Assembly (NCBI RefSeq): GCF_000421225.1
Contig: NZ_ATWL01000004.1
Span: 186,001-250,000, forward strand
From: Ruania albidiflava DSM 18029
Lineage (GTDB): Bacteria > Actinomycetota > Actinomycetes > Actinomycetales > Beutenbergiaceae
Direction: 5' to 3'
DNA length: 64,000 nucleotides
Below the pieces are notes generated by a model. That model did no database searches. It was not told where the DNA came from and worked only from the letters and a program-made list of their open reading frames with translations. The position numbers and the translations under genes were made by a program. How positions within the stretch are numbered: the first letter of the stretch is position 1; the number at the start of each line of letters is the position of its first letter. Shown here one piece after another: positions 1 to 64,000 of this stretch.

Positions 1-1013
1 AGGCGCTCGAAGCAGACGAGATCTTCCGGATCTCCTCGATGACCAAGCCGGTCACCGCCGTCGCCACGCTCATCCTGGTGGGCGAAGGGGTCTTCGCCCT
101 GGACGACCCGGTCCACACCTGGTTGCCCGAGCTCGCCGACCGGCAGGTGCTGCGCACCCCCGACGCCGCACTCGACGATACCGTGCCCGCCGAACGGGCC
201 CCTACGGTCCGCGACCTGCTCACCAGCACCCTCGGCTGGGGCATCGACTTCGCTCACCCGGAGGCCACCCCGCTCACCCGCCGCTGGGTCGAGCTCGGTC
301 TCGGCGTCGGCGCGCCCGCCCCTGCTGAGCAGGTGCCGGCGCAGGAGTGGCTGGAGCGCGCCGCCGCGCTGCCGCTGCAGCACCAGCCCGGGCACCGGTG
401 GCTGTACAACACCTCCTCAGTGGTGCTCGGCATCCTCCTCGCCCGCGCCACCGGGACCTCCCTGGCCGAGCTGCTCACCGAGCGGCTGTTCACCCCGCTC
501 GGGATGAGCGACACCGGCTTCTGGGTCCCGCCGGACTCCAGGCATCGGTTCGGCCCCTGCTACGGCGAGGGCAGCGAGGTGTACGACCCCGCCGACGGGC
601 AGTGGTCCGCTCCGCCGCCGCTGCAGGGTGGGGACTGCGGTCTGGTCTCCACTGTGGCCGACTACGCCCGATTCGCCCAGCTGCTGCGGGGCCGGGGCAG
701 CGTCGAAGGCCGCCGCCTGCTGCCCGCCGACCTCGCGCACGCGATGACCACCAACCGGCTCACCGACGCCCAGCTCGCCGCCGTCGGTCCCGGCCCAGGG
801 ACCGGTTGGGGCTTCGGCGTGGGTGTGCTGACCGAGGCCGCCGAGCACGGCCCGAGCGCCGGTAGCTACGGCTGGTCCGGCGGGCTGGGCTCCACCTGGA
901 CGAACGACCCCGCGACCTGCCGCACCGGTGTGCTGCTCACGAACCGGAGCTGGTCCTCCCCGGAACGTCCTCCGGTAGTCGGCGCGTTCGAGGAGCTACT
1001 CGGCCGCCGCTGA
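1..1013 (+). CDS. Serine hydrolase, beta-lactamase (class C/EstB) family, 5' truncated
   Basis: The reading frame is open from base 3, so the gene begins outside the window; the ATG at 39 is internal. Just before and across it lies the nucleophile motif S-M-T-K (the SxxK of class C beta-lactamases and EstB-type esterases). A second signature, LYNTSSVVLG, is the Tyr-containing motif in the form common in this esterase-like subfamily, and GWSGGLGSTW near the C-terminus matches the third conserved glycine-rich block. The family covers penicillin-binding-like esterases and amidases more often than true beta-lactamases, and the substrate cannot be told from sequence. About 40-60 N-terminal residues are probably missing. 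It runs convergently with the next gene. Confidence 0.85.
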   Translation, partial: ALEADEIFRISSMTKPVTAVATLILVGEGVFALDDPVHTWLPELADRQVLRTPDAALDDTVPAERAPTVRDLLTSTLGWGIDFAHPEATPLTRRWVELGLGVGAPAPAEQVPAQEWLERAAALPLQHQPGHRWLYNTSSVVLGILLARATGTSLAELLTERLFTPLGMSDTGFWVPPDSRHRFGPCYGEGSEVYDPADGQWSAPPPLQGGDCGLVSTVADYARFAQLLRGRGSVEGRRLLPADLAHAMTTNRLTDAQLAAVGPGPGTGWGFGVGVLTEAAEHGPSAGSYGWSGGLGSTWTNDPATCRTGVLLTNRSWSSPERPPVVGAFEELLGRR

Positions 1014-1065
1014 GCGGCCAACTGCCGAGCCGCCAGCCGCTGAGCGGCCGGTAGCCGAGCCGACT
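1006..1065. repeat. Tandem 30-bp duplication carrying two short hairpins, between convergent genes
   Basis: GCCGCTGAGCGGC occurs at 1006-1018 and again at 1036-1048, each able to fold as a 5-bp stem with a TGA loop. The flanking bases also repeat, giving two imperfect 30-bp units. The first unit contains the stop codon of the hydrolase gene (1011-1013). A bidirectional terminator role between the two convergent genes is plausible, but there is no T-run. Confidence 0.5.
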
Positions 1066-1077
1066 GCACCGGTCCGG

Positions 1078-3186
1078 TCAGTGCTGGTCGGTGACCTCGT
1101 AGCCGAGACTGGCCAGCAGCCGGGCGAGCAGCCGCACCGGCCCACGGTCGTACTCCTGCACACCGGCGCTCAACGCCTGCCAGCTGGTGTTGAACGTGTG
1201 CCGGGCACGGCCGTTCCGGAGCTGGAAGTGCACCCAACGCCGGTGCTCCAGCTCCGCAAGCAGCTCCACCTCGGCGTCGGTGAACTCATACAGCTGCGGC
1301 TCCTCAGCCGGCCGCCAGGTGAGGCCGAGGGCCGCGAGCTTGACCGGGATGTCCACCACCTGGGCGATGCTGGAGCGCTGGTCGGTCTCGGCCAGCTCGT
1401 CCCAGCCGAGCCTGGCAGTGGGGGACTGGGTTGCGTTCTGCGTCGTCGTGGCCGTGCGCAGGTAGTCGTGATGCACCTCCAGCGCCATCTCGCGCACGGC
1501 GGCATCGGTCAGCGGAGCGTCGCCTCCGCCGCGGCGCACCGGGACCAACCCGGCCCGGGCGGCGAGCACCGGCAGCCGGGCCGCCAGCTCGAGGCGGCGC
1601 AGGCGCAGCTCGTCAGCGGGCCGGCGCAGGGCGGACCCACCCCGCCCAGGGTCACGCATCTCCTGGTCGGCTGCGGGCAGCAGCCGCGCCAGGACCGCCT
1701 CGATCTGCGTCAGCTCGCCGGGGGAGAGCACCAGGGTCGGCACCTCCGCCGGGAACCCGGCATCGAGCTCGACGCCAGCGGCCGTGAAGATGTCGGCGAT
1801 GTTCTCGGCGACTGCCCGCACCGCCGCCCGCACTGCTGCGGGCTGTGCGTCCAGCACCGCCTTGCGGTCCGCGTCGCGCAGCACCGACCCGAACACACCG
1901 GGCACGTCCGCCGGCCATCGGCTGGCGTCGGCCACCAGCTCCCCGGCAAGCAGGTCGGTGGCGGACAGGCGCAATGTGGTCGGGTCGCTCAACAGCTGCA
2001 GTGCCGAGACCATCCGCAGCGTGCTCTTCTCGCCCAACGTTCCGCTCCACGCGTCCGCGTCGTCCACGACGGCGGTCACGTCCACCTCGCTGACCCGGCG
2101 TGCGATCGCAGCAGCGATCGGCACCGTGCGGGACGTGTGCGGGTAGGCCACGTACACCCGGCGCTTGCCCTGCGCGAACCGCTCGTCCGGGCCCGGTGAG
2201 CGGCCGGCCAGCTCCCGGATCGTGCGCGGTGCCAGGGCCACGTTCGGCTCCATCGGCACCCAGACCAGGTCAGCGCGCTCCTCGATCCCGGCTGCTGCCT
2301 CGTCCACCCAACGCTGATCCGTGCCCAGGCAGTACACCCGGAGCCGTTCGCCGGGCTGCTGCCAGCCGGTGACGATCCAACGGGCGAGCTCTGCCGCCTG
2401 CGCCCCCTCGCCGACCACCACCGGTGGTGGCACCATCGCATCGTCGGCGAACGGGGGCGCGATCCGCAGTGCGGAGATCGCCGTCTGGGCCGGCCGGCAG
2501 ACCACCGCCTCCGGGGCGGCGCTCGCCCAGTGGCCCACCAGGTTGCGGTCGGTCAGCAGCACGGTGGTGGGGAAGTCGGAGGCGACGGGCAGGCCCCGCA
2601 GCCGGTGTGCCAGCTGGGCGGTCTCCTCGTCGGTGGCACCGACCACGAAGACCTGCGCCGCATGGTCGACCACCCGCCGCAGCGACTCGTCGGAGACGCT
2701 GGGCAGCTGGACCACACCACTGCGCCGCCGGGTGACGACGGCATCGTCGTCGTTGATCACCAGCGATCGCGGCACCAGACCGCTGCTGCGGAAGCTCATC
2801 GCGATCGGTACCGCCTCGGCGCCGTTGCCGATCACCACCACGTGGCCGCGCAGACGCGCGGCGCGCGCGAGCGTGAGCTGACGCTCGAGGATGCCCAGGG
2901 CGGCGATCGCGACCGCTAGGTACACCACGGCACCGGCTCCGAACCGTGCGATGTCGAGCGCCGGCGAGGGGTCGTCGTCGACGTCGTACTCGAACACGAA
3001 CAGCCGGATGGTGCCGTAGAGGGCGTCGGTGAAGCCTATCCCCGGGACCGTCTGGTAGTGCCCGACGAGGCCGAGCACCAGCATCGCCGCCCCCAGCACG
3101 CCGATCGCCGCGTACCGCCAGCCGGCGTAGAGGTCGCGCACCGTCGCTCCCGCGCGGGAGTCCTCCGACAGGTCGGTCCCGCTCAC
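1078..3186 (-). CDS. Membrane TrkA-N / RyR-domain protein
   Basis: About 702 residues. The N-terminus has two or more membrane segments with no recognisable K+-channel selectivity filter. Next comes a Rossmann-like TrkA-N region beginning near VVVIGNGAEA, repeated nucleotide-binding-like blocks, and a C-terminal RyR-type domain with the signature ELLAELEHRRW followed by a Y-D-R-G-P segment. TrkA-N domains bind nucleotides in K+ transport proteins. Bacterial RyR domains have been proposed in comparative genomics to be ligand sensors in nucleotide-centred signalling or conflict systems. The exact role here is unknown. I chose GTG at 3186 because GAGGAG lies just upstream (3196-3191), although the spacing is short; GTG at 3198 or 3201 is also possible. 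It is transcribed in the same direction as the ABC permeases upstream of it, about 100 bp away. Confidence 0.75.
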   Translation of the reverse strand: MSGTDLSEDSRAGATVRDLYAGWRYAAIGVLGAAMLVLGLVGHYQTVPGIGFTDALYGTIRLFVFEYDVDDDPSPALDIARFGAGAVVYLAVAIAALGILERQLTLARAARLRGHVVVIGNGAEAVPIAMSFRSSGLVPRSLVINDDDAVVTRRRSGVVQLPSVSDESLRRVVDHAAQVFVVGATDEETAQLAHRLRGLPVASDFPTTVLLTDRNLVGHWASAAPEAVVCRPAQTAISALRIAPPFADDAMVPPPVVVGEGAQAAELARWIVTGWQQPGERLRVYCLGTDQRWVDEAAAGIEERADLVWVPMEPNVALAPRTIRELAGRSPGPDERFAQGKRRVYVAYPHTSRTVPIAAAIARRVSEVDVTAVVDDADAWSGTLGEKSTLRMVSALQLLSDPTTLRLSATDLLAGELVADASRWPADVPGVFGSVLRDADRKAVLDAQPAAVRAAVRAVAENIADIFTAAGVELDAGFPAEVPTLVLSPGELTQIEAVLARLLPAADQEMRDPGRGGSALRRPADELRLRRLELAARLPVLAARAGLVPVRRGGGDAPLTDAAVREMALEVHHDYLRTATTTQNATQSPTARLGWDELAETDQRSSIAQVVDIPVKLAALGLTWRPAEEPQLYEFTDAEVELLAELEHRRWVHFQLRNGRARHTFNTSWQALSAGVQEYDRGPVRLLARLLASLGYEVTDQH

Positions 3187-3293
3187 CGCACTCCTCACCA
3201 CCGGGCAGCACTCGGCCGGCTCTGATGCCCACGATACCCATCCAGCCCGGCCAGGCTGGTGCACCCCGTCCCGCCCGTCCGGTTCCCCGCCGG

Positions 3294-4232
3294 TCAGCGC
3301 ACGCCAGTCACCCCGAGCGAAGAGGTGATCTGCTTCTGGAACACCAGGAACAGGATCACCAGCGGCGCCAGCGCGATCGTGGTCGCCGCCATCACCAGCG
3401 TCCAGTTCCCGGCGTACTGGGTCTGCAGCGCGGCGGTGGCCACGGTGATCACGTTCCACTCCTCGGCCGGGGCGATGATCAGCGGCCACATGAAGTTGTT
3501 CCACTGGCTCACCACGGTGATCAGCAGCAGCGTGGTGATGATCGGCTTGTTCATCGGCACCATCACCTGCCACAGCCGCCGCAGCACCCCGGCACCATCG
3601 ATGGTGGCGGCATCCAGCACGTCCGCGGGGGTGGAGCGGAAGTTCTCCCGGAGCAGGAAGATCGCGTACGGGGAGCCGAACATGAACGGCACCACCAGAC
3701 CGGCGAAGGTGTTCTTCAGCCCGAGGGAGGTCATCATCGAGTACAGCGGGATGATCGTGACCACCACCGGGATCATCAGCGTGGACACGTACACCCAGAA
3801 CAGTGGGTCCCGCCCGGGGAAGTCCAGCTGGGCGAACGCGTACGCGGCGAGGATCGAGGACACCATCTGCCCGAGCACCAGCACGGCCACCACCTGTACG
3901 GTGACCGCGATCGGCACGATGAAGCTGTACTCATCAGAGAACAGGGTGGTGAAGTTCTCCCCGGTGACCGGGTCCGGCAGCGTCAGCGGCCAGCTGGTGT
4001 TGAACTGCTGCGGGGTCTTGATGGCGGTCAGCACCGAGAACCCGAACGGCCCGAGCATCAGCACTGCCCCTGTGAGCAGGAACGCGTAGGTGAGCAGGTT
4101 CGCGCCGAGCCTGGAGGCGGCCCACGACGGCGCAGCTCGCCTGCCGCTGCGCCCTCGCGTGCCGCGGGGCGCAGCCGGGCCGCCCCCGGTCGCGGGGGCC
4201 GTGGTGGCGGGCAGGGTGGTCTTCTCGGTCAT
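3294..4232 (-). CDS. Carbohydrate ABC transporter permease, MalG type
   Basis: A protein of 312 residues with an N-terminal Ala/Thr/Arg-rich cytoplasmic tail and about six membrane segments. The cytoplasmic EAA-type loop DAATIDGAG contacts the ATPase in CUT1 sugar importers. Its ATG (4232) overlaps the stop of the preceding permease gene by four bases (ATGA), so the two are surely translated together as the MalF/MalG-like pair. Neither a solute-binding protein nor an ATPase gene is next to it. Many actinobacteria share one ATPase (MsiK) among several such importers, but a missing binding protein is less usual. The substrate is unknown. Confidence 0.9.
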   Translation of the reverse strand: MTEKTTLPATTAPATGGGPAAPRGTRGRSGRRAAPSWAASRLGANLLTYAFLLTGAVLMLGPFGFSVLTAIKTPQQFNTSWPLTLPDPVTGENFTTLFSDEYSFIVPIAVTVQVVAVLVLGQMVSSILAAYAFAQLDFPGRDPLFWVYVSTLMIPVVVTIIPLYSMMTSLGLKNTFAGLVVPFMFGSPYAIFLLRENFRSTPADVLDAATIDGAGVLRRLWQVMVPMNKPIITTLLLITVVSQWNNFMWPLIIAPAEEWNVITVATAALQTQYAGNWTLVMAATTIALAPLVILFLVFQKQITSSLGVTGVR

Positions 4233-5101
4233 GACATGTCGTAGGTGATGCGTCGGCTGAAGTAGCGCTGCTGGACGAGGGTGACCAGCACCAGGACGAC
4301 GAACAGCACCACGGCCATCGCCGCCGCCCGGCCCAGGCGGAGGTTCACGAACGCCTCGTCGTAGATGCGGCTGGCGATCACGTCGGTGCGGAACCCCGGG
4401 CCGCCACGGGTCATCGCATAGATGGAGTCGAACACCTGGAACGAGGAGATCACCGAGGTGACCGTGACGAAGAACATCGTCGGGCGCAGCAGCGGCAACG
4501 TCATCGACCAGAGGGTGCGTACCCGTCCGGCGCCGTCCAGCGTGGCCGCCTCGTACACCGAGGTGGGGATCTGCTGCAGCCCGGCGAGGAAGAACAACGA
4601 GATGTACCCGACAGTGGACCAGACCTGCACGAACACCACTGACGGCAGCGCCAGCTGCGGGTCGGTGAGCCACTCCACCCGGCGGCCGAGCAGCGCGTTC
4701 ACCGCCCCGTAGGAGGGGTCCAGCAGCCACTTCCAGACCACGCCCAGCGCCAGCGGCGCACTCACCCAGGGCAGCACGTACAGCACCCGCAACCAGGACG
4801 TGCCCGGCAGCTTCCGGTTGATGGCCAGCGCCAGCAGCAGGCCGCCGGCGATCGCCGTGGGGATGGTCATCACGGTGAACGCGATCGTCACCCACATCGA
4901 GTTCAGGAAGTGGCCGGAGGTGAAGATGTGCACGTAGTTCGCCACGCCGGCCCAGTGCGGGGTGGAGATCAGGTCCCAGCTGAGGAAGGAGAGCACCAGC
5001 ACCCCGAGCACGGGCACCAGCAGGAAGAGTCCCACGCCGATCAGGCTGGGGGTGAGCATGGCGTACGCGGCACGGGCCTCGTGGCGCGCGCGTGCGTTCA
5101 C
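4229..5101 (-). CDS. Carbohydrate ABC transporter permease, MalF type
   Basis: A protein of 290 residues, the first permease of the pair. It has six predicted membrane helices, starting with LIGVGLFLLVPVLGVLVLSF, and the EAA loop YEAATLDGAG. The GTG start at 5101 is supported by an upstream GGAGAGG. It lies about 50 bp downstream of the alpha/beta hydrolase gene on the same strand, so the three genes probably form one transcript from the TetR-controlled promoter near 6240. That would make import of a small oligosaccharide or sugar-like compound and its hydrolysis a single response, though this functional link is inference. Confidence 0.9.
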   Translation of the reverse strand: MNARARHEARAAYAMLTPSLIGVGLFLLVPVLGVLVLSFLSWDLISTPHWAGVANYVHIFTSGHFLNSMWVTIAFTVMTIPTAIAGGLLLALAINRKLPGTSWLRVLYVLPWVSAPLALGVVWKWLLDPSYGAVNALLGRRVEWLTDPQLALPSVVFVQVWSTVGYISLFFLAGLQQIPTSVYEAATLDGAGRVRTLWSMTLPLLRPTMFFVTVTSVISSFQVFDSIYAMTRGGPGFRTDVIASRIYDEAFVNLRLGRAAAMAVVLFVVLVLVTLVQQRYFSRRITYDMS

Positions 5102-5154
5102 CCCGGGTCGTCCTCTCCGTTGCTGGAACTGATGGCACGGAGCCTAACGCCAAC

Positions 5155-6213
5155 TCAGTCCTGCTCGGCGAGGAACGCTCCGATGTCCGCGGCGATCTCC
5201 TCTGGGTACTCACCGTTGATCGCGTGCGAGGCCTCTGGGTAGACGCGCACAGTGCCGTGGGCCAGGGTCTGCTCGGCGGTGATGGCGGCGGTCGGCGGGT
5301 CGTGCATCACCGACTCGCCGGCGATGAACGCCAGCACCGGCATCTCCAGCGAGGCGAGCTGCTCGGGGCTGATCTGCTCCGGCTGCGGCAGCTTCATCCG
5401 GTAGTGCTGCATACCGGCCTCGATCATCTGCGCCACCGGTACGTCCTCCACCGGTGCGCCCCCGGCGGTGTAGGAGCTGAAGCTGTCCCGCCAGGACTTC
5501 GGCAGCCAGCTGAAGGCTGCCGGGATAGATCGCACGATGGTCTCCAGGGGCATGCCGTCGAACACGTGCACCGGATCGAGGAGGGTGAGTGTCTCGATCC
5601 GGGCGGGGGAGCGCAGCGCGAGGTTGGTCGCCGTCCAGCCGCCGATAGACAGCCCCACCAGGTGGAAGGACTCCTCGGTCAGGGCGGCGAGCGTCTGGTC
5701 GAGCCACTCGGCCTGCTCGGCCGCTGTGCTGATCGGGCGCTCCTGGATGCTGCGGCCGGGCTCGCCGAGAAGGTCGATGAGGTAGACGTCGCCCAGCTCC
5801 AGGAGCGAGGGCAGGTTGTCTGCCATCACCGGTGCCCCGGAGGCGGTGCCGGGCAGCAGCAGCATCGGGTGCTCTGCAGAGCCGGTGCCGTCGAACCGGT
5901 ACACCCGGACCATGCCGTAGTCGGTGCGCAGGTCCTGGGTCTCGTCAGGTTCGGGCAGGTCCTGGAACGCCTCGGCGTAGGCGGCCAGGTAGCGGTCCTG
6001 TCCCTCGGCGTCGTCCCAGTGGCCCACCGGGGACGGGGTGCGCAGGGCGAACGCGGCCACTACCGCCAGCACGGCGAGCACGACGAGGGTGGTGCGCAGC
6101 CGGCGGTGCCGCCGCGGTCGCCGGCCGCTGGGTCTGGGTGGCTCCCCAGCAGCTGGCGCCTCAGTGTCGGACCCTGCCTCGGTGCCGCTCAGCCCGGGCT
6201 CTTCGTCAGCCAC
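5155..6213 (-). CDS. Membrane-anchored alpha/beta hydrolase
   Basis: A protein of 352 residues. An Arg-rich N-terminus (about 31-40) is followed by one hydrophobic segment (about 41-57), predicting an N-in anchor with the enzyme outside the membrane. The alpha/beta hydrolase core has the nucleophile elbow GLSIGG (Ser189), a candidate Asp at LLDP (Asp213) and a C-terminal His in ASHAING (His330). The GTG start at 6213 has a strong GGTGAGGAG six bases upstream. It leads the operon with the two ABC permeases and is divergent from the tetR gene, with which it shares a 54-bp control region. The substrate is unknown; an esterase or lipase-like activity is the generic family expectation. Confidence 0.85.
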   Translation of the reverse strand: MADEEPGLSGTEAGSDTEAPAAGEPPRPSGRRPRRHRRLRTTLVVLAVLAVVAAFALRTPSPVGHWDDAEGQDRYLAAYAEAFQDLPEPDETQDLRTDYGMVRVYRFDGTGSAEHPMLLLPGTASGAPVMADNLPSLLELGDVYLIDLLGEPGRSIQERPISTAAEQAEWLDQTLAALTEESFHLVGLSIGGWTATNLALRSPARIETLTLLDPVHVFDGMPLETIVRSIPAAFSWLPKSWRDSFSSYTAGGAPVEDVPVAQMIEAGMQHYRMKLPQPEQISPEQLASLEMPVLAFIAGESVMHDPPTAAITAEQTLAHGTVRVYPEASHAINGEYPEEIAADIGAFLAEQD

Positions 6214-6224
6214 CAGTACTCCTC

Positions 6225-6255
6225 ACCGATCGGTCAGTTCATTTACCGTACGGTA
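6225..6255. promoter_or_regulatory. Paired TetR-type operators between divergent genes
   Basis: Two perfect palindromes share the half-site ACCG: ACCGATCGGT at 6225-6234 and TACCGTACGGTA at 6244-6255. They differ only in the central two bases and their centres are exactly 20 bp apart, close to two helical turns. The second overlaps the start of a TAGGCT -10-like element (6254-6259) placed so that tetR would be leaderless or nearly so. The first sits just upstream of the ribosome binding site of the hydrolase gene. This fits an autoregulating TetR that also represses the divergent hydrolase-permease operon. Confidence 0.75.
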
Positions 6256-6267
6256 GGCTGCGGTGAT

Positions 6268-6846
6268 ATGACAACGGATTTCTCGACGACGTCGTCGGGT
6301 GGTGGCACGTTCACCGAGCGCGCCCGGCGGGCACAGCTGGTCGCGGTGACCATCGAGCTGGTCGCCGACGAGGGATACGGTGGCGCGTCGCTGTCGCGCA
6401 TCGCTGCCCGCGCAGAACTCTCCAAGGCGGCTGTGCTCTACCACTTCAGCTCCAAGGACGCCCTGGTCCGGGCGGCGCACGAGCACACCCTCACGGCTCT
6501 CACCGACGACGTCGCCCGCGCGGTGGAGGCGGCTGCCCCGGCCGACCGTCCGGCGGCCTACGTCCGGCGCATGATCGGGCACCTGCGCGCGCACCCGCGG
6601 CACACCCGGATGCTCATCGAGGCGATGAGCCACGGTGTGGGCGAGCACCAGCGCTCGCAGCGATGGCAGCCGCTCGCCGACCTGCTGCAGCTGGCGGGGG
6701 TGTGTCCTCCGGCCGGAGCACGCACCCGCGCGATCATCATCGGCGGCGCCATCGACGGGATCGTGGCGGAGAGCCTGCAGGACCCGGGATATGACACCGC
6801 GCAGGCGGCCGACGAGCTGGTCGAGGTCGTCCTCTCCGGCAGCTAG
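6268..6846 (+). CDS. TetR/AcrR family transcriptional regulator
   Basis: A protein of 192 residues. The N-terminal helix-turn-helix region is typical of the family: a helix ending ELVADEGY, then SLSRIAARAELSKAAVLYHF and SSKDALVRAA. The C-terminal ligand-binding part cannot be assigned to a ligand. The gene is divergent from the hydrolase/ABC permease operon and faces the two palindromes described at 6225-6255, its probable binding sites. There is no clear Shine-Dalgarno before the ATG, and a TAGGCT -10-like hexamer lies eight bases upstream, suggesting leaderless translation. Its TAG stop interlocks with the stop of the convergent next gene in a CTAG tetramer (6843-6846). Confidence 0.9.
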   Translation: MTTDFSTTSSGGGTFTERARRAQLVAVTIELVADEGYGGASLSRIAARAELSKAAVLYHFSSKDALVRAAHEHTLTALTDDVARAVEAAAPADRPAAYVRRMIGHLRAHPRHTRMLIEAMSHGVGEHQRSQRWQPLADLLQLAGVCPPAGARTRAIIIGGAIDGIVAESLQDPGYDTAQAADELVEVVLSGS

Positions 6847-7718
6847 CGGCGCTGCCGGCGGTACCAGTGCCGGCCGGTGCGGGACCACAGCAGCGCGATC
6901 CCGGTGCCGAACCACGCGGCGACGACCAGGACGAGTGCCCCGGCCGGCCCGTCGCCGCCGGACATCGCGACGCTCACGGTGAGCAGCGCCAGCAGGGTGC
7001 AGACCACGGTGAGGGCGACGAGCATGTCCATCGAGCCGAGGAAGGCCGTCACGGCCAGCACCAGCACGATCGCGCCGGCGGCTGCGACGATCACCCCGAA
7101 GTGCAGGTCCAACGCCCCGAAGACCCGAGCCGGTTCCGGGTGCAGGGAGGCGGACAGGCCCGATCCCATCATCCGGCCGCCGAGCACGACGCCGAGCGCT
7201 CCCGCGAGACCGAGCAGCCCCGCACCCCCAGCGACCTGTGCCGGCCGGCGGGTGGACGCAGCCGGGGAGCTCGCCGTGCCGCCGTCCCGGTGCTGACCCA
7301 GCCAGAACAGTGCGGTCGCGATACCGACCCAGAGCAGTCCGAAGAGAAGTGCGGGTGAGGCGTAGTCCAGACCGAGGGCCACGAACACCAGTACCACGTA
7401 CAGCCCACCGAGGATCGTCAGCCCGGCCAGACCTGCGCGGGATCCCTTGACGGCCGGCACGGCCAACGCGGCGGGCACCGCACCGGTCAGGACCAGCACC
7501 ACCCACGCCGCCGGGTACGGGGTGTCGTCGACCCCGCTACCGACCGAGGCCACCGCAGCGATCGCTCCGGCGAGACCGGTGGCACCGGTGCTGGTGGCGA
7601 TCAGCAGCACCAGGCCGAGCAGTGCCACGAATCCGCCCGCGAGCCAGGTGAGCAGCGCACCGGCGAGGCTCGCTCCAGGGAGCTGGTGTGGTGCTGATGG
7701 ATTCGAGGTGTCCGACAT
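6843..7718 (-). CDS. Multi-pass membrane protein, unknown function
   Basis: A protein of 291 residues with about seven to eight hydrophobic segments and no catalytic motif that I recognise. The middle part (KGSRAGLAGLTILGGLYVV, followed further on by LLWVGIATALFW) closely resembles the C-terminal half of the protein encoded just upstream at 7784-8473, so the pair looks like an ancient tandem duplication in which this copy gained extra helices. The ATG at 7718 begins MSDTSNP; the open frame upstream of it would overlap the neighbour and is less likely. It is probably co-transcribed with the gene at 7784-8473. Confidence 0.75.
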   Translation of the reverse strand: MSDTSNPSAPHQLPGASLAGALLTWLAGGFVALLGLVLLIATSTGATGLAGAIAAVASVGSGVDDTPYPAAWVVLVLTGAVPAALAVPAVKGSRAGLAGLTILGGLYVVLVFVALGLDYASPALLFGLLWVGIATALFWLGQHRDGGTASSPAASTRRPAQVAGGAGLLGLAGALGVVLGGRMMGSGLSASLHPEPARVFGALDLHFGVIVAAAGAIVLVLAVTAFLGSMDMLVALTVVCTLLALLTVSVAMSGGDGPAGALVLVVAAWFGTGIALLWSRTGRHWYRRQRR

Positions 7719-7783
7719 GCTGGCCCCCAGGGTGTCGGTAGTACGTCTGCTGCGACGCCCCCAGCGCCGCAGCAGCGTGCCGG

Positions 7784-8473
7784 TCAGGCTCGGTGCGGTG
7801 CGTCGTACCAGGCTCGGCCGGTCCAGAACAGCGCAGTGGCACCGCCGACCCACAGCAGCGGGATGAGCGTGCTCGCGTCGCTCGAGCCACTGAACAGCGA
7901 ACCTAGCGTGAGCAGCACGTACAGGCCACCGAAGATGGTCAGTCCGATCAAAGCGCCTTTGGAGCCCTTGAATGCGAAGATGCCGAGCACCAGCGGGATC
8001 GCGCCGATCACGAGCAGCACGATGCCGACGATCACCAGGGCAGCGGTGGCGAAGCCGGAGGCCTCACCGAACGCCTCGGTGAACGCTTGGTTCCCTGCGG
8101 CACCGAAGATCATCACCAGCAGGCCGATGAGGACCAGCAGACCGGAACCGATGAAGGTCAGGACCGCACCGGCGGTCACCGTGCCGGGCCGCTGCATGGC
8201 GACCCCCTGCCCATACCCGCCGCCGTAGGCGCCGGGGGCACCGTACTGGCCGGGGGCCATCGGGGTCTGACCGGGAGGCCCGTAGGCCGGTACTCCCGGC
8301 GGAGTGTCAGCCGGCTGGCCGTAGCCGCCGGACGGGTCGTAGCCGCCGGGCTGACCGTAACCACCCGGTTGCTGCGGAGCCTGGCCACCGTAGGGCTGAC
8401 CGGGCTGGCCTGGTTGACTGGGCTGAGAGTAGCCGGGCCCCTGCGGGTCGGGCTGGTTCGGGGGGTAGGACAA
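7784..8473 (-). CDS. Membrane protein with Pro/Gly/Gln-rich N-terminal tail
   Basis: A protein of 229 residues. The first about 95 residues are a low-complexity P/G/Q/Y-rich cytoplasmic tail with repeated GGYGQP-like units, a layout common in actinobacterial membrane proteins. Four hydrophobic helices follow. The segment around KGALIGLTIFGGLYVLLTL and LLWVGGATALFW is shared with the downstream gene. Translation starts at TTG (8473), supported by GGAG five bases upstream; no ATG fits. The function is unknown. Confidence 0.8.
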   Translation of the reverse strand: MSYPPNQPDPQGPGYSQPSQPGQPGQPYGGQAPQQPGGYGQPGGYDPSGGYGQPADTPPGVPAYGPPGQTPMAPGQYGAPGAYGGGYGQGVAMQRPGTVTAGAVLTFIGSGLLVLIGLLVMIFGAAGNQAFTEAFGEASGFATAALVIVGIVLLVIGAIPLVLGIFAFKGSKGALIGLTIFGGLYVLLTLGSLFSGSSDASTLIPLLWVGGATALFWTGRAWYDAPHRA

Positions 8474-8496
8474 GATGTCTCCAAAGTTAGCGGTGC

Positions 8497-8509
8497 TGCC
8501 ATTGTGGCA
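8497..8509. promoter_or_regulatory. Small inverted repeat upstream of the 8473 gene
   Basis: TGCCA-TTG-TGGCA is a perfect inverted repeat 24 bases upstream of the TTG start. On the minus strand its TTGCCA lies 15 bases before a TAACTT hexamer, so it could overlap a promoter and act as an operator. Weak evidence. Confidence 0.3.
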
Positions 8510-8632
8510 AAGCGCGGGCCGCGCGGCGAGGGGGAGTTCTGCCCACCCGTCCAGGTGCGTAGTGCTCGACGTCTCCGGAGAACCTCCCAGAGGGTGCGTC
8601 CTCAGCCCGCCAGGCGGTCCGAGCTAGGCTCG

Positions 8633-11545
8633 ATGACCATGAGCCGCACCGCTGATCTCGGCCGCACCGCCGAGCTGGACGCTCTGCAGGCGGTGGTGGC
8701 GCCAGGAGCATGGAGCACAGCGCCGGCCGACCTGGCCAGGATGTCCCACGACGCCTCGCACTACCTGCTCACCCCACGTGCCGTCGTCACCCCGGGAAGC
8801 CTGCCCGAGCTGGTCGCCGCGCTGGCTGCCGCCCACCGTGCCGGGCTACCGGTCGCCTTCCGCGCCGGCGGCACCTCGCTCTCCGGCCAGGCCGGCACCG
8901 ACGGGGTGCTCATCGACACCCGCCGGCACTTCCAACGGGTGGAGATCCTCGACGACGGCGCGCGGGTGCGTTGCCAGCCCGGGGCCGTGCTGCGCCGCGT
9001 GAACGCGATGCTGGCCCGGTACGGCCGCTGCCTCGGACCGGACCCGGCCAGCGAGATCGCCTGCACCATCGGTGGTGTCGTGGCGAACAACTCCTCCGGG
9101 ATGACCTCCAGCGTGACCGCCACCGCCTACCGCACGCTGGACTCGATGGTCTACGTGCTGCCCTCGGGCACGGTAATCGACACCGCCGCACCGGATGCTG
9201 ACGCCAAGCTGGCTCGCCTGGAACCGGAGCTGCACCGCGGTCTGGCCCGGCTGCGCGACCAGGTCCGCGCCGACGCCACGCTGCGCAGCCGCATCGAGCA
9301 CCAGTTCTCGATGAAGAACACTATGGGCTACGGGCTGAACTCCCTGCTCGACCACGACGCCCCGGCGGACATCCTCGCGCACCTGATGGTCGGCTCCGAG
9401 GGAACCCTCGGCTACATCGCCTCCGTGGTGCTGCGCACCGTCCCGGTCCCCACCGCCCACGCCACCAGCCTGCTCATGCTGGACGACATCGGTGCGGCCA
9501 CCGAGGCCCTGCCCGGGCTCCTGGCTGCCGGGGCCCGGGCGGTGGAGCTGATGGATGCCCAGGCGCTCCGGGTGGCCCAGGGGCTTCCTGCCGCCCCGAC
9601 CACCCTGCAGCAGCTGCAGGTCACTCACCACACCGGTCTGCTGGTCGAGCTGCAGACCACCGAGGAGGACGAGCTCGCCGAGCAGACCGAGGCGCTGCGC
9701 CCGGTGATCGACGACCTGCCGCTGTCCGCACCCGCCCACCTCACCCGGGACGCCGCCGCCCGCGCCTCGCTGTGGGTGGTGCGCAAGGGCCTGTACGCCG
9801 CCGTCGCTGGTGCCCGCCCGACCGGCACCACCAACCTGCTCGAGGACATCGCCGTACCACCGGAGGCGCTCACCGGTACTGTCCGCGATCTCGGCCACCT
9901 GCTGCACACCCACGGGTACGACGATGCGGTGGTCTTCGGCCACGCACGGGACGCCAACCTGCACTTCATGATCACCCCGCACCTGGACGACCCCGGCGAG
10001 CTGGCCACCTACGAGGCGTTCACCGAGGACCTGGTGGACCTGGTGCTCGGCGCCGACGGTACCCTGAAGGCCGAGCACGGCACCGGGCGGATCATGTCCG
10101 CCTACGTACGCCGGCAGTTCGGTGACGAGCTCTATGAGGTGATGTCCGCCGTCAAGGACCTGTGCGACCTGCGCGGCATCCTCGCCCCCGGTGTGCTGCT
10201 CGACGACGACCCACGTGCCCACCTGCGCAACCTGAAGGTCGTACCCCAGGTGAGCCCCGCCGTCGACCGCTGTGTGGACTGCGGCTTCTGCGAGCCCGCC
10301 TGCCCCTCGCGGAACACCAGCACTACGCCGCGGCAGCGGATCGCACTGATGCGCGCGGCGGCCACAACGGACCCGGGGACCCGGGCGGCGATCGAGGAGG
10401 CGTTCGACTACGACGCGGTGGACACCTGCGCGGCTGACTCGCTGTGCGCGTTGGCCTGCCCGGTCGGCATCGACACCGGCGCAGTGATGAAGGGTTTCCG
10501 TGCGGAGCGGCACGGGCGGCTGACGCAGCGTGCCGGGTCGGTGGCGGCGGCGGGCTGGGGGCCGGTCGGGGCCGGGCTGCGTGCCGGGCTCACGGTCGCC
10601 GACGCCGTACCGCTGGCGGCGCTGTCCAGTGTCACCTCCGCACTGCGGAGGTTCGTCGATGCGGAGTGGCTGCCGCAGGTAGGGGCGGACCTGCCCGGTC
10701 CGGGGGCTCGCCGGTCGGCCCTGCTCGGGGCCGTTGACGGCGCAGCTCATCCGGCCTCGTCGGGGTCACCGGGCTCGGGTGGTGCCGCGGACGTGCTGTT
10801 CTTCCCCTCCTGCACCGGCGCCATGTTCGGTCCCGCCGGCGGCGGCGAGGGCGCGGCGCAAGCGTTCCTGGAGCTGTGCGAACGAGCTGGGCTGCGAGTG
10901 GCGCTGGTGCCGGGCATCGACGGGCTGTGCTGCGGCACGCCCTGGTCCTCGAAGGGGTTCACCGACGGACAGAACCTCATGGCCCGGCGGGTGGCGGACG
11001 CGATGCAGGAGGCAGTGGCCGACCGTCCGAAGAGTGCCCCACCGGTGCCGCTCGTCTGCGACGCCGCTTCCTGCACCCAGGGGCTCGCCGGTCTCGCCGC
11101 GCACCTGGACCCGGTCCGGGCGACGCTGCTGGCCGAGTGGGAGGTGCTGGATGCGGTGACTTTCGTGCGCCGTTCGGTGCTGCCCGCGCTGGAGGTGGAC
11201 GAGGCCGGCAAGGTCGACTCGCTGCTGGTGCACCCGACCTGCTCCACCGAGCACCTGGGCATCGAAGACGACCTGGTCGCCGTCGCGCAGGCGGCTGCCC
11301 GGCAGGTGGTCGTGCCGCCCTCCTGGGGGTGCTGCGGCTTCGCCGGGGACCGGGGGATGCTGCACCCGGAGCTGACCGCCGGGGCCACCGAGGTCGAGGC
11401 GGCCGAGATCGCCGACCTGGAGAACAGCGGTGGCCGGTTCGGGGCGTACGCCTCCTGCAACCGGACCTGTGAGATGGGCATGACCCGGGCCACCGGCCGC
11501 GACTACGAGCACGTGCTCGAGGTGCTCGCCCGCGCGGTGCGCTGA
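8633..11545 (+). CDS. FAD/FeS oxidoreductase, D-lactate dehydrogenase (GlcD-GlpC fusion) type
   Basis: About 970 residues. The N-terminal FAD_binding_4 domain has RAGGTSLSGQAG, GVVANNSSG and GSEGTLGYI. The FAD-oxidase C-terminal domain has the active-site stretch GHARDANLHF and EHGTGR. Around residues 546 and 598 are two ferredoxin-like cysteine sets, CVDCGFCEPACP and CAADSLCALACP. CCG-type cysteine-rich blocks follow (FFPSC, LCCGTPW, HPTCS, CCGFAGD; about 720-900). This is the architecture of membrane-associated, quinone-linked D-lactate or 2-hydroxyacid dehydrogenases in which the GlcD-like and GlpC-like parts are fused. The substrate is inferred, not proven. A TAGGCT -10-like element lies at 8624-8629; start at ATG 8633, or ATG 8639 if leaderless. 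Confidence 0.9.
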   Translation: MTMSRTADLGRTAELDALQAVVAPGAWSTAPADLARMSHDASHYLLTPRAVVTPGSLPELVAALAAAHRAGLPVAFRAGGTSLSGQAGTDGVLIDTRRHFQRVEILDDGARVRCQPGAVLRRVNAMLARYGRCLGPDPASEIACTIGGVVANNSSGMTSSVTATAYRTLDSMVYVLPSGTVIDTAAPDADAKLARLEPELHRGLARLRDQVRADATLRSRIEHQFSMKNTMGYGLNSLLDHDAPADILAHLMVGSEGTLGYIASVVLRTVPVPTAHATSLLMLDDIGAATEALPGLLAAGARAVELMDAQALRVAQGLPAAPTTLQQLQVTHHTGLLVELQTTEEDELAEQTEALRPVIDDLPLSAPAHLTRDAAARASLWVVRKGLYAAVAGARPTGTTNLLEDIAVPPEALTGTVRDLGHLLHTHGYDDAVVFGHARDANLHFMITPHLDDPGELATYEAFTEDLVDLVLGADGTLKAEHGTGRIMSAYVRRQFGDELYEVMSAVKDLCDLRGILAPGVLLDDDPRAHLRNLKVVPQVSPAVDRCVDCGFCEPACPSRNTSTTPRQRIALMRAAATTDPGTRAAIEEAFDYDAVDTCAADSLCALACPVGIDTGAVMKGFRAERHGRLTQRAGSVAAAGWGPVGAGLRAGLTVADAVPLAALSSVTSALRRFVDAEWLPQVGADLPGPGARRSALLGAVDGAAHPASSGSPGSGGAADVLFFPSCTGAMFGPAGGGEGAAQAFLELCERAGLRVALVPGIDGLCCGTPWSSKGFTDGQNLMARRVADAMQEAVADRPKSAPPVPLVCDAASCTQGLAGLAAHLDPVRATLLAEWEVLDAVTFVRRSVLPALEVDEAGKVDSLLVHPTCSTEHLGIEDDLVAVAQAAARQVVVPPSWGCCGFAGDRGMLHPELTAGATEVEAAEIADLENSGGRFGAYASCNRTCEMGMTRATGRDYEHVLEVLARAVR

Positions 11546-11560
11546 CCCCCGCCCCGACAC

Positions 11561-11612
11561 CGCAAGGTCACGAGAGACCGGGCACCGGTGACCGGGTTCT
11601 CTTGACCTTGCG
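11561..11612. terminator. Long inverted repeat between convergent genes
   Basis: Arms at 11561-11581 and 11592-11612 pair over 21 bp with three mismatches, beginning CGCAAGGTCA on one side and ending TGACCTTGCG on the other, with a 10-base GC-rich loop. An outer CCCCG/CGGGG pair extends it. It lies between the ends of the dehydrogenase gene and livF, so a bidirectional transcription terminator is the simplest reading. There is no T-run. It may also be a mobile-type hairpin repeat. Confidence 0.6.
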
Positions 11613-11624
11613 ACGGGGTGGCGG

Positions 11625-12332
11625 TCAGGTGGCGATGCCGAGGTAGGCGGAGACCACCCGGTCGTCGGCGAGCAGCTCCGCACCGGTGCCCTCGTGCACG
11701 ATCTCCCCGCTGGCGAGCACATAGCCGCGGTCGGCCACGCCCAGGGCACGGCGGGCGTTCTGCTCGATCAGCACCACAGTGGTGCCCCGCGCCCGGATCT
11801 CACCGATCACCGCGAACACCTCGTCCACGATCAACGGGGCGAGCCCCATCGACGGCTCGTCGAGCAGGATGAGGGACGGCTCGGCCACCAGGGCCCGGCC
11901 GATGGCCAGCATCTGCTGCTCCCCGCCGGAGAGGGACCCGGCGGGCAGGCGGCGCCGTTCGGCCAGCACCGGAAACCGGTCGTACACGTCGTCGATGCCG
12001 GCACTGCCGGCGTGCCAGCCGCCCATCTGCAGGTTCTCCTCGATGGTCAGGCTGGTGAGGATCTGGCGGCCCTCGGGCACCTGCACCAGTCCCTGCCCCA
12101 CCAGGCGGTGCGCGGGCGTGCGGGTGATGTCCTTGCCGCGGAAACGGATCCGGCCGCCGCGGGGGCGCACGATGCCGCTGATCGCGTTCACGATCGAGCT
12201 CTTCCCCGCCCCGTTCGCGCCGACCAGGGTGACCAGGGACCCCTCCTCGGCGCGGAAGGACACCTCCCGCACCGCCTCCACCCGGCCGTAGGAGACCCGC
12301 AGCCGGTCCACGGTGAGCATCGCATCGTTCAT
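11625..12332 (-). CDS. livF: Branched-chain amino-acid-type ABC transporter ATPase
   Basis: A protein of 235 residues with Walker A GANGAGKSS, signature SLSGGEQQMLAIGRAL and Walker B LILLDEPSMGLAP, the pattern of LivF-type ATPases of the HAAT family. The ATG at 12332 overlaps the stop of the upstream livMG fusion by ATGA. It is the last gene of a five-function, four-gene operon that ends at the inverted repeat 11561-11612. The real substrate could be amino acids, urea or amides, since HAAT importers vary. Confidence 0.93.
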   Translation of the reverse strand: MNDAMLTVDRLRVSYGRVEAVREVSFRAEEGSLVTLVGANGAGKSSIVNAISGIVRPRGGRIRFRGKDITRTPAHRLVGQGLVQVPEGRQILTSLTIEENLQMGGWHAGSAGIDDVYDRFPVLAERRRLPAGSLSGGEQQMLAIGRALVAEPSLILLDEPSMGLAPLIVDEVFAVIGEIRARGTTVVLIEQNARRALGVADRGYVLASGEIVHEGTGAELLADDRVVSAYLGIAT

Positions 12333-14008
12333 CGGGAGCGCTCCTCGTCCGGTGCGCTGCCCAGGTAGGCCTCGATCACCGCAGGGTTGTCGACGATCTC
12401 CGCCGGGCTGCCGGTGGCGATCAGCTCCCCGAAGTCCAGCACCAGGATCCGGGAGCAGGTGCGCATCACCATGCCCACGTTGTGCTCGATCAGCAGGATG
12501 GTCAGCCCGTCGTCGGCGAGCGAGCCGATCAGGTCCGACAGGCTGTCCGCCTCCGGCTGGTTCATCCCGGCCGCCGGCTCGTCCAGGATCAGCAGGGACG
12601 GGTCGGCGGCCAGTGCGCGGGCGATCTCCAACCGGCGCTGGTCGCCGTAGGAGAGGGCCGCGGCCGGCACGCGTGCCTTCTCCCCCAGACCCACCCGCTG
12701 CAGGCACCGGGCTGCGTGCGCCAGCGCCTGGCGTTCGTCTCGCCGGGCCGAGGGCAGCCACAGCAACCGCCGCCCGAACGTGGGTCGGGAGACCAGGTGC
12801 GCCCCGACCAGGACGTTCTCCAGGGCGGACAGCCGGCCGAACAGCTTCGAGTGCTGGAACGTGCGGCTCACCCCGGCGGCGGCGACGCGGTGCACCGGGG
12901 TGCGCCCGGGTCGGGTGCCCAGCACCTCCACCTCCCCGGAGCTGCTCGGCACCAGGCCGCTGATCAGGTTCACCAGCGTGGTCTTGCCGGCCCCGTTCGG
13001 CCCGATCAGGCCGATGATCTCCCCGCCGGAGATCTCCAGGTCCACTCCGCGCAGCGCGTGCACCCCGGCATACTCCTTGGTCACCCCGTGCAGGCGGACC
13101 ACCTGGTCGCCGGGACGAGGGTGGGTCCGGGTGGTCAGGGTGCCGTGGGTCTCGCTCTCGGTGCTGGCCGGCATCCGCAGCCGCCGCGGGATGAAGCTGG
13201 CCAGGCCGCCGGGCAGGAACAGGATGACCACCAGCAGCAGCACGCCGGACAGCACCGGGCGCAGCCAGCCCGCCTCGATCCCGACCGCTCGCTGCACCTC
13301 GGGCACCATGGTGAGGAAGCCGCTGCCCAGCACCGGGCCGATGAACAGCGTGGAGCCGCCGACCACGGCCGTGACCAGCCCGTCGATCGCGGCGGCGAAG
13401 TCGAAGTCCTCCGGTGCGATCAGTCGCACGAAGTACGCCCAGAGCACCCCGTACAGGCCGGCGACGGCACCGGAGGTGATGAATGCCTGCAGCCGGTGCC
13501 GGCCCACGTCGATACCCATGGCCCGCGCGGCCAGCTCGTCCTCCCGGATCGCGGCCAGCGCCCGCCCGTACCGGGACGGGCCCTGCCGCCAGAACCAGTA
13601 GGCGACCACCGCCAGCGCCACCCAGGCGATGGCCGGGGTGACCACCTTCGGCACCGCCAGGCCTCCGGCACCACCGAGGGACTCGGAGTTGACGATGAGG
13701 ATGCGCACCGCCTCGGCGAACGCGAGCGTGGCGATCGCCAGGAACACCCCGCGCAAGCGCATCGTCGGCAGGCCGAGCACCACCGAGGCGGCAGCGCCGA
13801 GCAGCATGCCGATCACGATCGCGATGCCCAGCGCCGGCAGGTCACCCACCTGGTCCGGGCTGGGTCCCAGGGTCACCGACCCGAACGCGGCGATCGCAGC
13901 GAAACCGGCCTGGCCGAGACTGAGCTGGCCGGCGACCAGCACCGCGTAGAAGGAGAACGCGAAGATCGCGCCGATGGCGATGAAGACCAGGGTGGAGTCG
14001 CCGAGCAT
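12329..14008 (-). CDS. Fused LivM permease - LivG ATPase
   Basis: A protein of 559 residues joining two normally separate subunits. Residues about 1-300 are a LivM-type permease with many membrane helices and the conserved loop DELAARAMGIDV. After a linker, residues about 315-559 are a LivG-type ATPase with Walker A GPNGAGKTT, signature-like ALSYGDQRRLEIARAL and Walker B LLILDEPAAGMN. No stop codon or credible internal start interrupts the junction. Such permease-ATPase fusions are seen in other actinobacteria, and they fix these two subunits one-to-one. The start ATG (14008) overlaps the livH stop by one base. Confidence 0.9.
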   Translation of the reverse strand: MLGDSTLVFIAIGAIFAFSFYAVLVAGQLSLGQAGFAAIAAFGSVTLGPSPDQVGDLPALGIAIVIGMLLGAAASVVLGLPTMRLRGVFLAIATLAFAEAVRILIVNSESLGGAGGLAVPKVVTPAIAWVALAVVAYWFWRQGPSRYGRALAAIREDELAARAMGIDVGRHRLQAFITSGAVAGLYGVLWAYFVRLIAPEDFDFAAAIDGLVTAVVGGSTLFIGPVLGSGFLTMVPEVQRAVGIEAGWLRPVLSGVLLLVVILFLPGGLASFIPRRLRMPASTESETHGTLTTRTHPRPGDQVVRLHGVTKEYAGVHALRGVDLEISGGEIIGLIGPNGAGKTTLVNLISGLVPSSSGEVEVLGTRPGRTPVHRVAAAGVSRTFQHSKLFGRLSALENVLVGAHLVSRPTFGRRLLWLPSARRDERQALAHAARCLQRVGLGEKARVPAAALSYGDQRRLEIARALAADPSLLILDEPAAGMNQPEADSLSDLIGSLADDGLTILLIEHNVGMVMRTCSRILVLDFGELIATGSPAEIVDNPAVIEAYLGSAPDEERSR

Positions 14009-14892
14009 CACACCTCCCGGACCTTGCGCTTGCCGAACAGCCCCTGCGGGCGGACGACGAGGATCAGGAACAGGAGCGCGAAGGCCACCAGGTCGCGCCA
14101 GCTGGAGCCGATGTACTGCACGGTGAACACCTCGGCCACGCCCAGCAGCAGGCCGCCCACCAGCGCACCGGGCAGCGAGGACATCCCACCGACGATGATC
14201 ACCGCCAGGCCCTTGAGCTCGATCGCCGAGCCCATGCCCAGCTGTGCGGTGTTCACGTTCAGCGCGAACAGGGCACCGGCGACCGCACCGAGCGCGGAGG
14301 AGATCGCGAACGTGGTGGCGGTGACCCGGTCCACGTTCACGCCGAGCACCCGGGCCGCGGTCGGGTTCTCCGCGATCGCCCGCATACCGCGGCCCAACCG
14401 CGTCCGAGCGACCAGGAACCCGAGCGCCACCACGAGCAGCACCGAGATCACCAGGATCGCCACCTGCACCAGGGAGATCTGCGCGCCGGCCACGGTGAAC
14501 GTGGTCTCCGGGAGCGCTTCGGCCGGGAACCGGTGGGTGTCCGGACCGTACGTGCCCTGCAGCAGGGCGATGAACACCCCGGCGAGCGCGATCGAGGAGA
14601 TCAGTCCGGCGAAGTGCGCGTCCGGGCGGTTCTTCAGCGGCCGGAACGCGACCCGTTCGATCACCAGCCCGAGCAGGGCGCCGACCACGAACACCACCGG
14701 GAGCATCAGCCACACGGAGATGCTCAGGCTGGTGACCAGGTCGATACCGACATAGGCCGCCACGGCGAACACTGCGGGGTGGGCCAGGTTCAGCCGGTCC
14801 AAGATGCCGAACACCAGGGCGAACCCGATGGCGAACAGCGCGTAGAGCGAGCCCAGGGAGAGCCCGTTGAACAGCTGCTGGATGTCGACCAA
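14008..14892 (-). CDS. livH: Branched-chain amino-acid-type ABC permease
   Basis: A protein of 294 residues with about eight membrane segments and the LivH-type opening QQLFNGLSLGSLYALFAIG. It forms the translocation pore with the LivM part of the next gene. The only in-frame start at the right place is TTG at 14892, about 10 bases after the stop of the binding-protein gene, with a poor Shine-Dalgarno; translational coupling to livK is likely. Confidence 0.9.
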   Translation of the reverse strand: MVDIQQLFNGLSLGSLYALFAIGFALVFGILDRLNLAHPAVFAVAAYVGIDLVTSLSISVWLMLPVVFVVGALLGLVIERVAFRPLKNRPDAHFAGLISSIALAGVFIALLQGTYGPDTHRFPAEALPETTFTVAGAQISLVQVAILVISVLLVVALGFLVARTRLGRGMRAIAENPTAARVLGVNVDRVTATTFAISSALGAVAGALFALNVNTAQLGMGSAIELKGLAVIIVGGMSSLPGALVGGLLLGVAEVFTVQYIGSSWRDLVAFALLFLILVVRPQGLFGKRKVREV

Positions 14893-14902
14893 GGGACCGA
14901 GC

Positions 14903-16072
14903 TCAGTCCAGGACCGCGAACTCGCCGTCCTCGACGATCTGCACGACCGCCTCGTGCTCGACGTCCCGGTCGGCGTTGATGGACACCGAGCCGAGGACGG
15001 TGGGCACCTCGCTGATGTTGTTCAGACCGTCCTGGACGTCGGTGCGCTCACCGGAGCAGCTGTGCCGCACAGCGGTGTCGATGATGGTCATCGCAGCGTA
15101 GGCCTGGGCGGCGAACTGGTCCGGCTGGTGACCGTACTCGTCCTCGAAGGCCGCCAGGAACTCGGTGTTCTCCGGGCTGTCGGAGGCAGAGTTCCAGGCG
15201 GCGCCCACCACCACACCCTCGGCGGCGTCGCCGGCGTCGGCCATCAGCTGGGGGTTGTTGAACCCGTTCCCGCCGATGATCGGCACGTCGATGCCGGCCT
15301 CGCGTGCCTGGGTGACCAGCGGGATCGCGGCCTCGATCAGACCGGAGACGACCAGGGCGTCCGGGTCCTGCCCGGCTGCCTCGGTCAGCAGCGGGCGGAA
15401 GTCGGTCTCGTCCACGGAGAAGGTGAGCGTGTCGGCGACCTGCACACCCTCCTCCTCCAGCGAGTCGGCGAACACCTGGTAGCCGGACTCGGTGAACGCG
15501 TCGTCGTTGCTGTACATCACCACCACGTTCTCCAGACCGTACTTCTCGGTCGCGGCAGCCACCGTCTGCGGGATCACCTGCCCCTCGGTGAGGGAGTCGC
15601 GGAAGATGAAGTCACCCTGCTCGGTGATGCCGTCCGCGGTGTTCGAGATGGCCAGCACCGGCACACCACCCTCCTGGGCGATCGGCTGGGCCTGGAAAGC
15701 GGTGTTCGACAGGGTCGGGCCGATGATGACGCTCTCACCACCGTCGACGAACCCCTCGAAGACCGTGATGCCCTGCCGCGGGTCGGTCTGGTCGTCCTCG
15801 ACCCTGAGCTCGTAGCTGACGCCGGTGTCGGCGTCGTTCAGGTGCGCGACGGCCAGCTCCAGGCCGTTGCGCTGGGACTCGCCGTAGCTGCCGGCCCCAC
15901 CGGTCAGGGACAGCGCGGCACCCACCGGGACCGGCGCGTCGATGCTGCAGTCGGCGCCGGAACCCTCGCCGACGAGCTCCCCGTCCGTGCCGCCGCCGGA
16001 GCTCTCTGAGTCGCAGGCTGCCAGGGTCAGGGCCATCGCGGCCACGGTGGCAACGGTCAGGGTCTTTCGCAT
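14903..16072 (-). CDS. livK: Branched-chain amino-acid-type substrate-binding lipoprotein
   Basis: A protein of 389 residues. The N-terminal signal peptide ends in the lipobox LTLAAC, so the mature protein is lipid-anchored outside the membrane. A Gly/Ser/Glu-rich spacer is followed by the periplasmic-binding-protein type I fold, starting near PVPVGAALSLTGG. The ATG at 16072 has a strong GAGGAGG five bases upstream. As the first gene of the operon it is expected to be the most highly translated. The substrate is not predictable from the sequence alone. Confidence 0.9.
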   Translation of the reverse strand: MRKTLTVATVAAMALTLAACDSESSGGGTDGELVGEGSGADCSIDAPVPVGAALSLTGGAGSYGESQRNGLELAVAHLNDADTGVSYELRVEDDQTDPRQGITVFEGFVDGGESVIIGPTLSNTAFQAQPIAQEGGVPVLAISNTADGITEQGDFIFRDSLTEGQVIPQTVAAATEKYGLENVVVMYSNDDAFTESGYQVFADSLEEEGVQVADTLTFSVDETDFRPLLTEAAGQDPDALVVSGLIEAAIPLVTQAREAGIDVPIIGGNGFNNPQLMADAGDAAEGVVVGAAWNSASDSPENTEFLAAFEDEYGHQPDQFAAQAYAAMTIIDTAVRHSCSGERTDVQDGLNNISEVPTVLGSVSINADRDVEHEAVVQIVEDGEFAVLD

Positions 16073-16219
16073 CGTTCCTCCTCGAGTGCTCCCGACCTCT
16101 GGCCGCGCACCGCCGAATCTTCTCACCACGTCTCCTGGACCACGCCCGCCCTCCGCGATGAGGGCACACACGGTCCGCGGGCGAGGTTACTACGAAACAG
16201 CGTGTCGCCGGTCAGCGTC

Positions 16220-16693
16220 TCAGGTGGTGAAGCCGTGGGTGAGGACCGGCGGCACGGTCCCGGTCCGCAACGCCTGGAGCACAGCGAGCTCGTGCGGCAC
16301 CACCGGCTCGGGCAGGTCGGCCAGCGGGTACCAGCCCAGCCCGGCGGACTTCTCCGGCTCCATCGTGCGCGGAGTGCCGGTGAAGGTGCGGCAGGTGAAG
16401 AAGAAGTCGACGCGCTCGTCGATCGGCCGGCCGTTGCCGTGCGTGCGGTGCATCGCGGTCAGCGGGACCAGGTCTGCCGGTGCGATGGCGATGCCGAGCT
16501 CCTCGGCCGCTTCCCGGATGGCAGCAGCGAGCACCGACTCACCGGCCTCCACGTGCCCGGCTGCCGCGCACGCCCAGTACCCGTCCCGGTAACCGGTGTT
16601 CGCCCGCAGCTGCAGCAGCACCTCAGTGCCCTCGGCGCCGTCTCGGCAGCACAGCACGTACGCGGCCGGCACCACCTGGAAGCGGGAGATCAC
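16220..16693 (-). CDS. Nudix hydrolase
   Basis: A protein of 157 residues with a complete Nudix box, GHVEAGESVLAAAIREAAEE followed by LGI, which provides the metal-binding glutamates for hydrolysis of nucleoside-diphosphate-X compounds. The GTG start at 16693 fits the N-terminus ISRFQVVPAAYV. The overall look is of the pyrophosphohydrolase type that cleans up oxidised or modified nucleotides. No neighbouring gene points to a specific substrate. Confidence 0.9.
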   Translation of the reverse strand: MISRFQVVPAAYVLCCRDGAEGTEVLLQLRANTGYRDGYWACAAAGHVEAGESVLAAAIREAAEELGIAIAPADLVPLTAMHRTHGNGRPIDERVDFFFTCRTFTGTPRTMEPEKSAGLGWYPLADLPEPVVPHELAVLQALRTGTVPPVLTHGFTT

Positions 16694-16716
16694 CCGCTCA
16701 CGCTACCCCCACCCCT

Positions 16717-16740
16717 GACCAGATCGACGAACAGCTTCGG
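16717..16740. repeat. Single-arm copy of a dispersed hairpin repeat
   Basis: The 24 bases starting GACCAGATCGACGA match 22 of 24 bases of the right arm of the hairpin at 63697-63749. Here the partner arm is absent, so it is a remnant or a solo half. It lies between the Nudix gene and the methyltransferase gene. Confidence 0.6.
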
Positions 16741-16756
16741 CGGAGGAGGGCACGGA

Positions 16757-17365
16757 TCAGCGCAGCGGGACGAAGCGGTAGCTGCCGGCGGTCCGCACCA
16801 CCGCAGCAGTGCCGTCGTGGGCCTCCACCACCATCATCGTGCCGTGCACCGGCAGCACCATCCGGCCACCGTCAGCCAGCTGGTCGGTCAGCTGCGCTGG
16901 CACCTCGGTGGCGTCGGCGGAGACCAGGATGCGCTGGTAGGGCGCCGCCGCCGGCCAGCCGAGGATCCCGGGCTCGGCCTGGTGCACCTGCGCCCACGGC
17001 ATCCCGGCAGCGGCCACGTTCTGCCCGCCCCAGGCTGCCAGGTCCTCGCGAAGCTCGACCCCGTGCACAGTGCCGGTCGCCCCGACCAGGTGCGCCAGCA
17101 GCGCAGTGGTCCAGCCGGAACCGCTGCCCACGTCCAGCACCGCATCACCGGTCTGGGGGTCGAGCAGGGCGAGCATCGCGCGCACCGTGGTCGGCTGGGA
17201 GCACGTCTGGCCCGCGACCAGCTCGAACGGCTGGTCCAGGTGCGCCTCCCGGCGCCACTGCTCGGGCAGGAACCCCTCGCGGCGCACGGCGGCCATCGCC
17301 GCGTCCACGCGCTCGAACCGGGCCGCGTGCTCGGCCCGGTCGGCCCGGGAGAATGGGTGCACCAT
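16757..17365 (-). CDS. Protein-L-isoaspartate O-methyltransferase family protein
   Basis: About 202 residues. It has the SAM-binding motif VLDVGSGSGWTTALLA and the PCMT-type region with GQTCSQPTTVRAMLALL upstream of it. The family repairs isoaspartyl residues by methylating them with S-adenosylmethionine; some actinobacterial relatives act on other substrates. The start is uncertain: ATG at 17365 (MVHPFSRAD) has the more plausible upstream sequence, while ATGs at 17386, 17395 and 17413 would lengthen the N-terminus by up to 16 residues. Confidence 0.85.
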   Translation of the reverse strand: MVHPFSRADRAEHAARFERVDAAMAAVRREGFLPEQWRREAHLDQPFELVAGQTCSQPTTVRAMLALLDPQTGDAVLDVGSGSGWTTALLAHLVGATGTVHGVELREDLAAWGGQNVAAAGMPWAQVHQAEPGILGWPAAAPYQRILVSADATEVPAQLTDQLADGGRMVLPVHGTMMVVEAHDGTAAVVRTAGSYRFVPLR

Positions 17366-17454
17366 AGTTTTCGCCTCTGCTGCCATAGTAGGCATGTCCC
17401 GGCGCGCGCCCATAGACTGACCGGGAGGATCGTCGGAGCTGGAGGTGGGCAGAG

Positions 17455-17661
17455 GTGGTCGCCTGGGTGACGGTGCTGATCGCCGTCGTCTGCATGGTGC
17501 TCGTCGTCACCGGAGTGATCGTGCTGCTGGTGGTGCTGTTCCGGCAGGACCGCCGGGCCAAGCAGACCGCCGAGCAGAACCCCGGCTACCCGGATGCGCC
17601 CCAGCAGCAGGACCAGACGCACCCCGCGCAGTCCCGCACCCCACCACCGCCCCAGCAGTAG
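17455..17661 (+). CDS. Small single-pass membrane protein
   Basis: A protein of 68 residues with one strongly hydrophobic helix (about 4-28), a basic RRAK stop-transfer sequence and a Gln/Pro-rich cytoplasmic tail ending PPPPQQ. The GTG start at 17455 has GGAGG about nine bases upstream. It stands alone between two genes on the other strand. No function is recognised. Confidence 0.65.
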   Translation: MVAWVTVLIAVVCMVLVVTGVIVLLVVLFRQDRRAKQTAEQNPGYPDAPQQQDQTHPAQSRTPPPPQQ

Positions 17662-17671
17662 CCGGGGCCGC

Positions 17672-18199
17672 TCAGCCCGCGAGCCTGGACCGCCGGTGGC
17701 GGGCCACAGCGGCCTCGAGCTCCGCCTGGTAGCGCGGCCCCAGGTCCACGTCCTCGCCGTGCAGCTGCCAGTGCACCAGGTGCTCCACACAGAAGCCCGG
17801 TCGGCAGCGGCTGCAGGACATCGGCCGGGTGGGCCGGCGGAACCGCTGGTGCACGTGCCCGGCCGGGCACCGGCCCTCCCACGGGGCCGGGACGGTCGGT
17901 GCGTCTGCGGCCACGCACCGCTGCCCGCTGGCACCGATCTCCCTGGCGATGCGCCGCCACTTCGGCCCGTGCCCGGCGCGGGGACCGGCCAGCGCGTGCG
18001 CGACCTCGTGCAGCACGGTCTCGGTCACCTCCTCGGGGGAGTACAACGCGGTCAGGTGCCGGCTCAGGCTGATCACCCTCGTGTCGTACCGGCACAGCCC
18101 GGCGCGCCGCTTCGCGGAGTCGAACCGGAACGTCCACCGGCGCAGCCCGTGCGCGTCCATCAGTTCCCGGGCCAGGTCCCGTGCACCGGTCAGGTCCAT
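17672..18199 (-). CDS. SprT-like zinc metalloprotease-fold protein
   Basis: A protein of 175 residues. The zincin motif HEVAH (in VLHEVAHALAG) is followed by a downstream His in the right region, and the C-terminus has Cys pairs (CPAGH and CSRC) forming a probable zinc ribbon. Eukaryotic SPRTN cuts DNA-protein crosslinks; bacterial SprT-like proteins are not well understood. ATG start at 18199. Confidence 0.85.
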   Translation of the reverse strand: MDLTGARDLARELMDAHGLRRWTFRFDSAKRRAGLCRYDTRVISLSRHLTALYSPEEVTETVLHEVAHALAGPRAGHGPKWRRIAREIGASGQRCVAADAPTVPAPWEGRCPAGHVHQRFRRPTRPMSCSRCRPGFCVEHLVHWQLHGEDVDLGPRYQAELEAAVARHRRSRLAG

Positions 18200-18324
18200 C
18201 CTCCGCGCCCCTCTCTGCCGCCTACCGGGACGCTAGCACCGTGCGGTCACACCGCGGGCACCGGTTGTGGACAGAACCTGCGCAGCGCGCGGGACGGTGC
18301 GCCCGCCCGGACCTCACGCCATGG

Positions 18325-19440
18325 TCAGCCCTGGCTGGTCGGGGTTGCTGCGCCGTCAGGGTCGCCGGTGGTGCCACCCTCACCGGGCCCCCCCGACGGC
18401 GGTTGGTCACCGGGCTGCCCGGCAGGCGGCTGGCCGCTGGGCTGCTCCCCGGACGGGGGCTCACCGCCCCCGGGCCCCTCCTCGCCGCCGGGAGCGCCCT
18501 CGCCCCCGGGACCACCCTCGCCACCCTCGGGCGCTGCCCCACCGGTCGGCTCGGTCGAGGTGTCCACCCCCACGGTGAGCGAGACCGCAAGACCCGACTC
18601 CAGGTCCCCGGTGACGGTCGCGAGCTGGGAGGCCCCGCCGTCGTCCCCGAACACGTTGTCCGACTCCAGCGAGACCTGAGCGAGGTTGGTGACCGACTGC
18701 TCGTACCCGGTCGTGGCGTACACCTGCTGGCAGACGTCCTCCGGCAGAGCCACCTGGGAGGTGGCGATCGCGTTCGTGGACTCGGTGATGTCCTCCTCGG
18801 CGGAGTAGACCTCGAAGTGGATGTGCGGCCAGCGGCCCGAGTAGCACGCCGGGAAGATGCTGGTGAAGGTGACCCGGCCGTCCTCGTCGGCCACCTGCAC
18901 CCCGCGCAGATAGTTCTCCTCGGTGATGCCCTCGGAGTACAGCGAGTACTGCCCGGCCCGGGTGCAGTGCCACACGTACACCGCCACCCCGGCGAACGGC
19001 GCGCCGCCGCCTGCGAGGTCGAGGATGGTCAGGTCCAGGGTCATCGGCACACCTTCGGCCACGCCGGACGCCTCGCCGAAGCTGGTGGTGATGTCGCTGC
19101 GCACGATCCCGCTCTCGGTGAGCACGTCCGGACCGTTCGACCCGTCACCGGGGTAGGGGCCGGCGGTCTCGTCCGGGATCTCGGTCAGGTCGCCGGCCAG
19201 GTCGTCGGTCGCGGTGCTACCGGAGGCGTCGGCGCTGCAGGCTGCCAGGGTCAGGCCCGCCGCCCCGGCACCGAGCAGCCCGAACAGGTTCCGCCGGCTG
19301 AGCACGGTCACCACGTCGAACGCGAGCCCCTGGTCCTCGACGTCCTCCTCCGGGTACGGCAGCGGGCGACCCTCGTAGGTGGGGTGCTCGGCCTGGAACG
19401 GGACGGCAGTGCGGAGGAAGCGGTTCAGTTCTGTGTCCAT
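18325..19440 (-). CDS. Exported intradiol ring-cleavage dioxygenase-like lipoprotein
   Basis: A protein of 371 residues. After a 47-residue cytoplasmic leader comes a Tat-like signal (S-R-R-N-L-F at 48-53) ending in a lipobox LTLAAC with Cys68, so the enzyme is probably folded before export and then lipid-anchored. The intradiol dioxygenase core shows the two iron-binding His in PHIHFEV (206 and 208) and candidate Tyr ligands near 165-168 and at 200. The last about 80 residues are a Gly/Glu/Pro-rich tail of low complexity. Cytoplasmic relatives open catechols; these exported versions are widespread in actinobacteria but their substrate is not established. Confidence 0.85.
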   Translation of the reverse strand: MDTELNRFLRTAVPFQAEHPTYEGRPLPYPEEDVEDQGLAFDVVTVLSRRNLFGLLGAGAAGLTLAACSADASGSTATDDLAGDLTEIPDETAGPYPGDGSNGPDVLTESGIVRSDITTSFGEASGVAEGVPMTLDLTILDLAGGGAPFAGVAVYVWHCTRAGQYSLYSEGITEENYLRGVQVADEDGRVTFTSIFPACYSGRWPHIHFEVYSAEEDITESTNAIATSQVALPEDVCQQVYATTGYEQSVTNLAQVSLESDNVFGDDGGASQLATVTGDLESGLAVSLTVGVDTSTEPTGGAAPEGGEGGPGGEGAPGGEEGPGGGEPPSGEQPSGQPPAGQPGDQPPSGGPGEGGTTGDPDGAATPTSQG

Positions 19441-19481
19441 GGCCGCGAACCTACGGACCGAACCCGCAGAGAGGCTGGGTG

Positions 19482-20906
19482 CTACCTGGGAACAGCCCCA
19501 GGATCGTCGTGGCCGCCCGGATCCTCCGGGCCGCGCACCCCGCCCGGGGCCTCCGGGCGGGGTGCCTCGCCTGTCCTGCCTGTCTCGCCGGCAGCGTCCG
19601 CAGCTTCTGCACCGTCCGCAGTCTCCGCACCGTCGGCAGCGGGCCCGCCGTGCACCTGCACCAGCCGGATCCGGCGCCCGGCAACGGCCACCACCTCCAG
19701 GGTGCGCGTGCCCACCGGCACCCGGTCGCCGACCTGCGCCAGGCGGCCGAGCGTGCTCAGCAGGTACCCGGCGACCGTCTCGTAGGGGCCGTCCTCCAGC
19801 GGGACGCCGCTGGCGGCGGTGAACTCCTCGATGGTCAGCCCGGCGTCGTAGGTGTCCGCCGCCCGGCTCGGCTCCTGCGGGTCGTACTCGTCCCGGATGT
19901 CCCCGACGATCTCCTCCATCACGTCCTCCATCGTGATGATGCCGTCGGTGCCGCCGTACTCGTCCACCACCACTGCGAGCTGGGTGTGCGACCGCTGCAT
20001 CGCCGACAGGCAGGTGAGCAGCGGGTTGGTCGAGGGCAGGTGCACGATGCGGCGGGCCAGGGTGGCCACTGTGGTGCTGCTGGCGGTGCCGGCCGGCGGC
20101 TGCAGCACGTCGCGCACGTGCACGAAGCCGAGCACCTCGTCGAAGTCGGCACCTGTGACCGGGTAACGCGAGTACGGGTGGGCGCGGATCTCTTCAGCGG
20201 CCTCGGTCAAGGGCAGGCCGCCGTGCAGGAACGCCACCTCGCCACGGGGGCGCATCGCCTCTGCCACGGACCGGTCCGAGGCGCGGAACACGTCTGCCAG
20301 CAGCTGTCGCTCACCGTCGGGCAGCCCCTCGTGCGCGATCACGATGTCCCGCAGCTCCTCCTCGGAGAGATCCTCGCTGCGCGCCGACGGGTCCCCGCCG
20401 AGCAGCCGTACCACTGCGTTCGTGGAGCGGGACAGCAGCCAGATCACCGGCCGCATCGCGGTGGCGAACCGGTCCAGCGGCGGCGCCACGGCCAGGGCGA
20501 ACTGCTCCGAGCGTTGCAGCGCCAACCGTTTCGGCACCAGCTCCCCGAGCACCAGGGACGCGTAGGCGATCAGCAGGGTGAGCACGATCAGCGCCGTCGT
20601 GGCCGAGGCCCGCTCCGGCAGCCCGAGGTCGACCAGCAGCGGGGCGAAGTCCGGGGCGATGGTGGAGGCACCGTAGGCTGCGGAGAAGAACCCAGCGACC
20701 GTCACGCCGATCTGTACGGCGGACAGGAACCGGTTCGGGTCCCGGGCGACCGACGCTACCCGCCGCCCCCGAGGTCCCCGCTCGTCCAGCCGGCGGATCT
20801 GGCTCTCCCGGAGGGAGACCAGCGCGAACTCGGTGCCCGCGAACACACCGCCGAGCAGGATGAACAGCAGGACCAGCCCGATGTTGCCCCAGGTCTCGGC
20901 GTCCAT
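19482..20906 (-). CDS. CNNM/hemolysin-family transporter with CBS pair and CorC/HlyC domain
   Basis: A protein of 474 residues: an N-terminal DUF21/CNNM transmembrane domain (about 1-190), a pair of CBS domains (containing HSQL-like regulatory loops and the stretch VVVDEYGGTDGIITMEDVME), and a C-terminal CorC_HlyC domain. The last about 45 residues are Ala/Gly/Glu/Pro-rich. Members are linked to Mg2+/Co2+ efflux or regulation of magnesium transport, with the CBS pair sensing nucleotides. ATG at 20906 starts MDAETWGNI; an earlier ATG at 20972 would add residues unlike the family. Confidence 0.88.
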   Translation of the reverse strand: MDAETWGNIGLVLLFILLGGVFAGTEFALVSLRESQIRRLDERGPRGRRVASVARDPNRFLSAVQIGVTVAGFFSAAYGASTIAPDFAPLLVDLGLPERASATTALIVLTLLIAYASLVLGELVPKRLALQRSEQFALAVAPPLDRFATAMRPVIWLLSRSTNAVVRLLGGDPSARSEDLSEEELRDIVIAHEGLPDGERQLLADVFRASDRSVAEAMRPRGEVAFLHGGLPLTEAAEEIRAHPYSRYPVTGADFDEVLGFVHVRDVLQPPAGTASSTTVATLARRIVHLPSTNPLLTCLSAMQRSHTQLAVVVDEYGGTDGIITMEDVMEEIVGDIRDEYDPQEPSRAADTYDAGLTIEEFTAASGVPLEDGPYETVAGYLLSTLGRLAQVGDRVPVGTRTLEVVAVAGRRIRLVQVHGGPAADGAETADGAEAADAAGETGRTGEAPRPEAPGGVRGPEDPGGHDDPGAVPR

Positions 20907-20944
20907 CAGGTGTCCGGATGTCGACTCTTCATCCCCTGATCTTA

Positions 20945-21012
20945 CGGTCGCGAACGCCCTGGTTTGCGGCATGAATCGGTTCAGCAGCCGCGAAGGCGAG
21001 CGTTCGCGACCG
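20945..21012. repeat. Inverted repeat with 13-bp perfect arms
   Basis: CGGTCGCGAACGC at 20945-20957 is repeated in inverse orientation at 21000-21012, enclosing 42 bases that themselves contain a GCGGC/GCCGC pair. It lies just downstream of the hrpA stop and upstream of the CNNM gene, so a terminator for hrpA is a reasonable role. Confidence 0.55.
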
Positions 21013-21032
21013 GGGTGGGTGGGGGTAGGTGG

Positions 21033-24000
21033 TCAGGCGTCCGCGAGGGCCTTGCGGATCCGCTTCTCCGAGACGGTCACCGGGGTGCCCAGCTGCTGGG
21101 CGAAGAAGCTTACCCGCAGCTCCTCCAGCTGCCAGCGGACCGGGGCCAGCCGCGCAGCGCGCACCGGCTCGTGCTCCGCGCTGCGCACCGCCGACCACCA
21201 CGCGTCGGACAGCTCGCCGATCTTCCAGGCCAGGTCCGCGTCCCGGTGCGGGTTCGCCTCCGCCTTCTCCAACCGCAGGACGGCGGCCCTCAGGTACCGA
21301 GGCAGGTGCACCAGCTGCTGAGGCGGGGTGTCTCTCAGGTAACCGGCGTGCACCAGGGAGGCATGCTGGTCGCGCACATCGGTGAGCACGTTCAGCAGCG
21401 CCATCGACGTGGTCTGCTTGATCGTCTGGTCCAGCTCCCGGGAGCGGGTCTGGATCGTGGTGGCCAGGTCCGCGATGCGCTGCACCTCGTCCTCGAAGGA
21501 GTCCCGCAGCGAGGCCACCAGCTCCTCGAACGCCTGCCGGGTGCGCACCTGTGCCAGGTCGTGACCGGTGGTCAGGGCGGCGACCGCTGCCGCCTGCAGG
21601 TCCGCCACCAGTGCGTCCGTGTTCCGGTACGGGCTCGCCGCCAGCGTCAGCGACTGCGTGCCACTCCACCGCGAGGTGACCCGGGTCGTGGGTAGTGCCA
21701 GGTCCAGCGTCAGCAGCTGCGCCACCCCGCGTCGGTGCTCGATCGCCTGCCGGGCGGCGTCGGTGAGCACCCGCAGCCCGACTGTGGCCCCTTCGGCCAC
21801 CAGCGCCGGGTAGCCGCGCACCTCCAACCCGCCCGGACCGGTGGAGGTGACCGTCGCCGGGATGCGGCCTGGCTCCGGCCAGCCGGTCAGGCCGCCGACC
21901 TCCGTCAGTCCCGGGGAGGTCACCCCCGCACCGGCCGGGCCGGAGCCCACGCCGGCCGCACCAGACCCACCCGGCCCCGCGGCCGGCCCACCTGCTCGAC
22001 CCCTACCCCGGGTGCGCGGATCGCTCGGCCGGGCTGCGCCGTCGTCGGCTGCGGCGTGCAACGCCCCGCGCACGGCATCCCGCACCGCGGCGGCGGACTG
22101 CTGGGCCAGCTGCCGCTGCAGCAGCACCAGCTCCCGGCTGGTGCCGAGCACCTGACCGCGCTCGTCGTGCACCTGGAAGAGCATCCGCAGGTGCGCAGGC
22201 AGCCGATCGACGTCCACATCCTCCTCGGTGACCTCCACCTGCCGCAGCTCTCGGGCCGCGGCCGCGAACGCCGCCAGGAACGAGGGCGCCCCCTGAGGTG
22301 CGGGCGCCACCTGCGACCACTCCGGCAGCTGCTCGACGATCTGCGCCGCCGTGTCCGGTGCCGGTACCAGGCGGGTCCGCAGCCGCTTCGGCAGCGCCCG
22401 GATGGTGGCCACCGCCAGCTCATCCAGCAGACCGGGCACCATCCAGTCGAACCCGTCCGGGCGGACCTGGGCGAGCACCGCGATCGGGATGTGCACGCAC
22501 ACCCCGTCCAGCTCGGTGCCCGGTTCGAACTGGTAGGTCAGCGGCAGGGTGAGGTCGCCCTGGCGCCAGGTGTCCGGGAACGCGCCCGGATCCAGCTCCT
22601 CGGCGCGGGGCAGCAGCAGCTCGGTGGTGAAGGACAGCAGGTCCGGCTGCTCGCCGCGGGTGCGCTTCCACCAGGAGTCGAAGTGCCGCGCCGAGGTGAC
22701 GTGCTCCGGGATGCGCTCGTCGTAGAAGTCGAACAGGCCCTGCTCGTCGATCAGCAGGTCCCGGCGGCGCTCGCGGGCCTGCACCGCTTCCGCCTCGGCG
22801 AGCAGAGTTGAGTTCTCGGCGAAGAACGTGTGGTGGGTGCGCCAGTCGCCCTCCACCAACCCCTGCCGGATGAACATCTCCCGGGCCAGCTCCGGGTCCA
22901 CGCGGCCCAGCGGCACCCGGCGCTCGGCCACGATCGGCAGCCCGTAGAGGAGCACCTTCTCCTTGACCATCGCCGCACCTTGCTTGGACGACCAGTACGG
23001 CTCGGAGTAGGCGCGCTTGACCACGTGCTCAGCCAGCGGCTCCGCCCACTCCGGCCGGATCCGGGCCACGGTGCGGGCGAACAGCCGGGAGGTCTCCACC
23101 AGCTCGGCGGCCATCACCCAGGCCGGGGTCTTCTTCGCCAGGTGCGAGCCGGGGAAGACCACGAACTTCGCACCACGAGCACCGGTGTACTCCCGGCGCC
23201 GCTCGTCCCAGTAGCCCAGCTGGGACAGCAGCCCGGACAACAGCGCCTGGTGCACAGAGTCGGCACGGCCAGGGTCGTCCTTGTGGTCTTCCCGGTGCGA
23301 CCAAGACAGGCCCAGCTGCTTGGCCATCTGCCGCAGCTGGGTGTGCACGTCCTGCCACTCCCGGATCCGCAGGAAGTGCAGGTACTCCGCCTTGCACAGC
23401 CGGCGGAACGCCGAGCCGGACAGCTCCCGCTGCTTCTCGCCCAGGTACTCCCACAGGTTGAGCAGCGCGAGGAAGTCCGAGGTCGGGTCGGCGAACCGGC
23501 GGTGCTTCTCGTCCGCGGCCTGCTGGTGATCGGCAGGCCGCTCGCGCACGTCCTGCACGCTCAGCCCGGCCACGATGATCATCACCTCACGCAGGCAGCC
23601 CAGTCGGGAGGCCTCCACGATCATCCGACCCATCCGCGGGTCGATCGGCAGCTGGGCCAGCGCGCGGCCGGTCTTGGTCAGCCGGTTCTGCTCGTCCACG
23701 GCACCGAGCTCGGCGAGCAGCTGGGTACCGTCCTTGATGGCCCGGGAGTCGGGGGAGTCGAGGAAGTCGAACTTCGCCACGTCGCCCAGGCCGATCGCGG
23801 CCATCTGCAGGATCACCGACGCCAGCGAGGTGCGCAGGATCTCCGGTTCGGTGAACTCCGGGCGGGACTCGTAGTCGGACTTCGAGTACAGCCGGATGCA
23901 GATGCCGTCGGCCACCCGCCCGCACCGGCCGGCCCGCTGGTTGGCGCTGGCCTGGCTGATCGGCTCGATCGGCAGCCGCTGCACCTTGGTGCGCGTGGAG

Positions 24001-25313
24001 TAGCGAGAGATGCGGGCGGTGCCGGTGTCGATCACGTACCGGATGCCCGGCACGGTCAGGGACGTCTCGGCCACGTTCGTGGCGATCACGATCCGTCGGG
24101 TGGTGTGCGGTTGGAACACCCGGTGCTGCTCGGCCGCGGAGAGCCGCGCGTACAGCGGGATCACCTCGACGGCGTCCGCGGCGTGCGCAGAGGCTCTCGC
24201 CGCTCCAGGGCTCACGTACCGCTCGCGCAGGTGACGGGCCAGGGCCTCGGTGGCGTCCCGGATCTCCCGTTCCCCGGAGCAGAACACCAGGATGTCCCCG
24301 GGGCCGGCGGCCATCAGCTCATCAGCAGCCAGGCAGATCCCGGTCGGCTGGTCCAGCTCGTCCTCTTCGCCACCCGGGCCGCCCCGCCCGCGTGCGCCCG
24401 TCTCGTCTAGGAGAGCGCTACGGGAGGCGCCCGGTCCGCTCGAGGAGGCTGCGCCGTCGTCCTCCTCGGCATCCGGGACCAGCGGGCGGTACCGCACCTC
24501 GACCGGGTAGGTGCGCCCGGACACCTCGATCACCGGCGCCGGCCGGCCCGGCTGGCCGAAATACTTGGCGAACCGTTCGGAGTCGATGGTCGCGGAGGTG
24601 ACGATAACCTTCAGGTCCGGCCGCTGGGGCAGCAGCTGGTGCAGGTAACCCATGAGGAAGTCGATGTTCAGCGACCGCTCGTGCGCCTCGTCCACGATGA
24701 TCGTGTCGTAGCGGCGCAGCATCGGATCACGCTGGATCTCCGCGAGCAGGATGCCGTCGGTCATCACCTTCACCAGCGTGGTGGGCGAGACCTGGTCGGT
24801 GAACCGCACCTGGTAGCCCACCACGTCGCCGAGCTCGACCGCCAGCTCCTCGCTGAGCCGTTCAGCCACGGTGCGGGCAGCGATCCGCCGCGGCTGGGTG
24901 TGCCCGATGGTGCCGGTGATCCCGCGGCCGAGCTCCAGGCAGATCTTCGGGATCTGGGTGGTCTTCCCGGACCCGGTGGCACCGGCCACGATCACCACCT
25001 GGTGGTCGCGGATCGCGGCGGCGATGTCCTCGGAGCGTGCGGAGACCGGCAGCTGCGGCGGGTAGGTGATCCGTGGGACGGCGGCTCTGCGGGCCTCGAT
25101 CTGTTCGGGGGACAGCGGCCGGAACGCGGGCTTGGGGTGCCGGCGTGCATGCCGACGGCGGGAGGAGCCCCGGGAGCGGCCCTTGCCTTGGTCGCGGCGT
25201 GGTGGGCGCGCCGGGCCGGTGGCGTCCGCGGGCGGTTGCTGCCCGGACCGGCGGGAGCGGTCGCCGGGGCGCCCGGCGGACCGGGTTCTGCTGCGCGGGT
25301 TCTGCTCACTCAC
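21033..25313 (-). CDS. hrpA: ATP-dependent RNA helicase HrpA
   Basis: A protein of 1426 residues. A basic Arg-rich N-terminus of about 65 residues precedes the DEAH helicase core: Walker A GATGSGKT (111-118), motif II DEAH (208-211), then the helicase C, HA2, OB and C-terminal DUF3418 regions expected of full-length HrpA. In E. coli HrpA acts on mRNA and on stalled ribosomes. A Gly/Ala/Pro-rich insertion interrupts the C-terminal region (around the part encoded near 21950) and another low-complexity loop lies near 24400. Start GTG at 25313 with a modest GGGA upstream. Confidence 0.95.
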   Translation of the reverse strand: MSEQNPRSRTRSAGRPGDRSRRSGQQPPADATGPARPPRRDQGKGRSRGSSRRRHARRHPKPAFRPLSPEQIEARRAAVPRITYPPQLPVSARSEDIAAAIRDHQVVIVAGATGSGKTTQIPKICLELGRGITGTIGHTQPRRIAARTVAERLSEELAVELGDVVGYQVRFTDQVSPTTLVKVMTDGILLAEIQRDPMLRRYDTIIVDEAHERSLNIDFLMGYLHQLLPQRPDLKVIVTSATIDSERFAKYFGQPGRPAPVIEVSGRTYPVEVRYRPLVPDAEEDDGAASSSGPGASRSALLDETGARGRGGPGGEEDELDQPTGICLAADELMAAGPGDILVFCSGEREIRDATEALARHLRERYVSPGAARASAHAADAVEVIPLYARLSAAEQHRVFQPHTTRRIVIATNVAETSLTVPGIRYVIDTGTARISRYSTRTKVQRLPIEPISQASANQRAGRCGRVADGICIRLYSKSDYESRPEFTEPEILRTSLASVILQMAAIGLGDVAKFDFLDSPDSRAIKDGTQLLAELGAVDEQNRLTKTGRALAQLPIDPRMGRMIVEASRLGCLREVMIIVAGLSVQDVRERPADHQQAADEKHRRFADPTSDFLALLNLWEYLGEKQRELSGSAFRRLCKAEYLHFLRIREWQDVHTQLRQMAKQLGLSWSHREDHKDDPGRADSVHQALLSGLLSQLGYWDERRREYTGARGAKFVVFPGSHLAKKTPAWVMAAELVETSRLFARTVARIRPEWAEPLAEHVVKRAYSEPYWSSKQGAAMVKEKVLLYGLPIVAERRVPLGRVDPELAREMFIRQGLVEGDWRTHHTFFAENSTLLAEAEAVQARERRRDLLIDEQGLFDFYDERIPEHVTSARHFDSWWKRTRGEQPDLLSFTTELLLPRAEELDPGAFPDTWRQGDLTLPLTYQFEPGTELDGVCVHIPIAVLAQVRPDGFDWMVPGLLDELAVATIRALPKRLRTRLVPAPDTAAQIVEQLPEWSQVAPAPQGAPSFLAAFAAAARELRQVEVTEEDVDVDRLPAHLRMLFQVHDERGQVLGTSRELVLLQRQLAQQSAAAVRDAVRGALHAAADDGAARPSDPRTRGRGRAGGPAAGPGGSGAAGVGSGPAGAGVTSPGLTEVGGLTGWPEPGRIPATVTSTGPGGLEVRGYPALVAEGATVGLRVLTDAARQAIEHRRGVAQLLTLDLALPTTRVTSRWSGTQSLTLAASPYRNTDALVADLQAAAVAALTTGHDLAQVRTRQAFEELVASLRDSFEDEVQRIADLATTIQTRSRELDQTIKQTTSMALLNVLTDVRDQHASLVHAGYLRDTPPQQLVHLPRYLRAAVLRLEKAEANPHRDADLAWKIGELSDAWWSAVRSAEHEPVRAARLAPVRWQLEELRVSFFAQQLGTPVTVSEKRIRKALADA

Positions 25314-25404
25314 CGTGTCCCATTGTCACCGATGCGGCCGGCGGGCTGGCCAGCCGATTTCCGGCGGGTGCGCGGTCCGCGGGTGGTGACCCCCGCTCCC
25401 GGCT

Positions 25405-25450
25405 ATGGAGGCACTCCTGAGACACCGAGGCGTTCTTCTCCTGCCTCCAT
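25405..25450. repeat. Hairpin in the intergenic region upstream of hrpA
   Basis: ATGGAGGCA at 25405-25413 pairs perfectly with TGCCTCCAT at 25442-25450. Immediately after it is a GGAG-TAC-CTCC repeat and a segment partly complementary to the loop. It sits in the 180-base gap between the response regulator stop and the hrpA start, where termination of the upstream operon would be expected. Confidence 0.45.
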
Positions 25451-25493
25451 GTCACAGGAGTACCTCCGCATCGGTGCGTCTCGCGGCGCGGGT

Positions 25494-26126
25494 TCAGCGG
25501 CGCGGCAGCAGGGCGTGGCTCCAGGCGATCACCACAGCGTTGGTGCGGTCCCGTGCCCCGAGCTTGGCGATCAGGTTGGCCACGTGGCTGCGGACTGTCT
25601 CCACTCCGATCACCAGCTCGGCAGCGATCTCAGCGTTGGTGTATCCCTCGGCGACGAGCGAGAGCACCTCCAGCTCCCGGTCGCTGGGCCGCGGACCGGA
25701 CCAGGTGGCCGCCGGGGTGGCGGTGAGCAGCTCGCGCACCTGCTGCGGGAAGACCAGGCTGTCCCCAGAGGCGACGGTGCGCACCGCGCCGACGACCTGC
25801 TCCGCAGTGCTGCGCTTGAGCAGGAACCCGGCGGCTCCGACGCGCAGCGCGGCCTGCACGTAGTCGTCGTTGCCGAACGTGGTCAGCACCAACACCGCTG
25901 GTGGGTCATCGGCGCGCAGCAGCAGCTCGGTGGCCCGGATACCGTCCAGGTGGGGCATGCGCACGTCCATCACCACCACGTCCGGGCGGCTGCGCCGGGC
26001 GGCCTCGATCCCCGCGGCACCGTCCCCGGCCTCGGCCACCACCTCGATGTCCGGTTCGGCCTGCAGGATCATCGCGATGCCCTGCCGGATCAGCGGTTCG
26101 TCGTCGACCAGCAGCACGGTGATCAT
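25494..26126 (-). CDS. NarL/LuxR-type response regulator
   Basis: A protein of 210 residues. The receiver domain has the acidic pocket (VDDEP), the phosphoacceptor Asp in VVMDVRMP and the conserved Lys in GFLLKRS. A C-terminal LuxR helix-turn-helix follows (RELEVLSLVAEGYTNAEIA, then ETVRSHVANLIAKLGARDR). The ATG overlaps the stop of the histidine kinase gene by ATGA, so the partners are fixed. Target genes are unknown; the operon's own first gene is a natural candidate. Confidence 0.93.
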   Translation of the reverse strand: MITVLLVDDEPLIRQGIAMILQAEPDIEVVAEAGDGAAGIEAARRSRPDVVVMDVRMPHLDGIRATELLLRADDPPAVLVLTTFGNDDYVQAALRVGAAGFLLKRSTAEQVVGAVRTVASGDSLVFPQQVRELLTATPAATWSGPRPSDRELEVLSLVAEGYTNAEIAAELVIGVETVRSHVANLIAKLGARDRTNAVVIAWSHALLPRR

Positions 26127-27316
26127 CGCGTCGTCTCCTCAGTTGCCGGTGCCGGAAGCAGCGCCTCGACCCGCCAGCTGTGTGCACTCGCCCCGGCCCG
26201 CACCGTGCCATCGAGCAGCGCGGCCCGCTCCTGCATGCCGAGGATGCCGCGGCCGCCGCTGGGCTGAGCGTCGTGGCCTGCAGCAGCGGCGGGGTTGTCC
26301 ACCTGGAGCCGCAGCGATCTGTCGTCCTGCGTGATCGCGACGCTGACGGCACCGGGCTCGCCGTGCCGGTGGGCGTTGGTCAGCGCCTCGGCCAGGATGT
26401 CCAGCATCGCGTCCCAGACCAGCCGAGGAACACGCCCGTGGTCCTGGTGCACCTCGATCGTCAGGCCGGCGGTCCGGTGCTTGGCCAGCAGCGTCGGCAG
26501 ATCCTCCCGCACGGACCGGGCTGGTGGGGTCTGTGGGTCGCGGAGCAGGCCGAGCAGGTGGTCGAGCTCGGCCTGGGCGTCACGTGCGGTGCTTTCGATC
26601 GCTTGCAGAGCGCCGGCAGCGCGGTCCGGGTGGGCACTGACCACCCGGCTGGCGGCTGCCGCTTGGATGCCGATGATGGACAGTGCGTGCCCGATCCCGT
26701 CGTGCAGCTCGCGGGCCAGCACAGTGTGCCGACGTTCTGCGGCGAGCCGGTGCTCCGCCAGGGCCAGCCGGTCCGCCGCCGTCGGGCCGAGCAGCACCGG
26801 TGCCAGCCGCACTGCGATGCCGCCGGCGAGCGCCGGCCCAGCCACGGTCGCAACGAGCATGGCCAGGCCGCCGAGGAGAGCCGACCACCAGGTGGCGCCC
26901 AGTCCGACAGGTTCGAGGAGGTCGAGACGGTCTTGCCCCAGCGCCCAGAACGTCACCGCCGCACCGGGCAGCAGGCCGAGGACGCAGAATCCGGTGCTCA
27001 ACCCGGCAAGTGCGTGCAGCACGGTCCACGCCGCGCTGCGTGAGCGGTGTGCCCAGCTCCGCGACTCGGCGAGCAGCGGCGAGCCTACGCTGAGGAGCGT
27101 GCGGGCCGCGGTGACCTGGATCTCCCGCACCCCGGGCAGCAGCCCGACGCCTGCCCCGACCAGCAGGACGGCGAGCAGCCCCCACGCCAGCCCGTCGCGC
27201 AGGTCGGTGCCGCCAGAGGCGGAGACGGCCAGGACCGCACCGAGCACTCCGGCCGCCAGGCCGATAGCAGCGCCGAGCATCAGCCAGGCGCCGCGCATCA
27301 GTGTGGTGCGGATCAT
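26123..27316 (-). CDS. DesK/NarX-type sensor histidine kinase
   Basis: A protein of 397 residues. The N-terminal half carries about four membrane helices with short loops, so it probably senses a membrane or envelope signal. The HisKA_3 phosphoacceptor motif is ARELHDGIGHALS, followed by the HATPase region with ALTNAHRH and GGRGILGMQER. Its ATG at 27316 overlaps the stop of the membrane protein gene by ATGA, and its own stop overlaps the response regulator start. This gives a three-gene operon. Confidence 0.9.
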   Translation of the reverse strand: MIRTTLMRGAWLMLGAAIGLAAGVLGAVLAVSASGGTDLRDGLAWGLLAVLLVGAGVGLLPGVREIQVTAARTLLSVGSPLLAESRSWAHRSRSAAWTVLHALAGLSTGFCVLGLLPGAAVTFWALGQDRLDLLEPVGLGATWWSALLGGLAMLVATVAGPALAGGIAVRLAPVLLGPTAADRLALAEHRLAAERRHTVLARELHDGIGHALSIIGIQAAAASRVVSAHPDRAAGALQAIESTARDAQAELDHLLGLLRDPQTPPARSVREDLPTLLAKHRTAGLTIEVHQDHGRVPRLVWDAMLDILAEALTNAHRHGEPGAVSVAITQDDRSLRLQVDNPAAAAGHDAQPSGGRGILGMQERAALLDGTVRAGASAHSWRVEALLPAPATEETTR

Positions 27317-28458
27317 CCGACCATTGTGTCCGCTGGGTCGCTCGGCGCTACCCCGTGCCCGGTCGGGTCCGGGCCAGTCGTGGCCTGCCCGCCCGTGCTG
27401 CGGTAGCTGCCATAGGCCCAGATCGCCAGCGCCAGCATCGGCCCCCAGTACCCCAGCGGCAGCAGGAAGAAGTACGGAGCGAACGGACCGGTGGGGTCCT
27501 GGACGAAGCTGATCGTCCACGGCACGGCCGCCAGGCAGACCAGACCAGCAACGATCGAGCCCGGCACGATCGCCGCTGCCGGCGGCACGGGTCGACCGCC
27601 GACCCGGGGCACCCAGCGGGGGAGACGCTCCCCCCACGGCAGGATCAGGCCGAGGGTGAGGATGGCCCCCATCCAGGCGCCCAGCGAGAGCATCAGGCCC
27701 CAGGCGGTGATCGCGTCGGTCGCCCCCTCCGGCAGGCCGATCGGCCACGGGGTCAGCCAGGTGAGCCGGGCGAGCGGGTAGGGCAGCGGCCCGAGAGCGG
27801 CCAGCACGGTGACCGGGCGGCGGTGGCGGACCAACCATGTGGTGGGGCGTTCCAGCCAGCTGGACCTGCGGGCTGCCCGCACGGTGAGCGTCATCCAGAG
27901 TGCGAGCGTGGTGTAGGTGAGCAGCATCGCCCAGATCGGGGCGCCCTTCTCGGCGAAGACCGCCAGGTTGGCGGCAAATGCGGTGCGGATCAGGTCCCGG
28001 AAGACGAGGACGGCAGCCACGCCGGCCGCCAGCGCGATGCCCAGTGGCCACCTGCTGCGTGGAGCGCGTACGGCAGCGACGACTCCCACGACCATCGCAG
28101 CCAGCGGCAGCACCATGGCCACCACGTACCCGGCGAGGGACAGGCCCTGCATGCTCGCCGTGGCACCGAACAGCCCGAGCACCAGGACCGGGGCGACCCC
28201 GCCGGCGACCCGGTTCGCGCCGGCGTCGGCTGGCCGGAGTGCGGCCAGGACGGCGCAGACCGTGCCGACCAGGGCGAGCACGGCGAGCAGACCAGCGTGG
28301 ACGGACAGTGGCAGGACGGCACGCAGCTGGGCCAGATGCGCATCGACGTACGGATTCAGCCCGGGCAGCACCAGCCAGACCACGCACTGGAGCAGCAGGG
28401 CTGCAGAGCACAGGGTAGCGGCGCGGGTGACTGCGCGAGGCAGTGGAGTGGTGTTCAT
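27313..28458 (-). CDS. Polytopic membrane protein in two-component operon
   Basis: A protein of 381 residues with roughly ten hydrophobic segments and no enzymatic motif that I recognise. It is the first gene of an operon with a histidine kinase and response regulator, both tied to it by ATGA overlaps, so it is likely a co-sensor, the protected target or a transporter whose activity is sensed. The start is ATG at 28458. A perfect 14-bp palindrome lies 37 bases upstream. Confidence 0.75.
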   Translation of the reverse strand: MNTTPLPRAVTRAATLCSAALLLQCVVWLVLPGLNPYVDAHLAQLRAVLPLSVHAGLLAVLALVGTVCAVLAALRPADAGANRVAGGVAPVLVLGLFGATASMQGLSLAGYVVAMVLPLAAMVVGVVAAVRAPRSRWPLGIALAAGVAAVLVFRDLIRTAFAANLAVFAEKGAPIWAMLLTYTTLALWMTLTVRAARRSSWLERPTTWLVRHRRPVTVLAALGPLPYPLARLTWLTPWPIGLPEGATDAITAWGLMLSLGAWMGAILTLGLILPWGERLPRWVPRVGGRPVPPAAAIVPGSIVAGLVCLAAVPWTISFVQDPTGPFAPYFFLLPLGYWGPMLALAIWAYGSYRSTGGQATTGPDPTGHGVAPSDPADTMVG

Positions 28459-28494
28459 GCGCCCAGCCTCGGCCCGGCAGGTGCAGCCACGACT

Positions 28495-28508
28495 CCCCCG
28501 ATCGGGGG
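28495..28508. promoter_or_regulatory. Perfect 14-bp palindrome upstream of the two-component operon
   Basis: CCCCCGATCGGGGG is a perfect palindrome 37 bases before the start of the membrane protein gene at 28458. The position suits an operator, perhaps for the operon's own response regulator, but nothing else supports the assignment. Confidence 0.4.
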
Positions 28509-28630
28509 ATCCTCACCTGCGGCGCTCCCCCAGTCCCGGACCGGCCGTCGTGGCGGTCGGGCCGGCCCGCCATGGCGAAGGTCGGACCTGGGCCGCGCGC
28601 TGGACCTGCCGGTAGGACGATACCGGCGTC

Positions 28631-30130
28631 TCAACGACCCTCGACGTCGAAGTCCACGATGAACAGCGACGAGCGTGGCCAGCGCACGTTCCGCACCCGC
28701 ACCGACCCGAGCGCACTGATGCTGCCGGCCCACGCGGTGAGCTCGCCGGCGACCCGCTCGGCGAGGCCTGCCAGCTCCTCCATGGGCGGATCGGTCAGGC
28801 CGCGCGCAGCGTACTCCTCCTGCAGGCGCCTGCGCACGACTGGCAGGTAGTGACCGTCCTCGATGATCTTGTGGTCCCGGAACTCCCGGCGCGCCACCGC
28901 CGCCTCAGCGGAGTGCTCGTGCAGTGCGCTCACCCCCGCGGCCAGCGTCGTGCCGATCGTGTTGCCGGCCGTGTTCCACCCGCCGTAGGCGACCAGCTCG
29001 CCGAGCACACCGGCGTCATCCAGCGCTCGTACCAGCTGGGGGTCGGAGCCGTTCGCGTAGCGCAGGTCGGCCAGGGCCGTGCGCCGGCCCGCCTCCAGGT
29101 GCATGCGGCCCGCGGCCGCCACCCTCGAGCTCTCCTGGCTGGTGTCCTCGGTGATCGGCAGACCCGTCCAGTCGCCAGGTTCGGGGGCGGGGCCGTGCAC
29201 GAGCAGGACCAGGTCGGCGGCCTCGGCGCGATCGACGCTCACCCCGCCGACGGCCTCGACCTGGGCGGCGATACCCTCCCCGACCGGGCGGTCCTCGTAC
29301 GGGGCGGTGCGCGCCAGCGACTCGGACTCTGGACAGTCGACGTACACCCGTGGCGCCAGCCCGCGCGCTCGGGCGGCCACGCGTGCCACGAGGGTGCTGG
29401 GCACCTCGTCCGCCCCCGGGTAGAGCAGGGCGCCGGAGTGCAGCCGCCTCGCCCAGCGGCCCACGGCGAGCCGGTCCGCAGCAGGCAGCCCGCGCTCGGC
29501 GGTGTCGTCAGATGTGATCACCAGATCGGTCAGCACGCCGTCGGCGGCCAGGTCGAGAGCGGCGAGGGTGACCACGTGGTTGCGCAGCCGCCGACGCAGC
29601 AGGTCCTCGCGGTAGGTGCCGGGGACGGCACGTTCGGCTGCGGCGACCTCCTCCGCCGACGCCTCGCCCCGCTCGTAGCGGTCCCAGGACTGGGAGAGCT
29701 CGAACAGGAGCCGCCCGTGCGTGGCCCAGTACTCCGGCTCCTCCAGGCCCCGACCACTGCTGTCGTAGTGCGGGAGCCGGGTGATGACCTGGCAGGCGTG
29801 CACCGGGGCGGTGAGCTCGCGCAGGACCTCGAGGCGGCCGATGACCTCCGCGATGCTGTCACTGGTGAGCCGCGAAGGGACCAGTCCGCCGTGCACCAAC
29901 AGGTCCAGCGAGATGATGTGGGCGTCGACCGAGGTATCGACGGACCGGAGCCAGTCGGCCAGCCCGGCCGGGTCGCCCGGCTGGCGGAACCGGGGCATCA
30001 GGTGTTCCGGTGGCCGCAGCACCTCCACCCCGCTGAATCCCGCGATCCGATAGGCGTACCCCGCGGTGTTGGGGCGCTCGTCCGGTGGGAGGATGGTCAT
30101 CCGCAGCCGACGCGCAGGTGCTGTGCTCAT
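28631..30130 (-). CDS. DUF4127 family protein
   Basis: About 499 residues. The opening ILPPDERPNTAGY matches the DUF4127 family, in which members of about 500 residues start with a similar DxRP-type motif. The part reading TSDDTAERGL and the C-terminal LVAYGGWNTAGNTIGT are further family-like blocks. The biochemical role is unknown, and nothing in the neighbourhood explains it. ATG at 30130 chosen; a GTG three codons upstream is possible. Confidence 0.8.
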   Translation of the reverse strand: MSTAPARRLRMTILPPDERPNTAGYAYRIAGFSGVEVLRPPEHLMPRFRQPGDPAGLADWLRSVDTSVDAHIISLDLLVHGGLVPSRLTSDSIAEVIGRLEVLRELTAPVHACQVITRLPHYDSSGRGLEEPEYWATHGRLLFELSQSWDRYERGEASAEEVAAAERAVPGTYREDLLRRRLRNHVVTLAALDLAADGVLTDLVITSDDTAERGLPAADRLAVGRWARRLHSGALLYPGADEVPSTLVARVAARARGLAPRVYVDCPESESLARTAPYEDRPVGEGIAAQVEAVGGVSVDRAEAADLVLLVHGPAPEPGDWTGLPITEDTSQESSRVAAAGRMHLEAGRRTALADLRYANGSDPQLVRALDDAGVLGELVAYGGWNTAGNTIGTTLAAGVSALHEHSAEAAVARREFRDHKIIEDGHYLPVVRRRLQEEYAARGLTDPPMEELAGLAERVAGELTAWAGSISALGSVRVRNVRWPRSSLFIVDFDVEGR

Positions 30131-30183
30131 CGACCCCACGCTAGAGCGCGCCGCCCCCCGGCCGGAACAGGGCGGTGCACGGG

Positions 30184-31236
30184 TCAGACGAACTGCACAG
30201 TGCGCTGCAGCGCGGTCCGGGCAGCGAACAGGTCCTCAGCGGACAGGGGTGCCACCCCCGGCAGGCCGGTGGCGAGCCGCGTGGCCAGCACGCGCCGGCG
30301 CACGACGAACCGCGCCGTCGACCCCTTGCTGCCCAGCGACGCCAGGTCGGTGGTCAGGGCGTCATCGTCCAGCACGATCACCAGTGCGGACAGCCGCACT
30401 CCCCAGTGCCGGGCGATGCGCGCGCGGTGCGCGAGCTCCTTCATCGGCCGGGTGCCCTTCGCCAGCCCGGTGCAGTGCAGCTTCTTGCCCTTCACCGTCA
30501 CCGGGGCACCCCAGTCCTCGGACTGCAGCACGAACAGACCTGTGGGTCCGAGCACTACATGGTCGATCTTCGCCGGGTTGGTGACACCGGCCGAGGCGTC
30601 CCGGGCCCAACGCTCGTTCCCGCGACCGGTGGCCACGTCGTGCCAGACGGTGAATGCCGAGCCCAGGTCGGCCAGCAGCCGGGCGGTCGCCTCCTCCGCC
30701 TGCGCGTCGGCCAGCGCGTGCCGGATCTCCCGCGGAGCGCTCGCAACCAGGCGGGCCTCGTAGGGGTCGTCGATGCTGACACCACGACCGACCCACTCCC
30801 GCAGCAGCGTCAGGTACCGCTCCCGGGACCAGCCACCCGGGTGACCATAGGACCGTGCTCGGGACGGCGCCCGGGTACCCCCCGCCGTCGACCCGGCGGT
30901 CCACACCCGGCCGGGAGCCGATCCGCCCGCGTGCCCGTTGCCCGCCGCCCGGGAAGCAGCCCTCGCGGACCCGGACGTTGCGCCGCCCGGGTGCGCGCCG
31001 CCGTCATAGGCAGCACGTTCCCCCGCGTGCGCGGCATCGTAGGCATGCCGTGCCTCCTGGGTGCCGACCAGCTGCCACGCCTGCTGCACCGCCAGGAACG
31101 AGTCCGCATCACCGCCGGTGTCCGGGTGCGTGCGCCGCAGCGCCCGCCGGTAGGCACGGCGCAGCGCCTCAGGGCTCGCCTCAGGCGACACCCCGAGCAC
31201 CTGGTAGGGCGTAGTGTCCCGGATCTGGTCGGTCAC
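30184..31236 (-). CDS. DnaJ-domain / NERD-domain fusion protein
   Basis: About 350 residues. An N-terminal J domain (about 8-65) carries the HPD tripeptide (THPDTGGD), expected to stimulate an Hsp70 ATPase. A Gly/Ala/Ser-rich linker (about 70-140) leads to a NERD-like nuclease-related domain with the signature KIDHVVLGPTGLFVLQSE and a following Lys-rich stretch. NERD domains are related to restriction-endonuclease folds. The GTG at 31236 gives a compact J domain; a GTG 12 codons upstream is an alternative. Joining a J domain to a nuclease-like domain is unusual and its purpose is not known. Confidence 0.8.
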   Translation of the reverse strand: MTDQIRDTTPYQVLGVSPEASPEALRRAYRRALRRTHPDTGGDADSFLAVQQAWQLVGTQEARHAYDAAHAGERAAYDGGAHPGGATSGSARAASRAAGNGHAGGSAPGRVWTAGSTAGGTRAPSRARSYGHPGGWSRERYLTLLREWVGRGVSIDDPYEARLVASAPREIRHALADAQAEEATARLLADLGSAFTVWHDVATGRGNERWARDASAGVTNPAKIDHVVLGPTGLFVLQSEDWGAPVTVKGKKLHCTGLAKGTRPMKELAHRARIARHWGVRLSALVIVLDDDALTTDLASLGSKGSTARFVVRRRVLATRLATGLPGVAPLSAEDLFAARTALQRTVQFV

Positions 31237-31315
31237 GGATCGGCTTTCGAGCTGGTGTGCGGCTGGCCTCACGGTACCCCGACAGCCTGGCTCGCCGGGC
31301 AGACCACCTGGTGCA

Positions 31316-32749
31316 TCAGCGCCGTACCGGGTCGACCAGCGTGCCCGCGGGCGTGCGCACCCACCACACCTTCTGGCTGCGGCGCTCGCGGGGGCTGCTG
31401 TACCGGTAGTCGAAGATGCGGGCTCGCACCCAGGCCGGCGGCACGCCGTCGAACGGATCGTGGGCGAGCAGCCGCAACGTGGCCGGATCCGCGGCCAGCA
31501 GCCGGCGCAGGAACGGTTCGAACCAGGCCAGCTGCGCCCGGGAACCCAGCGCCAGGAACCACATCCCCCAGTCCAGGCGCAGGTGGTAGGGGGCCCACTG
31601 CCGGGGCAGGAGCCGCGGGTCGCCCGGCTTGCCGGCGAAGCCGTACTCGCGCCACTCGGCGTGCTCCGGGTCGGCGTCCAGCGTGCCCTCCACCACGATC
31701 TCCTGGCGGCGGCGGGTGATGGAGCCGAACGCCCCGTAGGCGCCCACCAGGTGCCAACCGTTGTAGGAGGCGTTCATCAGCTGGCGCCGGCTGACCAGGT
31801 TCATCAGCGGCTTGCGGCTCAGCCACAGCACACCCGCACCCATCACGCAGACCACGACCACGAACGCCACCGGTGCCCCGACATAGCTCACCGGGTCGCC
31901 GACCAGGACCGCGTCACTCACCGCTGCGAACGCCAGCAGCATGGTGAGCCAGTTCAACCAGGCGAAGTTCCCCGAGGCGACCAGCCACAGCTGGGTGAGG
32001 ACCACCGCAGCAGCCGCCCAGGTGGCCACCGGCTGCGGGGCGAACAGCAGGAACGGCACCCCGAGCTGGACCACGTGGTTGGCGGCCACCTCCACCTTGT
32101 GCAACGGGCGGGGCAGATGGTGGAAGAACCAGCTCAGCGGGCCGGGCATCGGCTGGGTCTCGTGGTGGTAGTACAGCGCGGTCAGGTCCCGCCACACCGC
32201 ATCGCCACGGATCTTGATCAGCCCGGCGCCGAACTCCACCCGCAGCAGCAGCCACTTGAACGCGAGCAGCGTGAGGACCGGGGTGCCGGTCTGCTCCGAG
32301 CCCAGGAACGCGGCCAGGAACCCGGCCTCGAGCAGCAGCGACTCCCAGCCGAAGCCGTAGAACACCTGCCCGATGTTCACCACCGACAGGTACAGCAGGT
32401 ACAGCACGCCGAACACCGCCAACGGCACCCACCAGGGGCCACGCTGCGGCAGCCCGGCCACCACTGCGGCAGCGAGCAGCACACCGACCCAGCCGACCAC
32501 GCGCACCGCCCGGTCGCTGTACCGGGCGTGGAAAAGCGTGGGCAGGGCCCAGAAGCTCACCCGGCCGGCGTGCGGACGCACCGGCAGCAGACCATGCTCC
32601 CCGAGCAGGGCGGGAAACTGCCGCAGCACGGCGAGGAAGGCCACCAGGTAGATCGCCGCGATGCCGCGCTGCAGCACCACCCGGGCGATGTCGTAGTGCT
32701 CCGCTGCGAACCAGCCGAACCAGTCCACTGTCTCGACCTCCACCGGCAC
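31316..32749 (-). CDS. Lipase maturation factor (LMF)-family membrane protein
   Basis: A protein of 477 residues. The N-terminal three quarters hold multiple helices, with motifs typical of the LMF family: LLRVEFGAGLIKIRGD, then WRDLTALYYHHETQPMP. A soluble C-terminal part contains APYHLRLDWGMWFLALG. In animals LMF1 is an ER protein needed to fold lipases; the bacterial relatives are uncharacterised. GTG start at 32749. No lipase gene is adjacent. Confidence 0.88.
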   Translation of the reverse strand: MPVEVETVDWFGWFAAEHYDIARVVLQRGIAAIYLVAFLAVLRQFPALLGEHGLLPVRPHAGRVSFWALPTLFHARYSDRAVRVVGWVGVLLAAAVVAGLPQRGPWWVPLAVFGVLYLLYLSVVNIGQVFYGFGWESLLLEAGFLAAFLGSEQTGTPVLTLLAFKWLLLRVEFGAGLIKIRGDAVWRDLTALYYHHETQPMPGPLSWFFHHLPRPLHKVEVAANHVVQLGVPFLLFAPQPVATWAAAAVVLTQLWLVASGNFAWLNWLTMLLAFAAVSDAVLVGDPVSYVGAPVAFVVVVCVMGAGVLWLSRKPLMNLVSRRQLMNASYNGWHLVGAYGAFGSITRRRQEIVVEGTLDADPEHAEWREYGFAGKPGDPRLLPRQWAPYHLRLDWGMWFLALGSRAQLAWFEPFLRRLLAADPATLRLLAHDPFDGVPPAWVRARIFDYRYSSPRERRSQKVWWVRTPAGTLVDPVRR

Positions 32750-32797
32750 GCTATCGCGACCGCACAGGGGGAGCAGCGTGAGCGTGCGGTGTGCTCG

Positions 32798-33685
32798 CTA
32801 CTGCCAGGCGTCCAGGTGGCGGTGGTGGGAGCCCTCGGGCGGCACGTACTCCACGTGGTGCTCGGGGTCCAGGTAGGTGCGGGCGAAGGTGAGCGAGGCG
32901 GCCAGGTCGGCGACCCGCTCCGCAGCAGACCGGGCCCTTCGGGTGCTGATCTCCACCACCACGTCCCCGAGGAACTGGCGCCGGCTGAGCTCGGTGAGCA
33001 CCTCCGCGCACGGCTGGTCGCCCCGCCCGGGCACCAGGTGCTCGTCCATCATCGACGGCGACCCGTCCGCCAGGTGCAGATGAGCCAGCCGCCCGCCGAA
33101 CACGTCCAGCAGGTCCAGGCTGTTCTGCCGCGCCACAGCGGCGTGGGAGAGGTCCAGCGTCACGTTCTCGTAGTCGTGCTCCGTGGGGTCCCATCCGGGC
33201 AGGTAGGCCTTCATCTCCCGTTTCCGGCCCCGCCAGGGGTACATGTTCTCGACGGCGATCGTCACGTCCCGGGTCGCGTTCAGCGCCCGTACGTGCTCGG
33301 CGAAGCCGCGCGCATACCGGTACTGCCAGCGGAACGGCGGGTGCACCACCACAGTGGGGGCACCGAGGTCCTCGGCGAGGGTGACCGTCTGGTCCAGCTT
33401 GCCACCGGGGGAGGAGCCCATCACCCGCCGGGAGAGCAGCAGCGTGGGCGCGTGGATGCTGCGGATCGGCATCCCGTACCGGGCGCTGAGCTTGCTGAGC
33501 GTCTTGCGGTCCTGGCTGGTGGGGTCGGACAGCACCATCACCTCGATGCCGTCGTAGCCCAGCTCGGCCGCGATCTCGAATGCGAACGGCACCTTGCGCG
33601 GATACACGCTGACCGTGGAGAGGGTGACCGCGATCGACGCGCCGGGGATCCCCGGCGCTTCCGGTTGGTTCAGCGCCTCGACCAT
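32798..33685 (-). CDS. Sugar phosphate isomerase/epimerase-like TIM-barrel protein
   Basis: A protein of 295 residues of the AP endonuclease 2 / xylose-isomerase-like TIM-barrel family. Recognisable parts are ELGYDGIEVMVL early in the barrel, TVVVHPPFRWQ, VTIAVENMYPW with a probable metal-binding Glu, and the helix VTLDLSHAAVARQ. The metal-binding His/Glu/Asp pattern is consistent with isomerases, epimerases or endonuclease IV-type hydrolases, and the substrate is not predictable. It is divergent from the haem uptake locus. ATG start at 33685. Confidence 0.8.
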   Translation of the reverse strand: MVEALNQPEAPGIPGASIAVTLSTVSVYPRKVPFAFEIAAELGYDGIEVMVLSDPTSQDRKTLSKLSARYGMPIRSIHAPTLLLSRRVMGSSPGGKLDQTVTLAEDLGAPTVVVHPPFRWQYRYARGFAEHVRALNATRDVTIAVENMYPWRGRKREMKAYLPGWDPTEHDYENVTLDLSHAAVARQNSLDLLDVFGGRLAHLHLADGSPSMMDEHLVPGRGDQPCAEVLTELSRRQFLGDVVVEISTRRARSAAERVADLAASLTFARTYLDPEHHVEYVPPEGSHHRHLDAWQ

Positions 33686-33776
33686 GTCGCCAGGGTAGCC
33701 CGGGGACCCGAGGTGCTGCGTTCCGAGGAGCGCAGCAGTGCTGGCGGGCGAGGTTGCACGTCGACCATCGCGATGG

Positions 33777-33817
33777 CTAAGTTAAGGCTTGCCTTAATTA
33801 GGGCAGCCTTAACTTAG
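33777..33817. promoter_or_regulatory. Tandem DtxR/IdeR-type iron boxes
   Basis: A 41-bp AT-rich island with 11-bp perfect outer arms (CTAAGTTAAGG and CCTTAACTTAG). Inside are the boxes TTAAGGC-TT-GCCTTAA (33782-33797) and TTAGGGC-A-GCCTTAA (33798-33812), both close to the actinobacterial iron-box pattern. It ends 22 bases before the htaA start, so iron-bound DtxR/IdeR would block the promoter. This is the usual logic for haem uptake genes. Confidence 0.8.
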
Positions 33818-33839
33818 TTCTGACTCGACGGAGATTTCC

Positions 33840-36096
33840 ATGCAACGATCTGTCGTCGCGCGCGCCAAGAGAGCTCTTGCGGCCAGTGCGACTGTGTTCC
33901 TCGCAGCCACCGGAGCGGTCACGCTCGCGGCCGCGCCCGCGTCCGCAGCCGAAGGAACGGTGAGCGACGCCACGTTGAGCTGGGGAGTGCGGGAGTCCTT
34001 CCGCAACTACGTCGAGGGCCCGATCGCGCACGGACAGATCACCACCTCCGAGGTGAGCGAGTCCGCCGCCGGGTACGACTTCACCGGCGGCGCCGGCGTC
34101 GCCGACCCCGAGGCAGGGGACCGCAGCCGTCTCCTTCCCCGGGTCGGTGCACTTCCAAGGGCACGAGAGCAGCGAGCCAGGGGTCTACATCCTGGACATG
34201 CTCATCGAGAACGTCCAGGTGGAGGTGGCCGGACCGGACGAGGTGTACCTGGTGGCCGATCTCACCTCTCGCCCGTTCGAGTCGATGACCGAGCCGAGCG
34301 ACCTGGAGACCCATGAGGGCGTCCGGCTGGTCAGCGTGGACGCCGATGCGGTGACGGTCGATGACGAGCTGGTCTCCGCAGACGGCGCCGCGACCGCCAT
34401 CACCGCGGACGGTTCAGTGGCCTTCGGTGAGTTCTACGACGCTGGTGAGGCGATGGATCCGGTCACCTTCGCGCTGCCGGTGACCGTGCCGGAGGACAAC
34501 GAGCCGCCTGCGGAGGAGGACCCGGGTGAGGAGGACCCCGGTGAGGATCCGCCGGGTGAGGAGGACGAGCAGCCGGGCGAGGACGACCCAGCGGAGGACG
34601 AGCAGCCGGGTGAGGAGGACCAGCCCGGGGACGAGCAGCCGGACGAGGACGCCGGTGAGCCCTCCGACGAGGAGAGCCCGGACCGCCCAGAGAACCCGGA
34701 GAGCCCCGGGACCGACCAGGACGACCCAGGCCCCGCCGTCGAGCAGGACGAGACCGCTACCACCAGCCTGGCTGCCGAGAGCACCGCGCTGACCTGGGGG
34801 CTGAAGCAGTCCTTCCTCAGCTACATCCAGGGCCCGATCGCCCACGGGGAGGTCAGCACGGACGGCGGCATCACTTTCGACGGTGACGCGTTCACCTTCT
34901 CCGACGGCAGCGGCGCAGGCGACTCCGCCGACGGCACCGCGCTGGTCGCCTACCCCGGCACCATCTCCTTCACCGGGCACGACGGTCTGCTCGACCTGAC
35001 GGTCTCGGACCTACGCCTGCGCATCGACACCCCAACCACGGGTGCGATCGTCGCCACGATGGTCTCCAGGTCGTTGGAGACCGGCGAGTACGAGACGTTC
35101 ACCGGTATCGACCTGGCCGAAGTGACCCTGTCCGGGGCGGAGGTGGCCGAGGGCGACCTGCAGCTCCGTGACGCACCCGCGACGCTCACCGAGGAGGGCG
35201 CCGGTGGGTTTGCCGGGTTCTACGAGGCCGGGGCTGAGCTGGACCCAGTCTCTGCTCAGATCACCTTCGTCGCCACAGAGGATGACACCACCCCGCCGCC
35301 GCCGGGCGACCCGCAGGTGCCGACCACCCCGGGTACCGGGAACAATGCCGGAGGTTCTGCGGGGGGCCAGGGGACCGGTGGCGACCCTGCCGGTGAGGAC
35401 CCCGCGGGTACCGACCCGGCGGCGGAGACCGAGGACCCTGCGGCCGTGTGCACCGCGAACGCGGTCAGCGGCGCCACCCTCAGCTGGGGCCTGAAGTCCA
35501 GCTTCCGCAGCTACATCTCCGGCGGCATCGCCAACGGCGGCTGGACCACCAGCGGTGGTATCAGCGACAGCGACGGCGGCTGGACGTTCGCCGACGGCAG
35601 CGGCTCGATCAACACCGAGACCCTGGGCGGGTCGGTGACCTTCCCGGGCACGCTGCACTTCACCGGGCACGACGGCATCCTCGACCTGCAGATCAGCGAC
35701 CTGACCCTGCGGCTGACCGGCCCGACCTCCGGGAGCCTGTACGCGGACATGGTCTCCAACGACATGGAGGGCAACACCAGCACCTACTCGGGCATCCAGC
35801 TCGCCACGGTGTCCTTCCCGGCGGTGAGCGCAGGGTCGAGCATCACCCTGTCTGGGGCCTCGGTCACCCTGACCTCCGCCGGCGCCGAAGGGTTCGCCGG
35901 GTTCTACGAGGCCGGGACCACGCTGGACACCCTGGACGCAGAGCTCCCGCTCGGCGGGCCCGTGGACTGCTCGGCAGCTGCCGGCACCACGCTCGCAGCC
36001 ACCGGCGCAGACCCGGTCGCGCCGCTGCTGGCAGTGGCCGGGGTGCTGATGCTGCTCGGCATCGCCCTCGTTCTCCGGCGGTCCGTGCTGCGATGA
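33840..36096 (+). pseudogene. htaA: Three-domain HtaA haem-binding surface protein, frameshifted
   Basis: The ATG at 33840 opens a signal peptide ending ASA-AE, then a first HtaA domain (SFRNYV). The frame is lost at a GGGG run (34116-34119): removing one G rejoins it to the frame that reads HFQGHES and continues to the stop at 36096, giving a 751-residue protein. The joined protein has three HtaA domains, each with the conserved Tyr-bearing SFxxYI/V motif and the FxGH motif. Pro/Glu-rich acidic linkers separate them. The C-terminus is LAATG (718-722), a hydrophobic helix and RR, a sortase class E-type sorting signal. In corynebacteria HtaA takes haem from haemoproteins and passes it to HmuT. 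The downstream hmuT overlaps by ATGA and is intact, so this may be a sequencing error or a recent mutation. Confidence 0.85.
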
Positions 36097-37238
36097 TCCG
36101 GCGCAGGCTGCTCGCGATCGTCCTGCTCCTGGCCGCCCTCACCGGGTGCGCCGGGAGCGGGACGGCCGCGACCGATCCCAGCGGGGCAACGTCCGAAGCC
36201 GGGACCGACCCGGACTCCACAGGGCAGCCGGACGCGGATGCGACCGGGCCTGCTGAGGAGAGCGGTTCTGGGGACGCGTCCGGGGAGCAACCCGCTGCCT
36301 CGACCGAGGACCCGCACAGCCTCACCGGCCCGTCCACTGCCGCGCAGGTGCCCGCCACCGAACCGGTCACCGCCGATCCCGACCAGCAGCTGCCGGTCAC
36401 CGTGACCGGCGAGGACGGGCAGGAGGTCACCATCGAGGACACCTCCCGCATGCTGGCGCTCGACCTGTACGGCACCCTCGCAGAGATCACCGTGGGACTC
36501 GGCCTGGGTGAGGACCTGGTCGGCCGCACCGTGTCGAACACCCAGGACGTGCTCGCCGACCTGCCGGTGGTCACCGAGAACGGGCACGAGCTGAACGTGG
36601 AGGCCATCCTCGCGCTGGAGCCCACCTTCGTGCTGATGGACACCACGATGGGTCCGCCGGAGGTGCCCGACCAGCTGCGTGCCTCCGGGGTACCGGTGCT
36701 GGTGGTCTCCTCCGACCGCGGGGTGGACCTGATCACCGAACAGATCCAGCTCGTGGCCGAGGCGCTCGGCGTGCCCGCCGCCGGCGACCTGCTCACCGAC
36801 CGGTTCGAGGGCGACCTGGAGGCCGCGCACACCTACGTCGACGCGCTGACCGAGGGCTGGGACCCGCTGCGGATGGCGTTCCTGTACGTGCGCAGCACCG
36901 GCAGCGTGTTCTTCGTCATGGGTGAGGGGTCCGGCGCCGACGACCTCATCGAGCACGTCGGCGGCCTCGACACCGCCAGCGACGCCGGGCTGGCCGATGT
37001 CACCCCCGCGACCGCCGAAGCGGTGATCGCCCTCGACCCCGAGCTGATCATCACCATGACCGGCGGGCTGGACTCGACCGGCGGAGTGCAGGGGCTGCTG
37101 GACCGGCCCGGGATCGCCCAGACCACTGTGGGGGAGACCGAGCGGATCGTGGACATGGCCGACGGTGCAGTGCTCTCCTTCGGACCGAGCTACCCGGCTG
37201 TGCTCACTGCTCTCGCGGACGCCATCTACCAGCCGTGA
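36093..37238 (+). CDS. hmuT: Haem ABC transporter substrate-binding lipoprotein
   Basis: A protein of 381 residues with signal peptide and lipobox LTGC, then a long Ser/Asp/Glu/Thr-rich spacer before a FecB-type (TroA-like) binding domain. That domain contains LALDLYGTLAEITVGLGLGE near its start. It receives haem from HtaA and delivers it to HmuU. ATG at 36093 overlaps the htaA stop (ATGA). Being downstream of the tandem iron boxes, it is expected to be induced by iron limitation. Confidence 0.92.
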   Translation: MIRRRLLAIVLLLAALTGCAGSGTAATDPSGATSEAGTDPDSTGQPDADATGPAEESGSGDASGEQPAASTEDPHSLTGPSTAAQVPATEPVTADPDQQLPVTVTGEDGQEVTIEDTSRMLALDLYGTLAEITVGLGLGEDLVGRTVSNTQDVLADLPVVTENGHELNVEAILALEPTFVLMDTTMGPPEVPDQLRASGVPVLVVSSDRGVDLITEQIQLVAEALGVPAAGDLLTDRFEGDLEAAHTYVDALTEGWDPLRMAFLYVRSTGSVFFVMGEGSGADDLIEHVGGLDTASDAGLADVTPATAEAVIALDPELIITMTGGLDSTGGVQGLLDRPGIAQTTVGETERIVDMADGAVLSFGPSYPAVLTALADAIYQP

Positions 37239-37248
37239 GGAGCAGCCG

Positions 37249-38379
37249 ATGAGCACGCTGGCCCGCCCGTTGGGCCTGTTCGACGGCGCCCGGTCGCCCG
37301 GGCAGGTGGCCGCACCGGCCCACCCGCTCGCCCCGGGACGGGCGGGACGGTTGACGGCCTCGGCCGGGCGGCGGCGCGCCTGGTGGAGCGCCGCGGTGCT
37401 GCTGGTCGGTCTGCTGGGAGTGTGCCTGGCGTCGATGCACCTGGGCCAGTACCCGATCCCGGTGGCCGACGTGGTCACCGGGCTGGCCCGCAGCCTGGGT
37501 CTGTCCGATGCACCGGCTCTCGCCTCCGACGGGGTGCTGTGGAACGTGCGCGTGCCGCGGATCGGTGCCGGTGTGCTGGTGGGAGCCGCGCTCGGTACCG
37601 CCGGTGCGGTGACCCAGAGCCTGTTCGGCAACCCGCTCGCCGAGCCGAGCGTCATCGGCATCACCTCTGGGGCCGGGGTGGGGGCGGCCGCGGCGACAGT
37701 CCTGGCCACGGCGGGCTCCGCCGTCCTGCTCGTGCCTTTGGGTGCCTTCGCGGCAGGTGTGGTCACCACTCTGCTGGTGTGGGGGCTGGCCGCGCTCGTG
37801 CGCGGCGGCGGCACTCTCACCCTGGTGCTCGTTGGCATCGCGGTGAACGCTGTGGCCGGGGCTGCCTCGTCGCTGATGATCTTCCTCACCGACACCGCCA
37901 GCCGGGAGGCGGTGGTGTTCTGGCAGCTGGGCAGCCTGAACGGTGCCACCTGGCCCGCGGTGGGCTACACCGCCCCGCTGGTGCTCGCCGGTCTGATCTG
38001 GTCGTTGACGATGAGCGGCCGGCTGGACGTGCTGGTGCTCGGCGAACGGGCCGCCGCACACACCGGGGTGAACCTGCGCTCGCTGCGTGCCCAGGCGGTG
38101 CTGTGCGCGGCGCTGCTGACCGCAGCGGCGGTGTCGGTCGCCGGGATCATCGGGTTCATCGGTCTGATCGTGCCGCACCTGCTGCGCCTGGTGGTCGGTC
38201 CACGCCAGCAGTACATCCTGCCGCTGTCGGCACTCGGCGGAGCGCTGCTGATCACCGGCAGCGATCTGGTCGCCCGGACCGCGATCGAGTTCGTGGACCT
38301 GCCGATCGGTGCGCTGACCGCGGTGATCGGCGGGCCGGTGTTCTTCCTGCTGCTGCGCCGCCGCGGGAGCGTGACGTGA
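37249..38379 (+). CDS. hmuU: Haem ABC transporter permease, FecCD family
   Basis: A protein of 376 residues with about ten membrane helices and family motifs VRVPRIGAGVLVGAALGTAG and GNPLAEPSVIGITSGAGVG, the conserved FecCD stretch. The last helices include AGIIGFIGLIVPHLLR. GAGGAG lies across the hmuT stop, giving coupled translation, and the stop overlaps the hmuV start (GTGA). It forms the channel with HmuV as ATPase. Confidence 0.94.
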   Translation: MSTLARPLGLFDGARSPGQVAAPAHPLAPGRAGRLTASAGRRRAWWSAAVLLVGLLGVCLASMHLGQYPIPVADVVTGLARSLGLSDAPALASDGVLWNVRVPRIGAGVLVGAALGTAGAVTQSLFGNPLAEPSVIGITSGAGVGAAAATVLATAGSAVLLVPLGAFAAGVVTTLLVWGLAALVRGGGTLTLVLVGIAVNAVAGAASSLMIFLTDTASREAVVFWQLGSLNGATWPAVGYTAPLVLAGLIWSLTMSGRLDVLVLGERAAAHTGVNLRSLRAQAVLCAALLTAAAVSVAGIIGFIGLIVPHLLRLVVGPRQQYILPLSALGGALLITGSDLVARTAIEFVDLPIGALTAVIGGPVFFLLLRRRGSVT

Positions 38380-39266
38380 CCGCGGTGCGCGAGCAGACCC
38401 GAGCTGGTGGTGAGCGTGGGACGAGCCGGGCACCCGCTGGCGGTGTGCAGGTCGAGGGGCTGCGGGTGCTGCGACAGGGCACACCGGTGCTGCAGGACGT
38501 CACGTTCACCGCCCCACCGGGTGCGGTCACTGCGCTGGTCGGACCGAACGGGTCCGGTAAGTCCACTGCGGTGGCGGTGATCGCCGGCGATCTGGCGCCG
38601 GCCGCCGGGCGGGTGACGGTCTCCGGTCAGCCGGTCTCCCGCCTCGGCGCGGCGCGGGCCGCACAGCTGCGCTCGGTGCTGCCGCAGGAGGTCACCGTGG
38701 CCTTCGACTACCTGGGTGCGGAGATCGTTGCGCTCGGGCGTCGGCCCTGGCGCGGGCAGGAGAGGGCCACGGAGCGAGCCCAGGTGGTGGCTAGCGCGTT
38801 GGCGGCCACCGACTCCTCGGCCGCGGCGGACCGGCGCGTGCTCACCCTCTCCGGCGGCGAGCGGGCCCGGGTGCAGCTGGCCCGGGTGCTCGCCCAGGAC
38901 GCGGCCGTGGTGCTGCTGGACGAACCGACCGCCGCCCTGGACCTGCGGCACCAGGCGCGCACGCTCACCCTGTGCCGACAGATCGCCGCTGCCGGTGGCA
39001 CCGTGGTGGTGGTGCTGCACGACCTGGACGCCGCACTGTCCACCGCCGACCACGCGGTGCTGCTCGACCGGGGCCGGGTGGTCGTGGCGGGGCCGGTGGA
39101 GCAGGTGACAGCCAAGGACCTGGAGCGGGTCTACCGGCACCCGATCTCGATCGTGAGCCACCCGGTGGACGGGCGGCCGATGGTGCTGCCCGCGCGGGTG
39201 CACGCTGCGTCTCAGCCTTCGAGCACGTGCACCGGCAGGTGGGCGTCGAATCCGTCGATCGACTGA
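38376..39266 (+). CDS. hmuV: Haem ABC transporter ATP-binding protein
   Basis: A protein of 296 residues with Walker A GPNGSGKST, signature TLSGGERARVQLARVL and Walker B AVVLLDEPTAALDLR. The GTG at 38376 overlaps the hmuU stop. The last about 18 residues lie over the decayed convergent PNPOx-like gene, suggesting that the original stop was lost and the protein is slightly extended. Confidence 0.93.
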   Translation: MTAVREQTRAGGERGTSRAPAGGVQVEGLRVLRQGTPVLQDVTFTAPPGAVTALVGPNGSGKSTAVAVIAGDLAPAAGRVTVSGQPVSRLGAARAAQLRSVLPQEVTVAFDYLGAEIVALGRRPWRGQERATERAQVVASALAATDSSAAADRRVLTLSGGERARVQLARVLAQDAAVVLLDEPTAALDLRHQARTLTLCRQIAAAGGTVVVVLHDLDAALSTADHAVLLDRGRVVVAGPVEQVTAKDLERVYRHPISIVSHPVDGRPMVLPARVHAASQPSSTCTGRWASNPSID

Positions 39267-39639
39267 GCGTTCTTCTCCCGCTGGTACCGCGCCAGGCCCT
39301 CGGCGCCGCGACGATCCGCCCAGGAGTGCATCAGGTCCCGCTGGCCGGCTGCACGACGCGCGCTTGTCCGTACAGCCGAAGGATCCACGGCCGCCCCTCG
39401 AACACGCAGAACATCAGCGTGATCCGCGGGTCCAGTGCCGTGTGTGCCGCGGTCTCGTTGCCCGAGCCGGTGCCGTTCAGCCACGCCACCCGGTTCGCGT
39501 CGAGCACGCAGAAGGTGTCCAGTCCCTTCGGGGAGACGTTCACCCGTCCATGCGCTGCTGCCATGGCGACGAAGAACATCTGCTGCCGCTGGATGAAGTC
39601 GACGAGCTGCGGCTCGATGGTGTCGTAGAGCTTGGCCAT
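39212..39639 (-). pseudogene. Decayed pyridoxamine 5'-phosphate oxidase-family gene
   Basis: The N-terminal part reads MAKLYDTIEPQL and, later, NVSPKGLDTF, GSGNETAAH and ITLMFCVFEGRPWILRLYG, a clear PNPOx-like flavin-binding fold. The frame stops right after VVQPA. The family's ending is found in another frame immediately downstream (AEGLARYQREKNAQSIDG). Roughly 45-50 codons of the middle are missing, so there is an internal deletion with frame loss. The 3' end overlaps hmuV by 55 bp. The gene probably reaches to the GTG at 39654 if that is the start. Confidence 0.8.
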
Positions 39640-39681
39640 CGCCCTGTTGCCCACGGTCTGGTCGACGACCAGCGTGCACGG

Positions 39682-40710
39682 TCACCCGAACAGCGCCTGC
39701 ACCTGCTCCTGGTCCACCTCGGCCAGCGAGCCGTGCTGCCACTGCGGGGCGTTGTCCTTGTCCACCAGCACGGCCCGCACCCCTTCGACGAAGTCCGAAC
39801 CGGCCATGAACGCGGTCCCCAGACGCAGATCCTGGTCCAGCACCTGCGCCACTGAGGTCATCTCTGCCGCCCGGCGCAGCGCGGCCAGCGCCACCGCCAC
39901 CGACAGCGGTGAGCGAGAGGTGAGCGTGCCGGCCGCTGCGCGGGCGTCCGGGTCGGTGTGCATGCTCAGCGCCGCCTCGATCGCCGCCGGATCCGAACCG
40001 GCGTAGCAGGCGTCGATCCAGTCCCGCTGCGCGAGCAGACCACTGGCCGGCGCCACCTCGCCCACCGAGGTGTCCAGCGGCTCGCCGGCAGACAGCCGGG
40101 CGCACAGCTCAGGCCAGTCGGCCGGGTCGATCAGGGCATCTGCCAGGCCGACGGCGATCGCATCCGCTCCGGTGACGCTCACCCCGGTCAGCGCCAGGTG
40201 CGTGCCTGTCTCACCGGGGCTGCGGGACAGGTAGTACAGCGCCCCCACGTCCGGGAAGAAGCCGATCCCCGTCTCCGGCATCGCCACCTGCGTGCGGTCG
40301 GTGACCAGCCGCAGCGACCCATGGGCGGACACCCCGATCCCGCCGCCCATCACGATCCCGTCCATGAACGCCACATACGGCTTCGGGTACTCGGCGATGA
40401 GCGCGTTCAGCGCATACTCTGCCTGCCAGAACCCGGCCGGATCCCCCTCGCCGGAGACCAGCCAGTCCCGGATCGTGCGCACGTCGGCCCCGGAGCACAG
40501 GCCGCGCTCACCGGCGCCGTCCAGCGCCACCGCGGTGATCCCCGTGTCCGCTGCGAATGCCCGTAGCTGGGAGTCGATCGCCGCGATCATCCCCGGCGTG
40601 AGCGCATTGATCGGCCGCGGCCGGTTCAGGCGGATCCGACCCAGCGAACCCTGCCGGGCCACCAGCAGCTCCTCGATCGGTGCGGTCCAGTCAGGCTCGT
40701 CGGTGAGCAT
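39682..40710 (-). CDS. 3-hydroxyisobutyryl-CoA hydrolase / enoyl-CoA hydratase family
   Basis: A protein of 342 residues of the crotonase superfamily, with the 3-hydroxyisobutyryl-CoA hydrolase-like features GLCSGADVRTI, DGIVMGGGIGVSAHGS and the active-site-bearing MPETGIGFFPDVGA. It would release 3-hydroxyisobutyrate from its CoA ester in valine breakdown. GAGGAGG five bases before ATG 40710 settles the start; a longer open frame upstream has no such support. No other valine-degradation gene lies in the window. Confidence 0.88.
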   Translation of the reverse strand: MLTDEPDWTAPIEELLVARQGSLGRIRLNRPRPINALTPGMIAAIDSQLRAFAADTGITAVALDGAGERGLCSGADVRTIRDWLVSGEGDPAGFWQAEYALNALIAEYPKPYVAFMDGIVMGGGIGVSAHGSLRLVTDRTQVAMPETGIGFFPDVGALYYLSRSPGETGTHLALTGVSVTGADAIAVGLADALIDPADWPELCARLSAGEPLDTSVGEVAPASGLLAQRDWIDACYAGSDPAAIEAALSMHTDPDARAAAGTLTSRSPLSVAVALAALRRAAEMTSVAQVLDQDLRLGTAFMAGSDFVEGVRAVLVDKDNAPQWQHGSLAEVDQEQVQALFG

Positions 40711-40782
40711 GCAGCCTCCTCGGTTCGGGCGCGAGCGCACCCTCAAGTATGCCGGTGCCTCAGGCACGTCGGAGGTGGAGCC

Positions 40783-40998
40783 TCAGGCGCTGCGACGCTC
40801 GGGGTGCAGCACCGCATCCAGGGCGTCCAGGTCCTCCAGCAGCGCCATCTCTGCCGCGTCCAGCCCCTCGCCGGTGGCCCGCATCCGCAGCGCCTCCTCG
40901 TCATCGACCACTGCGGCCAGGACAGCGTCTCGCTCCAGGCGTGCCCGGTGCACCTCCGCCGGGTCCGGACCTGGACGGTCTTCTCGTGCACGCACCAT
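40783..40998 (-). CDS. Small charged protein, unknown
   Basis: A protein of 71 residues, rich in Ala, Asp, Glu and Arg, predicted mostly helical with no cysteines, membrane segment or known motif. The ATG at 40998 has GAGGAG six bases upstream, which supports it as a real gene. It ends about 70 bases upstream of the hydrolase gene and may be co-transcribed with it. Confidence 0.6.
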   Translation of the reverse strand: MVRAREDRPGPDPAEVHRARLERDAVLAAVVDDEEALRMRATGEGLDAAEMALLEDLDALDAVLHPERRSA

Positions 40999-41120
40999 GA
41001 TGTGCTCCTCTCCTGCCGTTGCCCCGAGTGTGCACCAGAGGTATGACAACGGCCGGTGACGGCACTCGCGAAGGGGAGCAACGCCGTCGTGCATCCCACG
41101 ATGCGAGACATGATCGCCCG

Positions 41121-41141
41121 ACCTGCGAGTGCAGGTACCAT
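41121..41141 (+). promoter_or_regulatory. Hairpin and -10 element upstream of the S-box leader
   Basis: ACCTGC-GAGT-GCAGGT is a perfect 6-bp stem with a four-base loop (41121-41136). TACCAT at 41136-41141 looks like a -10 hexamer, and a start of transcription 7 bases later would fall right at the beginning of the riboswitch. No good -35 element is seen. Confidence 0.45.
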
Positions 41142-41149
41142 CGAGAGCA

Positions 41150-41250
41150 CACCATCCAGAGCGGCCGAGAGTCCTGGCTCGAGGACGCCGCAGCAACCCC
41201 CCAACGGAAGCCTCCCGCGGGGAAGGGTGCTACCGCCAGGTCCGATGGAG
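41150..41250 (+). ncRNA. SAM-I (S-box) riboswitch upstream of metF-metE
   Basis: The order of conserved S-box elements is visible: the closing stem CCATC (41152-41156) with GATGG (41244-41248); AGAGCGGC opening the second stem; GAGAGTCC, then the core GCCGCAGCAACC; and GGGTGCTACC before the 3' side of the closing stem. S-box RNAs bind S-adenosylmethionine and turn methionine genes off when it is plentiful. No T-run follows, so control of translation start (or Rho-dependent termination) is more likely than an intrinsic terminator. The downstream metF and metE genes make the assignment fit. Confidence 0.85.
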
Positions 41251-41289
41251 TCGATTCATGCAGGCATGTTGTTTCCCGTGGGGGCGCCG

Positions 41290-42213
41290 ATGAGCACCGC
41301 ACCCCTGTTCGACGCGCCCGGACGCGGACCGAGCGTCTCGTTCGAGCTGTACCCGCCCCGCACTCCGCGCGGTGAGGAGACCGTGCGCCGGACCGTCGCT
41401 GCGCTCGCGGAGGCGGAACCGGACTTCTTCTCGGTCACCTACGGCGCCTCCGGATCTACCCGGGCCACCTCCCGGGAGCTGATCGAGGTGATCCTCGCCA
41501 CCACCAGTGTCACCCCTCTGGCGCACCTGACCTGTGTCGGGGCCAGCGCCGAGGACCTCGGTGGCTACGTCCGCTCCCTGCTGGAACGCGGCGTGCGGGA
41601 CTTCCTCGCGCTGCGCGGCGACCCGCCCGCCGGCCAGCCAGACTGGCGCCCGCACCCAGAGGGTCTGACCCGTTCAGCCGAGCTGGTCCGGCTGCTGCGC
41701 ACGCTCGCCACCGAGCACCACCCGGATGAGCAGGTCAGCGTCTCGGTGGCCACCTATCCCGGCGGCGCCTACGACGCCACGGGGCAACCGGTCGTCCTCG
41801 CCGACGACGTCGCGGCTCTGGTGGAGAAGCAGGCCGCCGGCGCCGACTTTGCCATCACCCAGCTGTTCTACGATGCCCGGCACTACGCCGAGCTGGTCCG
41901 CGCCGCCCGCGCCGCCGGGGTGCACATCCCGATCGTGCCCGGCATCATCCCGCTCACCGACCCCCGCCGGCTGCGCCGGATGGTCGAGCTCACCGACGTG
42001 CCCGTACCCGAAGACCTGCTGCACGCGTTGGACGAGGCCCCGGACGCCGAGGCTGCCTACCAGCTCGGCATGCGCGCCTCGGTGGACCTCGTGCAGGCCG
42101 TCCTGGAGGCCGGCGCCCCTGGCGTGCACCTGTACACCTTCAACTCCGCCCGTGCGGTCCTCGACCTGCTGCACCACGCCGGCCTGCGCCGAATGCCCGC
42201 CGCTCCTCGCTGA
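41290..42213 (+). CDS. metF: Methylenetetrahydrofolate reductase
   Basis: A protein of 307 residues, a TIM-barrel FAD enzyme that reduces 5,10-methylene- to 5-methyltetrahydrofolate, the methyl donor for MetE. Family blocks seen are VSFELYPPRTPRGEE, FFSVTYGASGSTR, LALRGDPP and TQLFYDARHY. ATG 41290 is chosen because in-frame ATGs upstream at 41267 and 41246 fall within or beside the riboswitch's last stem. It is followed 68 bases later by metE, with which it probably forms one riboswitch-controlled transcript. Confidence 0.95.
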   Translation: MSTAPLFDAPGRGPSVSFELYPPRTPRGEETVRRTVAALAEAEPDFFSVTYGASGSTRATSRELIEVILATTSVTPLAHLTCVGASAEDLGGYVRSLLERGVRDFLALRGDPPAGQPDWRPHPEGLTRSAELVRLLRTLATEHHPDEQVSVSVATYPGGAYDATGQPVVLADDVAALVEKQAAGADFAITQLFYDARHYAELVRAARAAGVHIPIVPGIIPLTDPRRLRRMVELTDVPVPEDLLHALDEAPDAEAAYQLGMRASVDLVQAVLEAGAPGVHLYTFNSARAVLDLLHHAGLRRMPAAPR

Positions 42214-42281
42214 GCACGCCCCGGGCGACGTCCCCTCGACCACCCCGCGCAGCCGCGCGACCACCTTCTTGGAGATCCCAG

Positions 42282-44582
42282 ATGAGCAACCCCCTGCCTA
42301 CCGCCACCATCCTCGGCTACCCCCGGATCGGGGAGAACCGCGAGCTCAAGCGCGCCCTGGAGTCCTACTGGGCCGACCGCAGCAGCGCCGACGACCTGCG
42401 CACTGCCGCAGCCCAGGTGCGCCGCACCACCCGGCAGCGACTCACCGCCCTCGGCCTGGATGCCGAGGGCGCTGCGATCCCCTCCGACTTCGCCTACTAC
42501 GACCAGGTGCTCACCACGGCGATCCAGGTCGGTGCGGTGCCGGCACGGTTCGGCATCGAACCGTCGGACGCTCCGCTCAGCCTGGACGAGGAGTTCCGCC
42601 TCGCCCGCGGCGATGCGGACACCCCGCCGCTGGAGCTGACCAAGTGGTTCGACACCAACTACCACTACCTGGTGCCAGAGATCTCCCCGCAGACCCCGCT
42701 GCGGCACATCCCCGGGGCCGCGGCCGTGTCCGAGCTGCGCGAAGCCCTGGCCGAGGGGGTGCTCACCCGCCCGGTGCTGGTCGGCCCGGTGACCCTGCTG
42801 CTGCTGTCCAAGCCGGAGAACCCCGGCGACCCGGCACCGCTGGAGCGTCTGGACGACCTGGTCGCGGTGTACGCGGCATGGCTGGCCGAGCTGGCTGCCG
42901 CTGGTGCCACCTGGGTACAGCTGGACGAGCCGGCCCTGGTCGCCGACACCTGGGACGTCCCGGCCGAGCAGGTCACCGCCGCCGCCGAGCAGGCCTACCG
43001 GAGGCTCGCCGGCGCCACCGACCGGCCCTCGCTGCTGGTGGCCGCCCCGTACGGGGAGCTGCGGGAGAACTTCGCAGCGCTCACCGGCACCGGCGTGGAG
43101 GCGATCGGTATCGACCTGGTGCACGGCGCCCTGCCAGCCGACCTGGACGCAGCAGCCACCGCCGACGTGACCGTGGTCGCTGGTGTGGTCGACGGGCACA
43201 ACGTCTGGCGCACCGACCTGGACCGGGCCACCGCACTGCTGCAGCAGGTGCGCGAGCGCGCCGGGCAGGTGAGCGTGGGCACCGCCACCTCGCTGCTGCA
43301 CGTACCGCACACCACCGCCGTGGAGGACGGGCTCAGCGACCAGCTGCGCAGCTGGCTCGCCTTCGCGCACGAGAAGGTCACCGAGGTGCGCACCCTCGCC
43401 CGGGGGCTGGCTGGTGAGGACGTCTCCGTCGAGCTTTCTGCGGCACGTGCTGCGTTGGCCGACCGGGCCCAGGCCGACGGCGTCTCCCGCACCCAGGTGC
43501 GGGACCGGGTCGCGGCTGTGACACCCGAGGACACCCACCGCGCCGACTACACCGACCGGGTCGAGGCGCAGCGGGCGCTCGGTCTTCCCGACCTGCCGAC
43601 CACCACGATCGGTAGCTTCCCGCAGACCACCGAGCTGCGTCAGGCCCGCGCCCGGCTGCGCACCGGGGAGCTCACCCAGGCCGAGTACGAGCAGGTGATC
43701 CGCGACGAGATCGCCCGGGTGATCGCCCTGCAGGAGGAGCTCGGCCTGGACGTGCTGGTGCACGGGGAGCCGGAGCGCAACGACATGGTGCAGTACTTCG
43801 CCGAGCACCTGGACGGGTTCGCCGTGACCCAGCACGGTTGGGTGCAGTCCTACGGATCGCGGTGCACCCGACCCTCGCTGCTGTGGGGAGACGTGAGCCG
43901 GCCGGCGCCGATCACCCCGGCCTGGTCCGGCTACGCGGCGTCGCTGACCGACAAGCCGGTCAAGGGCATGCTCACCGGTCCGGTGACCATCTTGGCCTGG
44001 TCGTTCGTGCGTGACGACCTGCCGGTGCCGGAGGTGGCGCAGCAGGTGGCGCTCGCCCTGCGGGACGAGATCGCCGACCTGGAGGCTGCCGGGATCCGGG
44101 TGGTGCAGGTGGACGAGCCGGCGCTGCGCGAGCTGCTGCCGCTGCGCCGGGAGGACCACCGGGCTTATGTGGACTGGTCGGTGGGGGCGTTCCGGCTCGC
44201 CACCGGCGGTGCCGCCGCGGACACGCAGGTGCACACCCACCTGTGCTACTCCGAGTTCGGTGAGGTGATCGACGCGATCAACGGCCTGGACGCCGACGTC
44301 ACGTCGATCGAGGCGGCCCGTTCGGCGATGGAGGTGGTTCCGGAGCTCGCCGCTGCGAAGTTCTCCCGCGGTCTGGGCCCCGGGGTGTACGACATCCACT
44401 CCCCGCGCGTGCCGTCCACCGAGGAGATCGCCGGCCTGCTGCGCCTGGCCGACGGTGCGCTGGCCCGCGGGCAGCTGTGGGTGAACCCGGACTGCGGGCT
44501 GAAGACTCGCGGTTACGAGGAGACGGTGGCAGCGCTGACGAACCTCGTGGCGGCGGCCCGTCAGGTGCGCGCCGAGCACTGA
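42282..44582 (+). CDS. metE: Cobalamin-independent methionine synthase
   Basis: A protein of 766 residues, the usual length of MetE. It transfers the methyl group of 5-methyltetrahydropteroyltriglutamate to homocysteine. The N-terminal folate-site part starts ATILGYPRIGENRELK. The C-terminal catalytic barrel carries the zinc ligands in HTHLCYSEF (His and Cys) and NPDCGLKTRG (Cys), plus YDIHSPRVPS. It is expected to follow the S-box switch through metF. Confidence 0.97.
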   Translation: MSNPLPTATILGYPRIGENRELKRALESYWADRSSADDLRTAAAQVRRTTRQRLTALGLDAEGAAIPSDFAYYDQVLTTAIQVGAVPARFGIEPSDAPLSLDEEFRLARGDADTPPLELTKWFDTNYHYLVPEISPQTPLRHIPGAAAVSELREALAEGVLTRPVLVGPVTLLLLSKPENPGDPAPLERLDDLVAVYAAWLAELAAAGATWVQLDEPALVADTWDVPAEQVTAAAEQAYRRLAGATDRPSLLVAAPYGELRENFAALTGTGVEAIGIDLVHGALPADLDAAATADVTVVAGVVDGHNVWRTDLDRATALLQQVRERAGQVSVGTATSLLHVPHTTAVEDGLSDQLRSWLAFAHEKVTEVRTLARGLAGEDVSVELSAARAALADRAQADGVSRTQVRDRVAAVTPEDTHRADYTDRVEAQRALGLPDLPTTTIGSFPQTTELRQARARLRTGELTQAEYEQVIRDEIARVIALQEELGLDVLVHGEPERNDMVQYFAEHLDGFAVTQHGWVQSYGSRCTRPSLLWGDVSRPAPITPAWSGYAASLTDKPVKGMLTGPVTILAWSFVRDDLPVPEVAQQVALALRDEIADLEAAGIRVVQVDEPALRELLPLRREDHRAYVDWSVGAFRLATGGAAADTQVHTHLCYSEFGEVIDAINGLDADVTSIEAARSAMEVVPELAAAKFSRGLGPGVYDIHSPRVPSTEEIAGLLRLADGALARGQLWVNPDCGLKTRGYEETVAALTNLVAAARQVRAEH

Positions 44583-44593
44583 GCAGCTGTGCC

Positions 44594-44630
44594 GGCACCG
44601 GCGCCTCAGCGCACGCTGGGTGCCGGTGCC
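44594..44630 (+). terminator. GC-rich hairpin after metE
   Basis: Twelve-base arms at 44594-44605 and 44619-44630 pair fully if one G-U pair is allowed, with a 13-base loop. It starts 12 bases after the metE stop. No T-run is present, so it is a GC-rich actinobacterial-type terminator at best. Confidence 0.5.
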
Positions 44631-44634
44631 GCGG

Positions 44635-44660
44635 CTGACCGGACCGGCTGACCGGACCGG
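44635..44660. repeat. Two tandem 13-bp repeats after metE
   Basis: CTGACCGGACCGG is present twice without spacing (44635-44647 and 44648-44660), directly after the hairpin. The purpose is unknown. Confidence 0.5.
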
Positions 44661-44732
44661 CTGTGAGCCACCGCACTCGTCCACCTATGGTGGGTAGTGT
44701 TCGCCGGTGCCAGGTGTGAGGAGTCGTTGTCG

Positions 44733-45794
44733 GTGAAGCTGTCGATCGTCGACCTGGGGACTGTCGCACCGGGCACGACCGAGAGCGACGCGCTGGCCGA
44801 TGCCCTGACCGCGGCGCGTCAGGCAGAGGCTCTGGGCTTCCACCGTGTCTGGTTCGCCGAGCACCATCTCTCCCGTTCGGGTGCCTCGCACCATCCGGAG
44901 CTGCTGATCGCAGCGGCGGCGATGCAGACCTCGACCATCCGGCTCGGATCGGGTGGGATGCTGATGAACCACTACAGCCCGTTCAAGATCGCGGAGATGT
45001 TCCAGCAGCTCGAAGCGCTGGCGCCCGGCCGCATCGACCTGGGAATGGGCCGGGCGACCGCAGGCCCGGTGCTCGATGCTGCGCTGCAGCAGAACCGGCA
45101 GCACCCGGCGCGGGCCGACCACCAGCAGCAGGTGCTGGAGACGCTGGCGTGGCTGTACGACGAGTTCCCCGATGATCACCCGTTCGCCGGTCACCCGTTG
45201 ATGCCGAGTGTGCCGACCGTGCCGCAGACCTGGCTGCTCGGATCGAGCCCGAACGGCTCGAATCTGGCAGCCGGCCTCGGGATCGGCTACACGTTCGCAG
45301 GGTTCATCAACCCGCAGGGAGCGGCCCCCGCCTTGCGACACTATCGCGAGACCTTCCAACCGCAGGGATTTGGTCTGGAGGCGCCGCGGGCCATCGTGGC
45401 GGTCAACGTCACCGTCGGCGAGAGCCGCGCCGAGGGCCTGCACCGAGCAGGGTCGCCCAAGGGCTTCTACGCGAGGCTGGGTCGCGCAGGTCGCCAGGCC
45501 GGTGGGGTCATGGTGCCCACTGCTGACGAGGCGGCCGCCGAGCTGAGCCAGGCGGAGAAGGACGAACCTACCTGGATCGTGGACGGGCAGTGGCCCAGGT
45601 TTGTTGCCGGTGGACCGGCCGATGTGCGCACCACTCTGGAGCAGATGGTCGCTGAGTCCGGCGCCGACGAGATCATGGTGCAGGATCTCATCGCCGATCC
45701 CGAGGTCCGCCAACACTCCCGCGCGTTGCTGGCCGAGACGTTCGATCTTGCTCCTCCGGTTGTCGCAAGCGACGCCGCGGCCGGAGACCGGTAG
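44733..45794 (+). CDS. Luciferase-like monooxygenase (MsnO8-like)
   Basis: A protein of 353 residues with a bacterial luciferase-type TIM barrel. It begins with the MsnO8-like pattern KLSIVDLGTVAPG, followed by the family's VWFAEHH and GSGGMLMNHY segments, and GRIDLGMGRATA. These enzymes use reduced FMN or F420 to oxidise varied substrates. I chose the GTG at 44733, nine bases after GAGGAG; TTG at 44727 would be only three bases away. A -10-like TAGTGT lies about 35 bases upstream. It ends in a hairpin-rich gap, so it is probably a single-gene unit. Confidence 0.85.
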   Translation: MKLSIVDLGTVAPGTTESDALADALTAARQAEALGFHRVWFAEHHLSRSGASHHPELLIAAAAMQTSTIRLGSGGMLMNHYSPFKIAEMFQQLEALAPGRIDLGMGRATAGPVLDAALQQNRQHPARADHQQQVLETLAWLYDEFPDDHPFAGHPLMPSVPTVPQTWLLGSSPNGSNLAAGLGIGYTFAGFINPQGAAPALRHYRETFQPQGFGLEAPRAIVAVNVTVGESRAEGLHRAGSPKGFYARLGRAGRQAGGVMVPTADEAAAELSQAEKDEPTWIVDGQWPRFVAGGPADVRTTLEQMVAESGADEIMVQDLIADPEVRQHSRALLAETFDLAPPVVASDAAAGDR

Positions 45795-45832
45795 ATGGCA
45801 GGTGCGCGCCGAGCACTGAGCCGGCCGGTGCG

Positions 45833-45893
45833 GGCGATACCTGCTGCGTCGAGGCGATACCCGGGAGCACGACCCCGCGCAGGAAGTATCGCC
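45833..45893. repeat. Imperfect inverted repeat with internal direct repeat
   Basis: GGCGATAC occurs at 45833-45840 and 45853-45860 in the same direction, and its complement GTATCGCC at 45886-45893. The outer pair extends inward through TGCTGCG against the complement of CGCAGGA. It lies between two converging genes and could serve as their terminator. Confidence 0.5.
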
Positions 45894-45954
45894 TGCATCG
45901 ATCCAGCCCGGGAGGGGTGGGTGGGTGCGGGCGGGTGGGTGTGGCTGGGTGCGG

Positions 45955-48900
45955 TCAGCGGTGCCGGGGGCGGCGGGGGAGCGCGCGCTGGCACAGCTCG
46001 ATGAATCCGCCGAGCTCGCGCAGCGCGCCCGGCTCCCACGGTAGGTGCCGGGTCAGCGCCCGGGAGCGGACCAGGATCGCTGCCCACTGCCCGCGGGAGA
46101 TCGCCACGTTCAGCCGGTTCGCCGACAGCAGGAACTCCAGGCCGCGGGGCGCGTCCTCCGCTGAGGAGGTGGCCAGCGACACCAGCGCCACGGCTGCTTC
46201 CTGACCCTGGAACTTGTCCACAGTGCCCACCCGCACGTCCCCGAGCCCGGCAGCGGACAGGTCGTGGGTGAGCCGCTGCACCTGGGCGTTGTAGGCGGCC
46301 ACCACCAGCACGTCGGCAGGGGTCAGGGCACGGGCGGGTCCCCCGTCGCTCCAGGGCCGGTCCAGCAGCGTCTCCAGCTGGGCCACCACCTCGGCGGACT
46401 CCTCCGGGCAGTCCACGGTGCGGTGAGCATGGTCCACCGTGACCACGTGCAGCCCGGGCTCGAGGCCGTCCAGGTGCCGTGCGGCGGCGACCGGGTGGCT
46501 GTGCAGCTGGTCGTCGTAGTACAGCTCGGAGACCGGGGCGCACAACGCCGGGTGCAGCCGTCTGCTCTGCTGCAGCAGGTAGCCGTGGGTCGGCGGGAGC
46601 GTCGGGTGCCCGTGAGTGAGGTGGCCGAGCGCAGAGGCGTCCACCGGGGCGTCGTGGCTGCCCTGGCTGACCTGCGGGAGCTGTTGCGGGTCGCCCAGGA
46701 GCAGCAGCCGTCGGGCCGCAGGGGCCGCGGCGAAGGTGTTGGCCAAGGAGAACTGCCCGGCTTCGTCGATCACCAGCAGGTCCAGCTCGCCGAGGTCGAA
46801 GCGGCGCCGGTTCGCGAAGTCCCAGGCGGTACCGCCGACCACGGCGCCGGCGGGATGGTGCCGGGCGAGGAAGTGGTGGTGCCCGTAGGTGTCGAGGGTG
46901 GTCCACGGTGTCTCGGCCGGTTCGCTGACCCCGAGCGCGGCCAGGTCCGCAGTGCGCGGCACCCGGGTCCGCTTGCCGATCTGCTCTGCGGGCAGCCCGG
47001 CGCGCACCAGTCCCGCCAGCACGTGCTCGACCACAGTGTGCGACTGGGCCACCACGCCCACCCGCCAGCCGTGCTTCGTGACCAGGTGGGTGATCACCTG
47101 CACGCCCAGGTAGGTCTTGCCGGTGCCCGGTGGCCCCTGCACCGCCAGGTAGGAGTCGCTCATCCCGGTCAACGCGGTGACGACCGCACCGACTGTTCCG
47201 TCCGCATCGGTCCCGGCTCGCGCTGGCAGTCCTTGCCCGCCGGGCAGCCGCGGGGGCCGGCCGGCCGCGATGTCCAGTGCCGCCGCCCCGACCGGTCTCT
47301 GCTCGGCCGCGGCCGACTCCAGCACCCCGCGGGCGACCAGCTCGATCGCCTGCACCAGCGTCCGGGCCGGCGGTGGTGGGCCCGGCGCGACCAGCACCGG
47401 GTCCGCAGCCGGCGCACCGGCCTCGGGTGGCACCGACTCGCTGAGCGTGACCCGGTCCAGCCCGGTGGGGGAGACGTCGCGGGCCAGCACCCGCGCCGGC
47501 ACCGCCACCCGGTCGCACCCTGCCGGGGGGGTCAGGCCGCTGGGCAGCGGCGGGTCGTAGACGACGAACACCTGCGCCCCGGGCTCCACTGTGCTGCCGG
47601 TGCCGAACCGGCCGGCGAGGTCCAGCAGCCGGCGGGGGCGCCCGTAGTCGTCACCGACCTCCCGGCGGCGGGCGTGGAACACCTCGAGCACGTCCCGGGT
47701 GTCCCCGACTGTTCCTTCGCTGCGCAACCGCTCGAAGTGCTCCCGCCAGTACGGCTCGTCCTCCCGGCGGTGGTAGTCCAGCGCCGCAGCCAGCAGCGGG
47801 CCGACCGGCGCGGGCACACGGGCGAGCAGGGCCTCGGACAGCTCGCGCCGCTCCCGCTGCTCCGGTGTCTCCTCGTCCGGCTCAGCCTCTGGCGACTGTG
47901 CCGCGTCGGTCAGCACAGGGGTTTCCTGCGGTGCCACCGCCTCTCCGGTACCGTCGGGCGCGGCCTCCCGCTGAGCGATCAGCCAGTCCCGCAGCCGCAG
48001 CGTGGACAGGCAGTCGTACCGGTTGTACTCGGCCAGCTCGGCGACCTGCGCCTCGAACCCCGTCTGGTCACCGGCCGCGCGCAGCTCCTGAGCGCGCACA
48101 TAGGCGAGCACCGAGTCCCCACCGGAGGTGACGCCGTCGGCGTTGCGCAGCTCGCTGCCCATGTACAACGGCTCGAGCTTCTTGATCGAGTAGGACCGCT
48201 GGGAGACGCGCACCGAGCTCTTCACGCAGGCGTACAGGTCCACGAACACGCCGGCCTCGATCAGCTCCTCGACCTCGGCCACACCGACCTGGTGCCGCTC
48301 GGCGAGCCGGCGCAGCGCCGCCGTCTCGTACGGAGCATAGTGGTAGACGTGCAGGTCCGGGAACTGCTCTCGGCGCCGGCGGAGATAGTCGAGAAACTCC
48401 CGCAAGGCCCGCCCCTCTGCCGCCCGGTCGTGCGCCCAGAACGTCACGTAGTCCTGGTCACCGTCGGCCTCCAGCAGCCCGAACAGGTACTCCAGCCCCC
48501 AGGTGCTGCGGTCGTCGTCCACCCAGAGCGGGTCGCCCTCGAAGTCGAAGAACACATCACCGGGGTCCGGTGCCGGCATCGCCTGCAGGGCTGCCAGGGA
48601 GTGTACCTCGGCGAAGACCTGCGGCTGGGCACCGGCCGCCTCCGCCTCCTCCTGGCGCAGCTGCAGCCGGGCCTGGGCCTGCAGCTTCTGCCACATCTGC
48701 GGGTGCAGCCTCGGCACCGGTCGGGCGGCTGCTGCAAGATCGTCGATCGTGCGTATCCCGGCCGCGCGGAGCACGTCCCGGTGCCGGGCGCGCACGCCCC
48801 AGACCAGCTTCACGTCCCGATCGGTGACCACCGCCTCCTGGCAGTAGTCGCACCACAGGCACGCCCGGTACCGGTCGTCCCCCCAGACCACCGGCTGCCC

Positions 48901-49524
48901 GCCCGCGTGGTGGGCATCCAGCAGCTGCTGCACATAGGCGCGGTGCTCCCGGTAGACCGCGACGCTGTCGGCCATGTCCTGGGTGGCGATCGTGCCGTCC
49001 CCCAGGTGCAGCACCGTCCGCGGGGCCACGTCGACACCAGCGGTCAGCAGCTGGTCGGCATAGGCCGCCAGCTGCAGCACCGCGCCCGGTTTCACCGATC
49101 GGGCCAGCTTCGTGTCCACGACGGCGTAGCTCACCTGGCCGTCAACGCTCAACGTGCGCTCCAGGAAGTCCGAGCGGCCGTGGAACCTGCCGTCGAAGAA
49201 TCCGCCCTGGAACACCACGTCGGCACCCGAGCGCAGCGCCTGCAACGTCCGGTCAGCGTGCTCGCGCAGGCTCGCTGCGTCGTAGCCGGCCGGCAGCGGG
49301 ACCTCCACCACCCCGTCGCCGTACCGGGCCCGGTAGTCGGCCAGGACGCGGGCCTCGTGCGCATCCCCGAGCCGGGCGGCGCGCTCCCGCATCGGATCGT
49401 CGACCTCGAGCCGGGGGCGGCGCCCGAGCTTCTCGTCCAGCCGCGACAGCAGCGCGAACTCGCAGTCCCGGGCCAGGGTCAGGTCGCTGGCGCTGTAGAC
49501 CAGGGTGTCGTCCACCAGGAACAC
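45955..49524 (-). CDS. TM0106-type RecB-like nuclease / superfamily 1 helicase
   Basis: About 1189 residues. The N-terminal third is a RecB-like nuclease region with SYAVVDTKLARS and a Cys cluster CLWCDYC, followed by an RNase H-like exonuclease block with FFDFEGDP. The C-terminal part is an SF1 helicase, with Walker A GPPGTGKT, the DEAG-type Walker B LVIDEAGQFSLA, GDPQQLPQ and the late motifs TVDKFQGQE and LNVAISR. Long relatives of this layout are known as TM0106-type proteins, of unknown physiological role; DNA repair or defence has been suggested for related helicase-nucleases. GTG 49524 has GAGGAG five bases upstream. The gene overlaps the HNH gene by 272 bases. Confidence 0.88.
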   Translation of the reverse strand: MFLVDDTLVYSASDLTLARDCEFALLSRLDEKLGRRPRLEVDDPMRERAARLGDAHEARVLADYRARYGDGVVEVPLPAGYDAASLREHADRTLQALRSGADVVFQGGFFDGRFHGRSDFLERTLSVDGQVSYAVVDTKLARSVKPGAVLQLAAYADQLLTAGVDVAPRTVLHLGDGTIATQDMADSVAVYREHRAYVQQLLDAHHAGGQPVVWGDDRYRACLWCDYCQEAVVTDRDVKLVWGVRARHRDVLRAAGIRTIDDLAAAARPVPRLHPQMWQKLQAQARLQLRQEEAEAAGAQPQVFAEVHSLAALQAMPAPDPGDVFFDFEGDPLWVDDDRSTWGLEYLFGLLEADGDQDYVTFWAHDRAAEGRALREFLDYLRRRREQFPDLHVYHYAPYETAALRRLAERHQVGVAEVEELIEAGVFVDLYACVKSSVRVSQRSYSIKKLEPLYMGSELRNADGVTSGGDSVLAYVRAQELRAAGDQTGFEAQVAELAEYNRYDCLSTLRLRDWLIAQREAAPDGTGEAVAPQETPVLTDAAQSPEAEPDEETPEQRERRELSEALLARVPAPVGPLLAAALDYHRREDEPYWREHFERLRSEGTVGDTRDVLEVFHARRREVGDDYGRPRRLLDLAGRFGTGSTVEPGAQVFVVYDPPLPSGLTPPAGCDRVAVPARVLARDVSPTGLDRVTLSESVPPEAGAPAADPVLVAPGPPPPARTLVQAIELVARGVLESAAAEQRPVGAAALDIAAGRPPRLPGGQGLPARAGTDADGTVGAVVTALTGMSDSYLAVQGPPGTGKTYLGVQVITHLVTKHGWRVGVVAQSHTVVEHVLAGLVRAGLPAEQIGKRTRVPRTADLAALGVSEPAETPWTTLDTYGHHHFLARHHPAGAVVGGTAWDFANRRRFDLGELDLLVIDEAGQFSLANTFAAAPAARRLLLLGDPQQLPQVSQGSHDAPVDASALGHLTHGHPTLPPTHGYLLQQSRRLHPALCAPVSELYYDDQLHSHPVAAARHLDGLEPGLHVVTVDHAHRTVDCPEESAEVVAQLETLLDRPWSDGGPARALTPADVLVVAAYNAQVQRLTHDLSAAGLGDVRVGTVDKFQGQEAAVALVSLATSSAEDAPRGLEFLLSANRLNVAISRGQWAAILVRSRALTRHLPWEPGALRELGGFIELCQRALPRRPRHR

Positions 49525-50326
49525 GGGTTCTCCTCGATCGATGCTGCACAACGGGACGGTCGACAGGCTGCCCGGCCGCTCTCAGAATCGAGGCTATCGG
49601 TGCCCGCTGACACCCTGCCGCGTTCCCCTCGCCCGACCGGCAGGTGGCAAGGACCTCACCGAGCGCACCGACCTCCTCGGCGGAGACGCCCAGCCCGTAG
49701 GCGTCCTTGACCAGGACCTGCTGCACCACGTACGCACAGTGGAAGCCGGCGTCCGGGGGCAGCCAGGAGGCGGCGTCGTCAGCCTGCTTGTCCTGGTTCA
49801 CCTGACCATCGACCGGGATGAGGTTGGCCGGGTCGTTCGCGAACTGCAGGGCCAGCGAGGCCGGCCACTCCGCCGCACCCTTGCGCCAGGCGTCCGCCAG
49901 TGCCACCACGTGGTCGATCTGCACGGCAGTGCTGGTCTGCGGGCCGCGGCGGAACTCGACCAGGTGACCGGTGTACGGGTCGGTCAGGGTGCCGCTGACC
50001 ACCACGCACGGTACGACCGGGTCGAGGTGGACGTCGGTGAGCCAGCTGCGCAGCACGTCGTTGCGGGTGTCGCAGCCGTTGCCGTCCACGTCCGCCCACG
50101 GCGGTCCGAAGAAGTCCCGGTCGTAGTCAGCCAGCGGGAGCGGGGCCCGAACGGTGAGCGTGGGCAGTGCCGCCCGGGCGCGCTCCAGGTGACCCGCCGG
50201 TACCGGCCACGGTGGCGCCTGCCGCACATGCTGCCACCACCGGGGCAGCAGCAGCGCTACGGCAAGCACGAGCACGGCGGCCACCGCCCCGGTCACCAGG
50301 AGACGGGCCGGCGAACGGACAGGCAT
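49253..50326 (-). CDS. Membrane-anchored HNH endonuclease (DUF1524/GmrSD-type)
   Basis: A protein of up to 357 residues from ATG 50326. An N-terminal hydrophobic helix (about 9-26) directs the rest outside the membrane. The nuclease core is clear: DYDRDFFGPPW, DVDGNGCDTRNDVL, QIDHVVALADAW with the catalytic His, then FANDPANLIPVDG, the Asn of the HNH site and QDKQADDAASWLPP. Relatives end just after a Cys equivalent to that in VLATC (near 49640), but here no stop follows in frame until 49253, well inside the nuclease-helicase gene. The last about 120 residues are Arg/Gly/Pro-rich and look out of frame. A one-base shift would end it at the TAG at 49594-49596. Confidence 0.8.
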   Translation of the reverse strand: MPVRSPARLLVTGAVAAVLVLAVALLLPRWWQHVRQAPPWPVPAGHLERARAALPTLTVRAPLPLADYDRDFFGPPWADVDGNGCDTRNDVLRSWLTDVHLDPVVPCVVVSGTLTDPYTGHLVEFRRGPQTSTAVQIDHVVALADAWRKGAAEWPASLALQFANDPANLIPVDGQVNQDKQADDAASWLPPDAGFHCAYVVQQVLVKDAYGLGVSAEEVGALGEVLATCRSGEGNAAGCQRAPIASILRAAGQPVDRPVVQHRSRRTRVPGGRHPGLQRQRPDPGPGLRVRAAVAAGREARAPPPARGRRSDAGARRPARGCARGPRPGRLPGPVRRRGGGGPAAGRLRRSEPARAR

Positions 50327-50701
50327 CGCACCAGCCTCTCGGTCTGTCCGCACCAGTGCTACCAGGCTCGGGGAGGGCTGTGGACAGGCGGACGTCGTCG
50401 CTCGTCTAGCTATCCACAGGCCGGATGGACGACGGGTGATTTTTCCTGGACCGAGCGGGTGAGGAGAGGGTGAGGCCAGCCACGGAGGTGCCCGTCCCGG
50501 CGGGCTGTGCTACACCCGGCCGACAGGCGATAAACCGCACCGTTGCAACGATTTGAGCCCGCGGCGACGGTACGTCCTCCGGACCGCCGCCGAGCAGGGG
50601 TGTCGGCGGCGGGAATCTGGTGTGATCGGGGTGACAACGAAGCGGCAGGACGAGGCCGCCGACCCTATGTAACTGTAGGAGAGCGACGCGATCACCTTGG
50701 G

Positions 50702-50729
50702 CTGGCGACTCCCCCGCGCCAGTTTTTCT
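50702..50729 (+). terminator. Intrinsic terminator within the structured region
   Basis: CTGGCG (50702-50707) pairs with CGCCAG (50717-50722) and is directly followed by TTTTTCT. This is the only classic stem-plus-T-run terminator I found in the window, and it lies about 100 bases upstream of the next gene, so it must end a transcript with no protein gene or attenuate the downstream gene. Confidence 0.65.
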
Positions 50730-50747
50730 GCCTTGGTTCACGTCGCG

Positions 50748-50777
50748 GCGGCGCCGTCGATCAGTCGACGGCGCCGC
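50748..50777. repeat. Perfect 13-bp hairpin
   Basis: GCGGCGCCGTCGA at 50748-50760 is followed by a four-base loop TCAG and its exact complement at 50765-50777. It lies between the terminator and the start of the transporter gene. No T-run follows. Confidence 0.6.
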
Positions 50778-50831
50778 TCCTCCCCGCGTGAGGTTCGACC
50801 CTGGTCGTTGCTGCCTGGAAGAATGACCGGC

Positions 50832-51914
50832 ATGCCCACCGACCATCCCGTGGCTGCGCCGCGCCCTGCTGAGCTCCGCCGGTGGCGGCGGTACCTGGCC
50901 GAGGAACGCGCTGAGGCCGCCGTGTACACACAGCTCGCGGCTCGTCGGCAGGGGGAGGAGCGGGAGATCCTGCTCGCCCTCGCACGGGCCGAGAACCGGC
51001 ATGCCGCACACTGGGAGAAGCTGCTCGGTGAGCATGCCGGCCGGCCGCGCAAACCGGCCATGCGCTCCCGGCTGCTGATCGCCCTGGCCCGCCGGTTCGG
51101 GTCGGTGTTCGTGCTGGCCCTGGCCCAGCGCGCCGAGTCCCGCTCCGACTACGGCGAGGACGACCACGCCACTGCCGCGATGGCCGCCGACGAGCAGATC
51201 CACGAGGAGGTGGTCCGCTCCCTGGCGGTCCGCGGACGGGCACGGATCTCCGGCACGTTCCGGGCGGCCGTGTTCGGGATGAACGACGGTCTGGTGTCCA
51301 ACCTCGCCCTGGTGCTGGGCATCGGCGCCTCCGGGGTGGCCACCGGCACGGTGATGCTCACCGGGCTGGCCGGGCTGCTCGCCGGCGCACTGTCCATGGG
51401 AGCAGGGGAGTACGTGTCCATCCGCTCCCAGCGGGAGCTGCTGGAAGCATCGACGCCGAGCGACTCCGCGCACCAGGCGGTCGGCGACCTGGACGTGGAC
51501 GCCAACGAGCTCGCCCTGGTCTACCGCGCCCGCGGCATGTCCGCCACCGAAGCCCAGACTCGTGCCGAGGAGCGCCTGGCCACGCACAACCCGGCCCTCC
51601 CCCCGGTGCGCACCGCTGCGCACTCCCTGGAGGAGATCGGCTCAGCCTGGCAGGCGGCTGCGTCCAGCTTCTGCTTCTTCGCCTCCGGTGCGATCATCCC
51701 GGTGCTGCCCTACCTGTTCGGGATGACCGGCTGGCCGGCGGTCGCCCTGGCCGCCGGCCTGGTGGGTGCGGCGCTGGTGGTCACCGGGGCGATCGTGGGG
51801 GTGCTCTCCGGGGCACCACCGCTGCGGCGGGCACTGCGTCAGCTTGCGATCGGCTGGGGTGCGGCCGCGGCCACGTACCTGCTCGGCCTGGCGTTCGGCA
51901 CCTCGTTGGCATGA
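50832..51914 (+). CDS. Rubrerythrin-like/VIT1 fusion iron transporter (MbfA-type)
   Basis: A protein of 360 residues. The first about 130 residues are a ferritin/rubrerythrin-like four-helix segment (EERAEAAVYTQLA, REILLALARAENRHAAHWEKLL) with Glu and His residues expected to bind a di-iron centre. The rest is the five-helix VIT1/CCC1 transporter, with GMNDGLVSNLALVLGI and the MGAGEYVSIRSQ block. Fusions of this kind (MbfA) export iron under iron excess in alphaproteobacteria. ATG 50832 has GGAAGA eight bases upstream. It would oppose the haem-import locus in iron balance. Confidence 0.88.
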   Translation: MPTDHPVAAPRPAELRRWRRYLAEERAEAAVYTQLAARRQGEEREILLALARAENRHAAHWEKLLGEHAGRPRKPAMRSRLLIALARRFGSVFVLALAQRAESRSDYGEDDHATAAMAADEQIHEEVVRSLAVRGRARISGTFRAAVFGMNDGLVSNLALVLGIGASGVATGTVMLTGLAGLLAGALSMGAGEYVSIRSQRELLEASTPSDSAHQAVGDLDVDANELALVYRARGMSATEAQTRAEERLATHNPALPPVRTAAHSLEEIGSAWQAAASSFCFFASGAIIPVLPYLFGMTGWPAVALAAGLVGAALVVTGAIVGVLSGAPPLRRALRQLAIGWGAAAATYLLGLAFGTSLA

Positions 51915-51976
51915 CGTCGGTCACCACTGGCCGCTGAGCGGACGTGGCACCCCCGTCGAGGTGCGACGCTGGAACC

Positions 51977-52546
51977 ATGACAGATCAGCCGCAGGGCGAA
52001 CGGTGGGTAGGAGTCAAGGAAGCCTCGGACGCGTGGGCTGATGCCGCCACCGAGACTCTCCTCGAGGTGGCCGGGCACTATCGCGGTGTCATCACCTACG
52101 CAGAGCTGGCCGAACAGGTCCAGGCGCGCACCGGGCTGCGTACCCGTGCCTCGTTTCGCAGCTGGATCGGTGCCGTGCTGGCTGCGGTCGTGGCCCGTTG
52201 CCACGCCCAGCACCTGCCGCCGCTGACCTCGCTGGTGGTGCACCGTGCCGATGGTCAGCTCGGCCCCGACGAGGCCACTGTGCAGGCCCGGCTCACCTGC
52301 TACTGCCGCTTCGCCGAGGACGTCCCCGCCGAGGTGGTGGCCGCCGCTGAGGCGGCACAGCGCGCGAAGGCAGACGAGGCTCGCGCCGAGCAGGAGGCCG
52401 AGGCTGCCCGGCGGCGCAGCACCAGGACACGCCGTTCGCACCGGCGCAGCTCACCGCGCAGCACCCCCGCCGAGGACGCACCCCGGATCTGCCCGCACTG
52501 CTTCGTGCAGCTGCCGGCGTCCGGCATCTGCGACGAGTGCGGCTGA
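51977..52546 (+). CDS. Zinc-ribbon protein of unknown function
   Basis: A protein of 189 residues. The N-terminal half (about 15-110) is a mixed domain with a helix-rich part, LLEVAGHYRGVITYAELAEQ, that resembles winged-helix openings. The middle is an Ala/Glu/Arg-rich helix, then a very basic Arg/Ser-rich stretch, and the end is a zinc ribbon ICPHCFVQL...ICDECG. The basic stretch and ribbon suggest a nucleic-acid-binding role. I do not recognise the family. ATG 51977. Confidence 0.6.
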   Translation: MTDQPQGERWVGVKEASDAWADAATETLLEVAGHYRGVITYAELAEQVQARTGLRTRASFRSWIGAVLAAVVARCHAQHLPPLTSLVVHRADGQLGPDEATVQARLTCYCRFAEDVPAEVVAAAEAAQRAKADEARAEQEAEAARRRSTRTRRSHRRSSPRSTPAEDAPRICPHCFVQLPASGICDECG

Positions 52547-52559
52547 CCGGCGCCGCTCC

Positions 52560-53606
52560 TCAGTGTCCGGCCAGCGCCCGGCGCAGCTGCGGGGCGAGGT
52601 CGAATCCGTCCGCACCGGTCAGCTCCGGTGCCGGGGTGAACTTGCGCTGCTCACCAGGCTCTACAGCGGCCACCGGTGAGCCGTGCGCCAGCACCTGCTC
52701 ACCCGGGGTGAGCTCGCGGATCGCGATCGCTGCCACCCGGTTCGGGTACTCCCGGGCGAACTCCCGGTAGATCTGCGGGTCGTGCTGACCGTCATCGCCG
52801 ACCAGCACCCACCGGATGTGGGGGAACTCCGCCGCCAGCCGACGCAACGCCACCCGCTTGTGCTCCTGCCCGGAGCGGAACCAGCCGGTGTTCGTCGGCC
52901 CCCAGTCGGTGAGCAGCATCGGCCCGGCGGGGAAGCCGTGGCTGCGCAGGAACTGCACCAGCGTCGGCATCACGTTCCACGCCCCGGTGGACAGGTAGAA
53001 CAGGGGTGCGTCCGGGTGGTCGGCCAGGGTGCGCGAGTACAGGCTGGCCATCCCGGGCACCACGTGCCGGGCGCTGCCGTGCCGCACGAACGTGTTCCAC
53101 AGCGCGATCAGCGGCCGCGGCACCAAGGTGACCAGCGCCGTGTCGTCGATGTCGGAGACGATGCCGAGCCGAGCCTCGGCGGAGACGATCCGCACCCGAG
53201 CAGCCTTCGGCGGGGCCGCCTTGGCCAGGATCTGCACGTCGTGCCAGCCCGGCTGCAGCCCGTGGTCGCCCACCATCAGGTCCAGGTAGCCGCTGCGGTC
53301 GGTCACCGTGCGGTGCTCGGTCTGACCGATGCGGACCACCACCGGCAGGTAGGAGACCGGTGCGGTCACGTACGAGCGCCAGCCCCGGCGGGCCACCAGG
53401 TCCTCCTCCAGCGAGACACCACCGAGCGCGTCCTGCACCGGGTGCTGCCGGCCCAGCACCACCCGCCCGAGCACGCGTACGAAGTCGGCGTCGCCATAGC
53501 CGATGTAGCTGATCGTGCGCGGCCGCCAGCCACGCTTGCGCAGGAACGGGATGAGGCGGCGGTGGAAGCCGTCCTCGAAGCGGGCGGCCGCATGCGTCGC
53601 TGACAT
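52560..53606 (-). CDS. App1-type phosphatidate phosphatase (DUF2183)
   Basis: A protein of 348 residues. The HAD-like active-site motif is SDIDDTALVT (the DxDxT of phosphatidate phosphatases), followed by SRTLADHPDAPLFYLSTGAWNVM and the later LVGDDGQHDP, all typical of the App1 catalytic domain. It would remove phosphate from phosphatidic acid or a related lipid. ATG 53606 begins MSATHAAAR; open frame upstream of it looks untranslated. The Shine-Dalgarno is weak. Confidence 0.88.
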   Translation of the reverse strand: MSATHAAARFEDGFHRRLIPFLRKRGWRPRTISYIGYGDADFVRVLGRVVLGRQHPVQDALGGVSLEEDLVARRGWRSYVTAPVSYLPVVVRIGQTEHRTVTDRSGYLDLMVGDHGLQPGWHDVQILAKAAPPKAARVRIVSAEARLGIVSDIDDTALVTLVPRPLIALWNTFVRHGSARHVVPGMASLYSRTLADHPDAPLFYLSTGAWNVMPTLVQFLRSHGFPAGPMLLTDWGPTNTGWFRSGQEHKRVALRRLAAEFPHIRWVLVGDDGQHDPQIYREFAREYPNRVAAIAIRELTPGEQVLAHGSPVAAVEPGEQRKFTPAPELTGADGFDLAPQLRRALAGH

Positions 53607-53681
53607 GTCGACCAGGCTAGGCGAGGCCCGCCGTGGCATGAACTGCGACCGACCGCCTCCAGCGAACCGTGCCCAGACATG

Positions 53682-53718
53682 GGTTGAGGCCGGAGCAGGG
53701 GGTACACCGGCCTCAACC
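53682..53718. repeat. Perfect 12-bp inverted repeat
   Basis: GGTTGAGGCCGG at 53682-53693 and CCGGCCTCAACC at 53707-53718 form a perfect stem with a 13-base loop, upstream of the App1-type gene. A second, weaker GCGC/GCGC pair follows. Operator or a repeat remnant. Confidence 0.5.
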
Positions 53719-53818
53719 AACTGCGCTCCGTTGCGCAGGAACTAGATCCATCGTGGCTCAGATCACGTTGCAGGTCAGCCCCTGGAGCCCGATTTTCAGG
53801 CAACGATTCGATCACGAT

Positions 53819-53853
53819 TACTGAAACGTCAGTATTTCCGCAGGATCCTGCGG
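53819..53853. terminator. Two palindromes after the response regulator gene
   Basis: CCGCAGGATCCTGCGG (53838-53853) is a perfect 16-bp palindrome directly after the response regulator stop. It is preceded on the plus strand by TACTGA-AACG-TCAGTA (53819-53834), a 6-bp stem with a tetraloop. Together they are likely to end transcription of the kinase-regulator operon, although the flank has few Ts in the needed direction. Confidence 0.5.
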
Positions 53854-54519
53854 CTAGGTCAGACCAGCCTCGCGGGCGACGATCGCAGCCTGCACCCGCG
53901 AGCTGCAGCCCAGCTTGGCCAGCACCCGGGAGACGTGCGTCTTCGTGGTGGCCTCGGTGATCACCAGGGTGGTAGCGATCTCCTGGTTGGACAGTCCGCG
54001 GGCGACCAGGGCGAGGACGTCCTGCTCCCGCTCGGTCAGCCCGGTCAGGGCACCACCGTCTGGTTCCGGTCGGTGCACCTGCTCGACGGCGCCCGGTTGG
54101 GATGAGGCGAAGGCGGCCAGCAGCCGCCGGGTCACCTCGGGCGCGACCACCCCGTCGCCAGTGGCGACCCGGTGCACCGCTGCGGTCAGCTCGGCCGCAC
54201 TGGCCGACTTCAGCAGGAAGCCAGCGGCTCCGGCCCGCAGTGCGGAGAACACGTACTCGTCCAGGTCGAAGGTGGTCAGCACGAGCACCGCCGCCAGGCC
54301 TTCGGTGACGATCTGGGTGGTGGCCTCCACACCGTCCAGCCGGGGCATCTGGATGTCCATCAGCACCACGTCCGGGCGCAGCGCCCGGGTATTGGTTACC
54401 GCGGCGTGCCCGTCCCCGGCCTCGCCGACCACCTCGATGCCCGGGTCGGCCTCGAGGATCAGCCGCAGCCCCGCCCGCACCGCCGCGTGGTCCTCGGCGA
54501 GCAGCACCCGCACAGTCAT
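53854..54519 (-). CDS. NarL/LuxR-type response regulator
   Basis: A protein of 221 residues. The receiver domain has AEDHAAV, the phosphoacceptor in VLMDIQMP and GFLLKSA. The C-terminal LuxR domain has REQDVLALVARGLSNQEIATTL and KTHVSRVLAKLG. ATG 54519 overlaps the kinase stop by ATGA. No unlinked targets are visible; the adjacent App1-type phosphatase gene is in the same direction but 250 bases away, with hairpins between. Confidence 0.93.
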   Translation of the reverse strand: MTVRVLLAEDHAAVRAGLRLILEADPGIEVVGEAGDGHAAVTNTRALRPDVVLMDIQMPRLDGVEATTQIVTEGLAAVLVLTTFDLDEYVFSALRAGAAGFLLKSASAAELTAAVHRVATGDGVVAPEVTRRLLAAFASSQPGAVEQVHRPEPDGGALTGLTEREQDVLALVARGLSNQEIATTLVITEATTKTHVSRVLAKLGCSSRVQAAIVAREAGLT

Positions 54520-55736
54520 CGCCCCTCCTGTCCGCGCGCCGGCGCCGGGACCGGCAGCCGGGCCAGCACCTGCCACCGGCCCCCGCGCAGGCCGGCGGAC
54601 AGCTCACCGCCTGCTGCGCGTGCCCGCTCGGTCATGATCGCCAACCCGAGCCCAGAACCCAGGTAGGTGGGCCGGGGCTGGTGAGCTCCGCCGTCCGAGA
54701 TCGGTACCACCGGCTCGACGGCGTTGCTCACCTCGATCCGGATGCTTCCCTCCTCGGGGGTCACCGTGACCGCTGCAGGCCCCTGGCCGTGCTTGGTCGC
54801 GTTCGTCAGGGCCTCCTGCAGGATGCGGTACCCGGCCTGGTCCACGCTGGTGCTCAGCGCAGGCAGGTCCGGGCAGCTGATCGTGGCGCCGTGCTCGCCG
54901 ACGAGGCGCTCGCGGGCAGCGCGGTCACTGAGCCGGGACGGAGCGCGCTGTGGTTCGGTGCCGCGCAGCAGCTCGATCATCGTGCGCATCTCGGTGAGCG
55001 CCTCCAGGCTGAAGGAGCGCACGCTGGACAGGGTCTCCCGCTCGGCCGGTGCGGGGTCGGCCACCAGGGCGGCCTCGGTGCGCAGCGCGATCGCAGAGAG
55101 GTGACCGGCCACGGCGTCGTGCAGGTCCCTGGCCATCTGCTCCCGCTCGTCGCGGGCGGTCTCCTCGTGGCGCAGCTGGGCCAGGTGGATGTGGTCCTCG
55201 GCACGCACCTGCGCGAGCTCGGCCAGTTCGCGCTGCTGCCGCACCGACCGGCCCCACCACAGCGGCGTGCCGAGCACAGCGAAGGATTGCAGACCGAGGA
55301 ATACCGCACCGCGGGGCCCCTGCAGCAGCAACCAGCCGAGGATCGTCAGCAGCCCGACCGTGACTGCGACCATGGAGATCAGGCGACGCAGCGCAGTGGC
55401 TGACCCGACCAGCGCCAGGGTGTAGATCAGGTCGATCAGCACCAACATCACGCCGATGCTGCCGCCGATGAGCAGATCGGCTGCGAATACCACCGCACCG
55501 GCCAGCAGCACCACTCCCGGGGCGCGGAACTTCACCAGCATCAGGGCGCAGCCGGCCAGCAGCAGCACAGCGTGCCACCACTGCGGGACGCTCACCCAAC
55601 CGACGTCGGTCATCATGCCGCCGAAGCCGAAGGCGAGCACCAGCAGGCCGACCGTGAGCACTGCGCCGGCGTCCACCGCCGCCTGGCGCTGGGGTGTGAG
55701 GCGCAGGCGGGCCCACAGGGCGGTCAGGTGGTCCAT
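54516..55736 (-). CDS. DesK/NarX-type sensor histidine kinase
   Basis: A protein of 406 residues with about five N-terminal membrane helices, a HisKA_3 phosphoacceptor ARDLHDAVAGHLSAI and a HATPase domain with EALTNATKHG and LGSGLGLAIMTERA. ATG 55736 begins MDHLTALW. It forms an operon with the response regulator. A large inverted repeat (55848-55912) lies upstream, separating it from the divergent MFS gene. Confidence 0.9.
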   Translation of the reverse strand: MDHLTALWARLRLTPQRQAAVDAGAVLTVGLLVLAFGFGGMMTDVGWVSVPQWWHAVLLLAGCALMLVKFRAPGVVLLAGAVVFAADLLIGGSIGVMLVLIDLIYTLALVGSATALRRLISMVAVTVGLLTILGWLLLQGPRGAVFLGLQSFAVLGTPLWWGRSVRQQRELAELAQVRAEDHIHLAQLRHEETARDEREQMARDLHDAVAGHLSAIALRTEAALVADPAPAERETLSSVRSFSLEALTEMRTMIELLRGTEPQRAPSRLSDRAARERLVGEHGATISCPDLPALSTSVDQAGYRILQEALTNATKHGQGPAAVTVTPEEGSIRIEVSNAVEPVVPISDGGAHQPRPTYLGSGLGLAIMTERARAAGGELSAGLRGGRWQVLARLPVPAPARGQEGR

Positions 55737-55847
55737 GCGGTCATTCTCGCCTGCAAGCGGGTGCCGGTGGAATGCGACGAAAGGCGGAGTGCGGTCCGCC
55801 CGCCCCTGTGCCACCAGGCCCCGGCGCCCTCGCCCGTCGCCCCTGCG

Positions 55848-55912
55848 ACTGAGGCACTTTTGTGCGTTCGAGGTAGTCCTGCGCTGCCTCAGACGCGCAA
55901 GAGTGCCTCAGT
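55848..55912. repeat. 20-bp-armed inverted repeat upstream of two divergent genes
   Basis: Arms at 55848-55867 and 55893-55912 match at 18 of 20 positions (both begin ACTGAGGCACT when read outward to inward), with a 25-base loop that itself contains TCGAGG-like and GCCTCAGA pieces. It occupies the divergent space between the kinase and MFS genes, where a terminator is not needed, so it is more probably a dispersed hairpin repeat or an operator. Confidence 0.6.
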
Positions 55913-55940
55913 GCGGTGCGCGGCCGTAGCATCAGCAGTG

Positions 55941-57269
55941 ATGACTGCCTCCCCGACCTCGCTGCCGGGACGTTCCTGGCTGGTGGTGGTCATCGTCGGA
56001 CTGGTCGGCCAGCTCGCCTGGACGGTCGAGAACATGTACCTGAACGTGTTCGTCTATGACGTGATCAGCACCGACCCCACCGTGATCGCCACGCTCGTGG
56101 CTGCCTCCGCGATTGCCGCCACCGCCGCCACGATGCTGATCGGCGCAGCCTCGGACCGGGTCGGCCGCCGCCGAGAGTTCATCGCCGGCGGCTACGTGCT
56201 GTGGGGCCTGACGACCGCCACGTTCGGCTTCGTCCAGCCCGAGCACGGTGCAGACGCCGCCCGCAGCGTGGCCCTCGCGGTGGCAGCGATCATCGTCCTG
56301 GACTGCGTGATGTCCATCTTCGGCTCCGGTGCCAACGATGCCGCCTTCCAGGCGTGGGTCACCGAGTCCACCACACCAGCCAACCGTGGCCGCGTCGACG
56401 GAGTGCTGGCGATCATGCCGCTGATCGGCATGCTGGTCGTCTTCGGCGCCCTGGACCCGCTCACCCAGGCGGGCCAGTGGCGGCTGTTCTTCGGCATTGT
56501 CGGGGCGGTGACGTCTCTGGTCGGGGTGCTCGCCTGGTTCCTGGTCCGAGACTCCGGTCACGTGCAGAGCCCGCCGGACGGCTACCTGGCCTCGCTCGTG
56601 CACGGGGTCCGACCGAGCGCCGTCCGGAGCCATCCACGTCTGTACGTGCTGCTGACAGCCTGGGCAGTGGTCGGCACCAGCACTCAGGTGTTCATCCCGT
56701 ACCTGATCATCTACATTCAGCAGTACCTGAAGCTGGAGACCTACGCGATCGTGCTGGCCAGCGTGCTCATCGGTGCTTCGGTGGTCAGCGTGCTCGGCGG
56801 CCGGGTGATCGACCGGATCGGCAAGAGCCGCGCAATCCTGCCGGCGGTGATCGTGATGATCGTCGGTCTGATCGGCGTGTTCACAGTGCGCAGCATGCTG
56901 CCACTGATCCTCTGGGGGATCCCGATGATGGGCGGCTTCATGCTCTCTTTCGCCGCCATCGGCGCCAGCGTGCGGGACGCTACCCCCACCGACCGGGTCG
57001 GCATGGTGCAAGGGCTGCGGATGGTCGCCGCCGTGCTGGTGCCGATGGTGATCGGACCGTTCATCGGCGCTGCGGTGATCACCGGCGCGAATGAGACGTA
57101 CGTGGATCTCGGGGTGGTCAAGCAGGTGCCCACCCCGTGGATCTTCGCCGCCGCGGCGATGGTGGCGGTGCTGGTCGTGATCCCGGTGCTGGCGTTGCGC
57201 CGGTTCCCGGAGCGGCCGAACCTCGGCGCCCAGCGCCAGCAGGCCGTAGTGGAAGGTGCTGCGCCATGA
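55941..57269 (+). CDS. Major facilitator superfamily transporter
   Basis: A protein of 442 residues with about twelve membrane helices. The cytoplasmic loop between helices 2 and 3 is SDRVGRRREFIAGG, the canonical MFS signature; a second-half loop is IDRIGKSRAI. ATG 55941 (or GTG 55938) has almost no Shine-Dalgarno, and TAGCAT about 10 bases before suggests leaderless translation. Its stop overlaps the GH2 gene by ATGA, so it likely imports the glycoside, or exports a product, connected with that enzyme. Confidence 0.87.
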   Translation: MTASPTSLPGRSWLVVVIVGLVGQLAWTVENMYLNVFVYDVISTDPTVIATLVAASAIAATAATMLIGAASDRVGRRREFIAGGYVLWGLTTATFGFVQPEHGADAARSVALAVAAIIVLDCVMSIFGSGANDAAFQAWVTESTTPANRGRVDGVLAIMPLIGMLVVFGALDPLTQAGQWRLFFGIVGAVTSLVGVLAWFLVRDSGHVQSPPDGYLASLVHGVRPSAVRSHPRLYVLLTAWAVVGTSTQVFIPYLIIYIQQYLKLETYAIVLASVLIGASVVSVLGGRVIDRIGKSRAILPAVIVMIVGLIGVFTVRSMLPLILWGIPMMGGFMLSFAAIGASVRDATPTDRVGMVQGLRMVAAVLVPMVIGPFIGAAVITGANETYVDLGVVKQVPTPWIFAAAAMVAVLVVIPVLALRRFPERPNLGAQRQQAVVEGAAP

Positions 57270-59284
57270 CCATGCTCACCCGCTGGGGCCGGGAGCTGGA
57301 CCGGGACCACCCGTTGCCCGAGTACCCGCGCCCCCAGCTCGTGCGCGGCGACTGGGCGAACCTCAACGGGCGGTGGTCCTATGCCATCACTGCGTTCGCT
57401 GATGACGGCGGAGCCCGGCCTGGTCGGTCCGCCGCACCTGGCGTTGCGCCAGCGGTGGCGGATCCCACCGTGCCTCCGGCGCGCTGGGACGGGACGATCG
57501 TAGTGCCGTTCTCCCCGGAGACGCCCCTGTCCGGGGTCGAGCGCACCGTCGGTGCGGACCAGACGCTCTGGTACCACCGCACCTTTGCACCACCCCGCCC
57601 GTTGACCGACGGGGAGCGGCTGCTGCTGCACTTCGGGGCAGCGGACCAGTCCTGCCGCGTGGCGGTGGACGGAGTGGAGGTCGGCGGGCACACCGGCGGC
57701 TACCTGCCGTTCACCCTGGACCTGACCGCCGTCGTCCGCAGCAGGGGCGCCGGATCTGGTCCGGTGGCCGGCCCGCACGAGCTGGTGGTCGCCGTCCGGG
57801 ACGTCACCGACGCCGCCTGGCTGGCCCGCGGCAAGCAATCCAGGACTCGCGGGGGCATCTGGTACACCCCGCAGTCGGGCATCTGGCAGACCGTCTGGTG
57901 CGAGATCGTCCCGGCGGTGGCCATCGAAGGGCTCACCCTGACGCCTTCCCTGGACGACGGCACCGTCGAGGTCACGGTGCACTCCGAGCACGCCGCGCCC
58001 ACGGACCTCGCCACGATCCGCGTCACCGCCCCCGGGAGCCCCGCAGCCTCGGTGAGCCGTGCAGCCCCGGTGACCTCCACCGTCATCCCGGTGAACACTC
58101 CCTCCCCCGTGCTGGTGCCGGGACCGGTGCAACTCTGGACTCCGGAGCGGCCTGCCCTGTACGACGTGCAGGTCGAGCTCGGCACCGACCGGGTGGTCAG
58201 CTACGTGGGGATGCGCTCCTTCGGGCTCGACACCGACGACCGTGGCCACGCGCGCCTGCTGCTGAACGGTCGCCCCTACCTGCAGGTGGGCCTGCTGGAC
58301 CAGGGCTACTGGCCGGACGGCGGCTACACCGCACCCTCGGAGGCGGCACTGGTCTACGACATCCAGCTCGCCAAGGATCTTGGCTTCACCATGCTGCGCA
58401 AGCACATCAAGATCGAGCCGCTGCGCTGGTACCACCACTGTGACCGGCTCGGCATGCTGGTCTGGCAGGACGCCGTCAACGGTGGGGCCAGGTACCGGCC
58501 CGGGGTGATCACCACCCCGGTGGCTCCCGTGCCGCACCGGCGGGATACGAACTATGCTGCGTTCGGCCGGTCGGAGGCCGCCGGGCGCAGCCAGTTCGAG
58601 AACGAGCTGACCGCGATGATCGAGCACCTGCGCAGCGTGCCCTCGCTGGCCCTGTGGGTGCCGTTCAACGAGGGCTGGGGCCAGTTCGACGCCGCTCGGA
58701 TCGCCGGGCTGGTTCGCCAGCTGGACCCGACCCGCCCGATCGACCATGCCAGCGGCTGGCACGACCAGGGTGCCGGAGACCTGCACAGCCTGCACATCTA
58801 CTTCCGGCCGGTGCACCTGCCGAAGGCGCCGCGCCGCCGCTGGCCCCGCTGGGTGGACGGGCACCTGCTGCGTCGCCCTCCGGTGCGGGCCGTCGCGCTC
58901 ACCGAGTACGGCGGGTACAGCCTGGCCCTGGCCGGGCACACCTGGGGTGAGCGGACCTTCGGCTACCGGCACCTGCGCACCGCGCGCGAGCTCACCGAGG
59001 CGCTGCGCACCTTGCACCACAAGCAGATCGAGCCCGCGGTCCGCCGCGGTCTGGCCGCCACCGTGTACACCCAGCTGACCGACGTGGAGGACGAGGTGAA
59101 CGGCCTGGTCACCTACGACCGGGACGTGGTGAAGGTGCCGGTCGCAGAACTGCGGGAGATCACCGACCGGCTGCGGGCCGTCGCTGCGGAGATGGGCAGC
59201 CACCATCAGCCACACTCGGGGCAGGCGACCGAGCGGTCACCTGAGCCGGGCGAGACCGGCAGCACACGACAAGGAGACCACTGA
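57266..59284 (+). CDS. Glycoside hydrolase family 2 protein
   Basis: A protein of 672 residues without a signal peptide, so cytoplasmic. The GH2 sandwich domain, Ig-like domain and (beta/alpha)8 barrel are recognisable. The acid/base Glu is in FNEGWGQFD (Glu469) and the nucleophile Glu in ALTEYGGY (Glu547). The family includes beta-galactosidases, beta-glucuronidases and beta-mannosidases, and the specificity cannot be read here. It sits between an MFS transporter and a DUF2804 gene, all with overlapping ends. Confidence 0.92.
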   Translation: MTMLTRWGRELDRDHPLPEYPRPQLVRGDWANLNGRWSYAITAFADDGGARPGRSAAPGVAPAVADPTVPPARWDGTIVVPFSPETPLSGVERTVGADQTLWYHRTFAPPRPLTDGERLLLHFGAADQSCRVAVDGVEVGGHTGGYLPFTLDLTAVVRSRGAGSGPVAGPHELVVAVRDVTDAAWLARGKQSRTRGGIWYTPQSGIWQTVWCEIVPAVAIEGLTLTPSLDDGTVEVTVHSEHAAPTDLATIRVTAPGSPAASVSRAAPVTSTVIPVNTPSPVLVPGPVQLWTPERPALYDVQVELGTDRVVSYVGMRSFGLDTDDRGHARLLLNGRPYLQVGLLDQGYWPDGGYTAPSEAALVYDIQLAKDLGFTMLRKHIKIEPLRWYHHCDRLGMLVWQDAVNGGARYRPGVITTPVAPVPHRRDTNYAAFGRSEAAGRSQFENELTAMIEHLRSVPSLALWVPFNEGWGQFDAARIAGLVRQLDPTRPIDHASGWHDQGAGDLHSLHIYFRPVHLPKAPRRRWPRWVDGHLLRRPPVRAVALTEYGGYSLALAGHTWGERTFGYRHLRTARELTEALRTLHHKQIEPAVRRGLAATVYTQLTDVEDEVNGLVTYDRDVVKVPVAELREITDRLRAVAAEMGSHHQPHSGQATERSPEPGETGSTRQGDH

Positions 59285-60297
59285 TGACCGGGAGCAGCCT
59301 GTTGATGCGGGAGCGGGAGCTGACCGAGGAGGTCTCGCTCACCCTGCCCGATGGTCGGTTGAACCGCGGCGCCATCGGCTGGGCACGCCAACCGCTCGTA
59401 GACACGGCCGGCATCGGGCGTGGCCGGGGCCGGAACAAGCGCTGGGAGTACTGGGGCGTGGTCACGCCCACCCACCTGCTCGGGCTGACCGTCTCGCACA
59501 TCGACTACGCCGCCGTGCACGAGCTGTGGCTGCTGGAGCGTGCTACTGAGCGCAGCTGGGGGCAGAGTGCCACAGTGGTCCCGCCACGCGGGGTGCGGCT
59601 GCCGGCGGTGTGCGAGGGCGGGCCGGCGCGGGCATCGGCGAAGAACCTTGCGCTGGCCGTCGATGAGGTCGACGGCGGGACTCGCCTGCGTGCGAAGGCT
59701 CCGGGGGTGCGGGTGGACCTGGTGGCGGCTCGCCCGGCCGGGCACGAACGTCTTGCCGTGGTGGTGCCGTGGAGCTCCCGCCGGTTCCAGTACACGGTCA
59801 AGGACGTGGCCCGCCCGGTGACCGGCACGATCTGGCTCGACGACGTAGCCCATGAGGTGCCGGAGGGGGAGTCCTGGGCGGTGCTCGATCACGGGCGTGG
59901 CCGGTGGCCGTATGCCGTCTCCTGGAACTGGGGTGCTGGCTCCGGCATCAGCGACGGTCGAGTAGTCGGGCTGCAGGTGGGTGGCAGGTGGACCGAGGGC
60001 ACCGGGTCTACCGAGAACGCGGTGCTGGTAGACGGCCGGCTGCACAAGCTGCACGGCGAGCTGGAGTGGGACTACGACCTGGCCGTCGACCGGCCGTGGC
60101 GGGTCAGCGGGCGCGGCCTGGACGCCCAGTTCGAGGCGTTCTACACCAAGCGCTCCCGGACGGAGCTCGGTGTGCTGTCCTCCCGCACCGACCAGTGCTT
60201 CGGGCACTGGTCCGGCTCGGTGCGTACCGGTGCCGGCGAGATGATCACCTTCTCCGGGCTGCTGGGCTGGGCGGAAGAGGTGCACAACCGTTGGTGA
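59284..60297 (+). CDS. DUF2804 family protein
   Basis: A protein of 337 residues, one of a family with a beta-rich fold. Recognisable segments are RNKRWEYWGVVTP and WNWGAGSG, with several conserved Trp residues. ATG 59284 overlaps the GH2 stop by one base, with AAGGAG upstream. Its function is not established. Being third in an operon with a sugar transporter and glycosidase suggests it acts on the same carbohydrate, but this is context only. Confidence 0.85.
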   Translation: MTGSSLLMRERELTEEVSLTLPDGRLNRGAIGWARQPLVDTAGIGRGRGRNKRWEYWGVVTPTHLLGLTVSHIDYAAVHELWLLERATERSWGQSATVVPPRGVRLPAVCEGGPARASAKNLALAVDEVDGGTRLRAKAPGVRVDLVAARPAGHERLAVVVPWSSRRFQYTVKDVARPVTGTIWLDDVAHEVPEGESWAVLDHGRGRWPYAVSWNWGAGSGISDGRVVGLQVGGRWTEGTGSTENAVLVDGRLHKLHGELEWDYDLAVDRPWRVSGRGLDAQFEAFYTKRSRTELGVLSSRTDQCFGHWSGSVRTGAGEMITFSGLLGWAEEVHNRW

Positions 60298-60370
60298 CCG
60301 GTGCTGGGTGCGGACCGGTGCGGGGTGTTCCGCGGCTGCGGAGCGACGGGTGCAGGGCTACTGTGCCTAG

Positions 60371-61342
60371 GTGAGCCAGCCCCAGCCCGCGGACCCGGGA
60401 GCAGGTGCTGGCACGCCGTCGGAGCACCACCTGAGCCTGACGGTGATCCGCGCCTTCGCCGCCAACGTGCTGATCGGCGTGGCCAAGACGGTGGCCGCGG
60501 TGCTCACCGGTGCGGCGTCCATGGTTGCCGAGGCGGCGCACTCCTGGGCGGATGCCGGTAACGAGATCTTCCTGATGACCGCCGAGCGCCGTGCCGCGCG
60601 CCCGCCCGATGCTGAGCATCCGACTGGGTACGGGCGGGAGGCCTACGTCTGGTCGATGCTGGCCGCGCTCGGGCTGTTCCTGGCCGGTGCTGCGGTCTCG
60701 ATCATGCACGGCATCCAGGAGCTGGTTGCACCGGAGCCGGCGTCGAACTTCGTGATCGCCTACGTGGTGTTCGCCGTCGCGTTCGTGCTCGAGGGCATCT
60801 CCTTCGCGCAAGCGTTCCGGCAGATGCGCCGGGGCGCCCAGGAGGCCGACCGTGACCTGCTCGAGCAGGCGCTCACGACTTCCGACCCCACGCTGCGCGC
60901 CCTGTTCGCCGAGGACTTCGCCGCCGTGATCGGCATCGTGGTGGCCACCGGCGGTGTGCTGGCGCACGACCTCACCGGCTCGCCGGTGCCGGACGCGATC
61001 GGCTCCATCCTGGTCGGGCTGCTGCTTGGCGTCGTCGCGCTCGTGCTGTTCGACCGCAACCGAGACTTCCTGGTGGGGGAGGTGCTGGACCCGGCGAAGC
61101 GGGAGCTGGTAGTCGCGGGGCTGCGCGAGCATGCCGAGATCGACCGGTTGACCATGCTGCACGTGGAGTACGTCGGACCGCGCAAGGTGCTCCTGGTGGC
61201 CCGAGTAGACCTCGTGGGAGACGCCCCCGAGCACGAGCTGGGTGAGCGGCTCCTTCGCCTCGAGCGGGAGCTGGAGAGCCGGCCCACGGTGGCGCGTGCC
61301 ATCCTCAGCCCGGCCACGTCCGGTGAGGCGGAGCTCATCTGA
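60371..61342 (+). CDS. Cation diffusion facilitator (CDF) family transporter
   Basis: A protein of 323 residues with six helices. Helix 2 carries the metal-site HSWAD (H-x-x-x-D). Helix 5 has EDFAA in place of the usual HxxxD, a variation seen in some CDF branches. A cytoplasmic C-terminal ferredoxin-like domain follows. It would export Zn2+, Mn2+ or a similar ion in exchange for protons. The GTG start is preceded by TACTGT about five bases upstream of the region, consistent with a leaderless transcript. It is not tied to the sugar genes. Confidence 0.87.
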   Translation: MSQPQPADPGAGAGTPSEHHLSLTVIRAFAANVLIGVAKTVAAVLTGAASMVAEAAHSWADAGNEIFLMTAERRAARPPDAEHPTGYGREAYVWSMLAALGLFLAGAAVSIMHGIQELVAPEPASNFVIAYVVFAVAFVLEGISFAQAFRQMRRGAQEADRDLLEQALTTSDPTLRALFAEDFAAVIGIVVATGGVLAHDLTGSPVPDAIGSILVGLLLGVVALVLFDRNRDFLVGEVLDPAKRELVVAGLREHAEIDRLTMLHVEYVGPRKVLLVARVDLVGDAPEHELGERLLRLERELESRPTVARAILSPATSGEAELI

Positions 61343-61418
61343 GTGCCGTCTCTCGGAGCCGCGTGCGCACGAACGGGTTCGATCAGCGCCCAGCGAAAAC
61401 CCGAACAACTGGTCGGGA

Positions 61419-61448
61419 TTGGTCTTTCCGGCGCACGCTGAATACGCT
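61419..61448 (+). promoter_or_regulatory. Probable promoter of the GH42 gene
   Basis: TTGGTC (61419-61424) and TACGCT (61443-61448) are spaced by 18 bases and end six bases before the ATG at 61455, giving a leaderless or nearly leaderless mRNA. No Shine-Dalgarno is seen, which agrees. Confidence 0.5.
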
Positions 61449-61454
61449 TTCCCC

Positions 61455-63692
61455 ATGGCCGACGACGTCACCGACCCCACCTCCGATGCACCAGCCGCAC
61501 CAGACACACCGGCACAGTCCGACGCGGAAGCCGCGGAAGCCGTGACTGACGACGACGCCGCGCCGGTGGCCGAAGGCACCGCTTCCGCGGAAGCACCGAC
61601 CGAGGCTGCTGCGGACGCGCCGACGGAACCGGCCGCTGAGGACTCGACCACCACCGCCGAAGTTCCCGCCAAGCCCGCCCCCACCAAGCCCGCCACCCCG
61701 GACTGGCCGATCGGACTGAAGGTGCTCGGCTACGGCGGCGACTACAACCCCGAGCAGTGGCCGATGGCCACCCGCCTGGAGGACATCGAGCTGATGCGCG
61801 AGGCGGGCGTGAACATCGTCAGCCTGGCGATCTTCGCCTGGGCCAGCATCGAACCTCGCGAAGGCAGGTACGAGTGGGCCTGGCTGGACAACATCATGGA
61901 CCGGCTCGCCGCCGCGGGCGTCAAGGTGGCCCTGGCCACCGCCACCGCCTCCCCGCCGCCGTGGCTGACCATGAAGCACCCGGAGATCCTGCCCCGGACC
62001 GCCGAGGGTGTGGTGCTCCACCAGGGCGGCCGGCAGTCCTATGCGCCGTCCTCCACCGTCTACCGCGACTACGCGGTGAAGATGGCCAAGGCGATGGCCG
62101 AGCGGTACGCCAAGCACCCGGCACTGGCCCTGTGGCACATCGACAACGAGGTCGGCTGTCACGTGCCGCACGACTTCTCCGAGTCGGCCGTGCGGGGCTT
62201 CCGCACCTGGCTGCGCCGCAAGTACCGCACCATCGAACGGCTGAACGAGGCTTGGGGCACCGCGTTCTGGTCCCAGCGCTACGGCGCGTTCAAGGACGTG
62301 CTGCCCCCGCTGGCCGCACCGACCTACGCCAACCCGAGCCAGCAGCTGGACTTCGCCCGGTACTCCTCGGACACCCTGCTGGAGTACTACCGCAAGCTGC
62401 GTGACGCCGTCCGCCCGATCACCCCGGACGTACCGGCCACCACCAACTTCATGGTCAGCCTGAACACCAAGTGGATGGACTACTTCCGCTGGGCGCAGGA
62501 GGTGGACGTGATCGCCACCGACCACTACACGATCGCTGCGGACCCAGAGCGGGAGATCGACCTGGCGCTGGCTGCGGACATGACCCGCGGCGTGGCGCAG
62601 GGCAAGCGCTGGATCCTGATGGAGCACTCCAGCGCCGCGGTGAACTGGCAGCCGCACAACCGGGCCAAGGGCCCCGGCGAGATGCTGCGCAACTCGTTGG
62701 CGCACGTGGCCCGCGGCGCCGATGCGGTGATGTTCTTCCAGTTCCGAGCCTCCAAGGCCGGTGCGGAGAAGTTCCACTCCGCCTTGGTGCCGCACGCCGG
62801 CCGGGACTCAGCCATCTGGCGGGAGTCGGTGCGCCTGGGCGACGTGCTCACCGCGCTCGCACCGGTGGCTGGCAGCACCGTGCGGGCCAAGGTGGCCCTG
62901 GTCTTCGACTACCAGGCCTGGTGGGCCACCGAGCTGGACTCCCACCCGAGCGAGGACGTCCGCTACGGCGACCGCATCCGGGCGCTGTACCGGGAGCTGT
63001 GGTACCGGGGTGTGGCCGTGGACGTGCTGCCCCCCACCGGCGACCTGTCCGGCTACGACCTGGTGCTGGTGCCTACGCTGTACCTGGTCACCGACGACGG
63101 CGCGGCCAACATCGCTGCCGCTGCGGAGAACGGCGCCACGGTCGCGATCACCTACTTCTCCGGCATCGTCGACGAGAACGACCAGATCCGCCTGGGCGGC
63201 TACCCGGGCGCCTTCCGGGACCTGCTTGGCGTGCGCACCGACGAGTTCTTCCCGCTGCTGGCCACCGAACAGGTCACCCTGGACGACGGCACCCGCGCCG
63301 ATGTGTGGACCGAGCGGATCGAGACGACCACGGCCGAGGTGGTGCGTACCTTCACCGACGGGCCGCTGCCCGGCGGACCGGCGATCACCCGCAACGCGGT
63401 CGGGCAGGGCGCCGCCTGGTACGTCGCCACCCGGCAGGACGAGGCCGGTACGGCGGCGCTGATGGACTCGCTGCTCGCCGAGTCCGGGGTGCAGCCCGAG
63501 GCGGACGTGCCGCGCGGGGTGGAGGCGGTGCGGCGCAGGAGCGAGGACGGCACCGGCTACCTGTTCCTGCTGAACCACACCGAGGAGCAGGCCCAGGTGC
63601 CCGCGAACGGCACCGACCTGGTCACCGGCGCTGCCGTGGACGGGTCGGTCACCCTGGCCGCGGGCGCGATCGCCGTGGTGCAGGAGCCCTGA
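61455..63692 (+). CDS. GH42 beta-galactosidase with acidic N-terminal extension
   Basis: A protein of 745 residues. The first about 85 residues are an Ala/Asp/Glu/Thr/Pro-rich disordered stretch not found in ordinary GH42 enzymes, which begin around the sequence GYGGDYNPEQWP. After it the family is clear: acid/base Glu232 in WHIDNEVG and nucleophile Glu390 in LMEHSSAAVNW, then the trimerisation and C-terminal domains. There is no signal peptide, so the enzyme is cytoplasmic and would cleave galactosides brought in by a transporter. The ATG at 61455 is supported by a leaderless-type promoter. Confidence 0.93.
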   Translation: MADDVTDPTSDAPAAPDTPAQSDAEAAEAVTDDDAAPVAEGTASAEAPTEAAADAPTEPAAEDSTTTAEVPAKPAPTKPATPDWPIGLKVLGYGGDYNPEQWPMATRLEDIELMREAGVNIVSLAIFAWASIEPREGRYEWAWLDNIMDRLAAAGVKVALATATASPPPWLTMKHPEILPRTAEGVVLHQGGRQSYAPSSTVYRDYAVKMAKAMAERYAKHPALALWHIDNEVGCHVPHDFSESAVRGFRTWLRRKYRTIERLNEAWGTAFWSQRYGAFKDVLPPLAAPTYANPSQQLDFARYSSDTLLEYYRKLRDAVRPITPDVPATTNFMVSLNTKWMDYFRWAQEVDVIATDHYTIAADPEREIDLALAADMTRGVAQGKRWILMEHSSAAVNWQPHNRAKGPGEMLRNSLAHVARGADAVMFFQFRASKAGAEKFHSALVPHAGRDSAIWRESVRLGDVLTALAPVAGSTVRAKVALVFDYQAWWATELDSHPSEDVRYGDRIRALYRELWYRGVAVDVLPPTGDLSGYDLVLVPTLYLVTDDGAANIAAAAENGATVAITYFSGIVDENDQIRLGGYPGAFRDLLGVRTDEFFPLLATEQVTLDDGTRADVWTERIETTTAEVVRTFTDGPLPGGPAITRNAVGQGAAWYVATRQDEAGTAALMDSLLAESGVQPEADVPRGVEAVRRRSEDGTGYLFLLNHTEEQAQVPANGTDLVTGAAVDGSVTLAAGAIAVVQEP

Positions 63693-63696
63693 GACA

Positions 63697-63749
63697 GAAG
63701 CTGCTCGTCGATCTGGTCACCCAGCGGGACCAGATCGACGAGCAACTTC
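63697..63749. repeat. Full copy of a dispersed hairpin repeat between convergent genes
   Basis: Arms at 63697-63718 and 63728-63749 match at 21 of 22 positions (GAAGCTGCTCG... against its complement) with a nine-base loop. It lies between the convergent GH42 and DUF6458 genes, so it can act as a bidirectional terminator. Its right arm is nearly identical to a stretch at 16717-16740, which makes it a repeat family. Confidence 0.7.
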
Positions 63750-63752
63750 GGT

Positions 63753-63989
63753 TCAGTAGCCGCGGTCGCGGGGGTCTCCGGTCTCCGGCGGCCGGTGCTG
63801 CACCGTGTTGATGTGGTGCGTGCGGGACCGCTGCGCGTTGATGACGAGCGCCAGGATGATCGCGAGCACGCCAGCGGCCATGCAGATGTAGCCGACCACG
63901 GTCAGGTCCACCACGTCCCAGCTGTCCTTGACCGCAAAGCTGAGGATCGCCCCGACGACGATCAGGAAGATTCCACCACCGACACCCAT
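63753..63989 (-). CDS. Small two-helix membrane protein, DUF6458-like
   Basis: A protein of 78 residues: MGVGGGIFLIVVGAILSFAV, a short loop, a second helix MAAGVLAIILALVI and a cytoplasmic tail rich in Arg, His and Pro. This pattern, with a short glycine-rich start and two helices, fits the small actinobacterial DUF6458-type proteins of unknown role. ATG 63989 lies near the right edge; its promoter is outside the window. Confidence 0.7.
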   Translation of the reverse strand: MGVGGGIFLIVVGAILSFAVKDSWDVVDLTVVGYICMAAGVLAIILALVINAQRSRTHHINTVQHRPPETGDPRDRGY

Positions 63990-64000
63990 CGCGACGACCG

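What the first reader, a model, noticed from the sequence alone, without database searches (positions are those of the whole stretch)
33840..36096. One extra G interrupts an otherwise intact three-domain HtaA gene
The frame from 33840 is lost at GGGG (34116-34119). Removing one G restores a 751-residue protein with a signal peptide, three HtaA domains and a cell-wall sorting tail. hmuT, hmuU and hmuV downstream are intact and overlap normally. A homopolymer sequencing error, a recent loss, or slippage-based on/off switching of a surface haem receptor are all possible.
Basis: partly seen in the sequence, partly recalled or inferred. Interest (0 to 1): 0.7.

Follow-up and report, generated by a model that had tools for sequence, protein, structure and literature searches.

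The report
Frame-broken haem receptor gene, ordinary lesion
The gene for a wall-anchored haem-binding protein is broken by a single frame change in this genome assembly, most likely an ordinary gene loss or a sequencing error, with no sign of being an on/off switch.

Summary
The first of three HtaA (CR, haem-binding) domains is split over two reading frames at GGGG 34116-34119; the upper frame ends at TGA 34314-34316, the rest stays open to 36096. In three same-genus genomes the orthologue is one open frame of 743-772 codons in the same gene order. The tract is short for slippage switching and a longer one lies elsewhere in the gene; relatives need no recoding; the three glycine tRNAs found have normal anticodon loops. 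Such breaks are common: by eye 6 single-gene splits in 850 kb of this genome against 1 in 800 kb of two relatives (p = 0.12), about 0.45 per 64 kb. Best reading: a recent inactivating indel in a patchy accessory operon (HtaA in 5 of 8 genomes of the genus, HmuU following it). A sequencing or assembly error stays open; only reads can tell. HtaA pseudogenes are in print for C. diphtheriae. Ordinary; low interest.

The parts
33783..33816 (+). two overlapping DtxR-like iron boxes (best 19-mer at 33798-33816, second at 33783-33801)
   Evidence: 14 and 12 of 19 matches to a recalled DtxR consensus; 14 is the best score in the 64 kb (+ strand reading only); the three relatives have 15, 13 and 15 of 19 upstream of htaA, each with a second match of 11-12 of 19 15 bases further on
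33830..33833 (+). GGAG, likely ribosome binding site of htaA
   Evidence: read from the sequence
33840..34316 (+). upper frame of htaA: signal peptide and the first third of HtaA domain 1, then 65 out-of-frame codons to TGA 34314-34316
34116..34119 (+). GGGG run where the coding frame changes by +1
   Evidence: alignment of both pieces to three relatives; codon-model path changes frame at the same place
34120..36096 (+). lower frame of htaA: rest of domain 1, domains 2 and 3, sorting tail; not in frame with the start codon
34786..35256 (+). HtaA domain 2
   Evidence: PF04213, E 7.9e-45
35473..35937 (+). HtaA domain 3
   Evidence: PF04213, E 1.2e-43; also matches PDB chains 6jsa (named 'hypothetical membrane protein', E 1.2e-36) and 8smu (HtaA CR2 fusion, E 1.1e-32)
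35992..36006 (+). LAATG sorting motif before a hydrophobic tail (class E type)
   Evidence: LAXTG as class E signal: PMC5148588 passages; one PF04203 sortase match in the genome
36093..37238 (+). hmuT, haem-binding lipoprotein; its ATG overlaps the htaA stop
   Evidence: PF01497, E 3.5e-29; sequence
37249..38379 (+). hmuU, permease
   Evidence: PF01032, E 5.3e-82
38376..39266 (+). hmuV, ATPase
   Evidence: PF00005, E 1.6e-28

Best explanation
This is the first gene of a probably iron-regulated haem-uptake operon (htaA-hmuT-hmuU-hmuV). Its product in relatives is a secreted protein with three haem-binding CR domains, anchored to the wall by a LAXTG signal, which by analogy with Corynebacterium takes haem at the surface and hands it to the lipoprotein HmuT. 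In the sequenced isolate a single indel of net +1 has disrupted the frame within domain 1, most likely a recent true loss-of-function mutation. The predicted product is a 158-codon secreted fragment without the Gly-His part of domain 1, without domains 2 and 3 and without a wall anchor. Shown: the split, the intact relatives, the operon, the box-like sequence. Inferred: that the lesion is in the DNA, that function is lost, and that hmuT translation suffers because its start overlaps the htaA stop.
For: One lesion in an otherwise open gene and operon. Orthologues in three same-genus genomes are single open frames of 743, 772 and 752 codons with the same upstream neighbour and hmuT, hmuU, hmuV after them. 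HtaA is patchy: 10 of 24 genomes of the family and 5 of 8 of the genus, and HmuU follows it (68-71% identity in G002, G004, G006; 48% near HtaA on the same contig in G003; at most 43% in G001, G005, G007, which lack HtaA), so the operon is dispensable. None of the six split sites kept from this genome has a run longer than four bases within 40 bases, and one is at a 7-base tandem repeat (by eye), which is not a long-homopolymer error signature. HtaA is called a pseudogene in C. diphtheriae ATCC 27012 and 5015 (PMC6488682, passage). Domain 1 has drifted most (48-52% identity to relatives against 61-70% among them; domain 2 59-63 against 65-74; domain 3 68-71 against 77-85).
Against: The genome is a 60-contig draft and I have no reads. 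Split genes are more frequent than in two relatives (6 in 850 kb against 1 in 800 kb, p = 0.12), which an error-prone assembly would also give. The rest of the gene shows no second lesion, as an error would predict. Domain 1 is also the most divergent domain among the intact relatives, so its low identity is weak evidence. The homology scan did not separate the two readings: 1 true break in 81 conserved loci, about what an even spread over the sample would give.
Confidence: 0.55

Rival explanations
1. The frame change is a sequencing or assembly error and the living strain has an intact three-domain htaA.
For: Draft of 60 contigs; the lesion is a one-base change at a short G run in 70% GC DNA; no second lesion; box-like promoter, domains 2 and 3, sorting tail and hmuTUV are all kept; this genome has more split genes than two relatives.
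Against: The six split sites kept lie at no run longer than four bases, and longer G runs in the same gene do not shift the frame. Of 81 conserved loci sampled only two places were flagged as split, and one of the two is explained by a riboswitch.
Confidence: 0.38
2. Slippage at the G tract switches the surface receptor on and off (phase variation).
For: The break lies at a G run near the start of a surface protein gene; a C5/C6 tract is mentioned as varying between meningococcal strains (PMC5084427, passage).
Against: Four bases only; that survey used six or more as cut-off. The gene has 23 runs of four or more G or C, one of them six long. The three relatives are in frame throughout, and the orthologous site of G006, the only one I read as DNA, has no longer run.
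Confidence: 0.02
3. Programmed or suppressor-driven +1 frameshifting at GGGG makes full-length HtaA.
For: A glycine tRNA on GGG could re-pair in the +1 frame at GGGG (general knowledge).
Against: Relatives need no shift. The next codon is GAC, which I take to be common in such DNA, and I saw no stimulator (by eye, not computed). The three glycine tRNAs found (CCC, TCC, GCC) have normal seven-base anticodon loops; 30 of 44 tRNA matches were taken as loci, so a further glycine tRNA is not excluded.
Confidence: 0.02
4. The two frames are two real genes, a short secreted domain fragment and an alternatively started remainder.
For: Both frames are open; GTG 34147 could start the lower one.
Against: The split cuts one Pfam domain in the middle, and the lower frame lacks a signal peptide although it ends in a sorting signal; the three complete relatives do not have this arrangement.
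Confidence: 0.03

Closest known systems
HtaA of Corynebacterium diphtheriae and C. glutamicum (CR-domain haem proteins, PF04213) with hmuTUV
   Same: Same domain family; operon partners HmuT, HmuU, HmuV; iron-box-like promoter; the Ser/Tyr, Gly-His and Tyr residues of the haem pocket described for HtaA-CR1 (PMC12494546 passages) are present in all three domains, judged by motif position.
   Different: Three CR domains and a LAXTG sorting tail instead of two CR domains and a membrane tail in corynebacterial HtaA (that comparison is recalled); here domain 1 is split by a frame change.
HtaA pseudogenes of C. diphtheriae ATCC 27012 and strain 5015
   Same: Broken htaA; the passage lists HmuT-V as possessed by strains there (PMC6488682, one passage, start cut off).
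   Different: Different genus; the kind of lesion in those strains is not given in the passage I saw.

Membership tests
HtaA / CR-domain haem-binding family (PF04213) | Match to PF04213 over the curated cut-off | tested here: met
   four matches, all over 24 bits, E 7.9e-45 to 6.0e-11
HtaA / CR-domain haem-binding family (PF04213) | Axial Tyr with preceding Ser, Gly-His helper, late Tyr | tested here: met
   ESFRNY / QGHES / EFYDAG in domain 1 (the first before, the other two after the break), QSFLSY / TGHDGL / GFYEAG in domain 2, SSFRSY / TGHDGI / GFYEAG in domain 3 (residues as in PMC12494546; no structural alignment made)
HtaA / CR-domain haem-binding family (PF04213) | Binds haem | not testable with these tools
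   needs purified protein
Pseudogene by frameshift | Intact orthologues in the same place in relatives | tested here: met
   G006, G002, G004: one open frame, same neighbours
Pseudogene by frameshift | The lesion is in the DNA of the strain | not testable with these tools
   no reads, no second genome of the species at hand
Phase-variable contingency gene | Long hypermutable tract or repeat at the switch | tested here: not met
   G4; 23 runs of four or more G or C in the gene, 570 in the window
Phase-variable contingency gene | Length polymorphism within the species | not testable with these tools
   one genome per species is held
Programmed +1 frameshift gene | Shift site and two-frame layout conserved in relatives | tested here: not met
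   three complete relatives are in one frame

The most novel reading that the evidence does not exclude
The GGGG is translated by occasional +1 slippage of the CCC glycine tRNA, so that a small share of molecules is full-length wall-anchored HtaA while most are a short secreted fragment, as a species-specific bet-hedge that relatives lack.
Probability: 0.02. Interest if true: 0.55.

Novelty: new member of a known kind. Interest (0 to 1): 0.1.

Why it matters
Little as it stands: it is one more frame-broken accessory gene, and HtaA loss is already known in corynebacteria. If the lesion is real it marks an isolate that kept HmuTUV but lost its only HtaA protein (one search finds no other HtaA domain in the genome), a natural test of whether HmuTUV works without a surface receptor. 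The three-CR, LAXTG-anchored HtaA of this genus looks like a modest extension of known domain layouts.

Tried and rejected
Phase variation, programmed frameshift, suppressor tRNA and two-gene readings were examined and set aside (see rivals). My first frame scan returned nothing because its penalties always routed frame changes through the non-coding state; replace it. The second frame split flagged by homology at contig position 227132 (window 41132) is not a break: it is a conserved SAM riboswitch in front of a start-codon over-extension. The comparison of the two relatives with each other flagged six splits of G006 genes against G002 and none of G002 genes against G006; I took the six as N-terminal over-extensions by eye (all begin at the query's first or second residue; one of them is the riboswitch gene) and did not count them. 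The homology scan meant to tell real lesions from errors was not decisive. In one search, 12 candidates came from this genome; reading them I kept 6 as single genes split over two frames, called 3 degenerate (contig C2 near 67.9, 176.8 and 204.5 kb) and dropped 3 as normal neighbours (C2 near 74.3, 158.2 and 173.2 kb). In the controls 3 candidates came up (1 in G006, 2 in G002) and 1 was kept. That sorting was by eye. The scan only sees breaks whose upper frame runs more than 60 bases past the change, so counts are lower bounds. Reading PMC4600297 and PMC3078919 by passage gave nothing on a broken htaA.

Full report
What is there. The frame that starts at 33840 runs through a signal peptide (by eye) and the first third of an HtaA (PF04213) domain, then leaves the coding frame at GGGG 34116-34119 and ends at TGA 34314-34316. 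The rest of that domain, two whole HtaA domains and an LAATG sorting tail are in the +1 frame, open to the stop at 36094-36096. Aligned apart to three relatives, the two pieces meet at ADPEAG / TAAVSFPGSVHF. The pieces are 93 and 658 residues, sum 751.

Surroundings. hmuT (36093-37238), hmuU (37249-38379) and hmuV (38376-39266) are unbroken and match PF01497, PF01032 and PF00005; the hmuT ATG overlaps the htaA stop. Upstream is the best DtxR-like 19-mer of the 64 kb (14 of 19 to a recalled consensus, + strand reading, 33798-33816), and the three relatives score 15, 13 and 15 of 19 upstream of their htaA. The genome has no HtaA domain outside this gene, one PF04203 sortase match and one PF01126 haem oxygenase match.

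Relatives. Of 8 genomes of the genus, this one included, 5 match the HtaA protein. Besides this one, G006, G002 and G004 have single open frames of 743, 772 and 752 codons with three domains; G003 has pieces at contig ends; G001, G005 and G007 have none. In G006, G002 and G004 the AP-endonuclease-like gene lies upstream on the other strand (73-77% identity) and hmuT, hmuU and hmuV follow (61-75%). In the family 10 of 24 genomes have HtaA, and no listed match has a stop inside. HmuU follows HtaA: 68-71% identity in G002, G004 and G006, 48% near HtaA on the same contig in G003, and at most 43% in the three genomes without HtaA, which is the level of this genome's own paralogues (up to 42%). The operon is thus an accessory unit.

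How unusual is a break. A codon-model scan of 850 kb of this genome (748 kb called coding) gave 12 frame changes in which the upper frame runs more than 60 bases past the change; 6 of the 12 are, by eye, single genes split over two frames. Besides htaA these are an APH-type kinase, a PEMT-type methyltransferase, a DUF222 protein, a DUF3626 protein (Pfam labels of one piece each) and an acetyltransferase-like gene (label by eye; one search found no family for its 60-residue piece). In 800 kb of two relatives (720 kb coding) 3 candidates came up and 1 was real by eye, a repetitive wall-anchored surface protein in G002. The difference is not significant (p = 0.12, Fisher on kb of coding), and the expectation is about 0.45 split genes per 64 kb. 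Where relatives allow a check by homology, htaA is the only true split in 81 conserved loci, 103 kb; the one other flag is a riboswitch leader. Three of the other split genes are patchy or poorly matched in the genus: the PEMT-type one has only 32-39% matches, the DUF3626 one matches 3 of 7 other genomes, and the APH-type one has close matches (73-75%) in 2 of 7. That fits accessory genes decaying, but the DUF222 and acetyltransferase-like genes were not searched for.

Mechanism. The tract is four G long. The gene has 23 runs of four or more G or C, one of them six long, and the window has 570. A survey of phase-variable genes used a cut-off of six for homopolymers, while noting one C5/C6 tract that varied (PMC5084427, passages). 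Recoding is not needed in relatives, and the three glycine tRNAs found have normal anticodon loops (30 of 44 tRNA matches taken as loci). So the break is best taken as an indel that stops HtaA production, or as an error in the assembly. I lean to a real, recent lesion (0.55) over an error (0.38), because the operon is dispensable in the genus, the other splits in this genome are not of the long-homopolymer type (no run over four bases within 40 bases of any of the six), and HtaA pseudogenes are known; but nothing I could run reads the actual DNA of the strain.

Function if intact, by analogy. The Ser/Tyr pair, the Gly-His helper and the late Tyr of the HtaA-CR1 pocket (PMC12494546, passages) are present in all three domains by motif. 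In domain 1 the axial Tyr (codon at 34008) lies before the break, and the Gly-His (34159-34164) and the late Tyr after it, so the fragment made from the upper frame would lack part of its pocket as well as the anchor. LAXTG is the class E sortase signal of actinobacteria (PMC5148588, passages).

Known before. C. diphtheriae strains with an htaA pseudogene are described (PMC6488682, passage), and htaA is variably present among strains (PMC5683216 and PMC11878320, passages). My searches for HtaA with frameshift, with hmuTUV or with pseudogene listed no title or passage on htaA switching; that covers only the open-licence library, and I saw only listings and the passages cited.

Noticed in passing
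window 41149-41251 (+): SAM riboswitch (RF00162, 55.5 bits) upstream of a MetF-like ORF (in the 41056-42213 frame) and a MetE-like ORF (42282-44582); labels of the two ORFs by eye.
   Followed up: partly
G002:C1 near 430260 (L079-L080): A large repetitive surface protein gene with an LPxTG-like tail is split over two frames at a short GATGGT repeat (by eye) in a single-contig same-genus genome.
   Followed up: no
G000:C4 163109-164024 (L035): A PEMT-type methyltransferase gene is split over two frames at a 7-base tandem repeat (repeat by eye).
   Followed up: partly
G000:C4 152670-153558 (L034): An APH-type kinase gene (macrolide-phosphotransferase-like by eye) is split over two frames; 73-75% matches without inner stops exist in G003 and G007.
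   Followed up: partly
G004:C1:1810495-1811544: A FecCD permease paralogue with one in-frame TAA, another interrupted transport gene of this kind in the genus.
   Followed up: no
window 34159-34300, domain 1: Domain 1 here carries in-frame insertions after the Gly-His motif (11 gap columns in the pairwise alignments) that the three relatives lack.
   Followed up: partly
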